From Metabacillus flavus (GTDB lineage Bacteria; Bacillota; Bacilli; Bacillales; Bacillaceae): a stretch of 64,000 bases of DNA. Made by a program: the position numbers and the translations under genes. Numbering within the stretch: the stretch's first letter is position 1; every line of letters starts with the position of its first letter. Shown piece after piece: positions 1-64,000 of this stretch. A model generated the notes under the pieces. It was not told the DNA's origin and made no database searches. It worked only from the letters and a program-made list of their open reading frames with translations. Where the stretch lies: the NCBI RefSeq assembly GCF_018283675.1, contig NZ_JAGVRK010000001.1, positions 930,001 through 994,000 on the forward strand, given 5' to 3'.

Positions 1-1
1 G

Positions 2-352
2 GGCAAAAAATACCTTGGCGATGAGTGGAACGTACTTAGTGCAGGAATCGAAGCACATGGCTTAAACCCAAATGCCGTGAAAGCGATGAAAGAGATCGGA
101 ATGGATATTACGAATCAAACGTCAGACATCATAGATAGCGAAATCTTGAATAACGCTGATTTCGTGGTGACACTTTGCGGAGATGCCGCAGACAAATGTC
201 CAATGACGCCGCCTCATATTAGACGTGAGCACTGGGGCTTTGAGGATCCTGCGAAAGCAACGGGTACGGATGAAGAAAAATGGGCCGTATTCCAGCGGGT
301 TCGTGATGAGATCGGAGAACGGATTAAACGCTTTGCAGAAACAGGGAAATAA
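2..352 (+). CDS. arsC: Arsenate reductase ArsC, thioredoxin-coupled (5'-truncated by window edge)
   Basis: Cytoplasmic arsenate reductase of the low-molecular-weight phosphatase fold; reduces arsenate to arsenite with electrons from thioredoxin. The visible 116 residues cover most of the family length. The redox pair in [15 protein letters not shown] is present (visible residues 59 and 66, equivalent to Cys82 and Cys89). The N-terminal P-loop with the nucleophilic Cys lies outside the window. The frame is open from base 2, so the Met at base 77 is internal. It is followed directly by a strong terminator, so it is probably the last gene of an ars operon. Family assignment is nearly certain from the close match to the Bacillus ArsC signature. 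Confidence 0.95.
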
Positions 353-355
353 GAG

Positions 356-385
356 AAAAGCCGGGAGTGAATGCTCCCGGCTTTT
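356..385 (+). terminator. Terminator after arsC
   Basis: A perfect 12-bp stem (AAAAGCCGGGAG / CTCCCGGCTTTT) with a 6-nt loop begins 4 bases after the arsC stop. The A and T flanks make it usable on both strands, so it can also end the convergent sgrR-like gene. Confidence 0.85.
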
Positions 386-391
386 ATTCTG

Positions 392-2121
392 CTAATGCTT
401 TACCCAAATCCTCCTGAAATCCACATACCCAAACGATTCAAACTGGATATCCCGGATCATTGGATGAAAGACGCGGTTCTTCATTGGGTGATACAAATAG
501 ATAAATAGATTTTCCTTCTTAATATAATTCTCGGTTTCTTCAATGAATTCTTCTCTTGTTAACGGGTCCGGTGCCTGCTTGATCTTTTCAAAAAAGATAT
601 TTAGCTTGCTCATTTGGCTCTCAGTCAGAAAACGGTTGAAAATGAGTGCTTTGTTTAGAAACGCTCCCATAAAAGAAAGGTGATAATCGGTTGACGCGAC
701 TTCTCCCATGAATAAGAGGTCGGCCTGTTCTAAAAGAGGATCATAGTATTGATCAAGGGTATACGTTTGAATATCGAGATGAATCCCTGCTTTTAGCGCT
801 TCTCTCTGGAAGAGTTCCCCGCGCTCAATCTCACTTTTTTTCTCCAGGATATAGACATTCAGCGTTTCGTCATTGTATCCCGCTTCCTTAAGCAGCCCGC
901 TGACCTTAGTAGGCTCTTTCTTTTGCGGCTTTGATTTCCACGGAAAGTAGCTGGATGCTTCCTGGAAATCTTCAGCATCAGAGGCTGATCTTAGCTTGTT
1001 CATGTCCAATAAATGATAGATGGCTTCCCGAAAAGAAGGATGGTGTACGATCGTATTCTTTTTAAATTAAAGGCTAAAAAGCGAAATCCCACTTCAATAT
1101 CGGATTTCTGAAGGGCAGGTTTTACGGTTTTTTCCCTCGCAAGCTCATAAACGGCCGAAGAGGCCATTTGCGGATCGACCCTGTAAAACTCGATTTCATC
1201 TAAAAAAGGCCTGGTGAGAAAATAATCGTCAAATGCTTGTAACACGAGCAGCTGATCAGTCCGCTTTTTGAGCTGGAATGGTCCGGTGCCTATCCATTTC
1301 CTTTCATCAAAAAGTTCGTTTGCCGACAAAATCGCCAGGTTATGCGAACTGACATAGCGCGGAAACAGCAGATTTGGTTTATTCAATGTGAACACAATCG
1401 AATAGGGGGAGGGACATTCCAATTTTTCAATACCCTCTGTGAGCCATGAGTGGGCAGAATCATTGTCCTTAAAGCGTTGAAAGGTAGAGCGGACATCCTC
1501 ACTCGTCAATCCGTGCCCGTTATGAAAGCGGACGCCTTTTCTCAAATAAAACGTCCATATCCGTCCTTCATCCTCCTGCTCCCAGCTGTGTGCGAGATGT
1601 GGCTGAAGCAGATCCTGCTCCTGATGATAGGCAAGCAGGCTGTCTCCCAGCTGATGAATTAAGTAGGTTTCAAAGGTAATAGAGGATAGCAGCGGATCAA
1701 GTGTGGTTAGATTTCTCGTGACCATTGTCCGCAGCACATCCTTCGATTGTTCCAAAACATGCAGACCGAACAGGGCTTGAACTTCTTTTGATACGTTTGC
1801 AATCCAGGTTTTCGGGATCGGAAGCTGCAGCAAAAGAATGATGGATTCCATTTTTTTATTTTGGACAAGATGAATGACGGTTTTTTCAATCTCCTCCTGG
1901 AAGGGATTATGAAAGACAAGGCTGGAAGAGTGGCCCCGTCCCAAGCCAGGCTTGTACGCCAGTTTTCCGGCTGCCTCAAATTGCTTCAGCCTCCTCTTCA
2001 CATTTTTCTGTGTGCAATACCACAGCTTTTCCAGTTCGCTGAGTTTAAATGAAGCGGATTGCTGTTCTTCTCTTTTGTATAAATAGGCTCTCATTTCATA
2101 GTAAATCAAATCTTTCATCAC
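392..2121 (-). pseudogene. SgrR-family transcriptional regulator (HTH + solute-binding-like domain), split by a -1 frameshift
   Basis: Read in two frames: residues 1-354 come from the frame starting at 2121, and a further 222 residues from the frame ending at 392, giving about 576 aa, the usual length of SgrR-like proteins. The N-terminus (about residues 1-110) is an SgrR_N winged-helix region (LSELEKLWYCTQKNVKRRL); the rest resembles SBP_bac_5 oligopeptide-binding domains. The frames meet at bases 1059-1066, where the coding strand reads T TTA AAA AG with TTA and AAA in frame. One missing A, or a -1 slip, restores the protein. Divergent from an MFS gene, as sgrR is from setA in E. coli, so it may regulate that carrier. 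It is either a true frameshift mutation, a homopolymer sequencing error, or programmed slippage. Confidence 0.75.
1058..1066 (-). other. Slippery heptamer at the frame switch of the SgrR-like gene
   Basis: On the coding strand the bases 1066 to 1060 read TTTAAAA, with TTA (1065-1063) and AAA (1062-1060) as zero-frame codons, which is the X XXY YYZ pattern of -1 slippage sites. After a one-base slip the next codons are AAG AAT ACG and the second half of the protein follows. No convincing downstream pseudoknot or upstream Shine-Dalgarno stimulator is visible, only a short CTTC/GAAG hairpin about 20 nt on. Confidence 0.4.
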
Positions 2122-2219
2122 AAAACTCCTTCTCGTTTAAAAGGGGACATTTCTAAACGGATTGTACCCTTTTTTTCCACTTTTGGCCAAAGCATAATGG
2201 AATCAAGAGGGGGAGTTGT

Positions 2220-3479
2220 ATGTTTAGAGAGCTGCATCCAAATATAAAAATTCGAATTTACACATCATTCTTAAGCCGGTTAGTCGGCTCAATGGTCTTT
2301 CCGTTTATGGCCATTTATTTCGCGAGGGAAATCAATGCGGTGACGGCTGGAATTCTGCTTCTGATCCAGGTTGTCGTCCAATTCTTAGCCGGGTTTTACG
2401 GAGGTTATTTAGCGGATACAAGGGGGCGCAAGAAAGTCATGGTAGCGGGTGAATGGATGAAGGTCATTTCAACAGCCGGGATGATTTTAGTAAACTCACC
2501 ATGGTATACATCGGCATGGGTCACGTTTGTCATGCTTGTGCTTCTCGGAATTTCCATGGGAATTGGAAATCCGGCGGCAGAGGCCATGCTTGTTGATGTC
2601 AGCACAAAAGAAACGAGAACGATGATCTATTCCATTAACTATTGGACAATCAATTTGTCCATCATGCTTGCCTTAATTATCGGAGGCTGGTTTTTTGAAT
2701 CGAACTTTTTCGAGCTTCTTCTTTCCCTGCTGGTCATTTCCATCTTTATATTGTGGATCACGAAGGCGAAAATTGAGGAAACCTACGTACCGGAAGAAAA
2801 ATCACCCCATTCTTTTTCCCTGAAGCCGATCTTCAGCAGCTATGTCTCTGTAATGAAAGATGTTCCTTTCATGCTTTTTACAATCGGAGGCATTGCGATT
2901 TTGTCGATTGAGTTTCAGCGGAATAATTTTATGGCGATTCGTCTTGAAGAAGAAATTCCTAAACAAATGATTTCTATATGGGGGAGCATTCCGATTGAAA
3001 TGACCGGTGTGAGGCTGATCAGCCTGTTAACCGTCGAAAATACGCTGCTCATCGTTCTCCTCACTGCAACGGTAAATAAATGGCTGAAAAACAAATCAGA
3101 GCAGAGATTGATGTACATTGGATTTCTTGTGTTTGGCTCCGGTTATTCGTTTCTCGCTTTTTCCAATAACATGGCTGTATTGATGATTGCCGTTTTCATT
3201 ATGACCATTGGCGAATTGATTTACGTTCCTACGAGGCAAACCATCATCGCCGATATGGTGGATGAATCCCGGCGAGGCGCTTATATGGCCGTCAACGGAA
3301 TTGTTTTTCAAGCGGGGAAAATCTTCGGGGTATTAGGAATTATGGTATGGGAAGCAGTGGGGGGTATTGGGATGGCGTTTCTCATTATTCTCTTCGCATT
3401 GGGAGGAGTCCTCTTTTCGAGGCAGGCGATTGTAAGGCGCAGCCAGCGTCCTGTATACATAGCAAAGAAGATGACGTAA
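2220..3479 (+). CDS. MFS transporter, 12-TM drug/sugar efflux type
   Basis: Major facilitator protein of 419 aa with about 12 hydrophobic segments. Motif A after TM2 reads GGYLADTRGRKK (near residues 61-72), typical of DHA1-type carriers. The start ATG is preceded by GAGGGGG at good spacing. It is divergent from the SgrR-type regulator across a 98-bp gap, so it is the likely target of that regulator. A terminator follows at 3507. The substrate cannot be told from sequence; sugar or drug efflux are the family options. Confidence 0.85.
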   Translation: MFRELHPNIKIRIYTSFLSRLVGSMVFPFMAIYFAREINAVTAGILLLIQVVVQFLAGFYGGYLADTRGRKKVMVAGEWMKVISTAGMILVNSPWYTSAWVTFVMLVLLGISMGIGNPAAEAMLVDVSTKETRTMIYSINYWTINLSIMLALIIGGWFFESNFFELLLSLLVISIFILWITKAKIEETYVPEEKSPHSFSLKPIFSSYVSVMKDVPFMLFTIGGIAILSIEFQRNNFMAIRLEEEIPKQMISIWGSIPIEMTGVRLISLLTVENTLLIVLLTATVNKWLKNKSEQRLMYIGFLVFGSGYSFLAFSNNMAVLMIAVFIMTIGELIYVPTRQTIIADMVDESRRGAYMAVNGIVFQAGKIFGVLGIMVWEAVGGIGMAFLIILFALGGVLFSRQAIVRRSQRPVYIAKKMT

Positions 3480-3506
3480 TCATCTCTATAACAAAGGTAG
3501 TTGGAA

Positions 3507-3530
3507 AGTCGCTGTCAGAGCGGCTTTTTT
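3507..3530 (+). terminator. Terminator after MFS gene
   Basis: AGTCGCT / AGCGGCT imperfect stem with a short loop and six T residues, 28 bases after the MFS stop. Confidence 0.7.
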
Positions 3531-3631
3531 ACCATATTGAAGCAGGAATATAGTGATTGCAGTTTTTAAATAATTACCATAAGATGGAATTATATCATTA
3601 GTCCCATTATTCGTGATTGGAGGTATGAAAC

Positions 3632-3736
3632 ATGAAAAAGCCAGGCGCTTTCTATAATGCAAGAATACAAGATTTAGACGATCTTTCATTTCTGAAAACT
3701 GCGGTGACATCTGGATGGGGGAAAAACCGGTCTTGA
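3632..3736 (+). CDS. Hypothetical 34-aa peptide
   Basis: Short ORF with a very good ribosome-binding site (TTGGAGGT, 7 bases before the ATG). The peptide starts MKKPGAFYNARIQDLDD and ends GWGKNRS; it has no TM segment and I do not recognise it. It could be a genuine small gene or the front end of a truncated one. It lies 45 bases before the next gene in the same direction, so the two may share a transcript. Confidence 0.35.
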   Translation: MKKPGAFYNARIQDLDDLSFLKTAVTSGWGKNRS

Positions 3737-3781
3737 TATAGTCATGAAGATCGAATGACAAAAAATAGGGAGTGGTCCTTA

Positions 3782-4018
3782 ATGAAAGATCCTCATGAAA
3801 CTTTAATATCCAAGAGGTACGAACCGGATATACGAGAAGGAAGAGTTTTTTCACCTACTGAAGAGCTTGAGCACATTTCTGGAGGAGAGCCTTTAAATAT
3901 TGAAGGCTTGGAAAACGTAAGCAGATTTCCAAAGGGTATAAAATATTTGGGGTATGTCTTGCTTGGAGTGTTTGGCGGTTTGATTTTGCTTGGAATAGTG
4001 TTGAGTTTTACAGACTAG
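3782..4018 (+). CDS. Hypothetical C-tail-anchored membrane protein, 78 aa
   Basis: A charged N-terminal half (residues 1-50) is followed by one TM helix near the C-terminus (GYVLLGVFGGLILLGIVLSF), so it is predicted to be tail-anchored with the N-terminus in the cytoplasm. The ATG at 3782 is preferred over an in-frame ATG at 3755 because GGGAGTGG sits 6-7 bases before it. I do not recognise the family. The only neighbour in the same direction is the 34-aa ORF upstream. Confidence 0.6.
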   Translation: MKDPHETLISKRYEPDIREGRVFSPTEELEHISGGEPLNIEGLENVSRFPKGIKYLGYVLLGVFGGLILLGIVLSFTD

Positions 4019-4064
4019 GCTTGGAATATAGGGTGTGGACTATTTTAAGCATTCGAAAACCAAT

Positions 4065-4342
4065 AAAAAAACACCGTCAAATTTACTCGACGGTGTTTCA
4101 CTTCCAAACTTATTTTCCATCAAGAACCGCTTTCAAATCTGCTTCATAAGCAAGCAATTCATCACCGATTTCTTTTGCTAAAGGCTCATAGCCGCCAGCT
4201 TTTTTAATAGCAGCCGCTCGGGTTTTTAAGCCTTCAAGCTTGCTGAATTGTGTTTTTGCTTCTTCGATCTTACCGGCATCGATGAGTTCTGAGACGCGGT
4301 TCATCAAGCGATACTGGGAGATTTCATATTTTGTACGTTCAA
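4065..4342. repeat. Direct repeat copy 1: 3' third of SbsC-like gene plus terminator
   Basis: About 278 bp covering the terminator and the last ~75 codons of the first SbsC-like gene. The same sequence, about 90% identical, recurs 1,140 bp later at 5205-5482. The rest of the two genes is much more diverged. Confidence 0.85.
4069..4098 (-). terminator. Terminator of first SbsC-like gene
   Basis: Perfect 10-bp stem (AAACACCGTC / GACGGTGTTT) with A-rich and T-rich flanks, just past the stop of the gene at 4110 on the minus strand. Confidence 0.85.
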
Positions 4343-5090
4343 TCATAATTTTCACAGGTGTTACAGACCCTTCTAAAAGAGCCTTTCTATATTTTTTATT
4401 AGGGACCTGGCCAATTTTTCCTTCTGTTTGCCTCAAGTACTGAATGACTTTGTCATAGGTGAGGTTTGCTTGGTGAAGGTCTGTGAGAGGTTCCATATCT
4501 GGAAAAGTATCCACATAAATACTCAATGTATAAATGTTTAATGCTAGGTTAATTCCAGATGCGTATGCTTCCATATAACGAAGTTCTTCATTTATCTTTC
4601 CTGGAAGAGGTTCATAATTCCTAGCACTTTTCATGACTTCTTTGCGCTTTTTCAATCGCTCTGCTTTTGCCATGTCTGTATCGTATTGTTTGTAGTTCAC
4701 TTCAGAAGAAACTTGATAAATAATGCTTGCTAACAGCCGGTATTCGGATACTTCGTAGCCAGTTCGTTCCATTTCTATTTCAACAGGTCGGATATATGAA
4801 GATAGTAATATCGAGCGATTTGATGCACCAGATACCCTTGCAATACTCTTTTCAGCAATATATCGCTGCTTTGCCAAACCATCATATAAGCTTTCTATCT
4901 TCTCTAAGGAACCCGATGAAATGGCTTCTTTAAACAATGCCAATTTCTTTAAGAGACTTTCACCTTGCCTGACGGCTTCTTTACTTTGAGTTGAAACCGC
5001 AGCTGCTGATGGTGAAGGTAATCCGGCATATGCAAGCGGAAAAATGAATAGTGCTGCTGCTATCCAGATCAATAATATTTTTTTACTCAT
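4110..5090 (-). CDS. Secreted helical protein, SbsC-like (paralog 1)
   Basis: 326 aa with a Sec signal peptide (MSKK, hydrophobic core to about residue 22). The mature part is almost wholly helical and Lys/Glu rich, built of three repeats containing E-x-T-x-YEVS/YEIS-Q/E-x-RL followed by K-A/G-x-YEPL. This resembles the helical-bundle cell-wall-binding modules of the S-layer protein SbsC; no catalytic motif is seen. Strong GGGAGGG ribosome-binding site. It is tandem with the paralog at 5250-6215 (each has its own terminator), and a third relative is at 37203-38246. A wall-associated structural role is inference only. Confidence 0.7.
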   Translation of the reverse strand: MSKKILLIWIAAALFIFPLAYAGLPSPSAAAVSTQSKEAVRQGESLLKKLALFKEAISSGSLEKIESLYDGLAKQRYIAEKSIARVSGASNRSILLSSYIRPVEIEMERTGYEVSEYRLLASIIYQVSSEVNYKQYDTDMAKAERLKKRKEVMKSARNYEPLPGKINEELRYMEAYASGINLALNIYTLSIYVDTFPDMEPLTDLHQANLTYDKVIQYLRQTEGKIGQVPNKKYRKALLEGSVTPVKIMIERTKYEISQYRLMNRVSELIDAGKIEEAKTQFSKLEGLKTRAAAIKKAGGYEPLAKEIGDELLAYEADLKAVLDGK

Positions 5091-5204
5091 AACTAGCCCT
5101 CCCGAATGTGTTCAAGTGAGTTAATTATAAGATAATATAATTCTTTTGACTTGTGATAAAATACCTGTTTAATGGAAGAATTTAGACTTATCAATTCCAA
5201 ATAT

Positions 5205-5482
5205 AAAAAAACACCGTCAAATTTACTCGACGATGTTTCACTTCCAAACTTATTTCCCCTCAAGAACTGCTTTCAAATCTGTTTCATAAGCAAGCAATTC
5301 ATCACGGATGGCTTTTGCCAAGGGCTCGTAGCCGCCAGCTTCTTTAATAGCAGCCGCTCGGGTTTTTAAGCCTTCAAGCTTGCTGAATTGTGTTTTTGCT
5401 TCTTCGATATTACCGGCATCGATGAGCTCTGAGACAAGGTTCATCAGTCGTAGCTGGGAGATTTCATATTTCGTACGCTCTA
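5205..5482. repeat. Direct repeat copy 2: 3' third of SbsC-like gene plus terminator
   Basis: Partner of 4065-4342, about 90% identical and in the same orientation. It includes the terminator, which has one mismatch in the stem here. Confidence 0.85.
5209..5238 (-). terminator. Terminator of second SbsC-like gene
   Basis: The same hairpin as at 4069-4098, with one base change in the left arm of the stem (GACGATGTTT). Confidence 0.75.
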
Positions 5483-6215
5483 CAGTTACTTTAGCAGGCG
5501 CAACGAATTCTTGAAGCAACGATGTTCTATAGGTTTTGTCAGCAACCTGGCCGATTTTCATTTCCGTTTGTTTCAGATAGCGGGTTAGATCATCGTAATA
5601 GAGATCGGCATCGTCAATATCAGGTTCAGCGCCAGTGGATTCATCCACCCAATAATCATAATAAGATAGATTGTATCCCGCAGCAAAGGCTTCTGCTTTA
5701 CGAAGATCAAGGTTGATGGAGGCAGGCAGCGCTTTGTATCCGCCGGCTTCTTTAATCGCAGACGCGCGTTTTTTCATGCGCTCTAATTTCGCCATATCTG
5801 TATCGTACGTATAGTATTCATCCTCATCTAATCCAATAAGTATGGTGGATAGCAGACGAAGCTGTGATACTTCATAAATAGTGCGTTCGATTTCTTTTTT
5901 AGCTGGAACTGCATATTTGCTTAAAAGCATATTGCGGTTTGATAAGCCTGATACCTTTCCAATAGCCTTCTCAACGATGGAAAGCTGCTTAGTCAGACCA
6001 TCATACAATTCATTAATCTCATCAATATTACCCATGGAAACTGTGTTTTTGTAAACATTTAGGCTTTTCAGCAAAAGATCCCCTTGTTTTACTGCTTCCC
6101 TGCTTTGTGCAGATGAGGTTGCTGCAGCGTATGCGGATGGTGCTGGTGTTGAAACAGCTGCAAGTGGTGTGATCAGCATAGCTGCGGTCATACCTGTTAC
6201 CAACATTTTTTTCAA
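5250..6215 (-). CDS. Secreted helical protein, SbsC-like (paralog 2)
   Basis: 321 aa with a clear Sec signal peptide and an AYA-type cleavage region (MKKMLVTGMTAAMLITP to about residue 30). It shares the repeat architecture of its downstream neighbour: three modules with an ERT-x-YE(V/I)SQ-x-RL motif and an (E/K)AGGYEPL motif. The last ~75 residues are about 88% identical to paralog 1, whereas the N-terminal two thirds are far more diverged. Good ribosome-binding site (TAGGGGG). The function is unknown; it is probably exported and wall-associated. Confidence 0.7.
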   Translation of the reverse strand: MKKMLVTGMTAAMLITPLAAVSTPAPSAYAAATSSAQSREAVKQGDLLLKSLNVYKNTVSMGNIDEINELYDGLTKQLSIVEKAIGKVSGLSNRNMLLSKYAVPAKKEIERTIYEVSQLRLLSTILIGLDEDEYYTYDTDMAKLERMKKRASAIKEAGGYKALPASINLDLRKAEAFAAGYNLSYYDYWVDESTGAEPDIDDADLYYDDLTRYLKQTEMKIGQVADKTYRTSLLQEFVAPAKVTVERTKYEISQLRLMNLVSELIDAGNIEEAKTQFSKLEGLKTRAAAIKEAGGYEPLAKAIRDELLAYETDLKAVLEGK

Positions 6216-6420
6216 GTTGTTTTCCCCCTAAAATTCTTTCAATCGAGATTATTATAGGGTTCTTCAAAACTTTCATCATGTGTTAAATGGCCTATTTTTT
6301 ATCAGGATATAGAAGAAGTTGTTTAATTTAGATTGCTAGACAAATAATGGATATATCCTTGGTTTACAAGGGTTTCTTTTAGTGGTTTCCAAAATAACAA
6401 TCATGTAAATTTACAAAAAA

Positions 6421-6440
6421 GGTATAAATTTCCATATACC
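6421..6440. promoter_or_regulatory. Inverted repeat upstream of wHTH gene (candidate operator)
   Basis: GGTATA, 8 bases, TATACC: a 6-bp perfect dyad 19 bases before the start of the ArsR-like gene. It overlaps where its promoter should lie, so it is a plausible autoregulatory operator. Confidence 0.4.
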
Positions 6441-6459
6441 TACAATAAAATTATGACAC

Positions 6460-6789
6460 ATGAAAAATGTAAAAAATGGAAATGAACTTCTTTTAGTGCT
6501 AGAAGCCTTGTCTAATCCTTACCGACTCAAAATTATTGAGACCCTCAGCGGTGAAAGACAGTATGTGAGCCAGCTTGCCAGAGCTTTAGGGATCAGCAGG
6601 CCGCTGCTTTACCTGCATTTAAAAAAACTGGAGGAGGCTGCATTGATTAAAGGTGAGGAAGAGCGGGGCGAGGATGGAAAGGTAATGAAATATTTCGAAG
6701 TCCTTCCATTTGGCATTGAGCTAAATGACAGGATGATTGCAGACGCAGCAGGAACAGTCACACTAAAAAATAAGGATAAGGGGGATTGA
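6460..6789 (+). CDS. ArsR-like winged-helix transcriptional regulator
   Basis: 109 aa. Residues 10-75 form a winged-helix domain of the ArsR/HTH_20 type (ALSNPYRLKIIETL, then the recognition region VSQLARALGISRPLLYLHLKKLE). No metal-binding Cys or His cluster is present, so the signal is unknown. The ATG lacks a clear Shine-Dalgarno sequence, and a TACAAT box lies about 13 bases upstream, so the transcript may be nearly leaderless. It is followed after 1 base by a small membrane protein and then a PH-domain protein, forming a three-gene operon in which it is the likely regulator. Confidence 0.8.
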   Translation: MKNVKNGNELLLVLEALSNPYRLKIIETLSGERQYVSQLARALGISRPLLYLHLKKLEEAALIKGEEERGEDGKVMKYFEVLPFGIELNDRMIADAAGTVTLKNKDKGD

Positions 6790-6790
6790 A

Positions 6791-7036
6791 ATGGTTAATT
6801 CCCGAGATTTTCTTTTTTCAGGCTTTGCATTGCTGATTACGTTCCTGCCTTTAATCATCACTGTTTGTGGCTTGATCTTCATCATTCGCGCCTTCCGGCG
6901 GTTTGAAGTGCGCGCACAGGAACGCCTTCATTTAGAAAAAGAAAATTTAGCTTCTAATGAGCAGCAAATGAGAAGGATTCAAGACTTAAATCAGCGTATG
7001 ATCAGCATCGAGAATATTTTAAAGCAAGTAGAGTAG
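6791..7036 (+). CDS. Small membrane protein with coiled-coil tail, 81 aa
   Basis: One N-terminal TM segment (residues 8-34, FSGFALLITFLPLIITVCG) followed by a charged heptad-like tail (RAQERLHLEKENLASNEQQ) that should form a coiled coil in the cytoplasm. Ribosome-binding site AAGGGGGATTGAA. It is the middle gene of the wHTH / TM / PH operon. No named family was recognised; a scaffold or anti-regulator role for the upstream regulator is possible but unproven. Confidence 0.65.
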   Translation: MVNSRDFLFSGFALLITFLPLIITVCGLIFIIRAFRRFEVRAQERLHLEKENLASNEQQMRRIQDLNQRMISIENILKQVE

Positions 7037-7055
7037 AGATGGGGAGGAGAAACGT

Positions 7056-7538
7056 TTGGTTTTTCGTTCAAAGGTGGACTCATTTTTTGTGAAAATATTG
7101 GTGTGTACAATCATTTTTGTTGGAGCTGTTCTTTTTTTGCCTCTTTATTTTGATAAAACAGCAGACCGTATCGTGTATATCGTTGAGACAGCCATTTTTC
7201 TCATTATAGCCGTTTTTATTTTCTGGACCATCACATCGATTCGATATACCTTTCAAGACAAATTCCTGGTTGTGCAGGGAGGGCCGGTAAGAAGCTGGAT
7301 CCCTTATGAAGACATCACGCGTGCAATTCCGACACGTGATATTTACACAGGCTATCGTCTCCTGTCTGCCCGTTATGCCATCGACCTCTATTACAAATCA
7401 GCGATGCTTGGAAGTGTAAAAATTTCTCCTCAAAACCCAAGCTTGTTTCTTCAGCAATTAAGAAACAATTGTACAGATGCTTTAATTGAATCGGACAAAA
7501 TATTAAAACTGCTGGAGAAAGAGGAGAGCAAGGGTTAA
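7056..7538 (+). CDS. Membrane-anchored bacterial PH-domain protein (YyaB-like)
   Basis: 160 aa from a TTG start, preceded by GGGGAGGAG at ideal spacing. Two TM segments (about residues 10-30 and 38-60) are followed by a bacterial pleckstrin-homology domain of the YyaB/DUF1200 type (RYTFQDKFLVVQGGPV ... IPYEDITRAIPTRD). These domains are thought to act in membrane or protein interactions. It is the last gene of the three-gene operon and converges with the next gene after 1 base. Confidence 0.75.
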   Translation: MVFRSKVDSFFVKILVCTIIFVGAVLFLPLYFDKTADRIVYIVETAIFLIIAVFIFWTITSIRYTFQDKFLVVQGGPVRSWIPYEDITRAIPTRDIYTGYRLLSARYAIDLYYKSAMLGSVKISPQNPSLFLQQLRNNCTDALIESDKILKLLEKEESKG

Positions 7539-7539
7539 C

Positions 7540-7983
7540 CTAGTGGCATGATTGGATGCTCCCGGAAAGGATGCTTGGACCAAGCTGTCCTGATTTGGTA
7601 TTTGAAGGACGAACCTGAATCTTGCTTTTTTCAAGCCCCGCTGTGATGGAATCAATTTTCCCGGCCCAAACAGGATCTACAGCAGACGAAGAAGGATACA
7701 GACTGAAGCGCCAGCTGATTTCACCTGGAATAAAGGCGAACCCTTCATAGCTGTCGAAATTCCCCAGGTCCCGTGGAGCTGGTAAGTGAAGGGCGTGAAG
7801 ACTGATGCTGGTTCTTGGAAAACTAGGTGTAAGCTTCACTTTATATAGAAGCGCGGCACCTTTGGCATTGAATAAGTTCTGATTGGGTGGTGTCAAAATC
7901 ATACTGCATGGCATCTCGACAGCTTTGGCACTCAGGGGATTGATTAATGTAGCGAGAAGAAGGACGGATAGGGAGAATTTCAT
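7540..7983 (-). CDS. Hypothetical exported protein, 147 aa
   Basis: Signal peptide MKFSLSVLLLATLINPLSAKA with an AKA cleavage site near residue 21. The mature part is small and beta-rich, with two cysteines at its very ends (residues 26 and 146) that could form a disulfide. Ribosome-binding site GAGGT 5 bases before the ATG. I do not recognise the family. It converges with the PH-domain gene with no room for a separate terminator. Confidence 0.6.
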   Translation of the reverse strand: MKFSLSVLLLATLINPLSAKAVEMPCSMILTPPNQNLFNAKGAALLYKVKLTPSFPRTSISLHALHLPAPRDLGNFDSYEGFAFIPGEISWRFSLYPSSSAVDPVWAGKIDSITAGLEKSKIQVRPSNTKSGQLGPSILSGSIQSCH

Positions 7984-8137
7984 ATAGTACCTCTTTCGTT
8001 TGAATTTCCTTTAGGATTCCCTAAAAAGAAAACATTATTGGAGGACGAGTTTCGAAGGGAATGTAACAAACTCAAATAAATTGCAAACTTTTCCTTGTTG
8101 ATACGTATGAAAGATAAGAAAGAAAGGAGTGGTTTTC

Positions 8138-8344
8138 ATGATTCAGTTTTTTTTAATAGCAGGCATCATCGGCATAATCATTTCAGGAATCTCGATTGGT
8201 TCTTGGACAGGTGGTCAGCAGCAGAGAGCAAATTTCTTTTCAGAGACGAAGGAGCACCGTGTTTTCCGGTCTAGAATTGCCATGTTTTCCGGATTAGCCG
8301 GAGTGATTTTTCTGGGGATTTCTGGACTGCTTTGGTATTTATAA
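8138..8344 (+). CDS. Small two-TM membrane protein, DUF5316-like
   Basis: 68 aa. TM segments at residues 3-22 and 46-66 flank a short polar loop containing RANFFSETKEHR, which matches my recollection of DUF5316 proteins in Bacillus. The ATG at 8138 is preferred over the upstream GTG because GAAAGGAG lies 9 bases before it. A MITE lies 4 bases beyond the stop, so the gene ends at the edge of the insertion target. Confidence 0.65.
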   Translation: MIQFFLIAGIIGIIISGISIGSWTGGQQQRANFFSETKEHRVFRSRIAMFSGLAGVIFLGISGLLWYL

Positions 8345-8348
8345 TATT

Positions 8349-8450
8349 AGCGCTGTTAAACTTAGCTGTTGATTTCCGCTGCAGGCGTTCGCTTTCTGCT
8401 CCAATCAACAAACAGGTGTCAAAAAATCAACACCATGCTTTAAAATAGCC
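8349..8450. mobile_element. MITE copy 1 (internally deleted, ~102 bp)
   Basis: Ends AGCGCTGTTAAA and TTTAAAATAGCC (imperfect inverted repeats) are flanked by the 8-bp direct repeat ATAATATT at 8341-8348 and 8451-8458. The inner sequence matches both ends of the 180-bp copy at 51875-52054, but the GC-rich middle is missing. It inserted just past the stop of the 68-aa gene. Confidence 0.8.
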
Positions 8451-8459
8451 ATAATATTA

Positions 8460-8770
8460 AAAACAAAAGGGAGTTTGTTGTGGTATAAAACGAATAACGG
8501 ATTTGCTTGATCAGCAGGGGATACAGGGGAAATCCAGGAAAGATTATATGGCGGTGGGAGAAATTAAGAGTTCATGAAAAGACAGCTGCAGCACAAATGG
8601 GGAACATAAAAATCAGGCGGAGTTCCTGCAAAAAATTCTCCAGTCAGAATGTTAAAAAAGATATTGGTATGCCGTTACTGATTTGAAGGATGCAGAAGTG
8701 AGCACAGTCCACGATGTTGGGCATGAAGAAATAGTAAAAGAATTTGCAGGTGAGCCATCGGCAAAATAAT
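8460..8770 (+). other. Decayed coding remnants, unidentified
   Basis: This stretch has no intact gene but shows protein-like fragments in shifting frames, such as one reading ITDLLDQQGIQGKSRKDYM (about 8490-8550) and one ending HEEIVKEFAGEPSAK before a TAA at about 8770. A terminator follows immediately. It looks like an eroded gene; I do not recognise the family. Confidence 0.3.
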
Positions 8771-8778
8771 GCAAAACA

Positions 8779-8804
8779 CGTTTGGGTTTCCCCGGGCGTT
8801 TTTT
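8779..8804 (+). terminator. Terminator after decayed gene
   Basis: CGTTTGGG / CCCGGGCG stem (three G-T pairs) with a 4-nt loop and six T residues. Confidence 0.5.
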
Positions 8805-8831
8805 CTGTTTAACCCCCTTCATCCAAAGTTC

Positions 8832-9176
8832 TTATTTTTCTATTGTGAATCTATCGGTTAGAGAAATAACTTTTATGGCTTTCCCGTCTTTAATAAATAT
8901 TTGCATAGCACCCATTTGTTCAGACTTTGATTCTTTCCAGCCATCTTCTTCTAATTTTGCAAGGTACTCTTTCGGCAAGCCTTCTTCTTCTTTCAATCCT
9001 TTCAGGCTATATACTGCAGAGTCCTCTTTTTTCTTTACCTCTTTTGCATCGGCTGGTATGGGGAAGGTGCTTTCAATGGATGACTGTTTATAGTTTTCTG
9101 CATGAGCATTGCTGGAGCAGCCTTGCAGGATGAAGATAAGACCGGCAGCTGCCGTAGTCATGACTAAGCGTTTCAT
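8832..9176 (-). CDS. Putative lipoprotein, 114 aa
   Basis: Type II signal peptide with lipobox LQGC (Cys20), so it is predicted to be a lipid-anchored surface protein. The mature part (about 94 aa) is polar and Lys/Glu rich, ending in a small beta-rich region (MQIFIKDGKAIKVISLTDRF). Ribosome-binding site GAAGGAGTG. The family was not recognised. It shares a bidirectional terminator region with no other gene and is probably monocistronic. Confidence 0.7.
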   Translation of the reverse strand: MKRLVMTTAAAGLIFILQGCSSNAHAENYKQSSIESTFPIPADAKEVKKKEDSAVYSLKGLKEEEGLPKEYLAKLEEDGWKESKSEQMGAMQIFIKDGKAIKVISLTDRFTIEK

Positions 9177-9238
9177 AGTATCACTCCTTCAAAATAATGG
9201 TAACAATCTCATTATACTAGACGATTTGGAAAAAAAAG

Positions 9239-9268
9239 AAAAAGTCTTCCGGACCAGGAAGACTTTTT
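9239..9268 (-). terminator. Terminator after DUF1761 gene
   Basis: 12-bp stem AAAAAGTCTTCC / GGAAGACTTTTT with a 6-nt loop, overlapping the stop codon of the gene at 9267-9656. Confidence 0.85.
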
Positions 9269-9656
9269 AGTTTAATAAACCGTGTAAAACACCAAGCAAC
9301 GTAAAAATAACCAAATGATCTCCGATTGCTATCAGCATAGCTTTTCTGCTCATTAATCCGAATAGTGAATTTTTCACATACACAATGGAGATGAGAACAC
9401 CGATAATCAAGCCGATTCCAGCTCCGGTAAGCCAGTTTTCAGCACCCATGGATTGAATCAGAATAGCTGTTAGAAACGAGCTAATGAAAGCGACGATGAC
9501 AGAAAAGATATATTTAAGGGGGCCTTTACTTTCATTTTGCGCAAAATTGCCTTTATCTTTGAGTAAAATAGAATAATATATGCCTCCGTATATCATATAC
9601 AGGATGCCTCCAGCCAGGATGGCTAAAAAATTTAAATCAGACACGTTAATTAGCAT
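9267..9656 (-). CDS. DUF1761 family membrane protein
   Basis: 129 aa with four TM segments and the DUF1761 signature around residues 12-30 (ILYMIYGGIYYSILL). The ATG at 9656 is chosen because AAAGGAG precedes it; the longer ORF start at 9731 has no ribosome-binding site. It is divergent from the MerR/TipA-type regulator, whose operator-promoter lies at 9801-9831, so it might also respond to that regulator. Function unknown. Confidence 0.75.
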   Translation of the reverse strand: MLINVSDLNFLAILAGGILYMIYGGIYYSILLKDKGNFAQNESKGPLKYIFSVIVAFISSFLTAILIQSMGAENWLTGAGIGLIIGVLISIVYVKNSLFGLMSRKAMLIAIGDHLVIFTLLGVLHGLLN

Positions 9657-9800
9657 ATTGTTTCTCCTTTTCTTCTGTTGGTTTAGGGTCAATGATATGG
9701 TTTGGGGCATGTGAGGCAAGGGTTCCGCCAATCGGATGAGGTCTTTTTTTATTATGGAGAATTTCGGGCTGGATTTCTACCGTTTTTTTCAAAATACTGA

Positions 9801-9831
9801 TTGACCTTCACGCTGCGTAAAGGTGTAAGCT
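9801..9831 (+). promoter_or_regulatory. MerR-type promoter/operator of the TipA-like regulator
   Basis: -35 TTGACC and -10 TAAGCT are separated by 19 bp instead of 17, as in MerR-activated promoters. The spacer contains a 21-bp dyad (ACCTTCACGC, T, GCGTAAAGGT) matching in 9 of 10 positions. It lies 25 bases upstream of the MerR-family gene, so autoregulation by DNA untwisting is expected. Confidence 0.8.
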
Positions 9832-9855
9832 GAATCTATCAGGAGGTGAACACCG

Positions 9856-10620
9856 ATGGAATATACGGTGCAAAAGCTTGCGAGAATGGCAGGGATCACG
9901 GCTAGGACGCTCAGGTATTATGATGAGATTGGCATTCTTAAGCCGGCAAGAATGAACTCATCGGGGTATCGGATTTATGGCATGGCAGAGGTGGATCGGC
10001 TGCAGCAAATCCTCTTCTACCGGGAGCTTGGAGTCAGTCTTGAGCAGGTTCAGGAGATTTTGTCTGACCTTCATTTTAACGGAGCGAAAGCCCTTATTGA
10101 ACATCGTGAAAAGCTCCTGGAAAAACGAAAGCAGCTGGATTTGCTCATTTCCAATGTGGAGAAGACGATCTCAGCGGGCGAAGGGAGAATAACGATGTCT
10201 GATCAGGAAAAATTTGAAGGCTTCAAGCAAAGAATGATTGATGAGAACGAAGAAAAATATGGGAAAGAAATCCGCCAAAAATATGGAGAAGAGACGGTTA
10301 AACGCTCCAATGAAAAGTTCCAGAACATGACGAAGGAGCAATACGAGGAAGTAACGAAGCTAGAGCAAGAAGTCAAAGCCTCATTGGAAGAAGCCTTTAA
10401 AACGGGTGATCCTTCAAGTGCAGCTGCTCAAAAAACGGCAGACCTGCATAAGCAGTGGCTCATGTATTACTGGGCTGAATACAGCAGTGAAGCACATGCG
10501 GGCCTTGGAGATATGTATGCAGAGGATGAGCGGTTTAAAGCCTATTACGATGAAAATCATGCCGGACTAGCGGAATTTCTGCGGGATGCGATCCATGTTT
10601 ATACAGGTTTTAAGAAGTAA
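9856..10620 (+). CDS. MerR-family regulator with TipAS domain (Mta/TipAL-like)
   Basis: 254 aa. Residues 1-70 form the MerR DNA-binding domain (YTVQKLARMAGITARTLRYYD), residues 75-115 the linking coiled coil, and residues 125-254 a TipAS antibiotic-recognition domain (ending LAEFLRDAIHVYTGF). Same architecture and length as B. subtilis Mta, an activator of multidrug efflux genes that also activates itself. AGGAGGTG precedes the ATG. The 19-bp-spacer promoter directly upstream supports autoregulation. No pump gene follows; the DUF1761 gene is the closest divergent candidate target. Confidence 0.88.
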   Translation: MEYTVQKLARMAGITARTLRYYDEIGILKPARMNSSGYRIYGMAEVDRLQQILFYRELGVSLEQVQEILSDLHFNGAKALIEHREKLLEKRKQLDLLISNVEKTISAGEGRITMSDQEKFEGFKQRMIDENEEKYGKEIRQKYGEETVKRSNEKFQNMTKEQYEEVTKLEQEVKASLEEAFKTGDPSSAAAQKTADLHKQWLMYYWAEYSSEAHAGLGDMYAEDERFKAYYDENHAGLAEFLRDAIHVYTGFKK

Positions 10621-10751
10621 GTATGCTCCACGGAGATTTGAGCTTCTTGCAGAACTTTTATGAGGATATAAGTCAGCAATTATCCTTTAATAGTAAGCAA
10701 AAGTGAAGTCTGGCTGCTTTCTCTTCATCAAGTGCGGGCAGAAAACAAATA

Positions 10752-10786
10752 AAAACGATGCGGCCGATTATGCCGCATCGTTTTTT
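10752..10786 (-). terminator. Bidirectional terminator between MerR gene and nupC
   Basis: 13-bp stem (AAAACGATGCGGC / GCCGCATCGTTTT) with a 7-nt loop and T runs on both strands. Confidence 0.85.
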
Positions 10787-11964
10787 TAAATCAGCAATCC
10801 AACAATTGCTGCAGATAAGAAGCTAACTAATGTTGCTCCATAAAGGAGCTTAAGTCCAAAGCGGGCTACTACGTTTCCTTTTTGTTCATGCAATCCTTTT
10901 ACCGCTCCGGTAATGATCCCAATGGAGGAGAAGTTGGCAAAGGATACGAGGAATACGGAAATGATCCCGGTTGTCCGGTCAGAGAGCTCGGTCATTTTTG
11001 AAAGATCAAGCATCGCGACGAATTCGTTTGAAACGAGCTTTGTTGCCATAATCGTTCCGGCTTGTACAATTTCTGCAGCCGGTACACCGATGATGAAAGC
11101 GAATGGTGCAAACACATACCCAAGCATCGTTTGAAAAGAGATGCCGAAAATGATGCTGAATAGATCATTGATGGCTGCAATTAAAGCAACGAAACCAATC
11201 AGCATCGCTCCGACGATGATCGCTACTTTAAAGCCGTCCATGATGTACTCGCCCAGCATTTCGAAGAAGGTCTGTTTTTCCCCTTCTTGCACTTCAATAA
11301 AGTCTTCACTGTCTACAACATCGTATGGGTTGATGATGTTGACGATGATGAATCCGCCCAATAAATTCAGCACAAGAGCCACAATGACGTATTTTGGATC
11401 AATCATCGTCATGTACGCGCCGAGAATCGAGGCGGAAACAGTGGACATAGCTGATGTACAAAGTGTATATAAACGGTGGTCAGGCAAGTGGCCTAATTGT
11501 TTTTTTACGGAAATGAATACTTCAGACTGTCCAAAAATAGCAGATGCAACCGCATTGTAGGATTCAAGTTTTCCTAAGCCATTTATTTTACTTAAAACCA
11601 GTCCTAGATACTTAATGATGATAGGCAAAAGTCTAATGTGCTGAGCAATCCCGATTAAAGCTGAAATAAAGACGATCGGAAGGAGAACATTAAGGAAAAA
11701 TGGCATTTCCTTAGGGTTGGCAATTCCGCCGAAAACGAAATTAATTCCGCTGGCAGCATATTCAAGGAGCTTCGTAAATAATGCTGAAATTCCCTCGATA
11801 ATAAATAGGCCAATTCCGGTATTAAGGAAAATAAATGTTAAGACGACTTGAAGAACAAGCATGATGATAATTGGTTTGAACTTAATCTGCTTCTTATTGT
11901 TACTAACCAAATAGGCCAGCAGCAGAACCACGACGATACCGACAAGCGAAATGATGATACTCAT
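10786..11964 (-). CDS. nupC: NupC-family nucleoside transporter (CNT family)
   Basis: 392 aa concentrative nucleoside transporter that imports nucleosides with H+ or Na+. It has the NupC family regions [45 protein letters not shown] and [11 protein letters not shown]. The ATG at 11964 follows AAGGAGG; the upstream extension to 12066 has no support. Close to B. subtilis NupC/YutK, but which paralog it matches cannot be told here. It is monocistronic, with a shared terminator at its 3' end. Confidence 0.88.
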
Positions 11965-12379
11965 AGCAGCAACCTCCTTATGTAGTAAGCGAATGATGAC
12001 GAGGGGCGGAGTGGTGAGAAAAAGGGTTACCTTTATCTTTACCCAAACATTCCCTAGAGTGTACAAAATTACAGCAAAAACTCATTTTTATCCTTGCTCC
12101 TTTTTTGCCCTTTCCTATTATACTGTTTTACAGGCAATAGGGAAGAGATTATTTAAATAAAAATGAATTCGTTTTCTTTTTAGTGAAAAACTACACGCCT
12201 CTAGCGTACTTTATATTAGTAATGCCCCATTCCAAGTTATCTTTTCACAAGCAATTTTACGTATCGCCAAGCAAGCACAAGTAATGGGAAGAGAAAGTCT
12301 GATAACATGGAAAAAATACGAATATATAGTCGGAAACTCACATTTACAAAGTGCTATGCAGGGAGTACGATAGACATGA
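11965..12379. other. Intergenic stretch upstream of nupC and of the c-di-AMP riboswitch
   Basis: 415 bases without a gene. On the minus strand a TATAAT box (complement of 12119-12124) can serve nupC. Further on, around 12300-12340, weak -35/-10 elements may start the riboswitch transcript on the plus strand. Nothing else was seen. Confidence 0.4.
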
Positions 12380-12520
12380 AAATTTACTGGCTTAATCCCG
12401 TGGACACGGGAACGGAGGAACCAATTTTTTGGGGCTAATTCTGCTTTAGCAGAAGGGATGAAAGGACTCTTTCGCCATCCTGCCCGTCAGCTAACTTCGT
12501 CGGCTAAAGCGAAGGAGGTC
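12380..12520 (+). promoter_or_regulatory. ydaO/yuaA-type c-di-AMP riboswitch
   Basis: Conserved blocks of the ydaO class appear in order: GGCTTAATCC (12389 on), GGAACGGAGGAACCAA, TTTTGGGGCTAATTCT, AGGGATG, then CCATCCTGCCCGTCAGCTAA and the closing helix near GCGAAGGAG. These form the pseudo-two-fold c-di-AMP aptamer, normally an OFF switch. A T-rich terminator follows at about 12527-12552. The next gene is the CBS/MgtC operon on the same strand. Confidence 0.88.
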
Positions 12521-12526
12521 ACAAGA

Positions 12527-12552
12527 CCGCCTTATTTTGGGGGCTTTTTTTG
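12527..12552 (+). terminator. Expression-platform terminator of the c-di-AMP riboswitch
   Basis: GCCTT / GGGGGC stem followed by seven T residues; a competing pairing of AAGGAGGTC with GACCGCCTT just upstream can act as anti-terminator or anti-anti-terminator. Confidence 0.6.
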
Positions 12553-12674
12553 CTGTCATTTTTTCAGCAATAGCCCGTGAAGTGCCAGTGGTCTTTTTCT
12601 TATGGAATGAAAAAGTCAGTGCGTGAGAAAATGCTAAAAGAGATTATAGATTAAATAAAGGAGCTATCGATTGA

Positions 12675-13091
12675 ATGAATATAGCGTTTTTCTTAATACC
12701 GAAGAAAGAAGTTATCCATTTGCCCATTCACGCTACAATGAGACAGGCTTTGGAGAAGATGGAGTATCATCGTTATTCAGCCCTTCCGCTGCTGGATGAT
12801 GAGGGGAAGTATATAGCAACACTGACAGAGGGTGATTTATTATGGAAGCTCAAAAATACACCTAATTTAAGCTTTGACAGTACAAATAAAATCCGGTTAA
12901 CGGATGTGGAGATGCACCGGAAGAATGAACCGGTCCCAATTCACGCCAAAATGGAACAAATTATTTCCAGGGCAATGGAGCAAAATTTTGTCCCTGTTGT
13001 AGATGATCAGGGGATTTTTATTGGGATGATTAGGCGCAGAGAAATCATAGAATACTGTGCGGATCAGCTTTTTAACAAAATAGAGAGATAA
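12675..13091 (+). CDS. CBS-domain-pair protein downstream of c-di-AMP riboswitch
   Basis: 138 aa made of two CBS motifs (about residues 10-60 and 75-130; SALPLLDDEGKYIATLTEGDLLWKL and VPVVDDQGIFIGMIRRREII). CBS pairs bind adenine nucleotides, and some Bacillus ones (DarB) bind c-di-AMP. Shine-Dalgarno AAAGGAG is about 12 bases from the ATG, a longish spacing. It is 26 bases before an mgtC-like gene in the same operon, so a role in ion or Mg2+ homeostasis sensing is a reasonable inference. It is not DarB by sequence. Confidence 0.8.
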   Translation: MNIAFFLIPKKEVIHLPIHATMRQALEKMEYHRYSALPLLDDEGKYIATLTEGDLLWKLKNTPNLSFDSTNKIRLTDVEMHRKNEPVPIHAKMEQIISRAMEQNFVPVVDDQGIFIGMIRRREIIEYCADQLFNKIER

Positions 13092-13116
13092 TATTGGATG
13101 AAGGGAAAATAGAATT

Positions 13117-13584
13117 ATGGAATACGAAATTTTAGTCAGACTGCTGACGGCTGTTTTTCTGGGGATTGTCATCGGAATTGAAAGACAATGGCATAAATGC
13201 ATTGCAGGTCTTCGGACAAATGTTCTGGTAGCCGTAGGCGCATGTCTATTTGTTATGCTCGACTTTGCCTCAGGCGGTGAGTCCAGTATGAGGATTGCTG
13301 CTCAAATCGTCAGCGGTATTGGGTTTTTGGGGGCTGGGGTTATTTTTCGCGAAGGGTTAACTGTTAGAGGATTGGATACGGCAGCAACTCTCTGGTGTTC
13401 AGCCGCTATCGGTACGCTTGCGGGTGCAGGGTTTTTGATATTAGCCACTGCAGGCACAATCATTGTTGTAGCCGTCAACAGCATTCTCCGTCCAATGGCG
13501 GACTGGATTGACCGGTATAATCATCAGCACGGCAAAATTACTTCTTCTCAAAAGGTCCTATCTAAAGATAAAATGTCTATATAA
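13117..13584 (+). CDS. MgtC/SapB family membrane protein
   Basis: 155 aa with about four TM helices and the MgtC family signatures GIVIGIERQWHKCIAGLRTN (residues 14-33) and GIGFLGAGVIFREG (about residues 67-80). MgtC proteins support growth at low Mg2+ and modulate P-type or F-type ATPases. It lacks the long C-terminal ACT-like domain; the next small gene may be independent. It is second in the riboswitch-controlled operon. Confidence 0.85.
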   Translation: MEYEILVRLLTAVFLGIVIGIERQWHKCIAGLRTNVLVAVGACLFVMLDFASGGESSMRIAAQIVSGIGFLGAGVIFREGLTVRGLDTAATLWCSAAIGTLAGAGFLILATAGTIIVVAVNSILRPMADWIDRYNHQHGKITSSQKVLSKDKMSI

Positions 13585-13609
13585 GGAATTTTAACTCAGG
13601 GAGGCCTTT

Positions 13610-13846
13610 ATGGAGAAAAAGTGGAAGCAGGACAATCGCATTTTTGAAACGCTATGGGAAGCGGAGATGTGGTCAGATTCTATCGCCAACGAAATGTATG
13701 GAAAGCTTTATGAGACATACGTTACACCTGATCATAAAGTGGCATACGTACTTGCTTTCCACTTAGCTTCGAATCCGGAAATTCATGTAAAAACTGAAAT
13801 GTTTACTGCGGAAGGCTCTTTTCTATATAAGGTTTCAATTAAGTAA
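13610..13846 (+). CDS. Hypothetical protein, 78 aa
   Basis: Soluble, acidic-aromatic small protein (MEKKWKQDNRIFETLWEAEM ...) with no TM segment or known motif. Ribosome-binding site GGGAGG about 6 bases from the ATG. It is 25 bases downstream of mgtC and on the same strand, so probably the third gene of the c-di-AMP-riboswitch operon. No function is assigned. Confidence 0.65.
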   Translation: MEKKWKQDNRIFETLWEAEMWSDSIANEMYGKLYETYVTPDHKVAYVLAFHLASNPEIHVKTEMFTAEGSFLYKVSIK

Positions 13847-13880
13847 TCATATGTTCATGACGAGGGGAGCCAGTCCCCTG

Positions 13881-14177
13881 TCATTCCACTCCATCAGGAT
13901 AATTTTTTTTCCAGTATTTATCTCCTTTATGGCCGATGTCTTCCGCGGTTTTTTCCAGTTCAGTCAAAATAATCTGTTTTACTTGATTAATCGTTTCGAA
14001 AAACGTTTTTTCCTCATAAGGGTTTGGCTGTATTTTAGCCGTAGCACGAACCCCTGCATATCTTCGGTGCTCTTCAATTAATGAATCAAATGCCTCAAAA
14101 ATGTGGCTTGTCAGTACTGCAATATTTTTGTGGTTCTCAGGAAGCCTGTTTCTTAGATTTTCTATTCGATTATACAT
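13881..14177 (-). CDS. Hypothetical protein, 98 aa
   Basis: All-helical soluble protein (MYNRIENLRNRLPENHKNI ...). The ATG at 14177 is chosen because AAAGGACC lies upstream; the ORF extends to 14228 without a ribosome-binding site. The C-terminal half, with NPYEEKTFFETINQVKQIILT, looks like a helical bundle. Family not recognised. It converges with the riboswitch operon. Confidence 0.55.
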   Translation of the reverse strand: MYNRIENLRNRLPENHKNIAVLTSHIFEAFDSLIEEHRRYAGVRATAKIQPNPYEEKTFFETINQVKQIILTELEKTAEDIGHKGDKYWKKNYPDGVE

Positions 14178-14319
14178 GCAATCACCGGTCCTTTTAATTT
14201 TTCTTATGTTTTGCTGATTGGAGATCAATCATTCATGAAAGAGCTGAATGTGCGCGATTGAATTAAGCGATTATGGAAACACTACTTCTCATGAAGTGAT
14301 GCATGAGGAGGATTTCCAT

Positions 14320-15168
14320 ATGTCCCATTCAAAAATACAGGTAAGCTGTTCAAGCGAATATGCGCCTCTTAAAAGCGTTCTTTTATGTCCGCCACAGTAC
14401 ATGAAAATCGAAGACATTATCAATGAAACACAAAAGGAATTTCAGGATGAAGAGCTTGATGCCGGAAAAGCTGTAAAGCAGCATAGAGAATTCCTTCGTT
14501 TACTCAAGGAAAATGGAATTGAAACACATCTTCTTGAGCCGGACGAGCAATTTCCTGAGCAGGTATTTACAAGGGATATTGGGTTTACACTTGGAAATAC
14601 ACTGTTTATAGCGAATATGGAGATGGACATCAGGCAGGGAGAGGAACGAATCCTGAAAGAATGGCTTGATAAAGAGGGAATTAAATATGTGGACTTAAAA
14701 GGCGCCGGCATTGAGGGTGGGGATGTTTTAATTAACGGTAATACTGTCTATGCAGGCATTAGTGAGAGAACATCTGAAGACAGTATTGCCATGCTTGAGA
14801 ATCATCTGCCTGATTATGAAATTATTCCAATCCCTATTAAAAAGGAATATCTGCATTTAGACTGTATTTTTAACATAATTTCAGAAAAAGAAGCACTACT
14901 TTTTCCGGAAGCGTTGAGACAGGAAGAAATCGATTTGCTGTCATCCCGCTTTTCCATTATAGAGGTAAAAGATGAAGACCAGTTCAGGCTCGGAGTGAAT
15001 GTATTTTCCCTCGGTAATAAAAAAATCATCGCTCTTCCTCACAATAAGCATACAAATGACCAGCTAAGAAAGCTTGGTTATGAAGTCATTGAGACGGATC
15101 TATCAGAAATCATTAAGTCCGGCGGTGCGTTTCGATGCTGTACAATGCCGCTTCGGCGGGAGGGTTAA
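14320..15168 (+). CDS. Amidinotransferase/dimethylarginine dimethylaminohydrolase-family protein (YkgA-like)
   Basis: 282 aa of the pentein fold. Catalytic residues of DDAH-type enzymes are visible: Asp in FTRDIGF, the Glu/Gly loop GIEGGDVLI, His in YLHLDCIFN, and the nucleophilic Cys near the C-terminus in GGAFRCCTMPL. The start at 14320 follows AGGAGG; the longer ORF start at 14248 is unsupported. Resembles B. subtilis YkgA. Hydrolysis of a guanidino compound is likely, but the substrate is unknown. Confidence 0.8.
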   Translation: MSHSKIQVSCSSEYAPLKSVLLCPPQYMKIEDIINETQKEFQDEELDAGKAVKQHREFLRLLKENGIETHLLEPDEQFPEQVFTRDIGFTLGNTLFIANMEMDIRQGEERILKEWLDKEGIKYVDLKGAGIEGGDVLINGNTVYAGISERTSEDSIAMLENHLPDYEIIPIPIKKEYLHLDCIFNIISEKEALLFPEALRQEEIDLLSSRFSIIEVKDEDQFRLGVNVFSLGNKKIIALPHNKHTNDQLRKLGYEVIETDLSEIIKSGGAFRCCTMPLRREG

Positions 15169-15225
15169 AACTGCATCCTTCATCGAGGTTTGCAGCATCG
15201 CCGCTCCATGAACATCACTTCAAAA

Positions 15226-15254
15226 AAAAGCGATGCCCAAAAGGCACCGCTTTA
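15226..15254 (-). terminator. Terminator between ykgA-like gene and DHA2 pump
   Basis: AAAGCGATGCC / GGCACCGCTTT stem with a 4-nt loop and A/T tracts on both sides, so usable by both convergent genes. Confidence 0.75.
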
Positions 15255-16700
15255 AATATTCCCCTGTACTTCATTTCCCCGAGCTTTAACCAAAAACCAG
15301 GAAAGTCCAAAGCTTAGAATGGCAAGAAGCAACGTTCCTCCATATATAATATGAACCCCTGAAGCAAGAATTCCCTGCAGGCCGGCAAGTTCGCCGGCCT
15401 GAACGTTTCCGTGATCAAAGGAAGCGTTTAAATTAAGATTTCCTTTTCCGGCTTGGGAAAGAGTCACTATATTAAAAACTGTTCCAAATACAGCTGACCC
15501 GAGTGTCTGGCTGAAGGTGCTGATAAATGTGTTCAGCGCAACGGCAGATCCTCTTTTGTTAGAAGTAACGGACCCCTGAATGATCAGCATAAAAATCGGA
15601 GTCATGAGCCCCATGCCCAGTCCAAGCAGTCCAATCGATACATAGATTAGAGATTCAGGTGATTGAGCGGATAACGAAAATAAAAGGAGTGCGCCGCCGC
15701 TTAGAAAGGCCGTTCCCATCGTAATAATTGCCTGAGCTTTCAGCCGGCCAACGAGATTTCCTGCAATGATTGATCCGAATGTCCAGCATACAGGCATTGG
15801 CATGAGGATAAATCCAGCCGCTGTAGCGCTTTTCCCCAGTACTCCCTGACTCCAGATCGGCAAGTAAATGGTAATGCTGATAATAACAGCACCGGTAAGC
15901 AAAGTCAGCAGATTCACAATCAGCACACGTTTGTTGGAAAAAAGGTTCAAAGGAATAATTGGTTCTGCTGCTCTTTTTTCAATCCATACAAAACAGCCAT
16001 AGACGGCAAAAGCAGCTGCAAACAATCCGATGATAAGCGGGTTGCTCCAGTCCTGTGACTGGCTCCCGGAGAGCAGGGCATATAAAAGGGAGATTGTTCC
16101 GATGGAGAACGCTGCCGCTCCCAAATAATCGATGCGCTGCTTTTCCTTCGAAACATCCTCTTTATAATATTTTACAAGCATCATTAAAGCGACTAGTCCG
16201 AATGGCAGGTTCAGGAAGAAAATGTACCTCCATGAAAGGGTATCAACGATAAATCCCCCAAGCAGCGGGCCAAGAACGCCGGCGACTCCCCATACGGCAC
16301 TGATCCATCCCTGTGCTTTTGCACGGTCTTTCGTTTCTGTATATAAATCTCCTATGATAGTCATGGTTACCGGCATGACCACTCCGGCACCTAGACCCTG
16401 AATGGCACGGTAAATAATTAATTGCTCCATTGTTAACGCGATACCGCAAAGTGCAGCCCCAATTAAGAAAAGAATAATTCCATAAACCATAATTTTTTTT
16501 CGGCCGAATAAATCTGCAAGCTTGCCGTATATTGGAGCGGAAACAGCTGTTGCCAGCATATAAACCGCATACACCCAGCTCACAAGTTCAATGCCGGATA
16601 AATCACTTGTTATACGAGGGATCGCGGTGCTGACAATGGTTCCTTCCATGGCGGCAAGAACGGTTACGAGCAGCAAAGCGCCCATTATTTTTTTTCGCAT
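15252..16700 (-). CDS. MFS multidrug efflux transporter, DHA2 (14-TM, EmrB/QacA) family
   Basis: 482 aa with about 14 TM helices. Motif A is GKLADLFGRKK (near residue 59) and motif C is GVAGVLGPLLGGFIVD (about 137), typical of drug:H+ antiporters. TM1 carries the AMEGTIVSTAIPRI signature (D1-like motif with Glu). Ribosome-binding site AAGGGAG. Exports lipophilic or cationic drugs by family analogy; the actual substrate is unknown. No regulator gene adjoins it. Confidence 0.87.
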   Translation of the reverse strand: MRKKIMGALLLVTVLAAMEGTIVSTAIPRITSDLSGIELVSWVYAVYMLATAVSAPIYGKLADLFGRKKIMVYGIILFLIGAALCGIALTMEQLIIYRAIQGLGAGVVMPVTMTIIGDLYTETKDRAKAQGWISAVWGVAGVLGPLLGGFIVDTLSWRYIFFLNLPFGLVALMMLVKYYKEDVSKEKQRIDYLGAAAFSIGTISLLYALLSGSQSQDWSNPLIIGLFAAAFAVYGCFVWIEKRAAEPIIPLNLFSNKRVLIVNLLTLLTGAVIISITIYLPIWSQGVLGKSATAAGFILMPMPVCWTFGSIIAGNLVGRLKAQAIITMGTAFLSGGALLLFSLSAQSPESLIYVSIGLLGLGMGLMTPIFMLIIQGSVTSNKRGSAVALNTFISTFSQTLGSAVFGTVFNIVTLSQAGKGNLNLNASFDHGNVQAGELAGLQGILASGVHIIYGGTLLLAILSFGLSWFLVKARGNEVQGNI

Positions 16701-16784
16701 GTTAAAATCTCCCTTGTATCATGACAATAAAAGAAAGTTTACCACTAAATTGAGGATAGATGTAATGAATTCTTCCGAATGCAT

Positions 16785-16816
16785 GAAAATAGAGAGGGAA
16801 GTCGCATTCCCTCTAT
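16785..16816 (-). terminator. Terminator of nucleobase deaminase gene
   Basis: AGAGGGAA / TTCCCTCT stem, 6-nt loop, with TATTTTC following on the minus strand. Confidence 0.65.
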
Positions 16817-16818
16817 CA

Positions 16819-17280
16819 TCATCGTTCTTTAAGCTTATGGAAGAGCTCATAAGGATTTTCCGCATAATCAGCTTCAGCCTTCCAGATTGGCAGCGACTGC
16901 TGTCCAATCGGAAGGGCGAGCTGTGTATAAATTGGAGCCGTTGAAAAGCCAAAAGGTTCAGCTTCCTCGTTCGAGTAGGCAAAATACACCTCTTTGATTT
17001 TGCTGAAATACATGGCGCTCAAACACATCGGACAGGGCTGGCCGCTTGCATAAACGGTACATCCGGATAGATCGGATGTTTTAAGCGATTGCGATGCTTG
17101 CCGGATGGCCTGTATTTCTGCATGGGCGGTCGGGTCAAAGCTTGCGGCAACATCGTTTACCCCTTCAGCTACTACTTTTCCTTTTTTCACAATGACAGCG
17201 CCAAATGGGTTTCCGCCATTCATCTTCACATTTTTATTGGCTAGGCCCACAGCCTGTTTAATATATTGCTCCGTTTCCAT
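16819..17280 (-). CDS. Nucleoside/guanine deaminase, zinc-dependent (GuaD-like)
   Basis: 153 aa of the cytidine-deaminase fold. The zinc site is complete: HAE (residues about 56-58, with catalytic Glu) and PCPMC. Same size as GuaD, which converts guanine to xanthine; other members act on related bases or on tRNA adenosine, but tRNA-specific TadA features are weak. Start at 17280 behind GGGAGGAG. The minisatellite at 17396-17815 lies just upstream, beyond its promoter region. Confidence 0.82.
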   Translation of the reverse strand: METEQYIKQAVGLANKNVKMNGGNPFGAVIVKKGKVVAEGVNDVAASFDPTAHAEIQAIRQASQSLKTSDLSGCTVYASGQPCPMCLSAMYFSKIKEVYFAYSNEEAEPFGFSTAPIYTQLALPIGQQSLPIWKAEADYAENPYELFHKLKER

Positions 17281-17395
17281 AAAACTCCTCCCGAAATCTT
17301 CATATGAAGATGTCATTCCCTATCAAATGCTAAAATATGTATAGGAATGTTTTGCATTTGCTTTTTATAGAGGGTGGAAATAAATGTATATTTAG

Positions 17396-17815
17396 CGTTT
17401 GTCTGGCAATCTTGCCTGGGATTCCCCTCTGTTCTACGTTTTGCCTGGCAATCTTGCCTGGGATTCCCCTCTGTTCTATGTTTTGCCTGGCAATCTTGCC
17501 TGGGATTCCCCTCTGTTCTACGTTTTGCCTGGCAATCTTGCCTGGGATTCCCCTCTGTTCTACGTTTTGCCTGGCAATCTTGCCTGGGATTCCCCTCTGT
17601 TCTACGTTTTGCCTGGCAACCTTGCCTGGGATTCCCCTCTGTTCTATGTTTTGCCTGGCAATCTTGCCTGGGATTCCCCTCTGTTCTACGTTTTGCCTGG
17701 CAATCTTGCCTGCATCGCACCTGTTTTCCGTCTTGCCTAGGAATCTTGCCTGGCATCGCACCTGTTTTCCGTCTTGCCTGGCAATCTTGCCTGGGATTCC
17801 TCCCCTGTTCCACGC
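17396..17815. repeat. 42-bp minisatellite, ~10 units
   Basis: Seven nearly identical 42-bp units followed by three diverged ones. Each unit has two TTGCCTGG cores (TTGCCTGGCAATC, then TTGCCTGGGATTCC) and ends CTCTGTTCTACG. TTGCC/GGCAA arms make each unit able to form small hairpins. As 42 is a multiple of 3 and the unit has few stops, at least five reading frames stay open, but none has a credible start or composition. It fills most of the 626-base space between the deaminase gene and the glc genes. Confidence 0.92.
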
Positions 17816-17906
17816 TCACCTGGCATTGCAAGATCATGACAGGTCATCTGTAAGAAAAATTGATGCTGCCTCATGCTTTCTTCCGTTCTATTATTAAATT
17901 TTTGCC

Positions 17907-18113
17907 ATGGGAAAAGCTCATTTCGGTGTATGGAGACTCCATTTTTCAACCGGCGTTCCTGAATTGGCAGTAATCGTTATGTTAGCAGCAGCCAACGGGT
18001 TCGCAATCCTCTATATTATTCTTCCGTTTTTCAATAAGAATAGAAAATCCGTTCATGACTGCGCTGCCGGAACGATCGTCAGCAAAAAAGAAAAACCTCA
18101 TGACAGTCAATGA
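17907..18113 (+). CDS. Doubtful small ORF with one TM segment
   Basis: 68 codons with one hydrophobic stretch (ELAVIVMLAAANGFAILYIIL). No ribosome-binding site precedes the ATG and its 3' end overlaps glcF and its terminator on the other strand. It is listed only because of the TM-like segment in an otherwise empty gap. Confidence 0.2.
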   Translation: MGKAHFGVWRLHFSTGVPELAVIVMLAAANGFAILYIILPFFNKNRKSVHDCAAGTIVSKKEKPHDSQ

Positions 18114-18122
18114 GGTTTTTTT
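18091..18122 (-). terminator. Terminator of glcDF operon
   Basis: AAAAACCTCAT / ATGAGGTTTTT 11-bp stem; the glcF stop codon lies in the loop. Confidence 0.8.
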
Positions 18123-19450
18123 AAATCGGCAGGCATAGCTTCATAAAGAAGATCGGCGAGGTGAACGGCTTTCATTTTATCCGATAGACCTTCACGCTCA
18201 ATCCCGAGCTTCATTTGAAGAAGACAGCCGGGATTTGCGGTGACAATGATGGCTGCCCTTGAGGCTTTCGCCTGCTCCATTTTATGATCTAAGATCTGCA
18301 TGCTCATCTCAGATTCTACAATGTTATAAATTCCAGCAGATCCGCAGCAGCGATCTGCATCCTTCATCTCCCGGAATTCAGAGCCTTCAATCGCGTTCAG
18401 AAGTTTCCGGGGAGCAGAGGAGGTGTGCATGACGTTTCTCAGATGGCAGGAATCCTGATAGGTGATGACGGACGGGGGAAGCGAGAGCGAGCCGTTTTTA
18501 TGGAAATCGCACGCGATCAGCACCTCTGTAAAATCCTTCAGCTTTGCTGAAAACGTGATTGCCCGTTCGTGCCATTCCGGTTCGTCTTGAAGGAGGTGGC
18601 CGTATTCAATCAGAAAAGCACCGCAGCCGCCTGCATTGGTGATGATATAGTCAGCGTCCAGATCCTCGAATGCCTGAATGTTCCGTTTGGCAAGCTCTTT
18701 TCCTTCAGCCTTTTCACCGCTGTGTCCGTGCAGTGCTCCGCAGCATGCCTGTTTTTTTGGGATGACGATCTCGCAGCCGGCAGCCTGAAGGAGCTTGGCC
18801 GTCGCATTGTTGGTCTCCATAAACATCGTATCCATCAAACAGCCGCTGAAAAAAGCAACCCTTTTAGTGGCCGTACCCCGTGCCGGCAAAAATTCGGGAC
18901 GGTTCTTCATCTCTTTCATCGTCGGTACGGCAGGCAGCACTTTTTCCATCGTTGCGAGTGTTTCAGGAAAAAGCTTCATCACGCCCGTATTCCGAGCAAG
19001 CTTCTGCAAACCGGACCGCTGATAAAAGCCAAGCAGCCCTGTAACATTCCTCATCCGGTTCTGATGAGGGAATAACTGATGAAATGCAGCCTTCCGCATT
19101 ACCCGGACAGGCAGTGAGTGCTTTTTATTCTGATTGATAATATCCCGGGCTTCTTCCAGAAAATGGCCATAATTCACACCGGAGGGACAAACCGGTTCAC
19201 ATGCCCGGCAGCCAAGGCAAAGATTCAGTGAGCGCTCCACATCTTCATCCGGTTCGATTAATCCGTCCACGACACCTTTCATTAAAGCGATCCGGCCCCT
19301 TGGCGAATGGGCCTCGTCAAAGCCTGACTCAATATAGGTGGGGCAGGAGGGCAGGCAAAAGCCGCACCTCATGCAGTTCAGCAGTTCGTCTTCATTCATG
19401 CGCTCCTTGAACTGTGCCTGGATTTTTTCGCGTTCCTGTACCGTTGTCAT
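18107..19450 (-). CDS. glcF: Glycolate oxidase iron-sulfur subunit GlcF
   Basis: 447 aa. Two ferredoxin-type [4Fe-4S] motifs lie at the N-terminus (CMRCGFCLPSCPTY near residue 25 and CLGCRACEPVCPSG near 77), followed by two CCG cysteine-rich domains (CCGALHGHSG and CCGSAGIYNI). It passes electrons from the FAD subunit to the membrane quinone pool. Its ATG overlaps the glcD stop by 4 bases (ATGA), so the two are translationally coupled. Equivalent to B. subtilis YsfD. Confidence 0.93.
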   Translation of the reverse strand: MTTVQEREKIQAQFKERMNEDELLNCMRCGFCLPSCPTYIESGFDEAHSPRGRIALMKGVVDGLIEPDEDVERSLNLCLGCRACEPVCPSGVNYGHFLEEARDIINQNKKHSLPVRVMRKAAFHQLFPHQNRMRNVTGLLGFYQRSGLQKLARNTGVMKLFPETLATMEKVLPAVPTMKEMKNRPEFLPARGTATKRVAFFSGCLMDTMFMETNNATAKLLQAAGCEIVIPKKQACCGALHGHSGEKAEGKELAKRNIQAFEDLDADYIITNAGGCGAFLIEYGHLLQDEPEWHERAITFSAKLKDFTEVLIACDFHKNGSLSLPPSVITYQDSCHLRNVMHTSSAPRKLLNAIEGSEFREMKDADRCCGSAGIYNIVESEMSMQILDHKMEQAKASRAAIIVTANPGCLLQMKLGIEREGLSDKMKAVHLADLLYEAMPADLKKPH

Positions 19451-20859
19451 GATGATACAACCACCCTTTTTCTAGTGTCCTTCGCAAATACTTTCCCGGG
19501 ATTCATGATGTTGGCAGGATCCAGTGCACTCTTTACTGCCTTCATGGCGGAAATGCCTGCGGCTCCGAGTTTTAATTCAAGATATGGCGCCTTCATTTCC
19601 CCGACGCCATGCTCACCAGTAATGGTCCCGCCTAGCTCAATGGCCTTTTCAAAAATGGCGGCAAACGCTTTTTCAACCCGTTCCATTTCATCATGGTCCC
19701 GGGCATCGGTTGCAACGGTCGGATGAAGATTCCCGTCGCCGGCGTGACCGAACGTACAGATTTGGACATTGAATCTTTCGCCGATTTCGTTAATGGCCGT
19801 CACCATCCTGGCAATCTCAGACCTTGGAACCGTAGCGTCTTCTAGAATGGTCGTGGGCTTCAGCCTGGCAAGCGCGGATAATGCAGAGCGCCTCGCTGTT
19901 CTTAACGCTTCAGCTTCTTCATTTGTCTTCGCCAGCTGAACCGAAACGGCCTGCTCCTGCTTGCAGATATCCGCCATTTTCAGCATGTCTCCTGCAACGA
20001 GGTCAGCTGGACCGTCCTGTTCAATGAGCAGAACGGCTTTTACATCGGTCGGCAGTCCAATCCTGGCAAAGTCTTCGACCACTTTTAGTGTTGGCTGATC
20101 CAAAAACTCCAGTGTAGCCGGGATGATTTTATTGGCGATAATCTTTGAAACCGATCTTGCAGCCGCCCCCAAATCTTGATAAAGAGCGAGCATCGTGCTT
20201 TTCGTTTCCGGCATCGGAATCAGCTTCAGTGTTGCTTCAGTCAAAATCCCGAGGGTCCCTTCAGAACCGACAAACAATCTGGTAAAATCATAGCCTGCCA
20301 CATCCTTCGCAAGCTTTCCGCCTGTCCGGATGACGTCTCCGTTTGCGAGAACGATCTCCAGAGCCATTACATAATCACGGGTAACGCCATATTTTAGCCC
20401 GCGGAGCCCGCCTGAGTTTTCGTTGATATTTCCTCCGATTGTGGAAATTTTCATGGAGCTTGGATCAGGAGGATAGAAGAGTCCGCGTGCCTCAACTTCA
20501 TTAATAATATCCAATGTTACGGCACCTGGCTGAACCGTCACAGTCAGGTTTTCCTCATCGATTTCAAGAATTTTGTTCATATGCTTAAATAAAAGGACAA
20601 TCCCGCCTTCTGTGGGACAGGTGCCTGCGCATAGATTTGTTCCAGAACCTCTGGGTACAATCGGGACGTTATATTGCCCGCAAAGCTTTACCACTTGTGA
20701 TACTTCTTCAGCAGACCTTGGTGAGACTACAGCATCAGGCAGCGCCTGGAAGTTTGGTGTAGCATCATAGGAATACACAAGCCGGCTTGCATTGGAATCC
20801 TCCACGTTGCTTTTGCCGACAGCAGCGATCAGTTTTTCTTTAAATTCTAGGTTCAGCAT
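19447..20859 (-). CDS. glcD: Glycolate oxidase FAD-binding subunit GlcD
   Basis: 470 aa flavoprotein of the VAO/PCMH fold that oxidises glycolate (and possibly D-lactate) to glyoxylate. The FAD-binding region has PRGSGTNLCAGTCP (about residues 60-73) and the C-terminal FAD-oxidase domain ends TGEHGVGEMKAPYL. Ribosome-binding site GGGGG near the ATG. Coupled to glcF; the CdaR-type regulator gene lies upstream on the same strand, separated by a hairpin. Matches B. subtilis YsfC. Confidence 0.93.
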   Translation of the reverse strand: MLNLEFKEKLIAAVGKSNVEDSNASRLVYSYDATPNFQALPDAVVSPRSAEEVSQVVKLCGQYNVPIVPRGSGTNLCAGTCPTEGGIVLLFKHMNKILEIDEENLTVTVQPGAVTLDIINEVEARGLFYPPDPSSMKISTIGGNINENSGGLRGLKYGVTRDYVMALEIVLANGDVIRTGGKLAKDVAGYDFTRLFVGSEGTLGILTEATLKLIPMPETKSTMLALYQDLGAAARSVSKIIANKIIPATLEFLDQPTLKVVEDFARIGLPTDVKAVLLIEQDGPADLVAGDMLKMADICKQEQAVSVQLAKTNEEAEALRTARRSALSALARLKPTTILEDATVPRSEIARMVTAINEIGERFNVQICTFGHAGDGNLHPTVATDARDHDEMERVEKAFAAIFEKAIELGGTITGEHGVGEMKAPYLELKLGAAGISAMKAVKSALDPANIMNPGKVFAKDTRKRVVVSS

Positions 20860-20896
20860 CTATATCCCCCTGTACAGGTAAGCGTTTTCTCTTAGT

Positions 20897-20924
20897 ATAA
20901 AAGAAAGCGGGCTCAGCCCGCTAT
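20897..20924 (-). terminator. Hairpin/terminator between cdaR-like gene and glcD
   Basis: AGCGGG / CCCGCT stem followed on the minus strand by TTTCTTTTAT. It lies 36 bases past the regulator stop, so it probably ends that gene or attenuates read-through into glcDF. Confidence 0.6.
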
Positions 20925-20960
20925 GTAGATTCCTATAAAAATATGGCGGGAAACCCGTGT

Positions 20961-22073
20961 TTATTTTGGCTGTTTATCCATAAGCATGACGGCAAGATAA
21001 AGAATGAGCGCATCATTGAGCCTGGAAGGATTCAGCCCGGTCAGCTCTTCTATTTTTTTTATCCGGTAATGGAGCGTATTGATATGAATAGGCAAAGCTT
21101 CAGCTGTTTTTTTCAAAGAATGATTTTTCTCAAAAAGAACGGACAATGTTGTAAATAAATCACCCTCCGTTAATAGAGGGGAAATGGTGCGCTCAATATA
21201 TTCCTCTTTTGTTTTCAGACTGATTTCATTCAACAGCATTTCAATGGTTAAATCTTCATCAAAAACAATCCGCGCATCATTGGGGCTATGCGACTGGAGG
21301 GCCCGTTCTGCTTGCAGATATGAGTCAGAGAGTCTGGAAGGGCGTACGGACTTTCCGGCTCCAATCAAAACATGTGTCCTGAATTCTTCTTCTAAAAATT
21401 GGTGAAAGGATCGTATTCTTCCTTTTGTATAGGCGGTGTCTCCTGAATGAAAAATCATCACGATCCGGTTGTTTCCCCATTGCACCAAAAGATCTTCGGG
21501 ATGGCTGTTTTGCCAGGTTTGGATGACAGAGGATATGCCTTTGTAATAAAGACCTTCATCGGGAATAGCCGCTATGGCTGCCAATCGCTGGATGGTTAAG
21601 TCGATATTCAGAAGCCGGGCCCGGTTCGTGAAAGCAGAAGTCCATTCCTTCAGCTGAATCCAGTCGAATACAAAGGCTTCCCGGGTCCGGGCTTCCCAGT
21701 TTAACTGTTCTGTATAGTAGCTTTCGTTGACAAGAAGTTCGGTCATTTTCCGGATGACTTCTCCGAAGGGGGATATTTCTTCAGGTATCCCGGTGATGCC
21801 GATTACGCCGGCCACCTCTCCCTGAAAAAACACAGGGAGATTAATCCCGGCTTTTACACCGGCTAGAGTCTGTTCATCCTTTTTGGAAATGATGACCTTA
21901 CGCTTTTCGACTGAAGCGATTTGCGCCCCTTCATGGAAGTCTCCTACCCGGCTGTCATCGGTGCTTGCGATAATCGTTCCTTCAGGAGTTACAACGATCA
22001 CATCTTCCTCAATTACCTTTTTTACTTCTTCCACGATTTTAGCGGCAAGTGCAGGCAGCAGCATCGTATACAC
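20961..22073 (-). CDS. CdaR/PucR-family transcriptional regulator (YsfB-like)
   Basis: 370 aa: an N-terminal sugar-diacid-recognition domain (about residues 1-135), a GGDEF-like middle, and a C-terminal HTH_30 helix-turn-helix (LPIHINTLHYRIKKIEELTGLNP). Such proteins activate 2-hydroxy-acid or sugar-diacid catabolism. In B. subtilis the homolog ysfB precedes ysfCD, as here, so glcDF is the likely target. A TATAAT box on the minus strand at 22097-22102 and GAAGGAG precede the ATG. Confidence 0.85.
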   Translation of the reverse strand: MYTMLLPALAAKIVEEVKKVIEEDVIVVTPEGTIIASTDDSRVGDFHEGAQIASVEKRKVIISKKDEQTLAGVKAGINLPVFFQGEVAGVIGITGIPEEISPFGEVIRKMTELLVNESYYTEQLNWEARTREAFVFDWIQLKEWTSAFTNRARLLNIDLTIQRLAAIAAIPDEGLYYKGISSVIQTWQNSHPEDLLVQWGNNRIVMIFHSGDTAYTKGRIRSFHQFLEEEFRTHVLIGAGKSVRPSRLSDSYLQAERALQSHSPNDARIVFDEDLTIEMLLNEISLKTKEEYIERTISPLLTEGDLFTTLSVLFEKNHSLKKTAEALPIHINTLHYRIKKIEELTGLNPSRLNDALILYLAVMLMDKQPK

Positions 22074-22115
22074 TCCTTCGATTCTGTTCTGCGCCCATTA
22101 TACCAAAGACATCGC

Positions 22116-23807
22116 TTACGGAATCATCCACTGCAGGAAGTTGTGCTGAAGCCAAGTAATCAGTCCGACAATCAAGAGCAGAAAGAGACTGTGCTTAATG
22201 GTAAATCGGAACAGATGAGACTCTTTCCCTGCCAGCCCAACTGCCGCACATGCGACTGCAATGGATTGAGGGGAGATCATTTTACCGGTCACTCCCCCGG
22301 AAGAGTTGGCAGCAATCGCAAGAATCGGATCCATGCCGATGGAAGTGGCCGTTACCTTCTGAAGATTGCCAAACAGTAAATTGGCAGACGTATCCGAACC
22401 GGTGATAAAGACACCAAGCCAGCCCAGGAAAGGGGAGAAGAATGGGAACAAATCTCCTGTGTGGGCAAGCGTCATGCCAAGGGTTGTGCTCATACCCGAT
22501 GCATTGGTGATGTAGGCAAATCCAACAACCGATCCAATGGTTAAAATCGGCATCTTCAGCTCGCCAAAGGTCTCGCCAAACGTTTTCGCCCAGCTTTTCC
22601 AGGAAATGTTCACAACGAATTTCGTCACAATGGCTGCCAGTAAAATCGCGGTTCCTGCAGCACCCAGTACTTCAAGCTTATAAAAGGCGGGAATCGGATC
22701 ACCCGAACCCCCAATGATTTTGTTGTGAAGAAGCGGGACCTCGGGACTAAAGGTCAGGAGGTGGCCGATCGAATTAATCGCTTTCAAAAATACGTTTTCT
22801 CCTTCGTAGTGACCTGTCAGCGCAAGCTTCACAGCAGGGATTCCCCATAGTGAAATGAAAAGAGTCAGGATCAAAAACGGCGACCATGCTTTTAATACTT
22901 GTCCCCTTGTATAGCCTGCAGGCGGATCATTGATTTTCAATGCTTCCGAAGCGGCCGCAGTTTCTGCTTCTGATTTGAACCTATAAATCGTTTTCGGTTT
23001 CCAGAATTTCAGGAACACCGTTAACGCAATAAGAGAAACGAGAGCAGATAGAATATCAGGCAGCTCAGGTCCGATGAAATTTGAACTTACATATTGAGTA
23101 AGTGCAAACGAAATCCCAGAGACGAGTATGGCCGGCATAATTTCAACGGCCCGTTTAAATCCTGCCATCACGATGACAAGGTAAAGAGGAATAAACACCG
23201 AAATGAACGGGAGCTGCCGCCCAACCATTTTGGAGATTTCCATAGCTGATTCACCCGTAGGTCCGGCTACCGCTATAATTGGAATTCCGATGGCCCCGAA
23301 AGCCACAGGGGCTGTATTCGCAATCAAGCAGATTCCGGCTGCATAAAGAGGATTGAAGCCCAGTCCGGCTAAAAGGGCAGCGGATATGGCAACCGGTGCA
23401 CCAAATCCTGCAGCTCCTTCTAGGAATGCCCCGAATGAGAAGGCAATCAATAACGCTTGCAATCTGCGGTCCTCAGTAATGGAAAGTACCGAGTTTCGGA
23501 TAATATCAAACTGTCCTGTTTTAACGGTCAGTTTATACAGGAAAACCGAGGTGATGATGATCCATCCAATGGGAAGGATCCCGTATACGGCGCCTTGGGT
23601 GGCCGACATTGCGACTGTTTGAACCGGCATTTTATATGCGAATATGGCAACCGCAAATGCCACAAGCAGCGTGGTAATTCCAGCCCAATGCCCTTTCATT
23701 CTTTTTATGGCAAGCGCCCAGAAAAAGTATAACGCCGGGATCAGCGCAATAATTGCTGAGAGTGCGAGATTATCTCCCACAGGAGTAAAGTCTTGGGTCC
23801 AATTCAT
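22116..23807 (-). CDS. lutP: L-lactate permease LutP (LldP/GlcA family)
   Basis: 563 aa, about 13-14 TM helices, lactate permease family; same length as B. subtilis LutP. Conserved segments include FGAFLEGAAGFGAPVAI and ANSSGGVTGKMISPQS. Imports L-lactate with H+; E. coli relatives LldP and GlcA also carry glycolate, and its position between the glc and lut modules suits both. AAGGAGG ribosome-binding site. Its leader holds a perfect cre (23838-23851) and the palindrome shared with lutABC (23996-24008). Confidence 0.92.
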   Translation of the reverse strand: MNWTQDFTPVGDNLALSAIIALIPALYFFWALAIKRMKGHWAGITTLLVAFAVAIFAYKMPVQTVAMSATQGAVYGILPIGWIIITSVFLYKLTVKTGQFDIIRNSVLSITEDRRLQALLIAFSFGAFLEGAAGFGAPVAISAALLAGLGFNPLYAAGICLIANTAPVAFGAIGIPIIAVAGPTGESAMEISKMVGRQLPFISVFIPLYLVIVMAGFKRAVEIMPAILVSGISFALTQYVSSNFIGPELPDILSALVSLIALTVFLKFWKPKTIYRFKSEAETAAASEALKINDPPAGYTRGQVLKAWSPFLILTLFISLWGIPAVKLALTGHYEGENVFLKAINSIGHLLTFSPEVPLLHNKIIGGSGDPIPAFYKLEVLGAAGTAILLAAIVTKFVVNISWKSWAKTFGETFGELKMPILTIGSVVGFAYITNASGMSTTLGMTLAHTGDLFPFFSPFLGWLGVFITGSDTSANLLFGNLQKVTATSIGMDPILAIAANSSGGVTGKMISPQSIAVACAAVGLAGKESHLFRFTIKHSLFLLLIVGLITWLQHNFLQWMIP

Positions 23808-23837
23808 GGTTTTTCCTCCTTAATTCACGGTTCTTTT

Positions 23838-23851
23838 TGTAAACGATTACA
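23838..23851. promoter_or_regulatory. cre (CcpA-binding) site in lutP leader
   Basis: TGTAAACGATTACA fits the consensus TGWAANCGNTNWCA at every position. It lies 31 bases upstream of the lutP start codon, downstream of the candidate promoters, so it would act as a roadblock under glucose. Confidence 0.85.
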
Positions 23852-23995
23852 TTGCGTTGCATCAGAAAAACTCTTATTAACAGTAAAGTATAATGAATGC
23901 CAAGAAGCCATTCTATGTGTGTACCTATAAAAAATAAGAGCCTTTCCTTGCTTTTTTTTGTAGATTTAACCAATTCATTACATGAAGGTGATAAG

Positions 23996-24008
23996 GTCAT
24001 CTGATGAC
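23996..24008. promoter_or_regulatory. Candidate LutR operator at lutP
   Basis: GTCATCTGATGAC is a perfect 13-bp palindrome. The same sequence (with A in the centre) lies at 26313-26325 before lutABC. It sits 15 bases past a candidate lutP -10 box. Confidence 0.75.
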
Positions 24009-24023
24009 TGATTCTCTGGTAAG

Positions 24024-24053
24024 AGTATAAATGGTCGGCAATCGTTTAATCAA
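24024..24053 (-). promoter_or_regulatory. Candidate lutP promoter
   Basis: On the minus strand: -35 TTGATT (24053-24048), 18-bp spacer, -10 TATACT (24029-24024). A second possible -10 (TATACT, 23892-23887) lies closer to the gene but has a poor -35. Confidence 0.5.
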
Positions 24054-24144
24054 CTGTTTTCTGAATTTTCTTTCGCTGCTTTATCAAAAGCTGTCTGCAG
24101 AGTATACTTGATACAGATGGAAGCCAGCAGAGGTGAAGGATACA

Positions 24145-24858
24145 GTGAATTACAAACAAATCAAACCCAAAAAAATATACGAAGAGGTCGCTGAAGCGAT
24201 TCTTGAATCAATAAAAGAAGGGGCTATCAAGCCAGGAGAAAGGCTGAATTCCGTTCAGCAGCTCTCAGAAGATTTCAATGTCGGAAGATCGGCGATCCGC
24301 GAAGCGCTAAGCGCACTGAGAGCAATGGGAATGATCGAAATGAAGCAGGGTGAGGGAACGTATGTAAAGAAGTTCGATCCGAACGCAATTGGAGGCTCCC
24401 TCTTTTCCGCCGTTCTTATGGATCGGGAGGCGATAGCCCATCTCCTTGAAGTCCGAAAAATACTGGAAGCCGGCATCGCTGCCTCCGCAGCAAGGAACCG
24501 TACAGATGAAGATTTGAACAAGCTTAAAGAAATTCTTCTCGAGATGAAAGGCACAATCGGAAACGAAGAGCTTGGAGAAAAGTCCGATTTTGATTTTCAT
24601 ATGGCCATTGCCCAGTCTTCCCGCAATCCGATGCTGATGGGTCTGATGAACAATGTTTCTGAAATGATGCTCAATACAATGCGGGAAACGCGAAGAATCT
24701 GGCTTTATTCGAAACAGACAACATCAAAGCGCCTGTACCAGGAGCATGTGAAGATTTTTGAAGCCATTTCGGATAAAGACGAAGCACTGGCACAGGATTT
24801 AATGATGAGCCATCTGGTGAAGGTGGAAGAGGTTTTGATGAAATATTTAAAGAGGTAG
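24145..24858 (+). CDS. lutR: Lactate-responsive GntR/FadR-family regulator LutR
   Basis: 237 aa from GTG 24145, preferred over the GTG at 24133 because AGAGGTGA sits 8 bases before it and the protein then begins NYKQIKPKKIYEEV like known LutR proteins. The winged helix (residues 10-70, RSAIREALSALRAMGMIEM) is followed by an FCD ligand domain (from about 90). In B. subtilis LutR represses lutABC and lutP until lactate is present. It is divergent from lutP and separated from lutABC by a three-gene operon. The two identical palindromes at its presumed targets support the role. Confidence 0.9.
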   Translation: MNYKQIKPKKIYEEVAEAILESIKEGAIKPGERLNSVQQLSEDFNVGRSAIREALSALRAMGMIEMKQGEGTYVKKFDPNAIGGSLFSAVLMDREAIAHLLEVRKILEAGIAASAARNRTDEDLNKLKEILLEMKGTIGNEELGEKSDFDFHMAIAQSSRNPMLMGLMNNVSEMMLNTMRETRRIWLYSKQTTSKRLYQEHVKIFEAISDKDEALAQDLMMSHLVKVEEVLMKYLKR

Positions 24859-25065
24859 GAATGGGAAGCAGACGACAGTTTGCTTTCTTTTTTTTGACAG
24901 GATGATTTAAACCGATCTAATTTTATTAAAACGGTTAATGGTAATATTTAATTATAAAATTAAATTATTTAATAAATAATCTTTATTTTATAAAATTTTT
25001 TAAGTTTATATTTGATATAATTAAAAAAATAGTATAATATGGTTAATATCAGAAAGGAGCAAAAT

Positions 25066-25440
25066 ATGGCATATCCTTTACTCACAAATTGCCCGGTATG
25101 CAGCGAATCATTAAAAATTACAAAGCTGCATTGCGGACATTGTCAGACAACTATAGAAAATGAATTTGAAGCTTCAAAACTGTCTTCTTTAGGTCAGGAA
25201 CAACTGCATTTTATTGAAACTTTCCTTAAATGCCGCGGGAATATAAAAGAAGTGGAGAAGGAATTAGGCATTTCCTATCCAACGGTCAGGGGTAAATTAG
25301 ATGATATCATTTCCATCCTGGGATATAACACACAAAAGAAACCGGGAGTCGATAAGAAAAAGATTGTAGGTCTTTTAGAAAAGGGAGAAATTACAGCGGA
25401 AGAAGCGATCCGTTTATTAAAAGAGGGGGAAACGGAATGA
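25066..25440 (+). CDS. DUF2089 zinc-ribbon/HTH protein
   Basis: 124 aa. An N-terminal zinc ribbon (CPVC ... LHCGHC, residues 8-28) is followed by a helix-turn-helix of the DUF2089 type (CRGNIKEVEKELGISYPTVRGKLDDII) and a SHOCT-like C-terminal helix pair (LLEKGEITAEEAIRLLKEGE). ATG 25066 follows AAAGGAG. Probably a transcription factor for its own operon; the next gene overlaps its stop by 4 bases (ATGA). Confidence 0.8.
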   Translation: MAYPLLTNCPVCSESLKITKLHCGHCQTTIENEFEASKLSSLGQEQLHFIETFLKCRGNIKEVEKELGISYPTVRGKLDDIISILGYNTQKKPGVDKKKIVGLLEKGEITAEEAIRLLKEGETE

Positions 25441-25826
25441 AGGACGAAATTTCAAGAGTATTAACGCTGGTGGAAGAAGGAAAGATTGATAAAGAAAAAG
25501 CGAGTGAATTAATTAATATCCTCCAAGTGGAAGACCAATCAGAACGGTTTTCATTAAAGAAAGAAGGATCATATGGCAATAAAATATTAAAGATTCGGGT
25601 TACCTCTGAAGAAGGTGATAATGTAAACGTGAATTTACCAATTAATCTGGTAAAGGCTGTCTTGAAAGTAGGTACAAGTATTGCTGAAAAAATCCCCGAT
25701 GCAGAAAAATATGTAAAAGATATTAATGTTGATCTGCTCATCGAAGCAATCGAAAACGAATTGGACGGACAAATTGTTGATATCACCTCGGCTAACGGTG
25801 ATAAAGTATTCGTAGTGATTGAGTAA
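25437..25826 (+). CDS. SHOCT-like/YvlB-type hypothetical protein
   Basis: 129 aa. The first 30 residues are a SHOCT-like helical motif (ISRVLTLVEEGKIDKEKASELINIL), followed by a beta-rich region (KILKIRVTSEEGDNVNVNLPINL) also found in YvlB-type proteins of Bacillus and clostridia. ATGA overlap with the DUF2089 gene shows coupling. Probably a cytoplasmic partner of the DUF2089 regulator; no enzymatic motif is visible. Confidence 0.72.
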   Translation: MKDEISRVLTLVEEGKIDKEKASELINILQVEDQSERFSLKKEGSYGNKILKIRVTSEEGDNVNVNLPINLVKAVLKVGTSIAEKIPDAEKYVKDINVDLLIEAIENELDGQIVDITSANGDKVFVVIE

Positions 25827-25829
25827 ACT

Positions 25830-26099
25830 ATGTTGATAGTCAAGGTAAAAGTAAAGGATAAGCGATTCTCCATTCCCGTTCCTTATGCGGTTTTACATTT
25901 GGTTAGTATGATTATTACTTCAAAGAGAGTGACCCGCTTGATTAATAGGGCAATTGAAAAGGATGGCAATAAATTCAGTTTTCCGGAAATGGAAAGGAAA
26001 GATTTAAAACCATTGCTGAAGGGACTTTCAATGCATAAAGGCCTAGTGCTCGTGGAAACTAAATTAAAAGACGGTACCGAAGTAAAGGTAAAACTGTGA
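25830..26099 (+). CDS. Hypothetical protein, third gene of DUF2089 operon
   Basis: 89 aa, basic, with repeated VKVK and beta-strand patterns resembling the C-terminal half of the preceding protein (RFSIPVPYAVLHLVSMIIT ... LVLVETKLKDGTEVKVKL). It starts 3 bases after that gene, with no separate ribosome-binding site, so it depends on coupling. A terminator overlaps its stop codon, closing the operon. Family unnamed. Confidence 0.65.
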   Translation: MLIVKVKVKDKRFSIPVPYAVLHLVSMIITSKRVTRLINRAIEKDGNKFSFPEMERKDLKPLLKGLSMHKGLVLVETKLKDGTEVKVKL

Positions 26100-26129
26100 A
26101 GCATTATTCGAATAGGGATAATGCTTTTT
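26099..26129 (+). terminator. Terminator of DUF2089 operon
   Basis: AAGCATTAT / ATAATGCTT 9-bp stem, 10-nt loop, then TTTT. Confidence 0.7.
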
Positions 26130-26266
26130 AATATGGCAGCGTTATGTTTGGATTGGATGGAAGGCAATTTACCCTGGCTGGAAAAAAAGTTTTACTTGCA
26201 TTAATAAGAAGGCTCCTTTACAGCCTAATCTGCAAAACGAGTCATCAATATTTGTCTGATTTCCCC

Positions 26267-26295
26267 TTGAGGAACCGTAAAATTTGATCTATAAT
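26267..26295 (+). promoter_or_regulatory. lutABC promoter
   Basis: -35 TTGAGG (26267-26272), 17-bp spacer, consensus -10 TATAAT (26290-26295), 64 bases before the lutA start. Confidence 0.75.
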
Positions 26296-26312
26296 AGGGG
26301 AAATTAAGTGAA

Positions 26313-26325
26313 GTCATCAGATGAC
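26313..26325. promoter_or_regulatory. Candidate LutR operator at lutABC
   Basis: GTCATCAGATGAC, a perfect 13-bp palindrome 17 bases past the -10 box, matching the site in front of lutP except for the central base. Placed to block transcription. Confidence 0.78.
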
Positions 26326-26358
26326 CTGTTGACTTATTTTCGGAAGGGGTAGTGAAAC

Positions 26359-27075
26359 ATGAGAGTTTCATTGTTTGCCACCTGCCTGGTGGATATGTTT
26401 CAAACTGAAGCTGGGAAGGCAACAGTTGAACTGCTCGAACGGCTCGGCTGTGAGGTTGATTTTCCAGAGAAACAGGTATGCTGCGGCCAGCCCGCCTATA
26501 ACAGCGGGTATGTAAAAGAGGCGAAGGAAGCGATGAAGAATATGATCCGCGCGTTCGAGCAAGCGGAATACGTAGTGTCCCCATCCGGTTCCTGCGTCGC
26601 GATGTTCAAGGAATATCCTCACCTTTTCGAAAAAGATCGAAAATGGTCGGAAAAATCGAAAGCGCTTGCAGAAAAGACTTTTGAGCTGACGGATTTTATC
26701 GTCAATGTGCTAAAAGTTGAAGACGTCGGCGCGCGCTTTGATGGGAAAGCCACTTACCATACGTCCTGCCACATGACGAGGCTGCTTAAAGTAACGGAGG
26801 CACCTTTTAAACTATTAAAGAACGTAAAAGGACTTGAACTTTTGCCCCTTCCAAACGCGAAGAACTGCTGCGGCTTCGGGGGAACGTTTTCTGTGAAAAT
26901 GGGGGCGATTTCGGAACAAATGGTGGATGAAAAGGTAGAGTGTATTGAACGGACGGAAGCAGACTATCTGATTGGCGGGGACTGCGGGTGTCTGATGAAT
27001 ATCGGCGGGAGAATCGACCGTAAAGGAAGACCGGTAAAGGTGCTGCATATCGCGGAAATTTTAAATCATCAATGA
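26359..27075 (+). CDS. lutA: L-lactate oxidation protein LutA
   Basis: 238 aa with two CCG cysteine-rich domains ([15 protein letters not shown] near residue 38 and [14 protein letters not shown] near 172) of the heterodisulfide-reductase type. With LutB and LutC it oxidises L-lactate to pyruvate and feeds electrons to the respiratory chain. Same length as B. subtilis LutA. It is first in lutABC, 15 bases before lutB, and is controlled by the promoter and palindrome just upstream. Confidence 0.93.
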
Positions 27076-27090
27076 AGGGAGAGAACGGCC

Positions 27091-28518
27091 ATGCCAATGA
27101 GGATCGGAACAGAGAACTTTAATGAACGGGTAGGCAAAGGAATTGGGGATTCCTTTATGCGGCTTGCTGTATCGGGTGCTCAGGAAAGACTGCAGGGACG
27201 GAAAAATGAAGCAGCGGAAGAGCTGGGCAGCTGGGAGGAATGGCGTTCGCACGGAGAAGAAATCCGCCAGCATACGCTTGAGAACCTTGATTTTTATTTG
27301 GAGATGATGAGTGAAAATGTAGTGAAACGCGGCGGTCATGTATTTTTTGCTGAAACAGCAGAGGAAGCCAATGAGTACATTGCTTCGGTTGCGATAGAAA
27401 AGAAAGCAAAGAAGATTGTGAAGTCAAAATCCATGGTCACAGAAGAAATCAATATGAACGCATACCTTGAAGGGATTGGCTGTGAGGTCATTGAAACGGA
27501 TCTTGGCGAGTATATTCTGCAGGTGGATGACCATGACCCTCCCTCTCACATTGTAGCGCCGGCTTTACATAAAAATAAGGAGCAAATCCGTGACGTTTTC
27601 AAAGAAAAGCTTGGCTACACGAAAACAGAAAAACCGGAGGAGCTTACCCTTCATGCACGGGAGATGCTAAGGAAGGAATTTTTAGCGGCAGACCTTGGGA
27701 TTACCGGCTGCAACTTTGCGATAGCCGAATCCGGATCGGTCAGCCTCGTGACGAATGAGGGGAATGCAAGGCTCGCTACAGCTCTCCCGAAAACGCAAAT
27801 AACGGTCATGGGGATGGAGCGGATTGTCCCGACCTTCGAGGAGTTTGAAGTGCTTGTCAGCCTGCTGACAAGGAGCGCGGTCGGTCAAAAGCTGACCAGC
27901 TATGTCACTGCGCTGACCGGACCTAAACAGGATGGGGATGCAGATGGACCGGAGGATTTTCATCTCGTCATTGTGGATAACGGAAGGTCCAAAATTCTCG
28001 GCACTGAATTTCAATCGGTTCTGCAGTGCATCCGCTGTGCAGCGTGCATAAACGTCTGTCCGGTGTACCGCCATGTAGGCGGCCATTCCTACGGATCAAT
28101 TTATTCAGGTCCGATTGGTGCGGTTCTGACTCCGTTGCTTGGGGGCTATGACGAATACAAAGAATTGCCTTATGCATCTACACTGTGTGCCGCCTGTACC
28201 GACGCATGTCCGGTGAAGATCCCGCTGCATGAGCTTTTGCATAAGCATCGGCAGGCCATTGTAGAACGGGAAGGAAAAGCGCCGATTTCTGAGAAAATGG
28301 CGATGAAGGCGTTTGGTTTAGGTGCTGCATCATCTGCCCTCTACGGCTTGGGCGGTAAAGCAGCTCCAGCTGCCATGGGTCCCTTCACTGCCGGTGGAAA
28401 AATCTCAAAGGGACCGGGACCTCTCAAAGCATGGACAGAAATCAGGGAATTCCCTGTTCCTAAAAAAGAACGTCTGCGCGACTGGATGAAAAGCCGCCTG
28501 AAAAGGGAGGATGACTAA
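27091..28518 (+). CDS. lutB: L-lactate oxidation iron-sulfur protein LutB
   Basis: 475 aa. An N-terminal LUD domain (about residues 65-290) is followed by two [4Fe-4S] ferredoxin motifs ([14 protein letters not shown] near 312 and [13 protein letters not shown] near 365) and a C-terminal LutB/LldF domain. It is the electron-transfer centre of the LutABC complex. GGGAGAG ribosome-binding site; 15 bases after lutA and 1 base before lutC. Confidence 0.94.
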
Positions 28519-28519
28519 G

Positions 28520-29239
28520 ATGGCAGGTACCATAAAAAACAAAGAATCCTTTTTAAATAACATTGCCCAAAATCTGGGCCGGCCAAGGCGGTCCAAAGGA
28601 GTATTGCGGCCTGAGTGGAAGCATCGCCCGCAGGATGGTGTCCTGCAAGGATTGAATCAGGATGAATTGCTGGAGGTTTTAAAGGAGCAGTGCATTCGAA
28701 TTCATACAACCTACAGGGAAACAAACTCCTTAGGTCTTTATGAAACCCTTAAAGATACAGTCATGGAATATGGAGGGGGACCGGTTATTACGTGGGATGA
28801 CCCCAGATTTCGGGAATTTGGCCTGTCGTCGCTTATTAATGATGACTTGCCAAGGGAAGATGTGAAAACGCATATTTGGGATACTAAACTCGGGGATGAG
28901 AACATCAAGAAGGCGGAAGAGGCAAACGTCGGCATCACCTTCAGCGACCAAACCCTCGCCGAATCGGGGACTGTTGTCCTCTTCAGCGGAAGCGGGAAAG
29001 GGCGGTCTGTATCTTTGCTGCCGGCCACCTATATTGCCATCATTCCGAAGAGTACGCTTGTGCCGCGGATTACTCAGACGGCTCAGAAGATTCACATGCA
29101 AATTCAGGCAGGCGAAGAGGTCGCTTCCTGTGTTAACTTCATCTCGGGACCCAGCAACTCAGCGGATATTGAAATGAACCTGGTTGTTGGAGTGCATGGC
29201 CCAATTAAGGCTACTTATATTGTGGTCGGGGACCGTTGA
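28520..29239 (+). CDS. lutC: L-lactate oxidation protein LutC
   Basis: 239 aa LUD-domain protein (MAGTIKNKESFLNNIA ...). The ATG at 28520 is preferred: GGGAGG is 9 bases upstream, whereas the ATG at 28511 touches the Shine-Dalgarno sequence. The conserved LUD core includes GITFSDQTLAESGTVVLFSG and the C-terminal GPSNSADIE. Third subunit of the lactate oxidation complex and last gene of the operon. Confidence 0.92.
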   Translation: MAGTIKNKESFLNNIAQNLGRPRRSKGVLRPEWKHRPQDGVLQGLNQDELLEVLKEQCIRIHTTYRETNSLGLYETLKDTVMEYGGGPVITWDDPRFREFGLSSLINDDLPREDVKTHIWDTKLGDENIKKAEEANVGITFSDQTLAESGTVVLFSGSGKGRSVSLLPATYIAIIPKSTLVPRITQTAQKIHMQIQAGEEVASCVNFISGPSNSADIEMNLVVGVHGPIKATYIVVGDR

Positions 29240-29264
29240 TTGGTCTAGGGTGCGGCTTGCATAT

Positions 29265-29342
29265 GAAAGTGGGATTTTGACGAAATTTATCGAGAGGTCG
29301 CTATTCGACAGGCGAGGGTTGATATTCGGCATTGAGGGTTTA
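29265..29342. repeat. Degenerate ~20-21-bp tandem repeat after lutC
   Basis: Two clear units (TATTCGACAGGCGAGGG and TATTCGGCATTGAGGG, each with a TTGA or TTTA tail; 21 and 20 bp) and two more worn ones, between lutC and the convergent GH114 gene. Confidence 0.5.
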
Positions 29343-29354
29343 ATAAATTAATAA

Positions 29355-29383
29355 AATAGGGAGATGCCGCGCATCCCCCTTTT
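29355..29383 (-). terminator. Terminator of GH114-like gene
   Basis: GGGAGATG / CATCCCCC stem with loop CCGCG; the minus strand continues TATTTTATT. Confidence 0.65.
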
Positions 29384-30218
29384 ACCACTCCTCATAATCC
29401 CTTGGAGCATAATAATGGATGAATCCCTGCTTTTCAGCAAGCTGTTCACTTTTTTTCTTCTCTTTTTCAGAAACGGTAAAGATCTTAACCCCATACTCCC
29501 CGGATAAGCGGCGGGTCTTTTCCATCCATTCTCTTGACCAGTCATCGTTCATAATAAAGGAATATTGAAAATCCTCCCACATAAACCCGTCAATATATGG
29601 GGCCGTTTTTTGTGCGGTTTCCATCCCCCAATTCTGGATGACAGATAGCTGCCTTCTTTCCAGTACTTTAAGCAGAAGGATCAGACTCTCCTGCTGCTGC
29701 TTCATCTCTTTTGGATCCTCTGAGAAAAAATCGTCAATGTCTCCTATTGTATCTAAAAAGACTCCGTCCAGCTGCTTATCCTCGATTTGCTGATTAATTT
29801 CTTTTAGAAGTGTTTCCCGGTAATGGGGTGATGTCATATCCATTAAGTAAGCATCCCATTCTTTAAGGTAAACCCGTTCTCCATCTCTTTGATGGAAATC
29901 CTGTTTCTCAAATTGCTTGAATAGTTTTTCGTTCCATCGATCCGCTTCCATTGAATTTATATATCCGTAAACAAGAGTCCCATTTCGTTTTATTTGTTGT
30001 ATCTGCTTCTTAGAATAGTAGGTTGGTTCAATAATGACGAGGGGATAGCCGGATAATTTATTAACGGCATCCTTTGCTGGTTCGCCGTAATAGATTTTGT
30101 ATTGCAGAACTCCATCAAGTGGATTTTTCTGCTTGTTTAAAATATTGAGCAAATAACCCAGTAAAAAAAAGAGAAGGATCGAGAAGCAGAGTAATAGCAA
30201 GGTGGATTTTTTTCTCAT
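29382..30218 (-). CDS. Exported/anchored GH114-like (TM1410) glycosidase
   Basis: 278 aa. An N-terminal signal-anchor (STLLLLCFSILLFFLLGYLL) is followed by a (beta/alpha)8 domain of the TM1410 / glycoside hydrolase family 114 type, with the landmark VFLDTIGDIDDF and start motif LVIIEPTYYSK. The family includes endo-alpha-1,4-polygalactosaminidases acting on exopolysaccharide. Start chosen at 30218 (AAGGA 8 bases before); the ORF to 30308 runs into the MITE. The MITE at 30246-30345 sits directly in its promoter region. Confidence 0.72.
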   Translation of the reverse strand: MRKKSTLLLLCFSILLFFLLGYLLNILNKQKNPLDGVLQYKIYYGEPAKDAVNKLSGYPLVIIEPTYYSKKQIQQIKRNGTLVYGYINSMEADRWNEKLFKQFEKQDFHQRDGERVYLKEWDAYLMDMTSPHYRETLLKEINQQIEDKQLDGVFLDTIGDIDDFFSEDPKEMKQQQESLILLLKVLERRQLSVIQNWGMETAQKTAPYIDGFMWEDFQYSFIMNDDWSREWMEKTRRLSGEYGVKIFTVSEKEKKKSEQLAEKQGFIHYYAPRDYEEW

Positions 30219-30245
30219 AGCAATCATCCTTTTTTCTTTTCTGAA

Positions 30246-30345
30246 AGCTCTGCTAAACTTGGCTGTTGATTTCCGCGGAAGGCGTCTCACGCCTTCCGCT
30301 CCGATCAACAGGTGTTAAAAATCAACCTTATGCTTTAACATAGCC
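30246..30345. mobile_element. MITE copy 2 (internally deleted, ~100 bp)
   Basis: Ends AGCTCTGCTAAA and TTTAACATAGCC, flanked by TTTCTGAA (30238-30245) and TTTCTAAA (30346-30353), an 8-bp target duplication with one change. Its body matches the two ends of the 180-bp copy. It lies between the GH114 start and the ldh promoter. Confidence 0.8.
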
Positions 30346-30458
30346 TTTCTAAATTTAACTTATCATAAATGTGTATAAAATCTGCTATTAAGTATGCTCA
30401 AAGAAGCATGTCTGCAGAATCAGTAACAAAACAGACAAAAAACATCTAAGTAACCCCA

Positions 30459-30487
30459 TTGGCAAATAATCACATTCGGTATAAAAT
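30459..30487 (+). promoter_or_regulatory. ldh promoter
   Basis: -35 TTGGCA, 17-bp spacer, -10 TAAAAT. The Rex box begins 5 bases after the -10. Confidence 0.65.
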
Positions 30488-30492
30488 AAAAA

Positions 30493-30508
30493 TGTGAAAT
30501 ATTTCACA
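30493..30508. promoter_or_regulatory. Rex operator upstream of ldh
   Basis: TGTGAAATATTTCACA is a perfect 16-bp palindrome matching the Rex consensus (TTGTGAAAT-type half sites). It covers the transcription start, so ldh should be repressed when NADH/NAD+ is low. Confidence 0.85.
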
Positions 30509-30533
30509 AATTTTCTGTTTTCTGAAAGGGTGA

Positions 30534-31490
<957 letters not shown>

Positions 31491-31550
31491 GTAAAAAGGG
31501 ATAAACAGAATTCATAATGCTGGAATAGATAAATTTATAGTTAGTAAATA

Positions 31551-31582
31551 AAAAACGCTTGATTCAATGTTCAAGCGTTTTT
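31551..31582 (+). terminator. Terminator between ldh and signal peptidase gene
   Basis: 12-bp stem AAAAACGCTTGA / TCAAGCGTTTTT, 8-nt loop, T-rich both ways. Confidence 0.85.
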
Positions 31583-31639
31583 CGTATGAGTAACGGTGCG
31601 ATTTGGGCAATTTCCTTGATGACAGTACTCACTTTTTCC

Positions 31640-32164
31640 TTACTTAGGAACTCCCATCTTCTCAAATGGAGAGAATCGAAACTTTGCTTCCCCGACAACC
31701 GCTTTTTGAGAAATACTGCCGAAGACCCGGCTGTCCATGCTGTCGCGGCGGTTGTCTCCCATGACATAAAGAGAGCCGGCCGGCACCTGGATGTTCAGGT
31801 TTTCAGTCAGATTTTCGCGGGGGACAAGAACGCTTTTATTTTCCTTCAAGTATGGTTCTTCATATATTTTACCGTTAATGGTTAAGACATCATTTTTAAT
31901 TTTGATCCTGTCACCGGGAAGTCCGATGACTCTTTTGATGTAATTGTCTTTTGAGATTGGCGAGTGAAAGACAATCATATCAAAACGTTCAATTTTGCTG
32001 ATTTTGGATACGATGATCTGGTTATTTGTTTCAAAGGTCGGCATCATCGATTTTCCCTCTACCATGACAGGGGTGAAAATAAAGTGCCGGCAAATAAGGG
32101 CAATGACGACAGCCGCCAGAATGCTTCCTAACCAGGACCAGACCTCTTTTTTACTGCGTTCCTT
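31640..32164 (-). CDS. lepB: Type I signal peptidase
   Basis: 174 aa, prokaryotic-type (P-type) signal peptidase with one N-terminal TM (about residues 12-32). The catalytic dyad is Ser40 in EGKSMMPTF and Lys78 in YIKRVIGLPGD; the C-terminal box is YVMGDNRRDSMDSR. Start 32164 behind AAAGGAGG; the longer ORF start at 32203 is unsupported. It removes signal peptides from exported proteins. Most Bacillus species carry several paralogs (SipS/T/U/V), and which one this corresponds to is unclear. Confidence 0.9.
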   Translation of the reverse strand, partial: KERSKKEVWSWLGSILAAVVIALICRHFIFTPVMVEGKSMMPTFETNNQIIVSKISKIERFDMIVFHSPISKDNYIKRVIGLPGDRIKIKNDVLTINGKIYEEPYLKENKSVLVPRENLTENLNIQVPAGSLYVMGDNRRDSMDSRVFGSISQKAVVGEAKFRFSPFEKMGVPK

Positions 32165-32290
32165 CATACAAGCGCCTCCTTTACTTGCTTCGGTAAAAGG
32201 CAAAAACGTGAAATTCTTTTAATGGGTGTTTAGCTTATTTTACACGTTTTTTTCCGGGAAAGATATTATCTATTCCACCTTTTTACAACT

Positions 32291-33079
32291 TTATGAAGGA
32301 TTGGCGTGGGATAAGGAGGTTCCTGGACGAGAGGCATGATACCACTGGAAGCAAAAAACAAAGATTATAAGAATATCAATTACGTCCCCTCCATAATACA
32401 TCAGCATCCCAGCTGTTTCGGCTTGTTTATCCGGTACACCTGCCGGCGGATGTGCATAGATGAACTTGGACAGGATTCCATGCCCTGCAAATGCAAGGAT
32501 TAAAACGGCGGCTCTGAATTTAAAGCTGTATCGTTTCGAGACAGGGTCTAAGTATAGGAAGGCGATAGTAAATAGATAGCCTGCAAGAAAGATATGTACA
32601 TGTACAAGAACATAAATCCAGTTTTGCTCATGCATTAATCCGTATAAGCCTGTCGAATAAAGGACCCATAATCCGCCAATGTTTAAAATGGATGCTGCTA
32701 AAGGATGAACAGCAATCTTGAGCGGCTTGCTTTTTAAAAGCTTTGAAAGCTTGCGGCCTTTCTGAACGCTCAGCGACCGAAAGGCAAGTGTTAATGGAGC
32801 GGCAAGTGCGAGCAAGAAAGGGGCCAGCATTCCAAGAAAAAGATGGCTGAGCATGTGGGCTTTGAAATCGTTATGAGACCTTTCTGCCAAAGGGCCGATT
32901 ACGGAGATTAGTGATAAAGAAATTCCCAATGTCCAAAGCACGATTCGATAGAGCGGCCATTTTTTTTTAGATTTAAAAGCGGCTAACAGATACAGAAACA
33001 AGGCCAGCAAAAAGGGCAGAGCGAGGATCAGCTGTGCCCAATTGAAGACGGGAGCTGATTCATGATGGCTATGCATCAC
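32291..33079 (-). CDS. Cytochrome c oxidase assembly factor CtaG-like protein
   Basis: 262 aa from GTG 33079 (an ATG one codon on is an equal option), with about seven TM helices of the caa3_CtaG family. Conserved His-rich segments include AHMLSHLFLGMLAPFLLAL, LVHVHIFLAGYLFT and AFAGHGILSKF. CtaG is needed to form active caa3 oxidase. The start overlaps the stop of the DUF2243 gene upstream. This isolated pair, away from the cta operon, suggests a paralog rather than the main CtaG. Confidence 0.82.
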   Translation of the reverse strand: MMHSHHESAPVFNWAQLILALPFLLALFLYLLAAFKSKKKWPLYRIVLWTLGISLSLISVIGPLAERSHNDFKAHMLSHLFLGMLAPFLLALAAPLTLAFRSLSVQKGRKLSKLLKSKPLKIAVHPLAASILNIGGLWVLYSTGLYGLMHEQNWIYVLVHVHIFLAGYLFTIAFLYLDPVSKRYSFKFRAAVLILAFAGHGILSKFIYAHPPAGVPDKQAETAGMLMYYGGDVIDILIIFVFCFQWYHASRPGTSLSHANPS

Positions 33080-33519
33080 CCTTTTTCCTCTGCCTGGGTT
33101 TTAATGAGTAAAATAATACCCGCTGCAAGCATCGTTGCGGCTGTTAAGTTCCAAACAAGATCATATGGAAGGATATCGACGCCATACCGGATTTGGTGAA
33201 GGCCCATCAGCTTATGCTGAACCGTCCCGTCATACAGCTGAAAAGCTCCTGCTCCTGTCAATATTCCTCCAATCCATCTCTTTCCATAAAACGTTTTTTT
33301 CCTGCGAAGGTCTGCAAACATGAAAAGAGAAGCAATGGTTGCGAACCAGCTGAAGGAGTGGAAAATTCCATCTGAAACAAGTCCAATATCCGTGGTCGAT
33401 TTATCGTAAAAATGATGCCAGTGCAGCAATTGATGAAAAACGGTTTCATCGAAAAATGCAACTAAGCCAAGTCCGAAAAGGATCCCTGACAATGCGTTAA
33501 GTGCCTGTCTTTTTTCCAT
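33076..33519 (-). CDS. DUF2243 family membrane protein
   Basis: 147 aa with four TM helices. Family residues include FDETVFHQLLHWHHFYD (near residue 23) and LYDGTVQHKLMGLHQIRYG, His-rich patterns suggesting metal or heme handling. DUF2243 genes are commonly next to ctaG-like genes, as here (overlapping TGATG junction), so a joint role in oxidase or copper assembly is plausible but unproven. It has its own 5' region on the minus strand. Confidence 0.8.
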   Translation of the reverse strand: MEKRQALNALSGILFGLGLVAFFDETVFHQLLHWHHFYDKSTTDIGLVSDGIFHSFSWFATIASLFMFADLRRKKTFYGKRWIGGILTGAGAFQLYDGTVQHKLMGLHQIRYGVDILPYDLVWNLTAATMLAAGIILLIKTQAEEKG

Positions 33520-33729
33520 AATTTAAACCCCCTTACTTCATATAACTTAATAGTTTTGTATAACCTGTCCTTATTATCAATAAACTGGGTCTTTTGGTAA
33601 AGGTGTCCTTTCGGGGAGTTTTAATTTGTGTAAGTTTAGTACATACATAAACCGACTATAATTTTTCACAGGGTAATAGACCGGGTATGATAAAAGCAAA
33701 CGGATCTTTATTTAAGGGAGGATGGTTAG

Positions 33730-34701
33730 ATGGAAGAAAACATTAACCGCGTATTTCCTTCAGCCTGGTATGCGGTCGCCTTTTCATCAGAATTAAAGAA
33801 GGATCCCATACGGAAAAAAGTGACTGGCCGGGAGATCGTGCTGTATCGTGATGATAAGGGAGAAGCAAATGCCCTGCATGCCTTCTGTCCGCATAGGGGA
33901 GCCGATTTATCATTGGGCTGCGTGAAGGATGGCAAGCTCATGTGTGCTTATCATGGGTGGAAGTTTGAATCGGATGGAACATGTAACGAAATTCCGTCCC
34001 AGCCAACCAAGGCGATCCCAAAATTCGCTCATACAGCTGCTTTCCCGGTAACAGAAGAGGCAGGACTCATATGGGTATATCCTGATCATTTAGAAAAGCA
34101 CGTACCGGAAATTCAGGTAATACCGGATGTGAAGGATAAGAGATACCGTCTGTCCCCTTACCAGGCTCATTGGAATGCCCACCTGACAAGGACGGTAGAA
34201 AGTGTGCTGGATGTCGCTCATCTTTCCTTTGTGCATAAAAAAACAATAGGAAAGAAAACAAGCACCGTCTTTCATGATCTTCCCTATACACATGAACGAG
34301 ATAACATTACGATTCAAAATGGAGGCGGACTCCTTGAATACCGGTTTCCCCAGCAATGGCTTTTGAGGCCGGCAAAGGAAGGAAAGAGTTCCTTCATTAA
34401 CTATGTTACCTTCACTCCTGTGGATGAGGAAGAAACGTTGATCTTCGGTTATGCGGGAAGAACTTTTGCTAAAAATATTCCTTTCATGGACAGAGTTTTT
34501 TCAAAGTACAGCCTTAAAGTATTGGATGAAGATAAATCGATTGTAGAGAGCCAGCATCCAAGGCCGATTCCTGAAGCTCTCAGGATGGAAGCTCACGTTT
34601 TTGCAGACGGTCCCCAGATCGCTTTCAGAAAACGGTGGTTTGAGTTTCTCTCGGAAGATGAAAGGAAAATCAGGCTTGATGAGGGTGTAAGGGTTTACTA
34701 A
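33730..34701 (+). CDS. Rieske-type [2Fe-2S] oxygenase
   Basis: 323 aa. The N-terminal Rieske domain has CPHRGADLSLG (about residues 53-63) and CAYHGW (about 73-78) binding [2Fe-2S]. The catalytic domain has the mononuclear-iron motif DVAHLSFVH (D-x2-H-x4-H). Resembles single-component-type aromatic or pheophorbide/vanillate oxygenases that need a separate reductase; none is next to it. AAGGGAGG ribosome-binding site. The substrate is unknown, and it appears monocistronic. Confidence 0.85.
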   Translation: MEENINRVFPSAWYAVAFSSELKKDPIRKKVTGREIVLYRDDKGEANALHAFCPHRGADLSLGCVKDGKLMCAYHGWKFESDGTCNEIPSQPTKAIPKFAHTAAFPVTEEAGLIWVYPDHLEKHVPEIQVIPDVKDKRYRLSPYQAHWNAHLTRTVESVLDVAHLSFVHKKTIGKKTSTVFHDLPYTHERDNITIQNGGGLLEYRFPQQWLLRPAKEGKSSFINYVTFTPVDEEETLIFGYAGRTFAKNIPFMDRVFSKYSLKVLDEDKSIVESQHPRPIPEALRMEAHVFADGPQIAFRKRWFEFLSEDERKIRLDEGVRVY

Positions 34702-34767
34702 AATCTCTTGCACATTAAGGGAAATTCAGTATTCTTGTTAGTAATAACCAGTAAGGGAGTTTTCGTT

Positions 34768-35112
34768 ATTTTTAAGAAACTATTTAGCAGAAAAGATTGC
34801 TCTCACCCCTCATACAAGATGGAGGCAGATTTCAGTGCGGATCCGATTTGGTGCAGCAAATGCGAAGAAAACCTGGATATCGACAATTTTCCACTGTCAG
34901 AAGAACTGAAAGAAGAACTGGCTGAATGGATAGGAGACTACGGTGAGTGGATTGATATGGAAAAAGATACATTGATGCCTGGCGGATTAGAGCTTGAGGG
35001 AAAACACGATGAAAGAGGCCTAGAGCTTTTCAATAAGGTAAAAGCTTCTCTTGGTGAAGGATTTCCGATTGTTTTTGTACCTTCTCCTTTAGGTCAATGG
35101 TATAAAAAGTAA
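34768..35112 (+). CDS. Hypothetical zinc-ribbon-like protein with non-canonical start
   Basis: About 115 aa beginning IFKKLFSRKDCSHPSYKME. C-x-H and C-x2-C pairs (CSH, WCSKCEE) suggest a small zinc-binding site. No ATG/GTG/TTG lies at the expected place: AGGGAG (34754-34759) is ideally spaced for ATT at 34768. An in-frame TTG at 34708 extends the ORF but has no ribosome-binding site and adds a non-homologous-looking leader. Either ATT initiates or the start codon has been lost. Function unknown. Confidence 0.6.
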   Translation: MFKKLFSRKDCSHPSYKMEADFSADPIWCSKCEENLDIDNFPLSEELKEELAEWIGDYGEWIDMEKDTLMPGGLELEGKHDERGLELFNKVKASLGEGFPIVFVPSPLGQWYKK

Positions 35113-35321
35113 GGATATTTCGAGTTTGGTGCAGGCTGCATGCTTGCACCTTTGTCTATTTAGCTGTCTTTTAGTATCAATACCGGCGGTTACCTCCCTA
35201 TACGCAGTAGGAGCCTGCAGTACGTTGGGGGGGGTCCGTTCTTTTGTATAAACGCCTCCTATTCTTCATGAAATGGGTTAAATATATTTATTTTAAAATG
35301 GAAAAGAGTATTGTGTATAAA

Positions 35322-35340
35322 GTGGATAATAATTATCCAC
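35322..35340. promoter_or_regulatory. 19-bp palindrome before Rrf2 gene (candidate operator)
   Basis: GTGGATAATAATTATCCAC is a perfect inverted repeat 37 bases before the Rrf2-family start and overlaps the probable -10/start region. Size and AT-rich centre are typical of Rrf2 regulator sites. Confidence 0.7.
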
Positions 35341-35376
35341 ATAAAGTTTAACTGAATAGAAATTGAGGTGAGTCCT

Positions 35377-35700
35377 TTGCAAATGAAAACCGGAGTGGAA
35401 CAGGCCGTCTACGCAATTCTAATGCTGACTTTTTTACCTGGAAAGGCGGTATTGCCTGGAGAAGTAATCAGCGGCCAACTAGGCGGCTCGCCGACCTATT
35501 TTCAAAAGCTGCTCAGAAAGCTGGTCAGTGCAGACTTGATTGCCTCTGTTCCCGGGAAGAAGGGCGGCTTCCGTTTAAAAAGAAAGCCGGAGGATATTCC
35601 AATCTACGATGTGTACTTGGCGATTGAAGGAAAGCAGTCCCTTTATTCATCAACCGGAATCTTTCATGACATGCTGAACATAAAGAAACTGATCAATTAG
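35377..35700 (+). CDS. Rrf2-family transcriptional regulator, C-terminally truncated
   Basis: 107 aa from TTG 35377 (GAGGTGA 5-6 bases before), beginning MQMKTGVEQAVYAILML. The winged-helix part is intact (SPTYFQKLLRKLVSADLIASVPGKKGGFRL), but the protein stops at MLNIKKLIN, about 30-35 residues short of typical Rrf2 proteins and without C-terminal Cys residues. The 3' end abuts the 3'-truncated glutathione peroxidase remnant on the other strand, suggesting a deletion removed both ends. DNA binding may survive, since the N-terminal domain and operator are intact. Confidence 0.75.
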   Translation: MQMKTGVEQAVYAILMLTFLPGKAVLPGEVISGQLGGSPTYFQKLLRKLVSADLIASVPGKKGGFRLKRKPEDIPIYDVYLAIEGKQSLYSSTGIFHDMLNIKKLIN

Positions 35701-36075
35701 AAACTTAGTGAAATTCCACTTGATGGAGTCTCCGTATAAGTATTCCGGGTGCCGGTCATTAATTAGAGGAATTAAAACTTTAGCTACAGGGTGAAAATGG
35801 TTAAAGCCTTCAAACGGCAAGATAGATATTAAATAATCGAAAAGCGGGTGAGCCCCATCATCCGGGACTTTCACTTTTTAAAACATCGGAAACGATACAC
35901 CATAGCGAAGGATGCAGAATGTTTGAATCCGGTCATTATCATCCGGTTCCTGGTCAGCAAACTGATTGGATGGGAAGCCTAAAATGACAAAGTCCTTTGC
36001 CTTGTAGCGATCATAAAGACGCTGATGGTCCTCGTACTGGAATGTAAAGCCGGATTGACTGGCTGTAAAACCGCG
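35690..36075 (-). pseudogene. Glutathione peroxidase remnant
   Basis: On the minus strand, protein similarity runs GFTFQYEDHQRLYDRY, then FVILGFPSNQFADQEP, YGVSFPMF, GAHPLFDYL and SIKWNFTKFLIDQ, the order of a glutathione peroxidase. Three defects are seen: the catalytic Cys position is Ser (codon TCC), a TAA stop at 35878-35880 interrupts the frame (Lys expected), and both ends are missing. The stop is not TGA, so selenocysteine is excluded. It is clearly non-functional. Confidence 0.85.
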
Positions 36076-36164
36076 GTTCATCCCAGCCAGCTTGAAGTGG
36101 GGGTCTTCTCGCTGTGCAGATAAAATAAGACTGCACGGCGATTCCATGCAGTCATCAGTAAATG

Positions 36165-36581
36165 CTATTCCTCAGGCACAGCATTTTCATCCATATAAAA
36201 TACTTCCCAAAGATGATCGTTCACGTCCTGGAAACTCCACCCGTACATAAATCCATGATCAATCGGTTCGTTTGAAGACTTTCCACCGGCATCGAGAGCT
36301 TTGTTTACAATTTCGTCAACATGCGCACGGCTTTCTGCAGCAAGGGCAACAATCACCTCGGTACTTTTTGCAGAATCAGAGATCTCTTTTTTCGTAAAAG
36401 TCTTAAAGTAATCTTCTACAAGCAGCATCGCATACGTATGTTCATTGATAATCATGCAAGTGGCGTTTTTGTCGGTAAAATGTGGATTAAATTCGAATCC
36501 AAGCTTTGTAAAGAAATCAACGGTTCGATCCAAGTCTTTTACAGGTAAATTAATAAATACCTTGCTGATGTTTGCACTCAT
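36165..36581 (-). CDS. VOC (glyoxalase/bleomycin-resistance fold) protein
   Basis: 138 aa made of two beta-alpha-beta-beta-beta modules (VFINLPVKDLDRTVDFFTKLG and HGFMYGWSFQDVNDHLWEVFY). Most VOC metal ligands are poorly conserved except the final Glu of WEVFYM, so activity is uncertain; the family is often annotated as glyoxalase-like. GGAGGG ribosome-binding site. Monocistronic, and divergent from the toxin locus. Confidence 0.8.
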   Translation of the reverse strand: MSANISKVFINLPVKDLDRTVDFFTKLGFEFNPHFTDKNATCMIINEHTYAMLLVEDYFKTFTKKEISDSAKSTEVIVALAAESRAHVDEIVNKALDAGGKSSNEPIDHGFMYGWSFQDVNDHLWEVFYMDENAVPEE

Positions 36582-36862
36582 TCAAAATCCCTCCGAATAG
36601 GTTTATTTGCCATAAGTCCATTTTAATATTCGGCTTACAAGCCCCATATCCTGCTTAATAAAGAGAGATGCCATCAATTCGTAGAGAAGGGGTGCAGGTC
36701 ATCGGGCGCTGTTCTTCAGCAAGATGGATTGGACACTTTCTATGAAATATCGGACCCTCCAGCTGTTATCGGAAATTCCAAATATCCGACACAGAAATCA
36801 ACTGTTTGTCCTTCTGCTGGAATCCAGGTATAACGCATCAGCTGATTCTTCCATCCCCTATG
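36582..36862. other. Intergenic stretch between VOC gene and toxin promoter
   Basis: About 280 bases without a gene. A worn repeat of TATCGGA-type motifs (36745-36800: TATCGGAC, TATCGGAA, TATCCGAC at 16-22-base steps) is the only structure seen. Confidence 0.35.
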
Positions 36863-36868
36863 CTATAA
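36863..36868 (+). promoter_or_regulatory. Extended -10 promoter of Hol_Tox mRNA
   Basis: TGCTATAAT: consensus TATAAT preceded by the TGn extended -10 motif; no good -35. Start of transcription is expected near 36875. Confidence 0.5.
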
Positions 36869-36929
36869 TGAAAAAACAATAGAATAGGGGACTCAAGGGT
36901 GGACGGTACACTCCCGGCGAAAGGGGGTG

Positions 36930-37019
36930 GTGCCTATAACGGTTTTTCAAGCGCTGATGTTTGCTATTTCGTTTGCGAATCTTGTGATTGCCATTTTGGC
37001 GTTTAACCATAAAAAATAA
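36930..37019 (+). CDS. Putative holin-like type I toxin (Hol_Tox family)
   Basis: About 29 aa: a single hydrophobic helix (TVFQALMFAISFANLVIAIL) with a basic tail NHKK, the Hol_Tox pattern. GAAAGGGGGTGGTG precedes it. The start is ambiguous: GTG at 36927 or 36930 is close to the Shine-Dalgarno sequence, while the position where relatives often have ATG is ATA (36936). The stop is embedded in a bidirectional hairpin. A 13-base leader segment is complementary to the 3' end, as in type I toxin mRNAs. It would insert in the membrane if expressed. Confidence 0.65.
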   Translation: MPITVFQALMFAISFANLVIAILAFNHKK

Positions 37020-37055
37020 TCCACCCTTGAGTTGACGGCTCGGCGGGTGGATTAT
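37016..37055. terminator. Bidirectional hairpin at toxin 3' end
   Basis: 11-bp stem ATAATCCACCC / GGGTGGATTAT. The left arm also pairs with the mRNA leader at 36891-36903. On the minus strand it is followed by TTTTTT. Confidence 0.7.
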
Positions 37056-37100
37056 CTTCGTTTTGACCGATCCCCCTTGCAGGGAACCTTTCTATTGAGG

Positions 37101-37136
37101 GGCCGTCTGGTGTGCAATCACCAGGCGGTCTTGTTT
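37101..37136 (+). terminator. Terminator downstream of toxin gene
   Basis: GCCGTCTGGTG / CACCAGGCGGT stem with a 6-nt loop, then TTGTTT. Confidence 0.6.
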
Positions 37137-37202
37137 AGGTTATTCTAAGTTACTCCCAGTATACATGTTTTTGGTCCAGTCTGTGAACTGATTTACTGAA
37201 CC

Positions 37203-38246
37203 TTATTTTGCAATCCGGGTAAAATCCTCAGTTGAATTTACATTTATAAAGGTTACGCTGTTTTTATCCTGAATGACATAATCATTGATCTGCTTTCCCG
37301 TTTTATCATTACTGCTGTTTTGCAGGTATACAAAGTCTTTTCCAGTTCCGCTTAATACAGTGAGGGAATTGACCTTCAGTTCTTTGTTATAGGCATCCGT
37401 TGATTGGTATAAATCCCCAGGGTATTCTGCGATAAATTCTTTTGAAAAGGATTCGCTTTTATCTGTTTCAGTTGTGTAATAAATACCGGATACATTCATG
37501 GTGTTTCTAAAATCTATGCTAAGCTTTTCACCGCCGTATACGGTTTCGCTGTAGTCATATTCCCATGAACGGTTTCCGAATTCGACATACGGTTTACCAA
37601 GAAGAAGCTCAATTTTGTGTTTGGGATCTCCAATTTTGATTCCGCCAAGAGTCGCCTGTTTGGAACTTGCATCGTTATCCAGCAGCAAAACGACTTCCTC
37701 ATTATTTTTGTAAAAAGGATTCACCGCTGCATCTTCTAAATAGCTCTCAAGCCATGTTAATTCCTTTACAACGGATGCTGGAACAGCTGCATATCCGCCA
37801 TCCTTTTTAATTTCGACCGCTCTGTCTTTCAATCGGTCAAGTTTTTTCAAATCCAGTAATGCATTCTCTTCGAAATTGAAAATAATCGATTTTGAAATGG
37901 AACCCATCAGCCTCGCCTGGGAAACTTCATATATAACTCTTTCTTTCGCTTTTTTAGCAGGAGTTACATACATATCATTTAGGGTTTTACGTACTGCTGC
38001 ACCGGGTACCTTGCCAATTGCAAGTTCTGTTGTTTTCAGCCTTTTTGTGAAGGCATCATAGTTTTCATCGATTGCATAAACATCACCTGCATTCGTTGTC
38101 GTAACAAACGCGGCTGTCTCCTTTTTTAATTTCTCTCCGGTTGCTGTAGCAGTTGACAGGGGAGATGCTGCTGCTTCTGCTTGGAATGAAATAGATGCAG
38201 AAAGCGCGATTGTTGCCATGAAGCCAAACATCATTTTAGTTTTCAC
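37203..38246 (-). CDS. Secreted protein with SbsC-like N-terminal half (paralog 3)
   Basis: 347 aa with a Sec signal peptide (MKTKMMFGFMATIALSASISFQAEA). Residues 30-175 repeat the helical pattern of the proteins at 4110-6215 (ERVIYEVSQARLM, KKDGGYAAVP). Residues 190-347 are a separate beta-rich domain beginning TLGGIKIGDPKHKIELLLGKP, like the small domain seen in CAP-associated proteins. So a wall-binding helical module is probably fused to a different extracellular domain. Function unknown; good ribosome-binding site on the minus strand (TAGGAGG). Confidence 0.7.
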   Translation of the reverse strand: MKTKMMFGFMATIALSASISFQAEAAASPLSTATATGEKLKKETAAFVTTTNAGDVYAIDENYDAFTKRLKTTELAIGKVPGAAVRKTLNDMYVTPAKKAKERVIYEVSQARLMGSISKSIIFNFEENALLDLKKLDRLKDRAVEIKKDGGYAAVPASVVKELTWLESYLEDAAVNPFYKNNEEVVLLLDNDASSKQATLGGIKIGDPKHKIELLLGKPYVEFGNRSWEYDYSETVYGGEKLSIDFRNTMNVSGIYYTTETDKSESFSKEFIAEYPGDLYQSTDAYNKELKVNSLTVLSGTGKDFVYLQNSSNDKTGKQINDYVIQDKNSVTFINVNSTEDFTRIAK

Positions 38247-38447
38247 TTTTTTTCCTCCTAAATTATGTACTATTATAGGTGTGCGGGTGTCTGGATCTGG
38301 TTTATTTGTAACATTCTTGTAACAAAATTAATACTTTTGTAATTTAACACAGAAAACAAACAAAGAAAAGGGTAAATTGTAAATTTATAGAAAGATAGGA
38401 AAATAGCATTATAAAACCACTGCCTGATAAGTGAAGAGAGGAATTTT

Positions 38448-40004
38448 ATGAAAAAACGGTACAATTTTTCCCTTCAGACAAAGATTATGGGTCTTGTCAT
38501 CATCATTCTTTCTGTCATCATAAGCCTTCTAGTCTCAGTCTTTGCCTATCTCGAATCGTCCGATACAAAAGAGGAAACGGCAAAGCTTGCTATTCAGACG
38601 GCTGCAAATGTGGCGTATATGCCGGAAATAAGGAATTCCATGATTGAAGGGAATCAGGAGGAAATACAGGGACTCGCTGAACTTATTCGTGATCAAGTGG
38701 ATGCAGCATCGGTAATTGTGACAGATAGGAATAACCGAATTTATTCTCATCCGGATGCCTCGAAAATTGGTCAAGTCCTTCGCGATCCGGATAGCGAGAA
38801 GGCCCTGGTCTTTGCCGGGAAATATGCTGCAGAAGGGCCTGGAAGCTTTGGACCTTCCTTGAAAGGAAAGGCTCCTATTCTTTTAGACGAGGGAAACTAT
38901 CAGGAAGTTTCAGGAGTTGTTACGGTTGAATTTCTCGAAAAGGACATTAAGGAAAGGATTGCGGGGAAAATCACAAACCTGGTTCTGTATACCTTGCCGG
39001 TGCTTGCAGCTGGGATAATAGGAAGCGCTTTATTAGCCCGAAACATCCGGAAAGATACGTTAGGCCTTGAACCGTCTCAAATTGCGGCCCTTTACCGGGA
39101 GAGGAGCGCCATTCTTTCTTCTCTCGGCGAGGGAATTTTAGCTCTTGATTCAATAGGAAATGTGACCTTGATGAATCCAGCCGCAGAAGAGATGCTTGGT
39201 TCGGATAATCGGGATCATTGGTTTCCTGAATTGGAGAACCTCCGGCAGAGCGAGTTAACGAGGAATGCGGAAATGAGCTATCGTGATCGCGTACTGATCG
39301 TCAATCATGACCTCATTTTAGAAAAAGGCAAGGCAGCCGGTTTGGTTTGGACCTTTAAGGATAAGACGGAATTTGTAAAGATGATTGATACTCTTTCCGA
39401 AGTGAAAAAGTATTCGGAGGATTTGAGGGCTCAAACCCATGAGTATACGAATAAGCTTTATGTCATTTCCGGCTTACTGGAGCTTGGGAGGGTTGATGAG
39501 GCGCTTGATTTAATCAATGAAGAATCGGTCAGAAGCCAGAATCAAAATCAAGTGCTGTTTGAACAAATCAACGATCCGAAGCTTCAGGCGATTTTGCTTG
39601 GCAAGATCGGCAAGGCTTCAGAGAAGAAAATTTCTTTTACGATTGACCGTGAAAGTTCTGTCGGCCAGCTGCCTGACCGCATTGGGATGTCCGCTTTAAT
39701 CACGATTGTCGGCAATCTTGTTGATAACGCGTTTGATGCAGTCAGCCATCAGGATGTGCGGGAGGTGCTTTTTTTCGTAACCGATCTGGGCCGTGATCTT
39801 GTTCTTGAAGTGGAGGATAACGGACCGGGTATTGCCTTTAATCACGATATTTTTAAGCAAGGGGTTTCAACAAAGGGAGATCATGGGGGCTATGGGCTTT
39901 CCAATGTAAAAGCAGCAGTAGAAGAGCTTGGGGGATTCATTGAAACGGGCGGAATCGATGGAGCTGTTTTTACCGTATCCATTCCAAAAAAGGAGACAAA
40001 TTAG
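38448..40004 (+). CDS. citS: Sensor histidine kinase, CitA/DctS family (CitS-like)
   Basis: 518 aa. TM1 (residues 13-35), an extracellular PAS-like citrate-sensor domain (about 40-175), TM2 (about 180-200), a cytoplasmic PAS (210-320), then a CitA-type dimerisation segment with the phospho-accepting His in LRAQTHEYTNKLYVISGLLE, and a HATPase domain (NLVDNAFDAV ... DNGPGI ... GYGLSNVKAA). It lies head to tail with its response regulator (the stop abuts the next ATG) and upstream of a citrate carrier and a TctC-like protein, the same order as B. subtilis citST-yflP-citM with the last two swapped. Confidence 0.88.
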   Translation: MKKRYNFSLQTKIMGLVIIILSVIISLLVSVFAYLESSDTKEETAKLAIQTAANVAYMPEIRNSMIEGNQEEIQGLAELIRDQVDAASVIVTDRNNRIYSHPDASKIGQVLRDPDSEKALVFAGKYAAEGPGSFGPSLKGKAPILLDEGNYQEVSGVVTVEFLEKDIKERIAGKITNLVLYTLPVLAAGIIGSALLARNIRKDTLGLEPSQIAALYRERSAILSSLGEGILALDSIGNVTLMNPAAEEMLGSDNRDHWFPELENLRQSELTRNAEMSYRDRVLIVNHDLILEKGKAAGLVWTFKDKTEFVKMIDTLSEVKKYSEDLRAQTHEYTNKLYVISGLLELGRVDEALDLINEESVRSQNQNQVLFEQINDPKLQAILLGKIGKASEKKISFTIDRESSVGQLPDRIGMSALITIVGNLVDNAFDAVSHQDVREVLFFVTDLGRDLVLEVEDNGPGIAFNHDIFKQGVSTKGDHGGYGLSNVKAAVEELGGFIETGGIDGAVFTVSIPKKETN

Positions 40005-40667
40005 ATGTATAAAGTAGCGATTGCAGAAGATGATTTCAGAGTGGCTCAAATACACGAACAATTTTTGGAAACAATGGAGGGCTTTGAACTGAGCGGAAAA
40101 TCAGCGAATGGACGGGAAACCCTAGCATTGCTTGAAAAAGAGCCAGCTGAAGTGCTCCTGCTGGATGTGTATCTGCCGGACACACTGGGAACGGATTTGC
40201 TTCCGCAAATCCGGCAGAAATTCCCGAATACAGATGTAATCATGATTACCGCTGCAGCGGATAAGCAGCTTATTCAAAAAGCGTTGAGCTATGGAGCGGT
40301 CCACTTCTTAATAAAGCCGGTTACGATGGAAAAATTCAAGGAGGCTCTGCTTCAATTTAAAACACGCCGCGAGATTATGATGAAGAAGGAAGTTGATCAA
40401 TCTTTTTTGGACAGCTTATTTTCAACATCAGCTGCGAAACCTAAAGATTTGCCCTCAGGAGTGGACTCTCTTACTTTGCAGCGTGTGAAAAATAAGCTCA
40501 TTGAAGCAGGCGGAGGCATCAGCGCGGAAGAACTCGGTAAGGAAATGGGCGCGTCCAGGACAACGGCGCGAAGGTATTTGGAATACCTCGTCTCTGTTAA
40601 GGAAGCTCAGACTAAAATAGAATATGGAACGGTAGGCCGGCCTGAGCGGCAGTATTTTTCTGTTTAA
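40005..40667 (+). CDS. citT: Response regulator, CitT/DcuR family
   Basis: 220 aa. Receiver domain residues 1-120 with Asp54 (LLLDVYLPD) as phosphorylation site and Lys104 (FLIKPV); the C-terminal HTH reads ISAEELGKEMGASRTTARRYLEYL. Starts directly after the citS stop. It should bind DNA upstream of the citrate transporter; the five phased direct repeats at 40693-40796, between citT and citM, are a candidate target. Confidence 0.88.
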   Translation: MYKVAIAEDDFRVAQIHEQFLETMEGFELSGKSANGRETLALLEKEPAEVLLLDVYLPDTLGTDLLPQIRQKFPNTDVIMITAAADKQLIQKALSYGAVHFLIKPVTMEKFKEALLQFKTRREIMMKKEVDQSFLDSLFSTSAAKPKDLPSGVDSLTLQRVKNKLIEAGGGISAEELGKEMGASRTTARRYLEYLVSVKEAQTKIEYGTVGRPERQYFSV

Positions 40668-40692
40668 ATTCGAGTCGTTTCTCTCATAACTT

Positions 40693-40796
40693 TTGAAAAT
40701 TCATCATAAAGTCGAAAAATTCATCATAACTGTAAAAAAATTCATCATAAAGTCGAAAAATTCATCATAACTCTGAAAAAATTCATCATAAATCAG
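40693..40796. repeat. Five phased direct repeats between citT and citM
   Basis: TTCATCATAA starts at 40700, 40720, 40741, 40761 and 40782, each preceded by an A-rich GAAAA run. Spacing 20, 21, 20, 21 bases, i.e. two helical turns, so all face the same side of the DNA. Located 195-300 bases before the citM start. Confidence 0.9.
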
Positions 40797-40900
40797 AATA
40801 AGTTTTCCTATACGGCATTTTCACCGAAAAAGTCCGTTCGCAGATCCCCAGGTGAACAAAATGAACAAAATGATTGGAATAAATTAAATGTGAGTAATTA

Positions 40901-40914
40901 AGAAAACGCTTACA
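40901..40914. promoter_or_regulatory. cre site 1 upstream of citM
   Basis: AGAAAACGCTTACA matches TGWAANCGNTNWCA except for the first base. It overlaps the -35 region of the citM promoter (-10 TATAAT at 40932-40937). Confidence 0.75.
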
Positions 40915-40931
40915 CGAGCAAAAACCTCCTC

Positions 40932-40937
40932 TATAAT
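40932..40937 (+). promoter_or_regulatory. -10 box of citM promoter
   Basis: Consensus TATAAT; a TTACAC -35 lies 16 bases upstream inside cre site 1. Confidence 0.55.
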
Positions 40938-40962
40938 AAATTTCAAACTAGTCAGTCTATTT

Positions 40963-40976
40963 TGAAAACGCATACA
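40963..40976. promoter_or_regulatory. cre site 2 in citM leader
   Basis: TGAAAACGCATACA has one mismatch to the cre consensus and lies 14 bases before the citM start codon. Confidence 0.72.
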
Positions 40977-40990
40977 TAGGAGGGGATTGG

Positions 40991-42295
40991 ATGCTTGCAC
41001 TATTAGGATTTTCTATGATTGCCGTATTTATGTTCTTTTTAATGACAGGCCGGTTATCTGCACTTATTGCCTTGATTATTGTTCCGATTTTGTTCGCGGT
41101 GATCGGGGGCTTTGCTGGAGACCTGGGGCCGATGATTATGGACGGGATTCAAAGTGTAGCGCCTACAGGGGTCATGCTGCTATTCGCCATCCTTTATTTT
41201 GGAATCATGATTGATTCAGGACTGTTTGATCCGCTTATCAAAAGAATTCTGAAGGCGGTAAAAGGGGATCCGTTAAAGGTTGCTTTGGGGACAGCGCTTC
41301 TGATCTCCCTTGTCGCATTGGACGGGGATGGAACGACTTCGTATATGATTACGATTTCCGCGATGCTGCCGCTCTATAAACGGCTGAAAATGAATCCGCT
41401 TGTCTTGACGTGTATTGCTATGCTTGGGTTTGGTGTGATGAATATTTCTCCATGGGGAGGACCTACAGCAAGGGCGATCGCGGCGCTTCAGCTGGATGCT
41501 ACCGAAATGTTCACTCCGCTAATCCCTGTAATGGCTGGAGGGATTCTCTGGGTTTTTGTTACGGCCTTTATCCTTGGACGAAAAGAACGTCAGAGACTTG
41601 GCGTGATTGACCTGGATTCCGCAAAAGAGACGGCTGGTTTTTCCGAGACAGCTGCAGCGGTGGAAGCAGATGAATGGAAACGCCCGAAACTGCTATGGTT
41701 TAACCTTGGCCTCACACTGCTTCTGCTTTTCTGTTTAATCAAGGGGATTTTGCCTCTTCCTATTTTGTTCATGATTGCTTTTGCTATCGCAATCATGGTG
41801 AACTATCCGAATCAGGAACATCAAAAGGATCGAATCCGCACACATGCCGGGAATGTCCTGGCGGTTGTCGCCCTAGTTTTTGCTTCCGGTGTTTTTACGG
41901 GAATTTTATCCGGAACAAAGATGGTGGATGCAATGGCGAACAGCATGATCGCTGTCATTCCGGAAGCATTTGGTCCGTATTTCGCGGTCATTACCGCTGT
42001 GGCAAGCATGCCGTTCACTTATTTTATGGCGAATGACCCTTACTATTATGGTGTATTACCGATTATTGCGAAAACAGCGGCTGCCTATGGAGTTGATCCA
42101 ATCCAAATTGCCAGAGCCTCTGTACTTGGAATGCCTGTCCATGCCATGAGTCCATTGATGGCTTCTGCCTATCTGCTGTGCGGAATGAGCGGAGTCGAGT
42201 TTGGAGCCCACCAGAAATTTATATTAAAATGGGCAATCCTCACCTCTTTAGCGATGATTGCCACAGCACTGCTTACTGGAGCCATCAGTTTTTAA
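40991..42295 (+). CDS. citM: Citrate:metal transporter, CitMHS family
   Basis: 434 aa with about 11-12 TM helices of the CitMHS family, which takes up citrate complexed with Mg2+ or other divalent cations. Characteristic segments are LVALDGDGTTSYMIT (near residue 99), NISPWGGPTARA (near 150) and ANDPYYYGVLPI (near 346). GGAGGGGATTGG ribosome-binding site. Preceded by citST and two cre sites, so induced by citrate and repressed by glucose. Whether it is the CitM or CitH ortholog cannot be settled from sequence alone. Confidence 0.9.
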   Translation: MLALLGFSMIAVFMFFLMTGRLSALIALIIVPILFAVIGGFAGDLGPMIMDGIQSVAPTGVMLLFAILYFGIMIDSGLFDPLIKRILKAVKGDPLKVALGTALLISLVALDGDGTTSYMITISAMLPLYKRLKMNPLVLTCIAMLGFGVMNISPWGGPTARAIAALQLDATEMFTPLIPVMAGGILWVFVTAFILGRKERQRLGVIDLDSAKETAGFSETAAAVEADEWKRPKLLWFNLGLTLLLLFCLIKGILPLPILFMIAFAIAIMVNYPNQEHQKDRIRTHAGNVLAVVALVFASGVFTGILSGTKMVDAMANSMIAVIPEAFGPYFAVITAVASMPFTYFMANDPYYYGVLPIIAKTAAAYGVDPIQIARASVLGMPVHAMSPLMASAYLLCGMSGVEFGAHQKFILKWAILTSLAMIATALLTGAISF

Positions 42296-42298
42296 ACC

Positions 42299-42330
42299 AG
42301 AGCAGCCCCGCAATACAGGGCTGCTTTTTT
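42299..42330 (+). terminator. Terminator after citM
   Basis: AGCAGCCC / GGGCTGCT stem, 9-nt loop and six T residues. It separates citM from the yflP-like gene 49 bases downstream, so read-through is probably partial. Confidence 0.75.
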
Positions 42331-42378
42331 GATTGGAAAAAAGCCATTATAATGTTGGTAAGAAACGGGGGAAAGCAC

Positions 42379-43326
42379 ATGAAGAGAATACTGCCGTTAT
42401 CCCTTAGTGTTAGTTTGCTATGCAGCTGTCAGCCTGCAGCTCCTGCAAATGAAATGGCTCCCGCAAAGGAGATTAACTTAATTATTCCTGCTGCTGAGGG
42501 TGGAGGCTGGGATGTAATTGGCCGATCCATGAAAAAAGTATTGGATGAAAAAGGATCCAAATCCATTCAGGTTGCCAATGTATCTGGAGGAAGCGGGGAA
42601 AATGGATGGAAGTACGTGAAGGCACATCCAGCTGGAGCGATTACTTTAAACTCTTCGTTAATTATGACAAACGAGATTCTAGGTAAAAGTGAAATCACTT
42701 ATCATGATTTTACACCGCTTGCCATTCTGGTCTCAGATTGGGAGGCCATAGCTGTACCGAAAAATTCGCCTTACCGCCATGCAAGTGAAATCATCAAGAA
42801 CATGCAGAAGAACCCTGGGGACATGAGTATCGGCCTGGAGCAGGGCTTCGGCAACGATGACCAGATAGCATTCGTTCAAGCTGCACGGGAAGCGGGAATC
42901 AATCCTGGGAAAATTCCGTTCAAGCTTCATGATTCGCTTAATGATCTCATTCATTCTTTTGACAGCGGTTCCATTGATGTTGCTTCCCTTTCTTTTTCTG
43001 AAGCGGCCGCTCTACACCAGCAAGGGAAATTAAGGATTCTCGCTGTATCTTCCCATCGCCGGCTAAAAGATTTCGAGGCTATTCCCACCTGGAAAGAGGA
43101 GGGAATCAGCATCGTCTTTCCACACTGGCGGGGAGTTATGGGTCCTAAGGGAATGCCGGAGGAAGAAGTGAGAAGGTGGAACCGAGAATTGAAGGCTATG
43201 ACAGAAACGAAGGAATGGAAAGCAATCCTGAAAAAGAACCACCTGAGCGAGTTTTATAAAAATAGCCAGCAAACAAATGAGTTTCTTATAAATCAGCAAA
43301 AGTTTTATGAAACCATTATGAAATGA
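42379..43326 (+). CDS. yflP: Tripartite tricarboxylate transporter substrate-binding protein (YflP-like lipoprotein)
   Basis: 315 aa TctC/Bug-family extracytoplasmic binding protein. A lipoprotein signal (LLCSC lipobox, Cys19) places it on the outer face of the membrane. Family signature INLIIPAAEGGGWDVIGR at the mature N-terminus, then NVSGGSGENGWKYVK. Start 42379 behind GGGGGAAAG; the ORF to 42178 overlaps citM. No TctA/TctB partners are present; as in B. subtilis, it stands beside the CitST/CitM system, perhaps as accessory citrate-binding protein. Confidence 0.85.
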   Translation: MKRILPLSLSVSLLCSCQPAAPANEMAPAKEINLIIPAAEGGGWDVIGRSMKKVLDEKGSKSIQVANVSGGSGENGWKYVKAHPAGAITLNSSLIMTNEILGKSEITYHDFTPLAILVSDWEAIAVPKNSPYRHASEIIKNMQKNPGDMSIGLEQGFGNDDQIAFVQAAREAGINPGKIPFKLHDSLNDLIHSFDSGSIDVASLSFSEAAALHQQGKLRILAVSSHRRLKDFEAIPTWKEEGISIVFPHWRGVMGPKGMPEEEVRRWNRELKAMTETKEWKAILKKNHLSEFYKNSQQTNEFLINQQKFYETIMK

Positions 43327-43355
43327 ATAGATTACGAGAAGAAAGGGTGCCGCCT

Positions 43356-43499
43356 ATGCAGCGAATTACAGAGTTTAAAACAACACTCTCTCCAGCTGAT
43401 GCTTCTTCTATTCTGCGAAAATATGAAGAGTCAGAAAGCAGATTGATTCATGAAGAGTATCATGATGCTGGGGATGGCTGTAATCCTTCTAATTTTTGA
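43356..43499 (+). CDS. Hypothetical 47-aa peptide
   Basis: Small soluble, acidic ORF (MQRITEFKTTLSPADASSIL ...) with AAAGGGTG 7 bases before the ATG and only 29 bases after the yflP stop. No motif recognised. The abrupt end after NPSNF may mean truncation of a longer gene. Low certainty. Confidence 0.4.
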   Translation: MQRITEFKTTLSPADASSILRKYEESESRLIHEEYHDAGDGCNPSNF

Positions 43500-43690
43500 G
43501 AAGTATTTCATGAGGACAAGCGGGTGCGGGGACAGTCTCTTTAACTTTGATCTGGGAGCCAGCCGGAATTTTCTTTGAGTTCTTATATCGAAGAAAATTT
43601 CTATTTTGAAAGAAGGGTGCGGCTGCGCTTTTTTAAATAGGAAGAAAGAATGAATTTGTGAAAATGGGTTTACCGGGATGGTAAAGTGGG
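43500..43690. other. Intergenic stretch, no gene seen
   Basis: About 190 bases with no ORF of merit. The only structure is a weak imperfect dyad near 43590-43610. Confidence 0.3.
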
Positions 43691-43719
43691 TTATATTACT
43701 TCGTTATCTATGTTACAAT
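43691..43719 (+). promoter_or_regulatory. Promoter of the 88-aa gene
   Basis: -35 TTATAT, 17-bp spacer, -10 TACAAT. A LexA-like box (43721-43734) follows at once. Confidence 0.5.
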
Positions 43720-43720
43720 A

Positions 43721-43734
43721 GAAACGAACGTTCG
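43721..43734. promoter_or_regulatory. Weak LexA (SOS)-like box
   Basis: GAAACGAACGTTCG: the right half and central RNRY fit the Bacillus consensus CGAACRNRYGTTYG but two of five left-half bases differ. It contains the perfect 10-bp palindrome CGAACGTTCG. Confidence 0.25.
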
Positions 43735-43764
43735 GAAAACCTCGAACAGATAGGAATGATGTTA

Positions 43765-44031
43765 ATGAACACCGCATTTGAAAAAATGAACCTATCAGGA
43801 AATAGGGTTGCAGAAGTATTCTTGCACAAAACAGCCAATGGACAATATATTGCAGCCGTACCAGACATACACTGGTCAGCAAAGTTTAACCAAATAGATG
43901 AACTCCAAGATCAATTTGTACATCTGCAATCTTCGTTAAACTTTCATATGTTTGAAGGAAATACTGATGAATTGGCAAAGTCAATCATAGGAATGGTAAA
44001 AAAATTCAATCATAAGCAAGATGCTATTTAA
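43765..44031 (+). CDS. Hypothetical protein, 88 aa
   Basis: Small soluble protein (MNTAFEKMNLSGNRVAEVFL ...) with an alternating beta/alpha pattern and no known motif. The start is one of three in-frame ATGs (43756, 43759, 43765); the last has AGGA at the best spacing. It has its own promoter and terminator. Unrecognised. Confidence 0.6.
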   Translation: MNTAFEKMNLSGNRVAEVFLHKTANGQYIAAVPDIHWSAKFNQIDELQDQFVHLQSSLNFHMFEGNTDELAKSIIGMVKKFNHKQDAI

Positions 44032-44054
44032 CCGGGAATTCCTTCCGGTTTTTT
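44030..44054 (+). terminator. Terminator of the 88-aa gene
   Basis: AACCGG / CCGGTT stem overlapping the stop codon, followed by TTTTA. Confidence 0.65.
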
Positions 44055-44142
44055 ATTTTGCAAAAAAACTGGCATGCTTCATTCTCTGCCAGGTGATAAA
44101 ATTTGTGCATTATAGAAATCGAAATTCGGAGGGATGCGAAGG

Positions 44143-44490
44143 ATGAAAGCGAATTTAGCTGGATTACAGGATCAATTAAAAGAATTGGAAGAGTGCTTGC
44201 TGCAGCCGGAAATACGTACGTCTGCAGAGGAGCTTGACCGGCTTTTGGCGGATGATTTCCTGGAAATCACAAGCTCAGGAAAGACCAAAGATAAGTGTGA
44301 TTGTATGAACGGGCTGGACGTTCCGGAAATGAAGCTTTCACACTTCTCAATCCGGTTACTGAGTGAAGGACTCGTGCAGACCTTTTATACCGTTCACATT
44401 TTGGAGAAGAAAACCCTGCGCAGCTCGATTTGGCGCTATAAAGGACAGAAATGGCAGATGATTTTTCATCAGGGGACTCTTTCAGAATGA
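44143..44490 (+). CDS. DUF4440/SnoaL-like (NTF2-fold) protein
   Basis: 115 aa of the NTF2-like cone fold: LEECLLQPEIRTSAEELDRLLADDFLEITSSG is the typical helix-strand start of DUF4440 proteins, and it ends with strands WRYKGQKWQMIFHQGT. Start 44143 with GGAGGG upstream. Enzymatic or binding role unknown. Independent of the neighbours as far as can be seen. Confidence 0.75.
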   Translation: MKANLAGLQDQLKELEECLLQPEIRTSAEELDRLLADDFLEITSSGKTKDKCDCMNGLDVPEMKLSHFSIRLLSEGLVQTFYTVHILEKKTLRSSIWRYKGQKWQMIFHQGTLSE

Positions 44491-44610
44491 CTTTAGCTTC
44501 CGGCCAGTTTGCCGAGCTGAGAGCAGCTCCCATGCTTTTCTTAAACTTGCATTTTCCGCAGCAGAAAGCGAAAATAATGAAAAGAAATGGAATGTGAGGC
44601 AGGGAAGAGA

Positions 44611-45516
44611 ATGGGACATAATCACGATCATCACCATCACCATGGTTCAAATAATAAAAAAGCATTGCTGTGGGCTTTTTTGCTTATCTCCCTTTTCATG
44701 TTTGTGGAAGTGATCGGAGGCATATTGACGAACAGTTTAGCTCTTCTTTCTGATGCCGGCCATATGCTGAGCGATGCGGCTGCACTGGGATTATCTTTAT
44801 TAGCCGTCCAATTTGGCCAGAAAAAAGCCGATCAGTCTAAAACATATGGCTACAAGCGTTTTGAAATTTTAGCTGCATTTATTAATGGCCTTGCCTTAAT
44901 TGTGATAGCTATTTTGATTGTCTGGGAAGCAGTGAAGCGATTTTCTTCACCTCCGGAAATAGCAGGGTCAGGAATGCTTCTGATCTCCTCTATTGGTCTT
45001 CTTGTAAATATAGCAGCGGCCTTTATATTAATGATGGGAGATAAAGAAGAGAATCTGAACGTGAGGAGTGCATTTCTCCACGTGCTTGGGGATTTACTCG
45101 GATCTGTAGGAGCCATTATTGCTGCTCTCCTTATCATGTTTTTCAATTGGGGAATTGCGGATCCGATTGCGAGTTTGCTTGTAGCTGTTTTAATTGCTGT
45201 TAGCGGCTTTAGGGTTACTAAGGATTCATTCCATGTATTAATGGAGGGAGTTCCCGCGAATATTCCGGTTGAAAAGGTGAAACAGAAGCTGGAGCAGATT
45301 GATGGCGTATGCGGTATACATGATCTTCACGTTTGGGTTATAACGTCTGATTTTCCCGCATTAAGCTGCCACATCGCCATTCAAAAAGAATTCGATGGAC
45401 GAACTGTAATCAAGGCTGCCAATCAGATTCTTCACGATGAGTTTGGCCTGCACCATACGACCATTCAGATTGATGAGGATGGAGAAGACCATTCAGAACA
45501 CGAGCATTGCAATTAG
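44611..45516 (+). CDS. czcD: Cation diffusion facilitator CzcD (Zn2+/Co2+/Cd2+ exporter)
   Basis: 301 aa CDF protein. A His-rich N-terminus (HNHDHHHHHHG-like) is followed by six TM helices with the metal-site motif LLSDAGHMLSDAAAL in TM2 and HVLGDLLGSVGAI in TM5, then a cytoplasmic ferredoxin-like domain (VCGIHDLHVWVITSDFPALS). Start at 44611 with GGGAAGAG. Exports divalent metal from the cytoplasm in exchange for protons or K+. Followed after 12 bases by maa, probably one transcript. Confidence 0.92.
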   Translation: MGHNHDHHHHHGSNNKKALLWAFLLISLFMFVEVIGGILTNSLALLSDAGHMLSDAAALGLSLLAVQFGQKKADQSKTYGYKRFEILAAFINGLALIVIAILIVWEAVKRFSSPPEIAGSGMLLISSIGLLVNIAAAFILMMGDKEENLNVRSAFLHVLGDLLGSVGAIIAALLIMFFNWGIADPIASLLVAVLIAVSGFRVTKDSFHVLMEGVPANIPVEKVKQKLEQIDGVCGIHDLHVWVITSDFPALSCHIAIQKEFDGRTVIKAANQILHDEFGLHHTTIQIDEDGEDHSEHEHCN

Positions 45517-45528
45517 GAGGCAGCATAA

Positions 45529-46089
45529 ATGAAAACAGAAAAAGAAAAGATGATGGCAGGGGAAATGTACATGCCGAATGACGCCCAGCTGTTTGAAGAG
45601 CGGGTGAACGCAAGGAAACTGACGAGACTTCTGAATGAAACGACGGAGCAGGAGGGAGAGGAAAGAGTCCGCATTATAAAAGAACTCTTCGGCTCGGTCG
45701 GTAAAGAAATATGGCTGGAACCATCTTTCCGGTGTGACTATGGGTATAACATCCATGCTGGAGAATCATTTTTTGCTAATTTTGATTGTGTGTTCCTTGA
45801 TGTATGCGAAATCCGGTTTGGCGATAACTGCATGATTGGACCTGGTGTACATATTTATACCGCAACCCACCCGCTTCATCCTGCCGAACGAAACAGCGGC
45901 AAAGAATACGGAAAACCAATCACAATCGGGAATAACGTGTGGATTGGAGGTGCTGCGGTCATCAACCCGGGCATAACAATCGGGGACAATGCCGTCATTG
46001 CCGGAGGTGCGGTCGTTGTAAAGGATGTACCTGCCAACTGTGTCGTCGGGGGGAACCCTGCGAGAGTATTGAAGGTAATAGAAATATAA
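45529..46089 (+). CDS. maa: Maltose O-acetyltransferase (hexapeptide-repeat)
   Basis: 186 aa, same size as Bacillus Maa. N-terminal Mac domain ([22 protein letters not shown]) followed by left-handed beta-helix hexapeptide repeats ([14 protein letters not shown], with the catalytic His in THPLHP; then [28 protein letters not shown]). Transfers acetyl from acetyl-CoA to maltose, glucose or related sugars. AGGAGG ribosome-binding site, 12 bases after czcD. Confidence 0.88.
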
Positions 46090-46090
46090 G

Positions 46091-46118
46091 ACAAGAACCC
46101 CTGCCGGTTCTTGTTTTT
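46091..46118 (+). terminator. Terminator of czcD-maa
   Basis: ACAAGAACC / GGTTCTTGT 9-bp stem, then TTTT. Confidence 0.82.
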
Positions 46119-46165
46119 TAGCTGTTTTGGGCTCTTTTCTAATAGTCTGATTGTGCACGCTATTC

Positions 46166-46277
46166 AGATGTTCTGCTGATCGTGGGAATTTGTCCGTTGC
46201 ATTTAATCTGTACGATGGCGCCCGCTATTTGGCCGTTCCGCTACTTAATTTAGCCGTTCATGCCCTTATTTGTCCGG
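46166..46277. repeat. Degenerate ~20-21-bp tandem repeat between maa and antiporter
   Basis: Units beginning ATTTGTCCGTTG, ATCTGTACGATG, ATTTGGCCGTTC, ATTTAGCCGTTC and ATTTGTCCGG at steps of 18, 21, 21 and 20 bases; consensus ATTTGNCCGTTC. Non-coding, between convergent genes. Confidence 0.7.
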
Positions 46278-46283
46278 TAATTA

Positions 46284-46316
46284 AAAACCGCAGGGATGTC
46301 CATCATCCCTGCGGCT
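46284..46316 (-). terminator. Terminator of the CPA1 antiporter gene
   Basis: CCGCAGGGATG / CATCCCTGCGG 11-bp stem with a 5-nt loop; the minus strand continues TTTTTAATT. Confidence 0.8.
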
Positions 46317-46322
46317 TTACGG

Positions 46323-47783
46323 TTAATCTAAAGGAGCGGTGTCCTTTTCCTCAAATAGCTGCTGTATCGTATCACGGTTTTTCTTCGAAACAAGAATGTA
46401 CAGTGTATCTTTTCCCTGCAGAATGGTATCACCCCGCGGGGTAATGAGTCTTTCCCCGCGAATAACTCCGGTAATCAGAGTATCTGTGGGGAGATCTATG
46501 TTTTTAAGCTCTATTCCTGCATAAGGAGTTTCTGAAGGAATTTCCAATTCGATGAGTTCATTATTCGTTTTACCGATGGAAACAAGCTCAAGAGTATGGC
46601 TTTTTACTTTTGTTTCTCCCTCCGCAAGCTTCAACTTGTTGGCTAGAGGGGAAATCGTTGCTCCCTGCAGCAAGGCAGAAAGCAGGACAACAAAGAAAAC
46701 GACGTTAAATATGAGCGTATCATTTTCAAGGTTGGCCATGAGCGGATAAGTAGCAAGCACGATTGGAACGGCTCCTCTTAAGCCGGCCCATGAAATGAAA
46801 ATCTTCTCTTTAAAAGAAAACTTGCTAAACATCATACTGGTGAAAACTCCGAGCGGCCTTGCAACAAGCATAAGCAGGAATGCGAGCAGAAGACCTTGCC
46901 ATGTAATCGCAATTAGATGTTCCGGGAATACAAGCAATCCAAGCATGATAAACATGAGAATTTGCATCATCCAGGCGAAGCCTTCATTGAAGCGGATGAT
47001 GGTATGCCGATAGGTAAGAGGGGAGTTGCCGATAATAATAGCCGTTACATAAACAGCAAGCAATCCGCTCGCATGCAGCATGGTCGTGATCCCATATGAG
47101 AAGATTGCGAGTCCGAGCGTCAAAACAGGATAAAGCCCTGATGAGTCAAAATCAATTTTGTTAATCAGCCAGACAGCGCATTTACCAATCACAAGCCCCA
47201 TAATTAATCCAAATCCCATTTCCCAGAAAAAAGTCAGGACGAGCATAAAAAAATTTGCATCCGGGTGCTGTATTAGTTCAACAAGCGTCACCGTCAGGAA
47301 CAGGGCCATAGGATCGTTGGAACCTGATTCCGCTTCTAATGTTGAAGTAAGTTTTTTACGTATATTTTTGCTGCCCAGTACAGAAAACACTGCTGCAGCG
47401 TCCGTTGATCCAACAATGGCACCAAATAGAAGTCCTTCAAGCCATGATAAATCAAGAATAAATTTCGCGAAAAGCCCGGCTGCAACCGTTGTTACGAGCA
47501 CCCCTATAGTGGCAAGTGATCCGACGGGAACCAAAACGTTTCTTAAATCCTTCCAGCGGGTCTGAATTCCGCCTTCGAAGATAATGATGATTAATGCTAA
47601 AATACCAAATAGCTGCGTTATTTTCGCGTTGTCAAAATATACATAGCTTCCGAGGCCCATTCCGACAGCAACGAAAAAGACCAGCGCAGGCAGTCCAAGG
47701 CGATTTGAAAATTTAGCGGTGAGGACACCGATAATTAGTAATAAGGCTACAACGAATATGATGCTGTCGATAGAAAAATTCAA
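46323..47783 (-). CDS. Monovalent cation/proton antiporter, CPA1 with TrkA-C (CvrA/NhaP2-like)
   Basis: 486 aa from a TTG start (AAAGGTGA upstream). About 13 TM helices of the NhaP/CvrA type (motifs FFVAVGMGLGS, IVGSTDAAAVFSVL with the ion-site Asp pair, AGLRGAVPIVLA) and a C-terminal RCK_C/TrkA_C domain (about residues 400-475, TLELVSIGKTNNELIELEIP). Predicted K+ or Na+/H+ antiporter. TrkA_C domains can bind c-di-AMP in Bacillus relatives, so regulation by it is conceivable. Confidence 0.85.
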   Translation of the reverse strand: MNFSIDSIIFVVALLLIIGVLTAKFSNRLGLPALVFFVAVGMGLGSYVYFDNAKITQLFGILALIIIIFEGGIQTRWKDLRNVLVPVGSLATIGVLVTTVAAGLFAKFILDLSWLEGLLFGAIVGSTDAAAVFSVLGSKNIRKKLTSTLEAESGSNDPMALFLTVTLVELIQHPDANFFMLVLTFFWEMGFGLIMGLVIGKCAVWLINKIDFDSSGLYPVLTLGLAIFSYGITTMLHASGLLAVYVTAIIIGNSPLTYRHTIIRFNEGFAWMMQILMFIMLGLLVFPEHLIAITWQGLLLAFLLMLVARPLGVFTSMMFSKFSFKEKIFISWAGLRGAVPIVLATYPLMANLENDTLIFNVVFFVVLLSALLQGATISPLANKLKLAEGETKVKSHTLELVSIGKTNNELIELEIPSETPYAGIELKNIDLPTDTLITGVIRGERLITPRGDTILQGKDTLYILVSKKNRDTIQQLFEEKDTAPLD

Positions 47784-48135
47784 ACCAATCGATCACCTTT
47801 CTCTCTTTTATCTAAGTTGTTTTATATCCCCTTTTTCTAAAACAGGCACACAGAACCTGATGATTAAACAAAGCCTAAAGGCTGAAAATTAACATTACGG
47901 TACTTTGGGGAATCAGTCATTTGAAGGTTTTCCGGAAGAAAGTATAAGAATAATTATACACATACTTTGAATGGAACTCCCTTTATCTGCTCAAATTGGA
48001 AAACACCCAAGAAAATTTCTGTGAAAAATGATCTATATTTTGATTTATCCCGTTACCTTTATAGACCATTACAATTCCACTTTAGGTACAAAATATGATA
48101 TTTTTTTCTTAGCCCCTAAAATAAAGGAGATAACT
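47784..48135. other. Intergenic stretch between antiporter and sigma factor genes
   Basis: 352 bases between divergent genes. AT-rich, with scattered TATAAT-like boxes. An ORF start at 48028 extends the sigma factor frame but has no ribosome-binding site. No repeat or known RNA element was seen. Confidence 0.4.
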
Positions 48136-48702
48136 ATGGTCGAAAACAATGATGCCGTACTCTATGAAAGGCTTGCTGCCAAAGACAAGCAAGCTTTTGA
48201 AACGCTGTATGACCGCTATGAAAAACTGTTATTTTCCTTTGCTTTTAAAATCACGAAAGATCGCGGCTTGGCAGAAGAGGTCATGCAGGATGTATTCGTT
48301 AAGCTCTGGAATGGAACACATGCCTTCGACTCTTCCAAAGGAAAGTTCTCCTCATGGCTCCTTACCATTACACGAAATAAGGCGATAGACATGATAAGAA
48401 AGTATGCAAAGCACGAGCATGTTGAGTTGATGGATAAAGATTCCTTAATCAGCGATGAAAAACCTGTCGACAAGGCAGTTGAATGGAAAGAAGACAGAGA
48501 AATGATCCAAAGCGCAGTATCCAAGCTTAACACGGAGCAGCAAAAGGTGATTGACCTCTTTTATTTCAAAGGCTTCAGCCAGCAAAAGATTTCCGAAAAA
48601 TGCGGAGTTCCTCTTGGAACTGTTAAAGGAAGAATAAGGCTCGCACTAAAGCATCTTAGAGAGACATTGGAGAAGGGAGGGAGGTCTGATTATGAAGCCT
48701 GA
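48136..48702 (+). CDS. ECF-type RNA polymerase sigma factor
   Basis: 188 aa. Region 2 at residues 20-90 (YDRYEKLLFSFAFKITKDRGLAEEVMQDVFVKLW) and region 4 at 125-180 (LNTEQQKVIDLFYFKGFSQQKISEKCGVPLGTVKGRIRLAL). Start 48136 behind AAAGGAG; upstream codons from 48028 lack a ribosome-binding site. Overlaps the RskA-type anti-sigma gene by 11 bases. Probably directs a stress regulon and its own operon; the promoter motif was not clearly found. Confidence 0.88.
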   Translation: MVENNDAVLYERLAAKDKQAFETLYDRYEKLLFSFAFKITKDRGLAEEVMQDVFVKLWNGTHAFDSSKGKFSSWLLTITRNKAIDMIRKYAKHEHVELMDKDSLISDEKPVDKAVEWKEDREMIQSAVSKLNTEQQKVIDLFYFKGFSQQKISEKCGVPLGTVKGRIRLALKHLRETLEKGGRSDYEA

Positions 48703-49441
48703 ACAGTGCCATCATTTAATTGATTATTTTAACGGAACGATGACGAACGAAGAATCAGCTGAATTTGAACGGCATCTGCAGGAATGCAGCGAATGTCGCG
48801 AAGAGCTTGCAGAAATTCGTACTTTGACCGAGGACCTTCCTTACCTCTCAGATCCAGCAGAGCCATCGCCAGGACTTAGAAACCGGATTTTGGAAGCAGC
48901 GTATGAAGAAAGCCATCCGGTCGAAGCACCTCCTGAATTAGAAGCATTTAAAAATAAAAAATCACTAAACGAACCTGAAATAAAAAAATCAAAGCGGAGC
49001 CAGACTTTAATAGTAGGAGGCCTGGCAGCGGGGCTCGTTCTCTCACTCGCCGCTAATGTCATTCAGATGTCTGATGACAAAGATGGACAGCTTGTACAAA
49101 GCGAAGTGCTGGAAAGAAAAGTGGCACTTGCCTCTGTTGAAGGAAATGAGACCTCGAGTGCGAACGCCTCTTTCCTCAAGGAAAAGGACGATCAATTCAT
49201 GGTTCTGCAGGCAGACGGACTTCCGGAAATTAAGGATGGAGAATTATATCAGGTATGGCTGATACAAGGGGAAAAGCCTGTTCCCGCCGGATATTTTACA
49301 CCGGATGAGAAAGGAAATGGCGCACTGGTTTACAAAGTGACAGACGAAGATTTGGACTGGGATACTGTAGCGATTACAGTGGAAAATGAGCCGAATTTGT
49401 CTGCTCCTAAAGGCAAAGTCGTATTAGCAGGAAAAATATAA
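48692..49441 (+). CDS. Anti-sigma factor, RskA/zinc-finger family
   Basis: 249 aa. The cytoplasmic N-terminus has a zinc-binding anti-sigma motif H-x3-C-x2-C (HLQECSEC, about residues 27-34). One TM helix lies at about residues 108-128 (LIVGGLAAGLVLSLAANVI), and the extracellular C-terminus is an RskA domain (QVWLIQGEKPVPAGYFTPDE). GGGAGG before the ATG, inside the sigma gene. It should hold the ECF factor at the membrane until a signal from outside releases it. Confidence 0.87.
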   Translation: MKPEQCHHLIDYFNGTMTNEESAEFERHLQECSECREELAEIRTLTEDLPYLSDPAEPSPGLRNRILEAAYEESHPVEAPPELEAFKNKKSLNEPEIKKSKRSQTLIVGGLAAGLVLSLAANVIQMSDDKDGQLVQSEVLERKVALASVEGNETSSANASFLKEKDDQFMVLQADGLPEIKDGELYQVWLIQGEKPVPAGYFTPDEKGNGALVYKVTDEDLDWDTVAITVENEPNLSAPKGKVVLAGKI

Positions 49442-49448
49442 TTTTTTA

Positions 49449-49480
49449 AAACAGAAGGTGTAAGTCCCTTCTGTTTTTTT
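49449..49480 (+). terminator. Terminator of sigma/anti-sigma operon
   Basis: AAACAGAAGG / CCTTCTGTTT stem, then a T run. Confidence 0.8.
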
Positions 49481-49740
49481 ACTGCTTAGATAATATGCTC
49501 ACGGTGGATATGCATAACTTGGTCTATTTTCGTCCAGCACAATATATCCTTATCCCGGGCCCAGCAAAACCTCGTATATTTCAAGGGGCATGCGCTTTTC
49601 TCGTTCAGTGGAAATAAACACGTTTACTATTTACCCAACGTTTTTATGGCCACATAAAAAATGGTTCGTAAAGTACGTTTGACAATTTTGCTGGTCTAAT
49701 TCACCAGCTGCCTCCATACGTAATTTATAGAGGTGATTGG
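49481..49740. other. Intergenic stretch upstream of nucleoside hydrolase
   Basis: 260 bases without a gene. It holds the dyad TAAACACGTTTA (49615-49626), a possible LacI/PurR-type operator half-pair, but no clear consensus match. Confidence 0.3.
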
Positions 49741-50667
49741 ATGAAGGTACTTCTTTTTTGTGACCCTGGGATTGATGATTCACTTGCGATCATCTATGCC
49801 TTGCAGCACCCGCAAATTGAACTTCTTGGAATTGTAACCAGCTACGGAAATGTATCGAAGGAGCAGGCCACATTAAATGCGGCCTATTTGGCAGGTCTTG
49901 CAGGGCGTTCTGATATTCCAGTTATCTCTGGTGCAGAATTTCCTCTTTCTGGGGAAAATACGACCTACTATCCTGAAATTCATGGACCTGATGGACTTGG
50001 CCCCATCCGCCCTCCAGCTTCGATCCAAGGTAATTATCAGGGATTCATGCATTTGTACAAAGTGATTGAAGATCATTTGGATGACGTGGTGATCATCGAT
50101 GTAGGACGCAGCACTTCTCTCGCTGCCGCCTTTAATTTAAATAAGAATCTCATGATGAAAGTGAACAGGATCTATATAATGGGCGGAGCATTTTATGTCC
50201 CTGGAAATGTGACCCCGCTTGCAGAAGCTAATTTCCATGGAGACCCGATTGCAGCGAACGTTGTCCTTAAATATGCAAAAGAAGTGTTCATTTCACCGCT
50301 GAATATAACAAACCATGCCATTGTGACAAGGGAAGTTGCTTCTTATATTTATAATTCGGCCCATTCCGTCTTTAAGGAGCTCATCCCGCCGATTACTGAA
50401 TATTATGCTGCTTACTACCGCAAAATGAATCCGGGTATGAGAGGGGCTCCTGTTCACGATGTACTGCCGTTGTATCAACTGTTGAATCACTCTTTTATTA
50501 TCACAAAAGAACGAAAGGTAACCGTTTTAACCTGTGACGACGGAAGGGGTACGAGTGCAGCTGATTTCAGGAATTCAAGCAAAAACGATGGGAGCCAAAG
50601 ACATATAGGATTGCTGTTTGATTACCGGCACTTCATTTCAGATTTTATTAAAACGATGACGGTTTAA
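49741..50667 (+). CDS. Inosine-uridine-preferring nucleoside hydrolase family protein
   Basis: 308 aa of the IU-nucleoside hydrolase family, which cleaves ribonucleosides to base and ribose with a Ca2+ site. The metal motif is FCDPGIDDSLA: the two later Asp residues are present, but the first Asp of the usual DxDPGxDD is Phe (this may be normal for this subfamily). NFHGDPIAA and VHDVLPLYQ (active-site His) are intact. Ribosome-binding site GAGGTGATTGG. Substrate unknown. Confidence 0.83.
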   Translation: MKVLLFCDPGIDDSLAIIYALQHPQIELLGIVTSYGNVSKEQATLNAAYLAGLAGRSDIPVISGAEFPLSGENTTYYPEIHGPDGLGPIRPPASIQGNYQGFMHLYKVIEDHLDDVVIIDVGRSTSLAAAFNLNKNLMMKVNRIYIMGGAFYVPGNVTPLAEANFHGDPIAANVVLKYAKEVFISPLNITNHAIVTREVASYIYNSAHSVFKELIPPITEYYAAYYRKMNPGMRGAPVHDVLPLYQLLNHSFIITKERKVTVLTCDDGRGTSAADFRNSSKNDGSQRHIGLLFDYRHFISDFIKTMTV

Positions 50668-50708
50668 GATATAATATAAGAAAGAACGAAAGATAGGCTG
50701 GAGGAATT

Positions 50709-51092
50709 ATGAATTATTTTGCCATCGGACTTGCTGGCGCTGCAGGCGCCCTTCTCAGATATGCAACGGGTCTTGCGGGAAGTGCAGCAGGATTTCCCGC
50801 TGGAACGTTTTTCGCCAATATAACCGGATGCTTTCTATTAAGTTTTTTGACCGCTGCTGTATTTAAAATGGACAGGTTCCCTAAAAAGCTGGCAGCACCC
50901 ATTGGGACAGGTCTGATTGGTTCCTATACAACGTTTTCCGCGTTCAGCATTGAAGCCGTGCAGCTTATGGACAAGGGGGATGTGCAGATGGCATTGCTCT
51001 ATATTGGAGCGAGTGCGGTCTTGGGTTTCCTTTTTTCGATCACAGGTATTATTGCAGGCAGTGCCTTCTTAGAAAGGAGGGTGCGGGAATGA
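50709..51092 (+). CDS. crcB: Fluoride exporter CrcB/FluC (subunit 1)
   Basis: 127 aa, four TM helices of the CrcB/Fluc family: GAAGALLRYATG at the N-terminus, NITGCFLLSFLT, and GLIGSYTTFSAFSIE with the conserved TTFS loop. Forms dual-topology or heterodimeric fluoride channels that expel F-. It overlaps the second crcB by 4 bases (ATGA); Bacillus species commonly have such pairs with opposite orientation. No fluoride riboswitch is visible in its short leader. A TATAAT box lies about 40 bases upstream. Confidence 0.9.
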   Translation: MNYFAIGLAGAAGALLRYATGLAGSAAGFPAGTFFANITGCFLLSFLTAAVFKMDRFPKKLAAPIGTGLIGSYTTFSAFSIEAVQLMDKGDVQMALLYIGASAVLGFLFSITGIIAGSAFLERRVRE

Positions 51093-51439
51093 TCGGTTTT
51101 TTATCCATAGCTGGAGGCGGATTCCTTGGAGCGATTTCACGTTACGCTTTGAGCCGGAAATGGAATAGGACCTCACTTCCTTATGGCACCCTGATCGTTA
51201 ATTTGTTAGGTGCCTTTATCCTTGGCATGATAGCAGGAAGCGGGCTTGCCGGACCTTTTTTTCTCTTTGCTGCAACAGGATTTCTTGGAGCGTTTACTAC
51301 GTTTTCAACATTAAACCTTGAATTGGCAAAGCAAGTCATGGAGAGGAAGTATAAAGAATTTTTGATTTATGGAGGCATGACATACATAGGCGGTCTGCTG
51401 CTTGCGTTTGCAGGGTTTTGGATTGGAAATAGTATGTAG
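51089..51439 (+). CDS. crcB: Fluoride exporter CrcB/FluC (subunit 2)
   Basis: 116 aa paralog of the preceding protein: GGGFLGAISRYALS, NLLGAFILGMIAG and GFLGAFTTFSTLNLE (TTFS loop). The GAAAGGAGG ribosome-binding site lies inside the upstream gene and the reading frames overlap, so the two subunits are made together, as expected for a heterodimeric channel. A terminator follows. Confidence 0.9.
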   Translation: MIGFLSIAGGGFLGAISRYALSRKWNRTSLPYGTLIVNLLGAFILGMIAGSGLAGPFFLFAATGFLGAFTTFSTLNLELAKQVMERKYKEFLIYGGMTYIGGLLLAFAGFWIGNSM

Positions 51440-51440
51440 A

Positions 51441-51465
51441 GGACAGTGGAGACTGTCTTTTTTTG
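51441..51465 (+). terminator. Terminator of crcB pair
   Basis: GACAGT / ACTGTC stem with a 4-nt loop, then TTTTTTT. Confidence 0.78.
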
Positions 51466-51513
51466 TTTCTCCCAGTAAAAATATGAGTCAGTCCACCAGC
51501 AAAAATTGAAGAA

Positions 51514-51532
51514 CATTCAAACGACTATTTGA
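51514..51532. promoter_or_regulatory. CadC-type operator 1
   Basis: ATTCAAACGACTATTTGAC: ATTCAAA and TTTGA(A/C) half sites as in ArsR/CadC operators; it overlaps the -35. Confidence 0.7.
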
Positions 51533-51557
51533 CTATAATGATGGCAAGTTTTATACT
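51529..51557 (+). promoter_or_regulatory. Promoter of former cad locus
   Basis: -35 TTGACT, 17-bp spacer, -10 TATACT: near-consensus and still intact although the genes behind it are ruined. Confidence 0.75.
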
Positions 51558-51560
51558 TAT

Positions 51561-51580
51561 ATTCAAATAAACGTTTGAAT
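51561..51580. promoter_or_regulatory. CadC-type operator 2
   Basis: ATTCAAATAAACGTTTGAAT, a 7-bp perfect dyad with a 6-base spacer, very like the known pI258 cadC operator; 3 bases after the -10. Confidence 0.82.
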
Positions 51581-51594
51581 GAGGGGATCCCGAT

Positions 51595-51711
51595 ATGGAA
51601 GAGATGAAGGATGTATGTGCGGACGTTTGCGCAACGGAAGAAAAGGGCTCAAGGATTAAGGGCGCTCTTCAGAAAAAGAATCCGGGAGCGGTTGTCAGAT
51701 GGCGAAGGTGA
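51595..51711 (+). pseudogene. cadC: cadC remnant (5' end of cadmium-responsive ArsR-family repressor)
   Basis: 38 codons starting MEEMKDVCADVCATEEKG, matching the N-terminal metal-sensing arm of CadC (Cys residues 8 and 12) and its DxxxRI(K/Q)GxLQ continuation. The helix-turn-helix and the remainder are gone; at about codon 29 the sequence becomes unrelated and stops. It lies behind an intact CadC-type promoter with two operators. The following DNA is the end of cadA, so an internal deletion removed most of both genes. Confidence 0.75.
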
Positions 51712-51789
51712 TGGGATGCTGTAGCATTTTTTGGCCTGGTCTAACAACAAGAACGTCCCCAGTTTAATCAGCACACCGTTTCTTGCTGC

Positions 51790-52125
51790 GTTTCCAATGG
51801 CAACCAGAAAACTCGCCGCACACGTTCTGGTGGTTCCGGGCTGGCTTACCTTATGGATTGCTATTTTTGCAGATGGCTCTGTTAAAGGCTAATGTTGATT
51901 TTTAACACCTGTTGATTGGAGTGGAAGGCGCGAGACTGCGGGAGCAGCGGGACAGGTGAGACCCCGCAGGCCCAAAGCGTTGAGGAGGCTCACCGCCCGC
52001 CCCGCGGAAAGCGAGCGCCTGCAACGGAAATCAACAGCCAAGTTTAACAGAGCCTTGCAGATATGGGTGCGACGCTTCTGGTTACGCTGAACGGATTGAG
52101 ATTGCTGAAGGTAAAGGATCGCTAA
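51790..52125 (+). pseudogene. cadA: cadA remnant (3' end of Cd2+/Zn2+ P-type ATPase), split by a MITE
   Basis: Before the MITE the sequence encodes LAAHVLVVPGWLTLWIAIFAD; after it MGATLLVTLNGLRLLKVKDR and a stop, which together are the last two TM helices and C-terminus of a CadA/ZntA-type ATPase. Deleting the MITE and one copy of the 8-bp repeat TTGCAGAT joins them in frame (IFAD-MGATL). The ATP-binding and metal domains are absent, so it is dead. Confidence 0.85.
51875..52054. mobile_element. MITE copy 3 (full length, 180 bp)
   Basis: Perfect 12-bp terminal inverted repeats GGCTCTGTTAAA / TTTAACAGAGCC with exact 8-bp target duplications TTGCAGAT at 51867-51874 and 52055-52062. The middle is GC-rich and highly self-complementary. 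No ORF. End sequence and 8-bp duplication resemble ISL3-family elements, which is the likeliest source of transposase. Confidence 0.92.
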
Positions 52126-52197
52126 TTACAGAATGATGGCACCGGAGCAGTTATTCAGGTGCTTTTTGTATAGTTTCCCTGCTGCGAAACGGCGGGA

Positions 52198-52285
52198 GTG
52201 GTGACTATTTAGGGTAATTGCTGACTAATAGAGGTTAATTGCTGACTAATTGAAGATAATTGCTGACTCACGAAAATAATGCTGA
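52198..52285. repeat. ~21-bp tandem repeat after the cad remnant
   Basis: TAATTGCTGACT starts at 52215, 52236 and 52257 (exactly 21 apart), flanked by a partial unit on each side (GTGACTATTTAGGG at 52201; TAATGCTGAAT at about 52277). Non-coding, between the remnant and the convergent NUDIX gene. Confidence 0.85.
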
Positions 52286-52289
52286 ATAT

Positions 52290-52327
52290 ACAAAAGGAGC
52301 GGGCCCGCAAGTATGGCCCCGCTCCTC
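52290..52327 (-). terminator. Terminator of NUDIX gene
   Basis: GGAGCGGG / CCCCGCTCC stem; the minus strand continues TTTTGTAT. Confidence 0.7.
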
Positions 52328-52741
52328 TTACTTTTCCAGTACATAAGGAATGGATGATTTCAGCAGCCCCTTTATTCCTTTGGGATGATAAGGCATCAAG
52401 CGATTGGCTGTCTCCCAGTCCATCCAGGCGATTTCATCAATGGTGGCGGTATCTTGAATAGCGATTTCCCCGCTCCTGATTTCTGCTTTAAACGTAAAGA
52501 AGAGAGCGTGAGCATCCATATTTTCGAGGAAAGACTCGTTCACGGAAAGCAAGTTACCTATTTGGACGGTAAGCCCTGTTTCTTCAAAGGCTTCCCGCTG
52601 AGCTGCAAGAGTGAGTGTTTCTCCTTTTTCCACGCCGCCGCCAGGCATTGACCAATCATCCCGTTTGCTGTTTTTCACCATTAGTATTCTCTCGTTTCTT
52701 TCGTCACAGATTAAAGAATAGACTACATCTACCCGTTTCAT
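52328..52741 (-). CDS. NUDIX hydrolase
   Basis: 137 aa. A complete Nudix box (GGVEKGETLTLAAQ then REAFEETGL, about residues 36-58) with the metal-binding Glu pair. Hydrolyses a nucleoside diphosphate linked to another moiety, but the substrate cannot be told. Strong ribosome-binding site (AGAGGG). Convergent with the cad remnant and tandem with the DinB gene. Confidence 0.87.
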   Translation of the reverse strand: MKRVDVVYSLICDERNERILMVKNSKRDDWSMPGGGVEKGETLTLAAQREAFEETGLTVQIGNLLSVNESFLENMDAHALFFTFKAEIRSGEIAIQDTATIDEIAWMDWETANRLMPYHPKGIKGLLKSSIPYVLEK

Positions 52742-52775
52742 ATGAAAATCCCTCTTTTCGGTTTATCGTAAACGT

Positions 52776-53228
52776 CTACTTGGCAGAGGCTATGATCTGC
52801 TTCATTGCCATGATTTGTCTGAGATGAAGCGATTCGTGCAAGACGGAAAAAGCTGCGGCATCAACAGCTGTGATGAATTCATGAACCGGTTCTTTTAAAG
52901 GCTGATTTAATCCTTCAGGAGAGTTTTTATTAATACGGGCTAGCCGGGCTTTAAGTGTTGAGACAAGCTCTGATAAAGACGGTAATTCTCCATCCCAATC
53001 CACTGGTTTTGTACCTGGAGAAAAAAGTACGCTTGGGAGCTGAACAGAGTGCTGGGGAAGTTCAAGCATAAAGTACTCCGCCTCTGTAATGATATGACGT
53101 AAATGCCATTTAATCGTATTGTTGAATCCATTTGGCTGAGTTGCTGCAATTTCCTCTGAAAGCTCTTCTGCCACTCCGATACTCCAGTTTCTTATCGTCT
53201 TAAACTGACTGAGAAGAATGGATGGCAT
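52776..53228 (-). CDS. DinB-superfamily protein (DinB_2)
   Basis: 150 aa four-helix bundle of the DinB/YfiT type. Three His residues for a metal site are spaced as in the family: H in KWHLRHIITEAEYF and H in SVLHESLHLRQIMAM. AGGAGGAAG ribosome-binding site. Many relatives are thiol-dependent transferases (bacillithiol), but no substrate is evident. The gene lies 35 bases upstream of the NUDIX gene on the same strand, probably co-transcribed. Confidence 0.83.
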   Translation of the reverse strand: MPSILLSQFKTIRNWSIGVAEELSEEIAATQPNGFNNTIKWHLRHIITEAEYFMLELPQHSVQLPSVLFSPGTKPVDWDGELPSLSELVSTLKARLARINKNSPEGLNQPLKEPVHEFITAVDAAAFSVLHESLHLRQIMAMKQIIASAK

Positions 53229-53314
53229 TTATCTTCCTCCTAAATTGCATTTTAACCTTCCTTCGTGGTTCAACGGCTGGATCCCTGCAGTTTTACAAAA
53301 AAACCTCTGGAGAA

Positions 53315-53346
53315 TCAAAAAAAGTGCAGGGCTGGCCCGCACTTCC
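53315..53346 (-). terminator. Terminator of MBL-fold gene
   Basis: AAGTGCAGGGC / GCCCGCACTT stem; the minus strand continues with a T run. Confidence 0.7.
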
Positions 53347-53348
53347 AA

Positions 53349-54107
53349 TTAAAACTTTATCGTTTCTCCATCTTCCGGGACCAAAGCCTTGCCGGACCAA
53401 TCCTTAGCAGAAAGAAATTCTCTCAAATCCCTCCTTGTCAGCAGACAGTGATTCAATGTTTCCATATGCGACACAACGATAATGGATTCAGAAGCGGCAT
53501 GATGGAGCTGCTCAATATCTTCTTTATCCATCGTAATAGTGCCGCCTTCAAGGAATTGTGCAGCTCCTCCGTTCACAACGATTACTTCAGGATTATGCTT
53601 TTGAAGGGCTTCTTTTACATCTTCACACCAGATAGTATCCCCGGCGATATACAATGTTTTTTCATCTGGATGGCTGAAAACCACTCCTGAAACCTGGCCA
53701 GTCATCTTTGTAATTTCGCCTCTCCCATGCTGGCCGCCCGTTTTTGTAATTTTAATGTCTCCAACGGTAATGGTCTCCCCAAGAGATTGTGCATGAACAA
53801 AACCATCTTGGCGAATGGCTGCTGCATCATTTTCGTTTTGAGCGTAAATACTGATTTCCTTTGGCAAATCTTTGATGGCTGCGTCATCATAGTGATCGGG
53901 ATGCAGATGAGTAACGATTACCGCATCCGCTTCAATAATTTCTTTGATTGGTACGGGCAGGCTGACCATTGGATTCCGTTTATCCTGATTAGGGGTGTTG
54001 GGAAACGGAGGCATGGCTCCTTTATCAGCAAAAAACGGGTCAATTAGAAAGGTTTTTCCTGCGTAATTTACAACTAATGTAGCATTGCGGATTAGACGAA
54101 TCTCCAT
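53349..54107 (-). CDS. Metallo-beta-lactamase-fold hydrolase (UlaG-like)
   Basis: 252 aa. Starts MEIRLIRNATLVVNYAGKTFLIDPFF and has the metal motif THLHPDHYDDAA (HxHxDH), GGQHGRGE and the later Asp in LYIAGDTIWC. Resembles the UlaG / YqjP-like MBL group that acts on lactones or phosphodiesters. Start 54107 behind AGGAGG; the longer ORF to 54182 is unsupported. Divergent from an Lrp-type regulator across 118 bases, which may control it. Confidence 0.83.
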   Translation of the reverse strand: MEIRLIRNATLVVNYAGKTFLIDPFFADKGAMPPFPNTPNQDKRNPMVSLPVPIKEIIEADAVIVTHLHPDHYDDAAIKDLPKEISIYAQNENDAAAIRQDGFVHAQSLGETITVGDIKITKTGGQHGRGEITKMTGQVSGVVFSHPDEKTLYIAGDTIWCEDVKEALQKHNPEVIVVNGGAAQFLEGGTITMDKEDIEQLHHAASESIIVVSHMETLNHCLLTRRDLREFLSAKDWSGKALVPEDGETIKF

Positions 54108-54225
54108 CTCAAGTTCCTCCTTTTGTATGATTCTCCTATAGGATAATATAAGAAGGGATATGACATACATAGATATAATCAAGAGTTTAAGCAGATATAC
54201 TTGAATTGTGAAAGAGGTGGAAGAA

Positions 54226-54648
54226 TTGCTTGATCAAACCGATCAAAGGATTATAAGCGAGCTCATGAAAAATGGCCGTATCACTATGAAGGAATTAGGA
54301 GAGAAGGTTCATTTAACGGGGCAGGCTGCTTCTTCAAGAGTAATCAAGCTTGAGGAGGAGGGGGTTATTGAAGGCTATACAATCCACCTCAATGAAAAGA
54401 AAGCAGGATACTCGATTCACGCTTTCCTAAACATATATACAAACAGCTTCAATCACCAGCCTTATTTAAATTACCTTTCTACTCAGAAGGAGTATGTGCT
54501 TAAAAATTTTAAGATTAGCGGAGACGGGTGTTATTTGCTCGAATGCCGGTTTCCGGGCAATGAGGAACTGGATGCCTTCTTAACGGGGTTAACCAGCCAC
54601 GTGAATTACAAGCTGTCCATCGTCATTAATGAGACACAAATTGTGTAA
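54226..54648 (+). CDS. Lrp/AsnC-family transcriptional regulator
   Basis: 140 aa from TTG 54226 (MLDQTDQRIISELM), where AGAGGTGG is 5-6 bases upstream; the GTG at 54208 has no ribosome-binding site. HTH at residues 20-45 (ITMKELGEKVHLTGQAASSRVIKLEEEGVI) followed by a RAM effector domain. Divergent from the MBL hydrolase, so likely controls that gene and/or itself. The effector is unknown. Confidence 0.85.
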   Translation: MLDQTDQRIISELMKNGRITMKELGEKVHLTGQAASSRVIKLEEEGVIEGYTIHLNEKKAGYSIHAFLNIYTNSFNHQPYLNYLSTQKEYVLKNFKISGDGCYLLECRFPGNEELDAFLTGLTSHVNYKLSIVINETQIV

Positions 54649-54736
54649 ATTTTTCGTTACATTTGATAGTCCATTATCCTCTCCCAGCATGTCCATGCTA
54701 CTATAAAGGTTGATTATAATAACGGAGGACTTTTAG

Positions 54737-55924
54737 ATGAATTCGCGTATTAAAACCTGGCTTGAGATTTTATTCGTGTCCTCTAAGCTCGGATGGACCT
54801 CCTTTGGCGGTCCAGTTGCCCATTTAGGGTATTTCCGGGAGGAGTATGTCAAAAAGAAAAAATGGCTGGATGACCAGTCTTATGCAGATATCGTAGCGCT
54901 GTGCCAGTTTCTCCCGGGACCTGCGAGCAGTCAGGTCGGCCTTTCCATCGGGCTGCTGCGGGGAGGCCTCGTTGGGAGTTTTCTATCATGGTTCGGTTTT
55001 ACCATGCCCTCTATCCTTATCCTGATCTTATGCGCATACTTGTTCAAGGGGACGGATGTTCATGACGCAGGCTGGCTGATGGGACTGAAAATTACAGCGG
55101 TAGCAGTAGTAGCGCAGGCTGTGATGGGAATGGGGAAATCACTTGCACCGGACAGACCGCGGATCGCAATCGCTGTTCTGGCTGCAATCGGTGCCCTTTT
55201 CGTTCCATCAGCATGGGGGCAGATTGCAATTATTGCAGGATCGGCTGCTGCGGGTTATATGCTATATAAAAGAGAAGAAGTTCCTGCCGTGCCTAAGCTT
55301 GTCCTTTCAATCGGTAAAAAAACAGCTGCAGCTTCACTCTTATTGTTTGTTTTGCTGCTTGTGCTCCTGCCCATTATCCGGCAGACATTCCCAGGGACCT
55401 ATATCGCTTTATTTGACGTATTTTACCGTGTCGGTTCCCTCGTATTCGGCGGCGGTCATGTCGTCCTGCCGATGCTTGAAAAAGAGGTAGTTCCTGCAGG
55501 CTGGATGACACAGGATGTGTTTCTTGCCGGATACGGGGCCGCACAGGCAGTTCCTGGCCCGCTTTTTACACTTGCTGGTTATATCGGTGCGATCATCTCT
55601 GATGTTCCCGGAGCCTTAATCGCGACCGCTGCTATGTTTCTGCCTTCATTTTTGCTCGTCATCGGAGTTCTTCCTTTTTGGAGCAGCATCCGCGGAAAAA
55701 AGGGAGTGCAGGCAGCCCTCATGGGAGTAAATGCTGCGGTGGTTGGCATTCTGCTTGCCGCCTTGTATGATCCTGTTTTTACAAGTGCCGTTGATTCAGC
55801 TGCCTCTTTTGCTCTGGCCCTTGTCTCCTTTGCTTTTCTCGTTTATTGGAAGCTGCCGCCATGGCTAGTCGTGGCACTTACCATAATCGGCGGCACATTG
55901 ATGAAGCAAATTGGAGTGCTTTAA
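54737..55924 (+). CDS. chrA: Chromate transporter ChrA
   Basis: 395 aa long-chain CHR protein, made of two homologous halves with about 10-12 TM helices. Signatures are SKLGWTSFGGPVAHLG and CQFLPGPASSQVG in the N-half and GSLVFGGGHVVLPMLE and AQAVPGPLFTLAGYIG in the C-half. Exports chromate, driven by the proton-motive force. GGAGGAC ribosome-binding site. No CHR-associated regulator adjoins. Confidence 0.9.
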   Translation: MNSRIKTWLEILFVSSKLGWTSFGGPVAHLGYFREEYVKKKKWLDDQSYADIVALCQFLPGPASSQVGLSIGLLRGGLVGSFLSWFGFTMPSILILILCAYLFKGTDVHDAGWLMGLKITAVAVVAQAVMGMGKSLAPDRPRIAIAVLAAIGALFVPSAWGQIAIIAGSAAAGYMLYKREEVPAVPKLVLSIGKKTAAASLLLFVLLLVLLPIIRQTFPGTYIALFDVFYRVGSLVFGGGHVVLPMLEKEVVPAGWMTQDVFLAGYGAAQAVPGPLFTLAGYIGAIISDVPGALIATAAMFLPSFLLVIGVLPFWSSIRGKKGVQAALMGVNAAVVGILLAALYDPVFTSAVDSAASFALALVSFAFLVYWKLPPWLVVALTIIGGTLMKQIGVL

Positions 55925-55968
55925 AAAAACAATATGATATACTAACCGGCAAAGGAAGGTGATTTCTT

Positions 55969-56085
55969 ATGAATAGTAAACAGTCCATCCTAAAAAAAGT
56001 TGTGGATTATGCGAGAAGGAATCCTGAACAGACAAAAAAAGCAATCAATCTGGTAACCAAAACTTTAAAAAATCGAAAAAAATAA
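55969..56085 (+). CDS. Small basic protein, 38 aa
   Basis: Short ORF with an excellent ribosome-binding site (AAGGAAGGTGA). The 38-aa peptide (MNSKQSILKKVVDYARRNPEQ ..., ending NRKK) is highly basic and helical. No known family, but it begins 44 bases after chrA in the same direction. Likely a real small protein, perhaps DNA-, RNA- or membrane-binding; unproven. Confidence 0.6.
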   Translation: MNSKQSILKKVVDYARRNPEQTKKAINLVTKTLKNRKK

Positions 56086-56188
56086 ATGTGCAGATGGCCT
56101 TTACTGGTCATCTTTTTTTACTTCCTCATATTATCTTCTTTTTTTGGAAAAATAACTGTATCTATTTATTTTGAAAAGAGGAATCAGC

Positions 56189-57163
56189 ATGAAACCAATG
56201 TCTTCATCCGAATATGCAAATTTATGGTCCACTTATCAGAAAAAGACGATGGTGCTCCGGATCATGGAGCATGCTCTTCAAGTTACCACCCAAAAAGATA
56301 TTCAGTCCATCTTACGGTATGCACATCAGGAAGAGACGAAATTTGTAAAAGAAATTACTCAGCTGCTTCAAAAAGAGGGGGCTTGTATTCCTGAAGGATT
56401 TGATGAGACTGATGTAAACCGGAATGCGGATCGGCTGTTCGACCAATATTATTATATCCGGTTTCTGCGGATGCTGATGAAGCTTGGTATTGCTCTTAAT
56501 GCCATACATTTGACAATGGCCTATAGAAATGATGTACACGACTTCTTTTCAAGGACTTCCGCCCACTCAAATAAAGTGTTTGGCATGTGTACAAATTGTT
56601 TGCTCCAAGTAGGGAACGGAACGATTCCCCCAGTTATTCAAATGCCGGATCACCCAAAATACGTAGTAGATGAAAAGTACCTGTCTGGATTTCATTTTAG
56701 AAAAAGACACCTCAACGCATCTGAAGTGTCCATTATCTACCATATTATTGAAAATAATAACTTCGGTGCACAGCTGATGAATGGGCTGTCTAAAGGAGTG
56801 CAGCACTCCGATGTAAGAAAATACCTTCAAAAGGGGCAGGAGCTGTCCATTGATTTGTATCAATCATATGCAAAGGTATTGCAGGAGAGCGGCATCTCTG
56901 TTCCGGCGCTGCCAGGTGCAGTTATCACTCAATCCAAAATGAGTCCGTATTCTGATAAGCTCATCATGTATCTAGTTAACCTTCTTTGCAGCTTTGGATT
57001 AACAAGCAATGCGCTTGGTACAACCTTCAGTCTCCGTCCGGACCTTCCGCTGAAAATGGCATTGGCCGCAAGAGATATTTTCTCCTTTGCCAAAGAAGGC
57101 GCGAAAATCATGATTGAGCACCAATGGATGGAGGAAGTGCCGGAAGCCATTGTGAAGGATTAG
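56189..57163 (+). CDS. DUF3231 family protein
   Basis: 324 aa made of two copies of a four-helix module (residues about 1-160 and 170-320; VLRIMEHALQVTTQKDIQSI and SIIYHIIENNNFGAQLM). DUF3231 proteins are common in spore formers, often as double modules; a ferritin-like fold is suspected. Start 56189 behind AGAGGA. A TPP riboswitch for the next gene begins 50 bases past its stop. Function unknown. Confidence 0.78.
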   Translation: MKPMSSSEYANLWSTYQKKTMVLRIMEHALQVTTQKDIQSILRYAHQEETKFVKEITQLLQKEGACIPEGFDETDVNRNADRLFDQYYYIRFLRMLMKLGIALNAIHLTMAYRNDVHDFFSRTSAHSNKVFGMCTNCLLQVGNGTIPPVIQMPDHPKYVVDEKYLSGFHFRKRHLNASEVSIIYHIIENNNFGAQLMNGLSKGVQHSDVRKYLQKGQELSIDLYQSYAKVLQESGISVPALPGAVITQSKMSPYSDKLIMYLVNLLCSFGLTSNALGTTFSLRPDLPLKMALAARDIFSFAKEGAKIMIEHQWMEEVPEAIVKD

Positions 57164-57215
57164 TTGTACTTTTTTCTGTAGATGTTATGATGAATCTGGA
57201 AAATAAAATACCGCA

Positions 57216-57308
57216 CACCACTAGGGGAGCCTAACGAATAGGCTGAGACCGAAATATCTTCGGGACCCTTGGAACCTGATCTGGTTTGAACCAGCGGAGG
57301 GAAGTGGA
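57216..57308 (+). promoter_or_regulatory. TPP (THI-box) riboswitch
   Basis: Complete thi-box: closing helix ACCACT / AGTGG, GGGGAGCC, CTGAGA, GACCC, TTGGAACCTGATCTGG and CCAGCG-AGGGAAG in order. Followed by a terminator (57332-57362) and tenA, so excess TPP should stop transcription. Confidence 0.95.
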
Positions 57309-57331
57309 AGATTGTTTTTTTATAATCTTTC

Positions 57332-57362
57332 CCGCTCTTATCCGTTAAGAGCGGTTTTTTAT
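57332..57362 (+). terminator. Expression-platform terminator of TPP riboswitch
   Basis: CCGCTCTTA / TAAGAGCGG 9-bp stem, 5-nt loop, then TTTTTT; 33 bases before the tenA start. Confidence 0.88.
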
Positions 57363-57394
57363 TTTTACATAAAGAAAGCAGGGGGAATTCGGAG

Positions 57395-58081
57395 ATGTCA
57401 TCTTTTACAGAACAGTTAAGAAAAGCAGCCGATTCAATTTGGGAGGCAAACTTCAACCACCCGTTTGTTAAAGGAATCGGCGATGGAACACTGCCGCTGG
57501 AAAACTTTCGTTACTATGTCATGCAGGATGCGTATTACTTATCCCACTTTGCCAAAGTTCAGGCGCTCGCAGGGGGAAAGGCGGACGATCTTCATGTAAC
57601 AGCGCGAATGGCCTTCCATGCTCAGGGAACCTATGAAGCAGAATTATCACTTCATGAGAAATTCTCAGCACTGCTCGGCATTACAGAAGAAGAAAAACGG
57701 GCATTTGAACCATCACCAACTGCATATGCCTACACATCCCATATGTACCGATCTGCCATCAATGGAAGCCTCGGCGAAATCATTGCCTGTATCCTGCCAT
57801 GCTATTGGATTTACTATGAAATTGGCGAGAGATTGAAAGAGTGCAAGCCTCAAGAACCGATCTATCAGGAATGGATCGCGGCCTATGGAGGCGAATGGTT
57901 CAAAGAACTAGTATTTGAACAGCTTGAGCGTCTGGATCAGCTGGCCCTGGAGGCATCTGAAAAAGAACGCCAGAAAATGGTCCGGCATTTTACGCTCAGC
58001 TGCAAATACGAACTGGCATTTTGGGAAATGGCCTATACGATGGAACAATGGCCGGATGCGGCAGCTGTTGAGGGGCAGTAA
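57395..58081 (+). CDS. tenA: Aminopyrimidine aminohydrolase / thiaminase II TenA
   Basis: 228 aa helical TenA-fold enzyme that releases HMP from thiamin breakdown products for salvage. Catalytic Cys136 in ILPCYWIY and Glu206/Glu211 in YELAFWEMAY are present, with N-terminal FNHPFVKGIGDGTLP and the HxxxE/F helix. GGGGGAATTCGG ribosome-binding site. It stands alone behind its own TPP riboswitch rather than in a thi operon. The convergent DUF gene ends 279 bases downstream. Confidence 0.93.
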   Translation: MSSFTEQLRKAADSIWEANFNHPFVKGIGDGTLPLENFRYYVMQDAYYLSHFAKVQALAGGKADDLHVTARMAFHAQGTYEAELSLHEKFSALLGITEEEKRAFEPSPTAYAYTSHMYRSAINGSLGEIIACILPCYWIYYEIGERLKECKPQEPIYQEWIAAYGGEWFKELVFEQLERLDQLALEASEKERQKMVRHFTLSCKYELAFWEMAYTMEQWPDAAAVEGQ

Positions 58082-58084
58082 GAG

Positions 58085-58270
58085 TGGAGACGCCGATAAG
58101 GGAGTGTCTGATAAAAAGAGCGGAGTGTCCGATATCCATGCGCGAGCGAGCGATATCCCCTCGCATGTGTCTGATAAAAAGCCGAGTGTGCGATATCAGG
58201 CCATGAACGTCCGATAAAAAAGCGGAGTGTCCGTGTGCCATGAGCACCCGATAAAAAGCCAAGTTTCTGT
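58085..58270. repeat. Degenerate ~20-bp tandem repeat after tenA
   Basis: About nine units of roughly GTGTCCGATAAAAAGCGGA, some with GATATC in place of GATAAA, at 17-23-base steps. It starts 4 bases after the tenA stop and lies between convergent genes. A plus-frame and minus-frame ORF cross it without stops, but codon use is nonsense-like. Confidence 0.8.
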
Positions 58271-58317
58271 TATCCTGCCACGAAAGATTAAAAGAAGAGC
58301 TAAGAGTCTCTCCGCAA

Positions 58318-58350
58318 AAAAAACCGGCTTCCAACAGGAGGCCGGCCTTT
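58318..58350. terminator. Bidirectional terminator between tenA and convergent gene
   Basis: CCGGCTTCC / GGAGGCCGG stem with a 4-nt loop; A and T tracts on both sides. Confidence 0.75.
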
Positions 58351-58360
58351 TCTCAATCAA

Positions 58361-58714
58361 TTAATCAACTACTTCATCATCAAATGGGTTAATCACGTAA
58401 ATATAACCGTGGGCTAAATCAATCCGGAGGATCCATTCCCATGGAACGTCCAGTCTTTTATAAATAGTTTTCCAAAACTCAGCGGATTTCGTTTCAAATT
58501 CCAGGTATTCCTGCAGCAGCTCCTTATAGGAAGCTCCCTGAATCTGGATGTTTGAATCCATTAGACGCATGTGGGCGAGGTGCCTGCACTCCAATTCCTG
58601 GGCCAACTGAAGCTCTTCCTGTGTGGCTGTTCCAATAACGGTGCCGTCCTCAGGTATTGCCGCAAAAACGTTTACATTTTCATCTACTGTAACTGGCTGT
58701 TCGTCGAAGCGCAT
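58361..58714 (-). CDS. Hypothetical protein, 117 aa
   Basis: Acidic soluble protein (MRFDEQPVTVDENVNVFAAIPE ...) ending EWILRIDLAHGYIYVINPFDDEVVD. A helical central part with no known motif. AGGAGG ribosome-binding site. Probably monocistronic; no function assigned. Confidence 0.65.
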   Translation of the reverse strand: MRFDEQPVTVDENVNVFAAIPEDGTVIGTATQEELQLAQELECRHLAHMRLMDSNIQIQGASYKELLQEYLEFETKSAEFWKTIYKRLDVPWEWILRIDLAHGYIYVINPFDDEVVD

Positions 58715-58877
58715 GAGTCATTTCCTCCTTGTTTTGGAATAGGATGGTTCTCCCCTATCATACATGAAAAGTTTCAATAATGACATGAATAATCATTGGG
58801 TTTGATGAAGGATATTTCGGGAAAACAGGCAGTACGGACATCAGACATTTCATCAATGAATAGGGAGGCGCTTTTTA

Positions 58878-59357
58878 ATGTTCGAGCTTCGGGACGTTGT
58901 GACACTGCTTTGGTCACTTTGCATTGTTTTGCCGATCGCATCATTTGTTCATCAATTAGGCCATACCGTTATGGCGCTTGCCTTTGGCGGAAAAGGGACA
59001 TTCACAATTGGAAGAGGGAAACCGCTTTTTACGTTTAAAAACCTGACGGTAAAACGTCTTTATTTTTTGGATTCTTTTTGCCAGTATGAAGGCCTTAGGT
59101 ATGATAATCGGGCCACGCATGCCATGGTATATGGAGGGGGGGCGCTTTTTAATCTTCTGTCCATCTTGCTGGTTAATCTGCTTATTGTGCAGAATGTATT
59201 AGAGCCGCATTTGTTTTTCTATCAGTTTGCTTATTTTTCAAGCTACTATGTCATTTTCGCTCTTCTCCCTGTCCGATATTCAGAGGATCATCCAAGTGAT
59301 GGAATGGCGATTTATGAAGTTCTCCGTCATGGACGCAAATGCGATCATATTGATTAA
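58878..59357 (+). CDS. M50-like membrane protein with HQxxH instead of HExxH
   Basis: 159 aa with three or four TM segments resembling the site-2 metalloprotease (M50) core. The first motif reads FVHQLGHTVMAL, where active enzymes have HExxH: the catalytic Glu is Gln. A second motif with Asp (SDGMAIYEVLR) is near the C-terminus as in M50 proteins. So it is probably an inactive relative or a chaperone-like variant. GGGAGG ribosome-binding site. Bordered by a terminator and a convergent ferritin-like gene. Confidence 0.6.
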   Translation: MFELRDVVTLLWSLCIVLPIASFVHQLGHTVMALAFGGKGTFTIGRGKPLFTFKNLTVKRLYFLDSFCQYEGLRYDNRATHAMVYGGGALFNLLSILLVNLLIVQNVLEPHLFFYQFAYFSSYYVIFALLPVRYSEDHPSDGMAIYEVLRHGRKCDHID

Positions 59358-59376
59358 TAGAAAAATTGCCCGGTAC

Positions 59377-59400
59377 GAAAAAAACCGCCATCAGGCGGTA
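59377..59400 (-). terminator. Terminator of ferritin-like gene
   Basis: ACCGCC / GGCGGT stem with loop ATCA; the minus strand continues TTTTTTT. Confidence 0.75.
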
Positions 59401-59402
59401 AA

Positions 59403-59843
59403 TTAAATTTTTGTTAAGTAGTATAAGAACCATACAGCATGGTTTTGCTCATCCGCCGCCGCTCTTTTGAAAATGCGCTTTATGTACGCATTAGTGGCTT
59501 TATCTGATATGTCCAGATAGAAATCAACAGTTTCCTGTTCATCCTTGAAAGCGGCATTAAGCCCTTTCTCATAGGTTGAGGGACATTCTTCAATTTGCTT
59601 CGGTTTGTGCTGGCGTCCTGTCAGCGACAGATAAATCTGCGAAAACTCCTCATAATGCCTCCTTTCATCCTTCTGAATTTCAAGAATTTTTTCCCGCTGT
59701 TCCTGAGTTGGTGCTTGCTTTGCTAGAACTTCATAGCAATTAATCGCGCTGTATTCCCCATCAATTGCTTTTGCAATTTCTTTGGCAAGCAATGCATTCT
59801 GGTTCATTTGGCGCTGGTATTCCTCGTAATATGGATACTGCAT
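59403..59843 (-). CDS. Ferritin-like diiron-type protein (rubrerythrin-like, YhjR-like)
   Basis: 146 aa four-helix bundle. ExxH pairs needed for a diiron site are present: GEYSAINCYEVL, KDERRHYEEF, DEQETVDFYL and ADEQNHAVWF. No rubredoxin domain follows, so it is a short form. Resembles B. subtilis YhjR. May bind iron or reduce peroxide, but activity is unproven. AAGGGGG ribosome-binding site. Confidence 0.78.
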   Translation of the reverse strand: MQYPYYEEYQRQMNQNALLAKEIAKAIDGEYSAINCYEVLAKQAPTQEQREKILEIQKDERRHYEEFSQIYLSLTGRQHKPKQIEECPSTYEKGLNAAFKDEQETVDFYLDISDKATNAYIKRIFKRAAADEQNHAVWFLYYLTKI

Positions 59844-59970
59844 GTACTTGATCCCCCTTAAAAAGTAAGCTTGATAAAATATATGACAGAAATTTCAATT
59901 TAGTAGTGAAAAGGTTCGGAACATTCTTTATAATAAATTCTAATATCATCAGGGGATGTGTTGAGAAGCA

Positions 59971-60105
59971 ATGATAACCGTTGTTAAAGCAAGTCTTGAA
60001 CACATTCAAGGAATCATTCGTGTTTGTTCAGATGGCTACAGGAGTACATACCTTTTCAATGAGTACATAGAACGCAGACCGAGACAAAAAGAAATTATTC
60101 ACTAA
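59971..60105 (+). pseudogene. GNAT acetyltransferase N-terminal remnant
   Basis: 44 codons beginning MITVVKASLEHIQGIIRVCSDG, the first strand and helix of a GNAT N-acetyltransferase. It ends soon after at RPRQKEIIH, without the acetyl-CoA-binding motif. Probably a decayed gene; the intact GNAT gene that follows is not its remainder. Confidence 0.55.
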
Positions 60106-60145
60106 GATGCTAAGATGCAAGAGAAGACTGTAAGGGGGCTGCATT

Positions 60146-60937
60146 ATGATTAGACAACTAACAGAAAAAGACCATGAACAATGCTATTCCTACGTTTCCG
60201 GGAAGCCTGCTGAAAACTTGTTTATTATAGGGGACATCGAAGCATTCGGGTACAATGAGCCTTTTCAGAAGGTGTGGGGCGATTTTAATGAGGATGGCGA
60301 GCTTAAGGGGATTCTATTAAAATATGAAGCGAATTATATTCCTTTTTCCCATGGAGATTTTGATGCAAGCGGATTTGCCGGAATTATGAAGGCGGACCCG
60401 GAATGGGGAATTCTTTCAGGTCTTGAGGAAGTAACGGTAAAACTGGAGCCGTTCCTTGAACGGAGCGCTGAGAAACGTGTGCTGCATTATGCAAAATGCG
60501 TCAAGCTGGAGAAGGCGTTTAGTGACCGCCCAGCAGTAACCGTGAAAAAGGCAAGGATTGAGGATGCGGAACGGATTCTGAACCTGCATAAAGAGATTGA
60601 AGAATTTACATCAGCGGGAGAGAGTGTGGAAAGCAAGCGCCGTAACATGGAGAAGGGTGTTTCGAGAACGTATTATGTGGAAAAGGAGGGCAGCATGGTC
60701 AGCGCTGCTTCTACCGCAGCTGAAAACACTCTTTCAGCAATGGTGGTCGGTGTATGTACACTAAATGACCATAAGCGGAAAGGCTATGCCACTCAGTGCA
60801 TGCTTGAGCTATGCGGTGACGTACTGAGTGAGGGACGCGAGCTCTGCTTGTTTTACGATAACCTGGATGCCGGCAAAATTTATAAACGGATTGGATTTAA
60901 GGATATTGGGATGTGGTCGATGTATAGTTTTTCATAA
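60146..60937 (+). CDS. GNAT family N-acetyltransferase
   Basis: 263 aa with an N-terminal helper domain (residues 1-135) and a C-terminal GNAT domain (about 136-263; VKKARIEDAERILNLHKEIEE, then the acetyl-CoA loop HKRKGYATQCMLELC, and YKRIGFKDIG). Ribosome-binding site AAGGGGG. Acetyl acceptor unknown. Confidence 0.83.
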   Translation: MIRQLTEKDHEQCYSYVSGKPAENLFIIGDIEAFGYNEPFQKVWGDFNEDGELKGILLKYEANYIPFSHGDFDASGFAGIMKADPEWGILSGLEEVTVKLEPFLERSAEKRVLHYAKCVKLEKAFSDRPAVTVKKARIEDAERILNLHKEIEEFTSAGESVESKRRNMEKGVSRTYYVEKEGSMVSAASTAAENTLSAMVVGVCTLNDHKRKGYATQCMLELCGDVLSEGRELCLFYDNLDAGKIYKRIGFKDIGMWSMYSFS

Positions 60938-60943
60938 CGAACG

Positions 60944-60972
60944 GGCTGCCTTTTCATCAGGCAGTTTTTTTA
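60944..60972 (+). terminator. Terminator of GNAT gene
   Basis: CTGCCT / AGGCAG stem with loop TTTCATC, then seven T residues. Confidence 0.8.
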
Positions 60973-61054
60973 ATGCCGGTGCCTTTATCCTCATATAGTA
61001 AGAAGGAATCCGACTATCGAACGATTGATTAAGACAATCATTTTCATTATTATT

Positions 61055-61073
61055 AATGAGATTGATTCTCATT
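61055..61073. promoter_or_regulatory. Fur box upstream of siderophore operon
   Basis: AATGAGATTGATTCTCATT: 19-bp inverted repeat with 7-bp perfect arms, the classic Fur site, 25 bases before the start codon. A second, poorer half-site cluster lies at 61034-61050. Expected to repress when iron is plentiful. Confidence 0.85.
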
Positions 61074-61098
61074 ATCGAAAGAGAGAGGGCCATTGCGT

Positions 61099-62934
61099 AT
61101 GAATGACTTACATAGTGCACAGAAGGGCATTCTCGACAGACTTATGCAATGTCTGCTTAGGGAAAAGCTTTTACCTTATATTGAAGAAAAGAACGCTATT
61201 AGAGTTGAACTTTCTAAGAATTCATATATCCAAGTAGAAGTAAAAAGAAAGTTTTATCTGAACCGGATTGAAATTTCCGACGTTTCCTATATTCAGCCTT
61301 CGGGTACAGCCCGTATTGGAAATTCTGAACAGCTGATTCATCTGCTGCAGTCTTATCGTCTGTTTCCGGAATCTGAGGAAGCGGCAGTCTTTAGCAGGGA
61401 ACTGCAGAATAGTGCAGAAAATTACCAGATCAGTTTAAAGGAATTTTCCAAAAGACAGAAAACCTGGCTACCGTATCGGGAGCAACATGATAACCCAATC
61501 AGCTGGATTCATCAGCTTGCAGTTGAAAATGAGACTTTTAGTCCGCTGGCATTTTTTGAACAGCTTGCCGTTCATGGTCATACTCTGCATCCATGTACAA
61601 AAACAAAAATGGGGATGAGTTTAAAAGAGTCCGCTGTTTACTCTCCTGAATGCGGCGGTATGCCTGAGGTTGTTTACGCAGCGGTTCATAAAAGCAGGAC
61701 CGCAGCCAGTGTTTTGAATGGAAGCGAAATTAAAACCCTTTTGTTCCGGCAGAATGCCGCTCTTGAGGAAGCGTTCAGAAACGAACTGAATAGCCAGTTT
61801 CTAAATCCTGAGGACTATGAATTGCTTCCGCTTCATCCATGGCAGGCTGAACATGTTATACCTGAGCTTTATTGCGGGGAACTTCAAGACCGTCTTGTTG
61901 TGCTGATTGAGGGGATAAAGGAGCCGGCATTTGCCCTTGCTTCATTGCGCACCCTTTTACCGGCAGCACAGGGACGGAGGAATCCGTATCACCTGAAAAC
62001 AGCAATCAGAGTTCAGGCAACAAGTGCCGTTCGAACCGTATCGCCAGCTTCAGCGAGCCATGGACCTAAATTTACACAGCTGTTTCAGGAGTTAGCAAAT
62101 CGTCCTGATTTTCCTGAAACTCTGATTTTAGTTAAAGAAGAGGGCGGCATTCATTTCAAGGATCAAGGTTCCTCAGATGAACGGGAAAAAAACCTGGCTG
62201 CGATGATTAGGGAAAATCCTGAGGTCTATACGGATTCCGCGAATGGAGAACTAGCCATCCCGGGCGTAGCTTTCCTCTCTGATTCACCATTCGGAAATGG
62301 ATCTCTTCTTACTGAAATAGTCCGTTTATACAAAAAGAGCAAAAACTCAGGAAGTCTTGAGGAAGCCGCAAAGAACTGGATCAGGGATTATTCTAGGCTG
62401 CTCTTTCAATCCGTTCTTCCAGTGATGACCCGTTACGGCATTGCTTTGGAAGCCCACTTGCAAAACAGCATCCCGGTATTGAAGCATGGGGTGCCGGTCA
62501 AATTAATTGTAAGAGACTATGGCGGGATTAAGCTTTTTAATGAGCGGCTTCAAAAAACAGGGCTTGAATTTGTCTTTCAAATGGAAACCCATGTGGAAGC
62601 ACAAAATGCCGAAGCCCTGCAGGACACCGTTTCACATGCGATCATCCAGAATCATCTTGGCGAGCTGATTATAACGCTTGTTAAGGAGCTGAATTTAGAT
62701 GAAGAAAAGCTCTGGAAGATTGCATCTGAAGAGATGGATCTCGTTTGGAATTCCCTCTGTGATGATTCCGATGCGGCGTCTGACAGAAAGGCGTTAATGG
62801 AAAGAGAATTGTCTCTTAAAAGTCTAGTGGGTATGAGGCTTGAGCATACGATTGATAATACGTACACGAAGGTCTCCAACCCCTTTGCGGCCGTGAAAGA
62901 AGGAGGAAGCAAACGTGCTGAATTACCGAACTGA
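61099..62934 (+). CDS. IucA/IucC-family NIS siderophore synthetase (first)
   Basis: 611 aa ATP-dependent synthetase that joins citrate-type carboxylates to amines or alcohols (NRPS-independent siderophore pathway). Signatures: GHTLHPCTKTKMGMS (about residue 170), the HPWQ motif in LLPLHPWQAEHVI, and the C-terminal FhuF-like part with ALEAHLQNSIPVLKHG and VRDYGG. ATG 61099 is 9 bases after GAGGG; the TTG at 61093 is too close. Immediately downstream of a Fur box and overlapping the next synthetase gene by 20 bases. Confidence 0.92.
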   Translation: MNDLHSAQKGILDRLMQCLLREKLLPYIEEKNAIRVELSKNSYIQVEVKRKFYLNRIEISDVSYIQPSGTARIGNSEQLIHLLQSYRLFPESEEAAVFSRELQNSAENYQISLKEFSKRQKTWLPYREQHDNPISWIHQLAVENETFSPLAFFEQLAVHGHTLHPCTKTKMGMSLKESAVYSPECGGMPEVVYAAVHKSRTAASVLNGSEIKTLLFRQNAALEEAFRNELNSQFLNPEDYELLPLHPWQAEHVIPELYCGELQDRLVVLIEGIKEPAFALASLRTLLPAAQGRRNPYHLKTAIRVQATSAVRTVSPASASHGPKFTQLFQELANRPDFPETLILVKEEGGIHFKDQGSSDEREKNLAAMIRENPEVYTDSANGELAIPGVAFLSDSPFGNGSLLTEIVRLYKKSKNSGSLEEAAKNWIRDYSRLLFQSVLPVMTRYGIALEAHLQNSIPVLKHGVPVKLIVRDYGGIKLFNERLQKTGLEFVFQMETHVEAQNAEALQDTVSHAIIQNHLGELIITLVKELNLDEEKLWKIASEEMDLVWNSLCDDSDAASDRKALMERELSLKSLVGMRLEHTIDNTYTKVSNPFAAVKEGGSKRAELPN

Positions 62935-64000
62935 TTCAAAACAGGGCGAAAATCCATTTGCACTGGAGACGCTGAAATATTTGGAGAAGCAGCTTCCTCA
63001 TTTGAAGAAAGTCTATTTGGAACAGCTGCCTAGGGCAGAGGAAGCGATTTTGCATAAATGGATGGAATCTCTTTTGCGGGAGGACGTCTTGAACATGAGA
63101 AGCGAAGCAGTGGAGTGGGAACAGAAGGTCACTGGCCGGAATTCCTCTGGAAAGCCTTCCACGTTTCTATCCATCCAGCTGAATGATCGGGCAAGCCTGA
63201 TTGCAGCCTGTTCTGGAAGGCATGCCTTCAACCGGATTATGGTTAGCGACCTGTTTCTCTTAAAGGATGGACTGTTTAAGATTAAATCCTGTTCCGAGCT
63301 GCTTGAGCTGCTTCAAAACCGGCATCCCCGTTTTTGGGAGTTTGGAGGAAGCTGGGAAACCTATGCCGAGGAGCTTATGAATGGAAGTGCAAATCTGGCC
63401 CTGACTTATGCTGTGTTTGAGGAAATGAAAAGCAAGCTCCCCAGACAGGAAAATTTGTACAGCTATGCTGAAAAATTATCGAAGCCAGCTTTGTTTTTTG
63501 AACAGCTTTGCATTGAGGGCCATCACCTTCACCCGGGAACGAAGACGAAAATGGGCATGCAGGCAAAGGATGTATTTGACTATTCCCCTGAACTGGGAGG
63601 CAAGGTTAACATCCGGTTTGTCCTTGGTAAAAAAGAAGCGTTTATATGGAAGGTGCAGTCAAATAGAGAACCGAATAAGTTTTTGTTTTCCATGCTGCCC
63701 GGGTTGGAAGAAACGGCAGAAAAAGAGTGCCGCATGAGAGGGTTGAAGCTGGATGATTGGCTAATGATACCGGTCCATCCATGGCAAATGAATTATATGC
63801 TTCCTGAGCTGTTCAAAAAGGAGATGGATTCCGGAATTATTCAGGAGCTTGATCTGAAATGGGAGGCATATCCAACGACCTCCTTTAGGACCGTCATTCC
63901 AAAAGGCAGTGATTTGTTTATAAAGCTTCCAGTTCACTCGCAGATGACATCAACAAAGCGCTCTGTGTCAGCTCAAACAGCTTGCAACGGTCCTGCAGTC
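62915..64000 (+). CDS. IucA/IucC-family NIS siderophore synthetase (second, cut by window end)
   Basis: 362 codons visible from GTG 62915, preceded by AAGGAGGA. GHHLHPGTKTKMGMQAKD and IPVHPWQMNYMLPE mark the family; the remaining ~230 residues lie beyond the window. It overlaps the first synthetase in another frame, so the two are translationally coupled. Two different IucA/IucC enzymes in a row imply a siderophore made by two condensations, as for aerobactin, schizokinen or staphyloferrin. Confidence 0.92.
   Translation, partial: MLNYRTDSKQGENPFALETLKYLEKQLPHLKKVYLEQLPRAEEAILHKWMESLLREDVLNMRSEAVEWEQKVTGRNSSGKPSTFLSIQLNDRASLIAACSGRHAFNRIMVSDLFLLKDGLFKIKSCSELLELLQNRHPRFWEFGGSWETYAEELMNGSANLALTYAVFEEMKSKLPRQENLYSYAEKLSKPALFFEQLCIEGHHLHPGTKTKMGMQAKDVFDYSPELGGKVNIRFVLGKKEAFIWKVQSNREPNKFLFSMLPGLEETAEKECRMRGLKLDDWLMIPVHPWQMNYMLPELFKKEMDSGIIQELDLKWEAYPTTSFRTVIPKGSDLFIKLPVHSQMTSTKRSVSAQTACNGPAV

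What the first reader, a model, noticed from the sequence alone, without database searches (positions are those of the whole stretch)
51867..52062. MITE with exact 8-bp target duplication sits inside a dead cadA gene; removing it restores the frame
The 180-bp element has perfect 12-bp inverted ends (GGCTCTGTTAAA) and identical flanks TTGCAGAT. Taking out the element plus one flank joins ...WLTLWIAIFAD to MGATLLVTLN..., the CadA C-terminus. This fixes the element's ends to the base and gives an order of events clues: the target was still recognisable cadA DNA at insertion.
Basis: partly seen in the sequence, partly recalled or inferred. Interest (0 to 1): 0.75.

Follow-up and report, generated by a model that had tools for sequence, protein, structure and literature searches.

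The report
Mobile hairpin element inside dead cadA
A 180-base non-coding jumping element has landed in a broken cadmium-pump gene; its ends belong to one transposon family, but its folded middle recurs across the bacterial order inside jumping elements with other ends, so the middle seems to be kept for its shape.

Summary
Four syntenic records, probably three genomes, show the empty site with one TTGCAGAT; G002 keeps cadC and cadA open. ISL3 is not supported: no PF01610 match in the genome, while IS1595-family elements carry these ends and duplications.

The surprise is the core (51910-52036). It folds as one long hairpin with strong covariation (23 pairs changed on both sides, shuffles 7.8), has no Rfam match, gives 115 model matches in this genome, and the element matches 290 of 397 genomes of the order. 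It sits between ends of two IS1595 clades and, in this same genome, between IS1182-like ends with a compensated basal stem.

Function is unproven; I favour a fold that makes insertions tolerable at gene 3' ends. Limits: 49 of 180 sampled copies had no recognised ends, the resident IS1595 transposase looks short, and earlier description cannot be excluded.

The parts
51867..51874 (.). target duplication, left copy TTGCAGAT
   Evidence: single copy in relatives
51875..52054 (+). whole element (type A MITE), 180 bp; no ORF over 53 aa touches it
51875..51910 (+). left end, 36 bp, 86% identical to ends of IS1595-family elements in L094 and L096
51910..52036 (+). structured core (covariance model R1, 133.4 bits)
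52030..52054 (+). right end, 25 bp, like IS1595 ends; its inner ATCAACA is shared with the foot of the core
52055..52062 (.). target duplication, right copy TTGCAGAT
51595..51697 (+). remnant of the start of cadC (part of a 187-bp stretch 79% identical to G002)
51763..51801 (-). inverted scrap of cadA, 82% identical to G002
51809..51874 (+). remnant of the 3' part of cadA, upstream of the element
52055..52125 (+). last part of cadA with its stop codon, downstream of the element

Best explanation
The feature is a non-autonomous IS1595-family element (a MITE): two IS1595 ends around a structured non-coding core in place of a transposase gene. An IS1595 transposase acting in trans inserted it into cadA-derived DNA and duplicated 8 bp (insertion and duplication shown by empty sites; the enzyme inferred from shared ends and duplication length). 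The core is not a leftover of that transposon: it is a folding module of about 130 bp, widespread in the order, that also sits between ends of a second IS1595 clade and, in the same genome, between IS1182-like ends (shown, with the limits given). Covariation shows that the fold is kept by selection, and an excess of G.T over A.C at covarying pairs suggests that the listed strand folds, most simply as RNA (inferred). Favoured role, not shown and about 0.3 likely on its own: the hairpin insulates, ends or stabilises read-through transcripts near gene 3' ends, so that insertions carrying it are tolerated and reach high copy number.
For: Empty sites and duplications. IS1595 elements with the same ends: 7 of 24 PF12762 loci, six with exact and one with a 7-of-8 duplication; element 1-36 and 156-180 match them, and the core has no match better than E 0.1 in those seven. 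Second IS1595 end type in 8 further loci of the 24, seven exact duplications, on a separate transposase group. Core covariation: 23 pairs changed on both sides against 7.8 +/- 1.7, score 0.147 against 0.077 in 49 genomes; 90.4% Watson-Crick against a shuffle maximum of 83.9 in 84 genomes. G.T share 0.71 against 0.60 in shuffles, 0 of 500 as high. Ends: 70 of 180 copies type A on both sides, 27 type B on both. Host-genome type D copies with stem GGCTGATT/AATCAGCC and IS1182-like ends. 115 model matches in the genome.
Against: The one IS1595 transposase in this genome is 316 aa against 341-367 for intact ones and may be dead. 49 of 180 copies had no recognised ends, and one-sided calls (34) lie near the shuffle level. 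In the 40 host-genome copies the fold is less well kept (88.9% against a shuffle maximum of 86.5; pair 32-99 is G-C in 19 of 40). Short copies without the core top carry duplications too (window 8349-8450, exact), so the core may not be needed for movement. Type D copies show no orientation bias (4 sense, 6 antisense), which speaks against a one-way RNA role. No expression data.
Confidence: 0.75

Rival explanations
1. An ordinary IS1595 MITE whose middle is inert filler; likeness across genera reflects horizontal transfer and recent common origin.
For: Plasmid copies exist in 14 records of several genera; host-genome copies keep part of the fold only loosely.
Against: Changes on both sides of 23 pairs against 7.8 in shuffles; the core is kept while ends differ, and host-genome type A and type D cores are only 78% alike.
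Confidence: 0.12
2. The fold matters as DNA, not RNA: a single-stranded or cruciform hairpin used in transposition or bound by a host protein, as proposed for other palindromic repeats.
For: Folding as DNA is strong too (z -6.4); core-deleted short copies look like deletions across a hairpin.
Against: G.T share above shuffles favours one strand; short copies with exact duplications suggest that the core is not needed for movement.
Confidence: 0.25
3. ISL3-family MITE.
For: 8-bp duplications and a GGCTCT start would also suit ISL3 (recalled, not from a call).
Against: No PF01610 match in the genome; IS1595 elements carry these very ends. PF01610 was found in 3 of 8 other genomes searched, whose ISL3 ends I did not read.
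Confidence: 0.02

Closest known systems
IS1595 family of insertion sequences
   Same: GG-starting inverted ends, 8-bp duplications (PMC8101967, passages), and the same ends as PF12762 elements here.
   Different: No transposase gene; an unrelated structured core in its place.
MITE-like repeats of the Bacillus cereus group (bcr1, bcr2, bcr3)
   Same: Short mobile intergenic repeats, often part of transcripts (PMC3446304, passages).
   Different: Not compared by sequence here; bcr1 is described as specific to the B. cereus group in a reference title seen.
Bhal-1 stem-loop family of Bacillus halodurans (PMC2267715)
   Same: A folding intergenic repeat in a member of the same broad group: 74 bp, 36 copies (table passage).
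Fold-forming MITEs such as Correia and ERIC
   Same: Mobile intergenic repeats that can change transcripts near genes (PMC10969869, passages).
   Different: From recall, I know of no such core shared by MITEs with ends of different transposase families; other hosts.

Membership tests
IS1595-derived MITE | ends match autonomous IS1595 elements | tested here: met
   7 of 24 PF12762 loci, one of them in the host genome with less exact ends
IS1595-derived MITE | 8-bp target duplication | tested here: met
   24 of 40 exact, 36 of 40 within one mismatch; empty sites
IS1595-derived MITE | no transposase gene inside | tested here: met
   longest ORF touching the element 53 aa
IS1595-derived MITE | working IS1595 transposase in the same genome | tested here: inconclusive
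   one PF12762 gene, 316 aa against 341-367 for intact ones
IS1595-derived MITE | moved by that transposase | not testable with these tools
   needs a movement assay
ISL3-derived MITE | ISL3 transposase with matching ends in the genome | tested here: not met
   PF01610: 0 matches in the host genome
structured RNA (core) | compensatory changes beyond shuffles and slid controls | tested here: met
   49 genomes; 84 genomes
structured RNA (core) | is transcribed | not testable with these tools
   no expression data at hand
known Rfam family (core) | match to a curated family | tested here: not met
   window stretch up to E 1: two unrelated weak matches outside the element; 6 loci at gathering score: none
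B. cereus group bcr repeats | sequence identity with bcr1-bcr18 | not tested
   no bcr sequences were compared

The most novel reading that the evidence does not exclude
The core is a structured RNA module, widespread in the order, that spreads by being carried in MITEs of different transposases (IS1595 clades A and B, IS1182-like) and changes carriers by recombination within cores: a non-coding cargo that outlives its vehicles and acts on transcripts at about a hundred sites per genome.
Probability: 0.35. Interest if true: 0.85.

Novelty: new variant of a known kind. Interest (0 to 1): 0.62.

Why it matters
MITEs are mostly treated as deletion remnants whose middle has no meaning. Here the middle is the conserved part and the ends change. 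If that holds, it is a testable case of selection on non-coding cargo of bacterial transposons, in a repeat with no Rfam match that is common in Bacillus-like genomes.

Tried and rejected
ISL3 partner: rejected for the host genome. General homogenisation of cores within the genome: mostly rejected, since type A and type D cores there are 78% alike while type D cores are 81% alike to type B cores elsewhere; two mixed copies (L264 middle core, L270) show some exchange. A one-way hairpin role for the upstream gene's transcript: weakened, since type A copies follow a same-strand gene in 30 of 40 (31 of 41 rows, one a repeat), but type D copies show 4 sense and 6 antisense; both counts rest on a crude ORF caller. 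Dating the insertion against the loss of cadA: not possible from these loci. A third end type, GAGGGCACTGAAAAA: one copy in the sample (L190) and one PF13751 element with similar ends (L335); left as a lead. Target duplications of type D copies: none seen in the printed flanks, no systematic test. Pfam on the short cadC/cadA pieces: no match.

Literature: all ten searches are. No listing named this repeat; four strings of its sequence gave 0 papers. I saw passages of PMC2267715, PMC3446304, PMC8101967 and PMC10969869, and only listings and abstract starts of the rest; supplements and most subscription papers were out of reach.

Rows dropped: one search used one copy per genome (84 of 180 rows) plus, apart, the 40 host copies; of 53 prepared sequences 49 were aligned, four (L130, L184, L196, L199) left out by hand, three or four of them more diverged, which may flatter but not; one search dropped L178 (a repeat of L006), cores under 80% identity or of odd length, which raises its mean identities; one search read 13 of 30 fetched PF13751 loci; one search found recognised ends in 8 of 17 loci. 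The structure tested was folded from a consensus-like core, so the slid controls favour it by construction; the shuffles do not.

Full report
Check of the observation. The element is at 51875-52054, 180 bp, with perfect 12-bp inverted ends and TTGCAGAT on both sides. Syntenic records of G001, G002, G005 and Bacillus sp. SJS hold the empty site with one TTGCAGAT; the last two probably are one genome, both contigs being 131003 bases. In G002 the locus keeps open cadC and cadA, the latter a heavy-metal P-type ATPase by NCBIfam. Placed apart on G002, the window's two flanks overlap by exactly 8 bases. In the window cadA is dead beyond the insertion: most of it is missing and a 39-bp piece lies inverted. 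G001 and G005 also keep only the edges of the operon, with other breakpoints, so the order of deletion and insertion stays open.

Copies. A search with the 196-bp region gave 42 places in the 4.03-Mb genome, 40 of 178 candidates being scored. With ends placed by terminal-repeat match alone, 24 of 40 copies have exact 8-bp duplications, 36 of 40 at most one mismatch and 4 more than one; pairing flanks of different copies gives 6 and 45 of 1560. The duplicated 8-mers are 93% A+T on average; the window's (62.5%) ties for the lowest. Terminator-like hairpins lie beside 13 left and 8 right junctions of 40, against 70 of 4000 control windows. So the family mostly lands at gene ends, and the cadA site is unusual.

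Partner. PF01610 (ISL3) has no match in the genome. PF12762 (IS1595) has one, and 14 of 40 genomes of the relatives set have it, 24 matches in all. Seven of these 24 loci, one of them in the host genome, have GGCTCTGTTAAA-like ends and 8-bp duplications, six exact and one 7 of 8. The element's first 36 bp match ends of L094 and L096 at 86%, its last 25 bp match too, and the core has no match better than E 0.1 in the seven. Eight further loci have ends of a second kind, GGCTST(T/G)TTCGTA with TTGTTG further in, with 8-bp duplications, seven exact; nine of the 24 showed no recognised ends. Transposases with the two kinds of ends form separate groups: mean identity 40% between, 57% and 67% within, several of the 15 being fragments. 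The host's own IS1595 gene is 316 aa against 341-367 for intact ones, so the active partner may be lost.

Core. The element matches 290 of 397 genomes of the order and 100 of 135 genera; many distant genomes match only about positions 37-161. A draw of 299 genomes of the phylum gave 4 matches: the host, one of the same family, one of the same class, and a 25-bp piece in one of the same phylum. Fourteen plasmid records and no phage record matched. Copies of different genera fold alike, as one long hairpin (L182 differs in part). On 49 sequences of 49 genomes 94.7% of cells pair (shuffles 90.7), 23 pairs change on both sides (7.8 +/- 1.7) and the covariation score is 0.147 (0.077); slid versions reach at most 0.040. 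With one copy from each of 84 genomes, 90.4% of cells are Watson-Crick against a shuffle maximum of 83.9. In the 40 host copies the gain is smaller, 88.9 against 86.5, and one helix is poorly kept. At the 19 covarying pairs G.T outnumbers A.C by 62 to 25, a share of 0.71; shuffles of the same columns give 0.60 and none of 500 reaches 0.71. The sequences are related, so this is a pointer to a folding listed strand, not a proof. Rfam has no match. A covariance model finds 115 places in the host genome at E up to 0.001, 150 of 1197 candidates scored.

Carriers. Of 180 core copies, 41 rows from the host genome included, both ends are type A in 70 and type B in 27; one end only is recognised in 34 and none in 49. 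The threshold (0.70) is near the 99% point of shuffled flanks (0.71), so one-sided calls are weak. By genome: type A in 45, type B in 17, neither in 22, both in none; many genomes gave one copy only. Of 43 further host copies read, 12 have the type A stem, 25 another stem, GGCTGATT/AATCAGCC or close to it, and 6 mixed or odd stems. The 25 (type D) share a different surround, with outer ends like GGGGCTGTCTAAAAAGTC: both ends score 13 of 18 or more in 7 of 31 rows, in none of 860 shuffled controls. A PF13751 element in G030 (L315) carries such ends, 17 and 15 of 18. PF13751 stands for the IS1182 group from recall. The two PF13751 elements of the host genome have other ends, so the type D partner is not in hand. 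L264 holds three cores in a row, the middle one with a type D foot on the left and a type A end on the right; L270 is a similar mix.

How it most likely works. Shown: a non-autonomous element with IS1595 ends, inserted with an 8-bp duplication, whose core fold is under selection and found with several kinds of ends. Inferred: IS1595 transposase moves it in trans; the listed strand folds, most simply as RNA. Guessed, about 0.3: the hairpin insulates, ends or stabilises transcripts at gene 3' ends. Type A host copies follow a same-strand gene in 30 of 40 (less one repeated row). Of 22 host copies without the type A stem 12 lie between convergent genes and none between divergent ones, with no orientation bias. 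An effect that works from either side fits this better than a one-way one; selection against insertion upstream of genes would give the same picture without any function.

Known or new. A MITE with IS1595 ends is a new member of a known kind. A covarying core shared by MITEs with different transposon ends is a variant that I did not find in the ten searches made. Bhal-1 and the bcr repeats were not compared by sequence, so earlier description in part cannot be excluded.

Noticed in passing
window 8349-8450 (-): A 102-bp copy with most of the core missing and an exact duplication AATATTAT on both sides.
   Followed up: partly
window 30246-30345 (-): A 100-bp copy reduced to a short perfect hairpin, duplication 7 of 8 (TTTAGAAA / TTCAGAAA).
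   Followed up: partly
L264 (G000:C1:3151564-3152452): Three cores in a row, the middle one a mix of type D and type A ends.
   Followed up: partly
L092, L101 (relatives): IS1595 elements that carry a second ORF besides the transposase; by eye a methyltransferase-like and an acetyltransferase-like protein, no domain search made.
   Followed up: no
L221-L224 (G338): Pairs of cores in opposite orientation, some 500-800 bp apart, at several places in one genome.
   Followed up: no
L138, L139 (G157, G231): A more diverged class of cores (76-77% identity) near ordinary ones.
   Followed up: no
window 51511-51801: Decayed cadC/cadA region with an inverted cadA scrap; relatives G001 and G005 lost cadA with other breakpoints.
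   Followed up: partly
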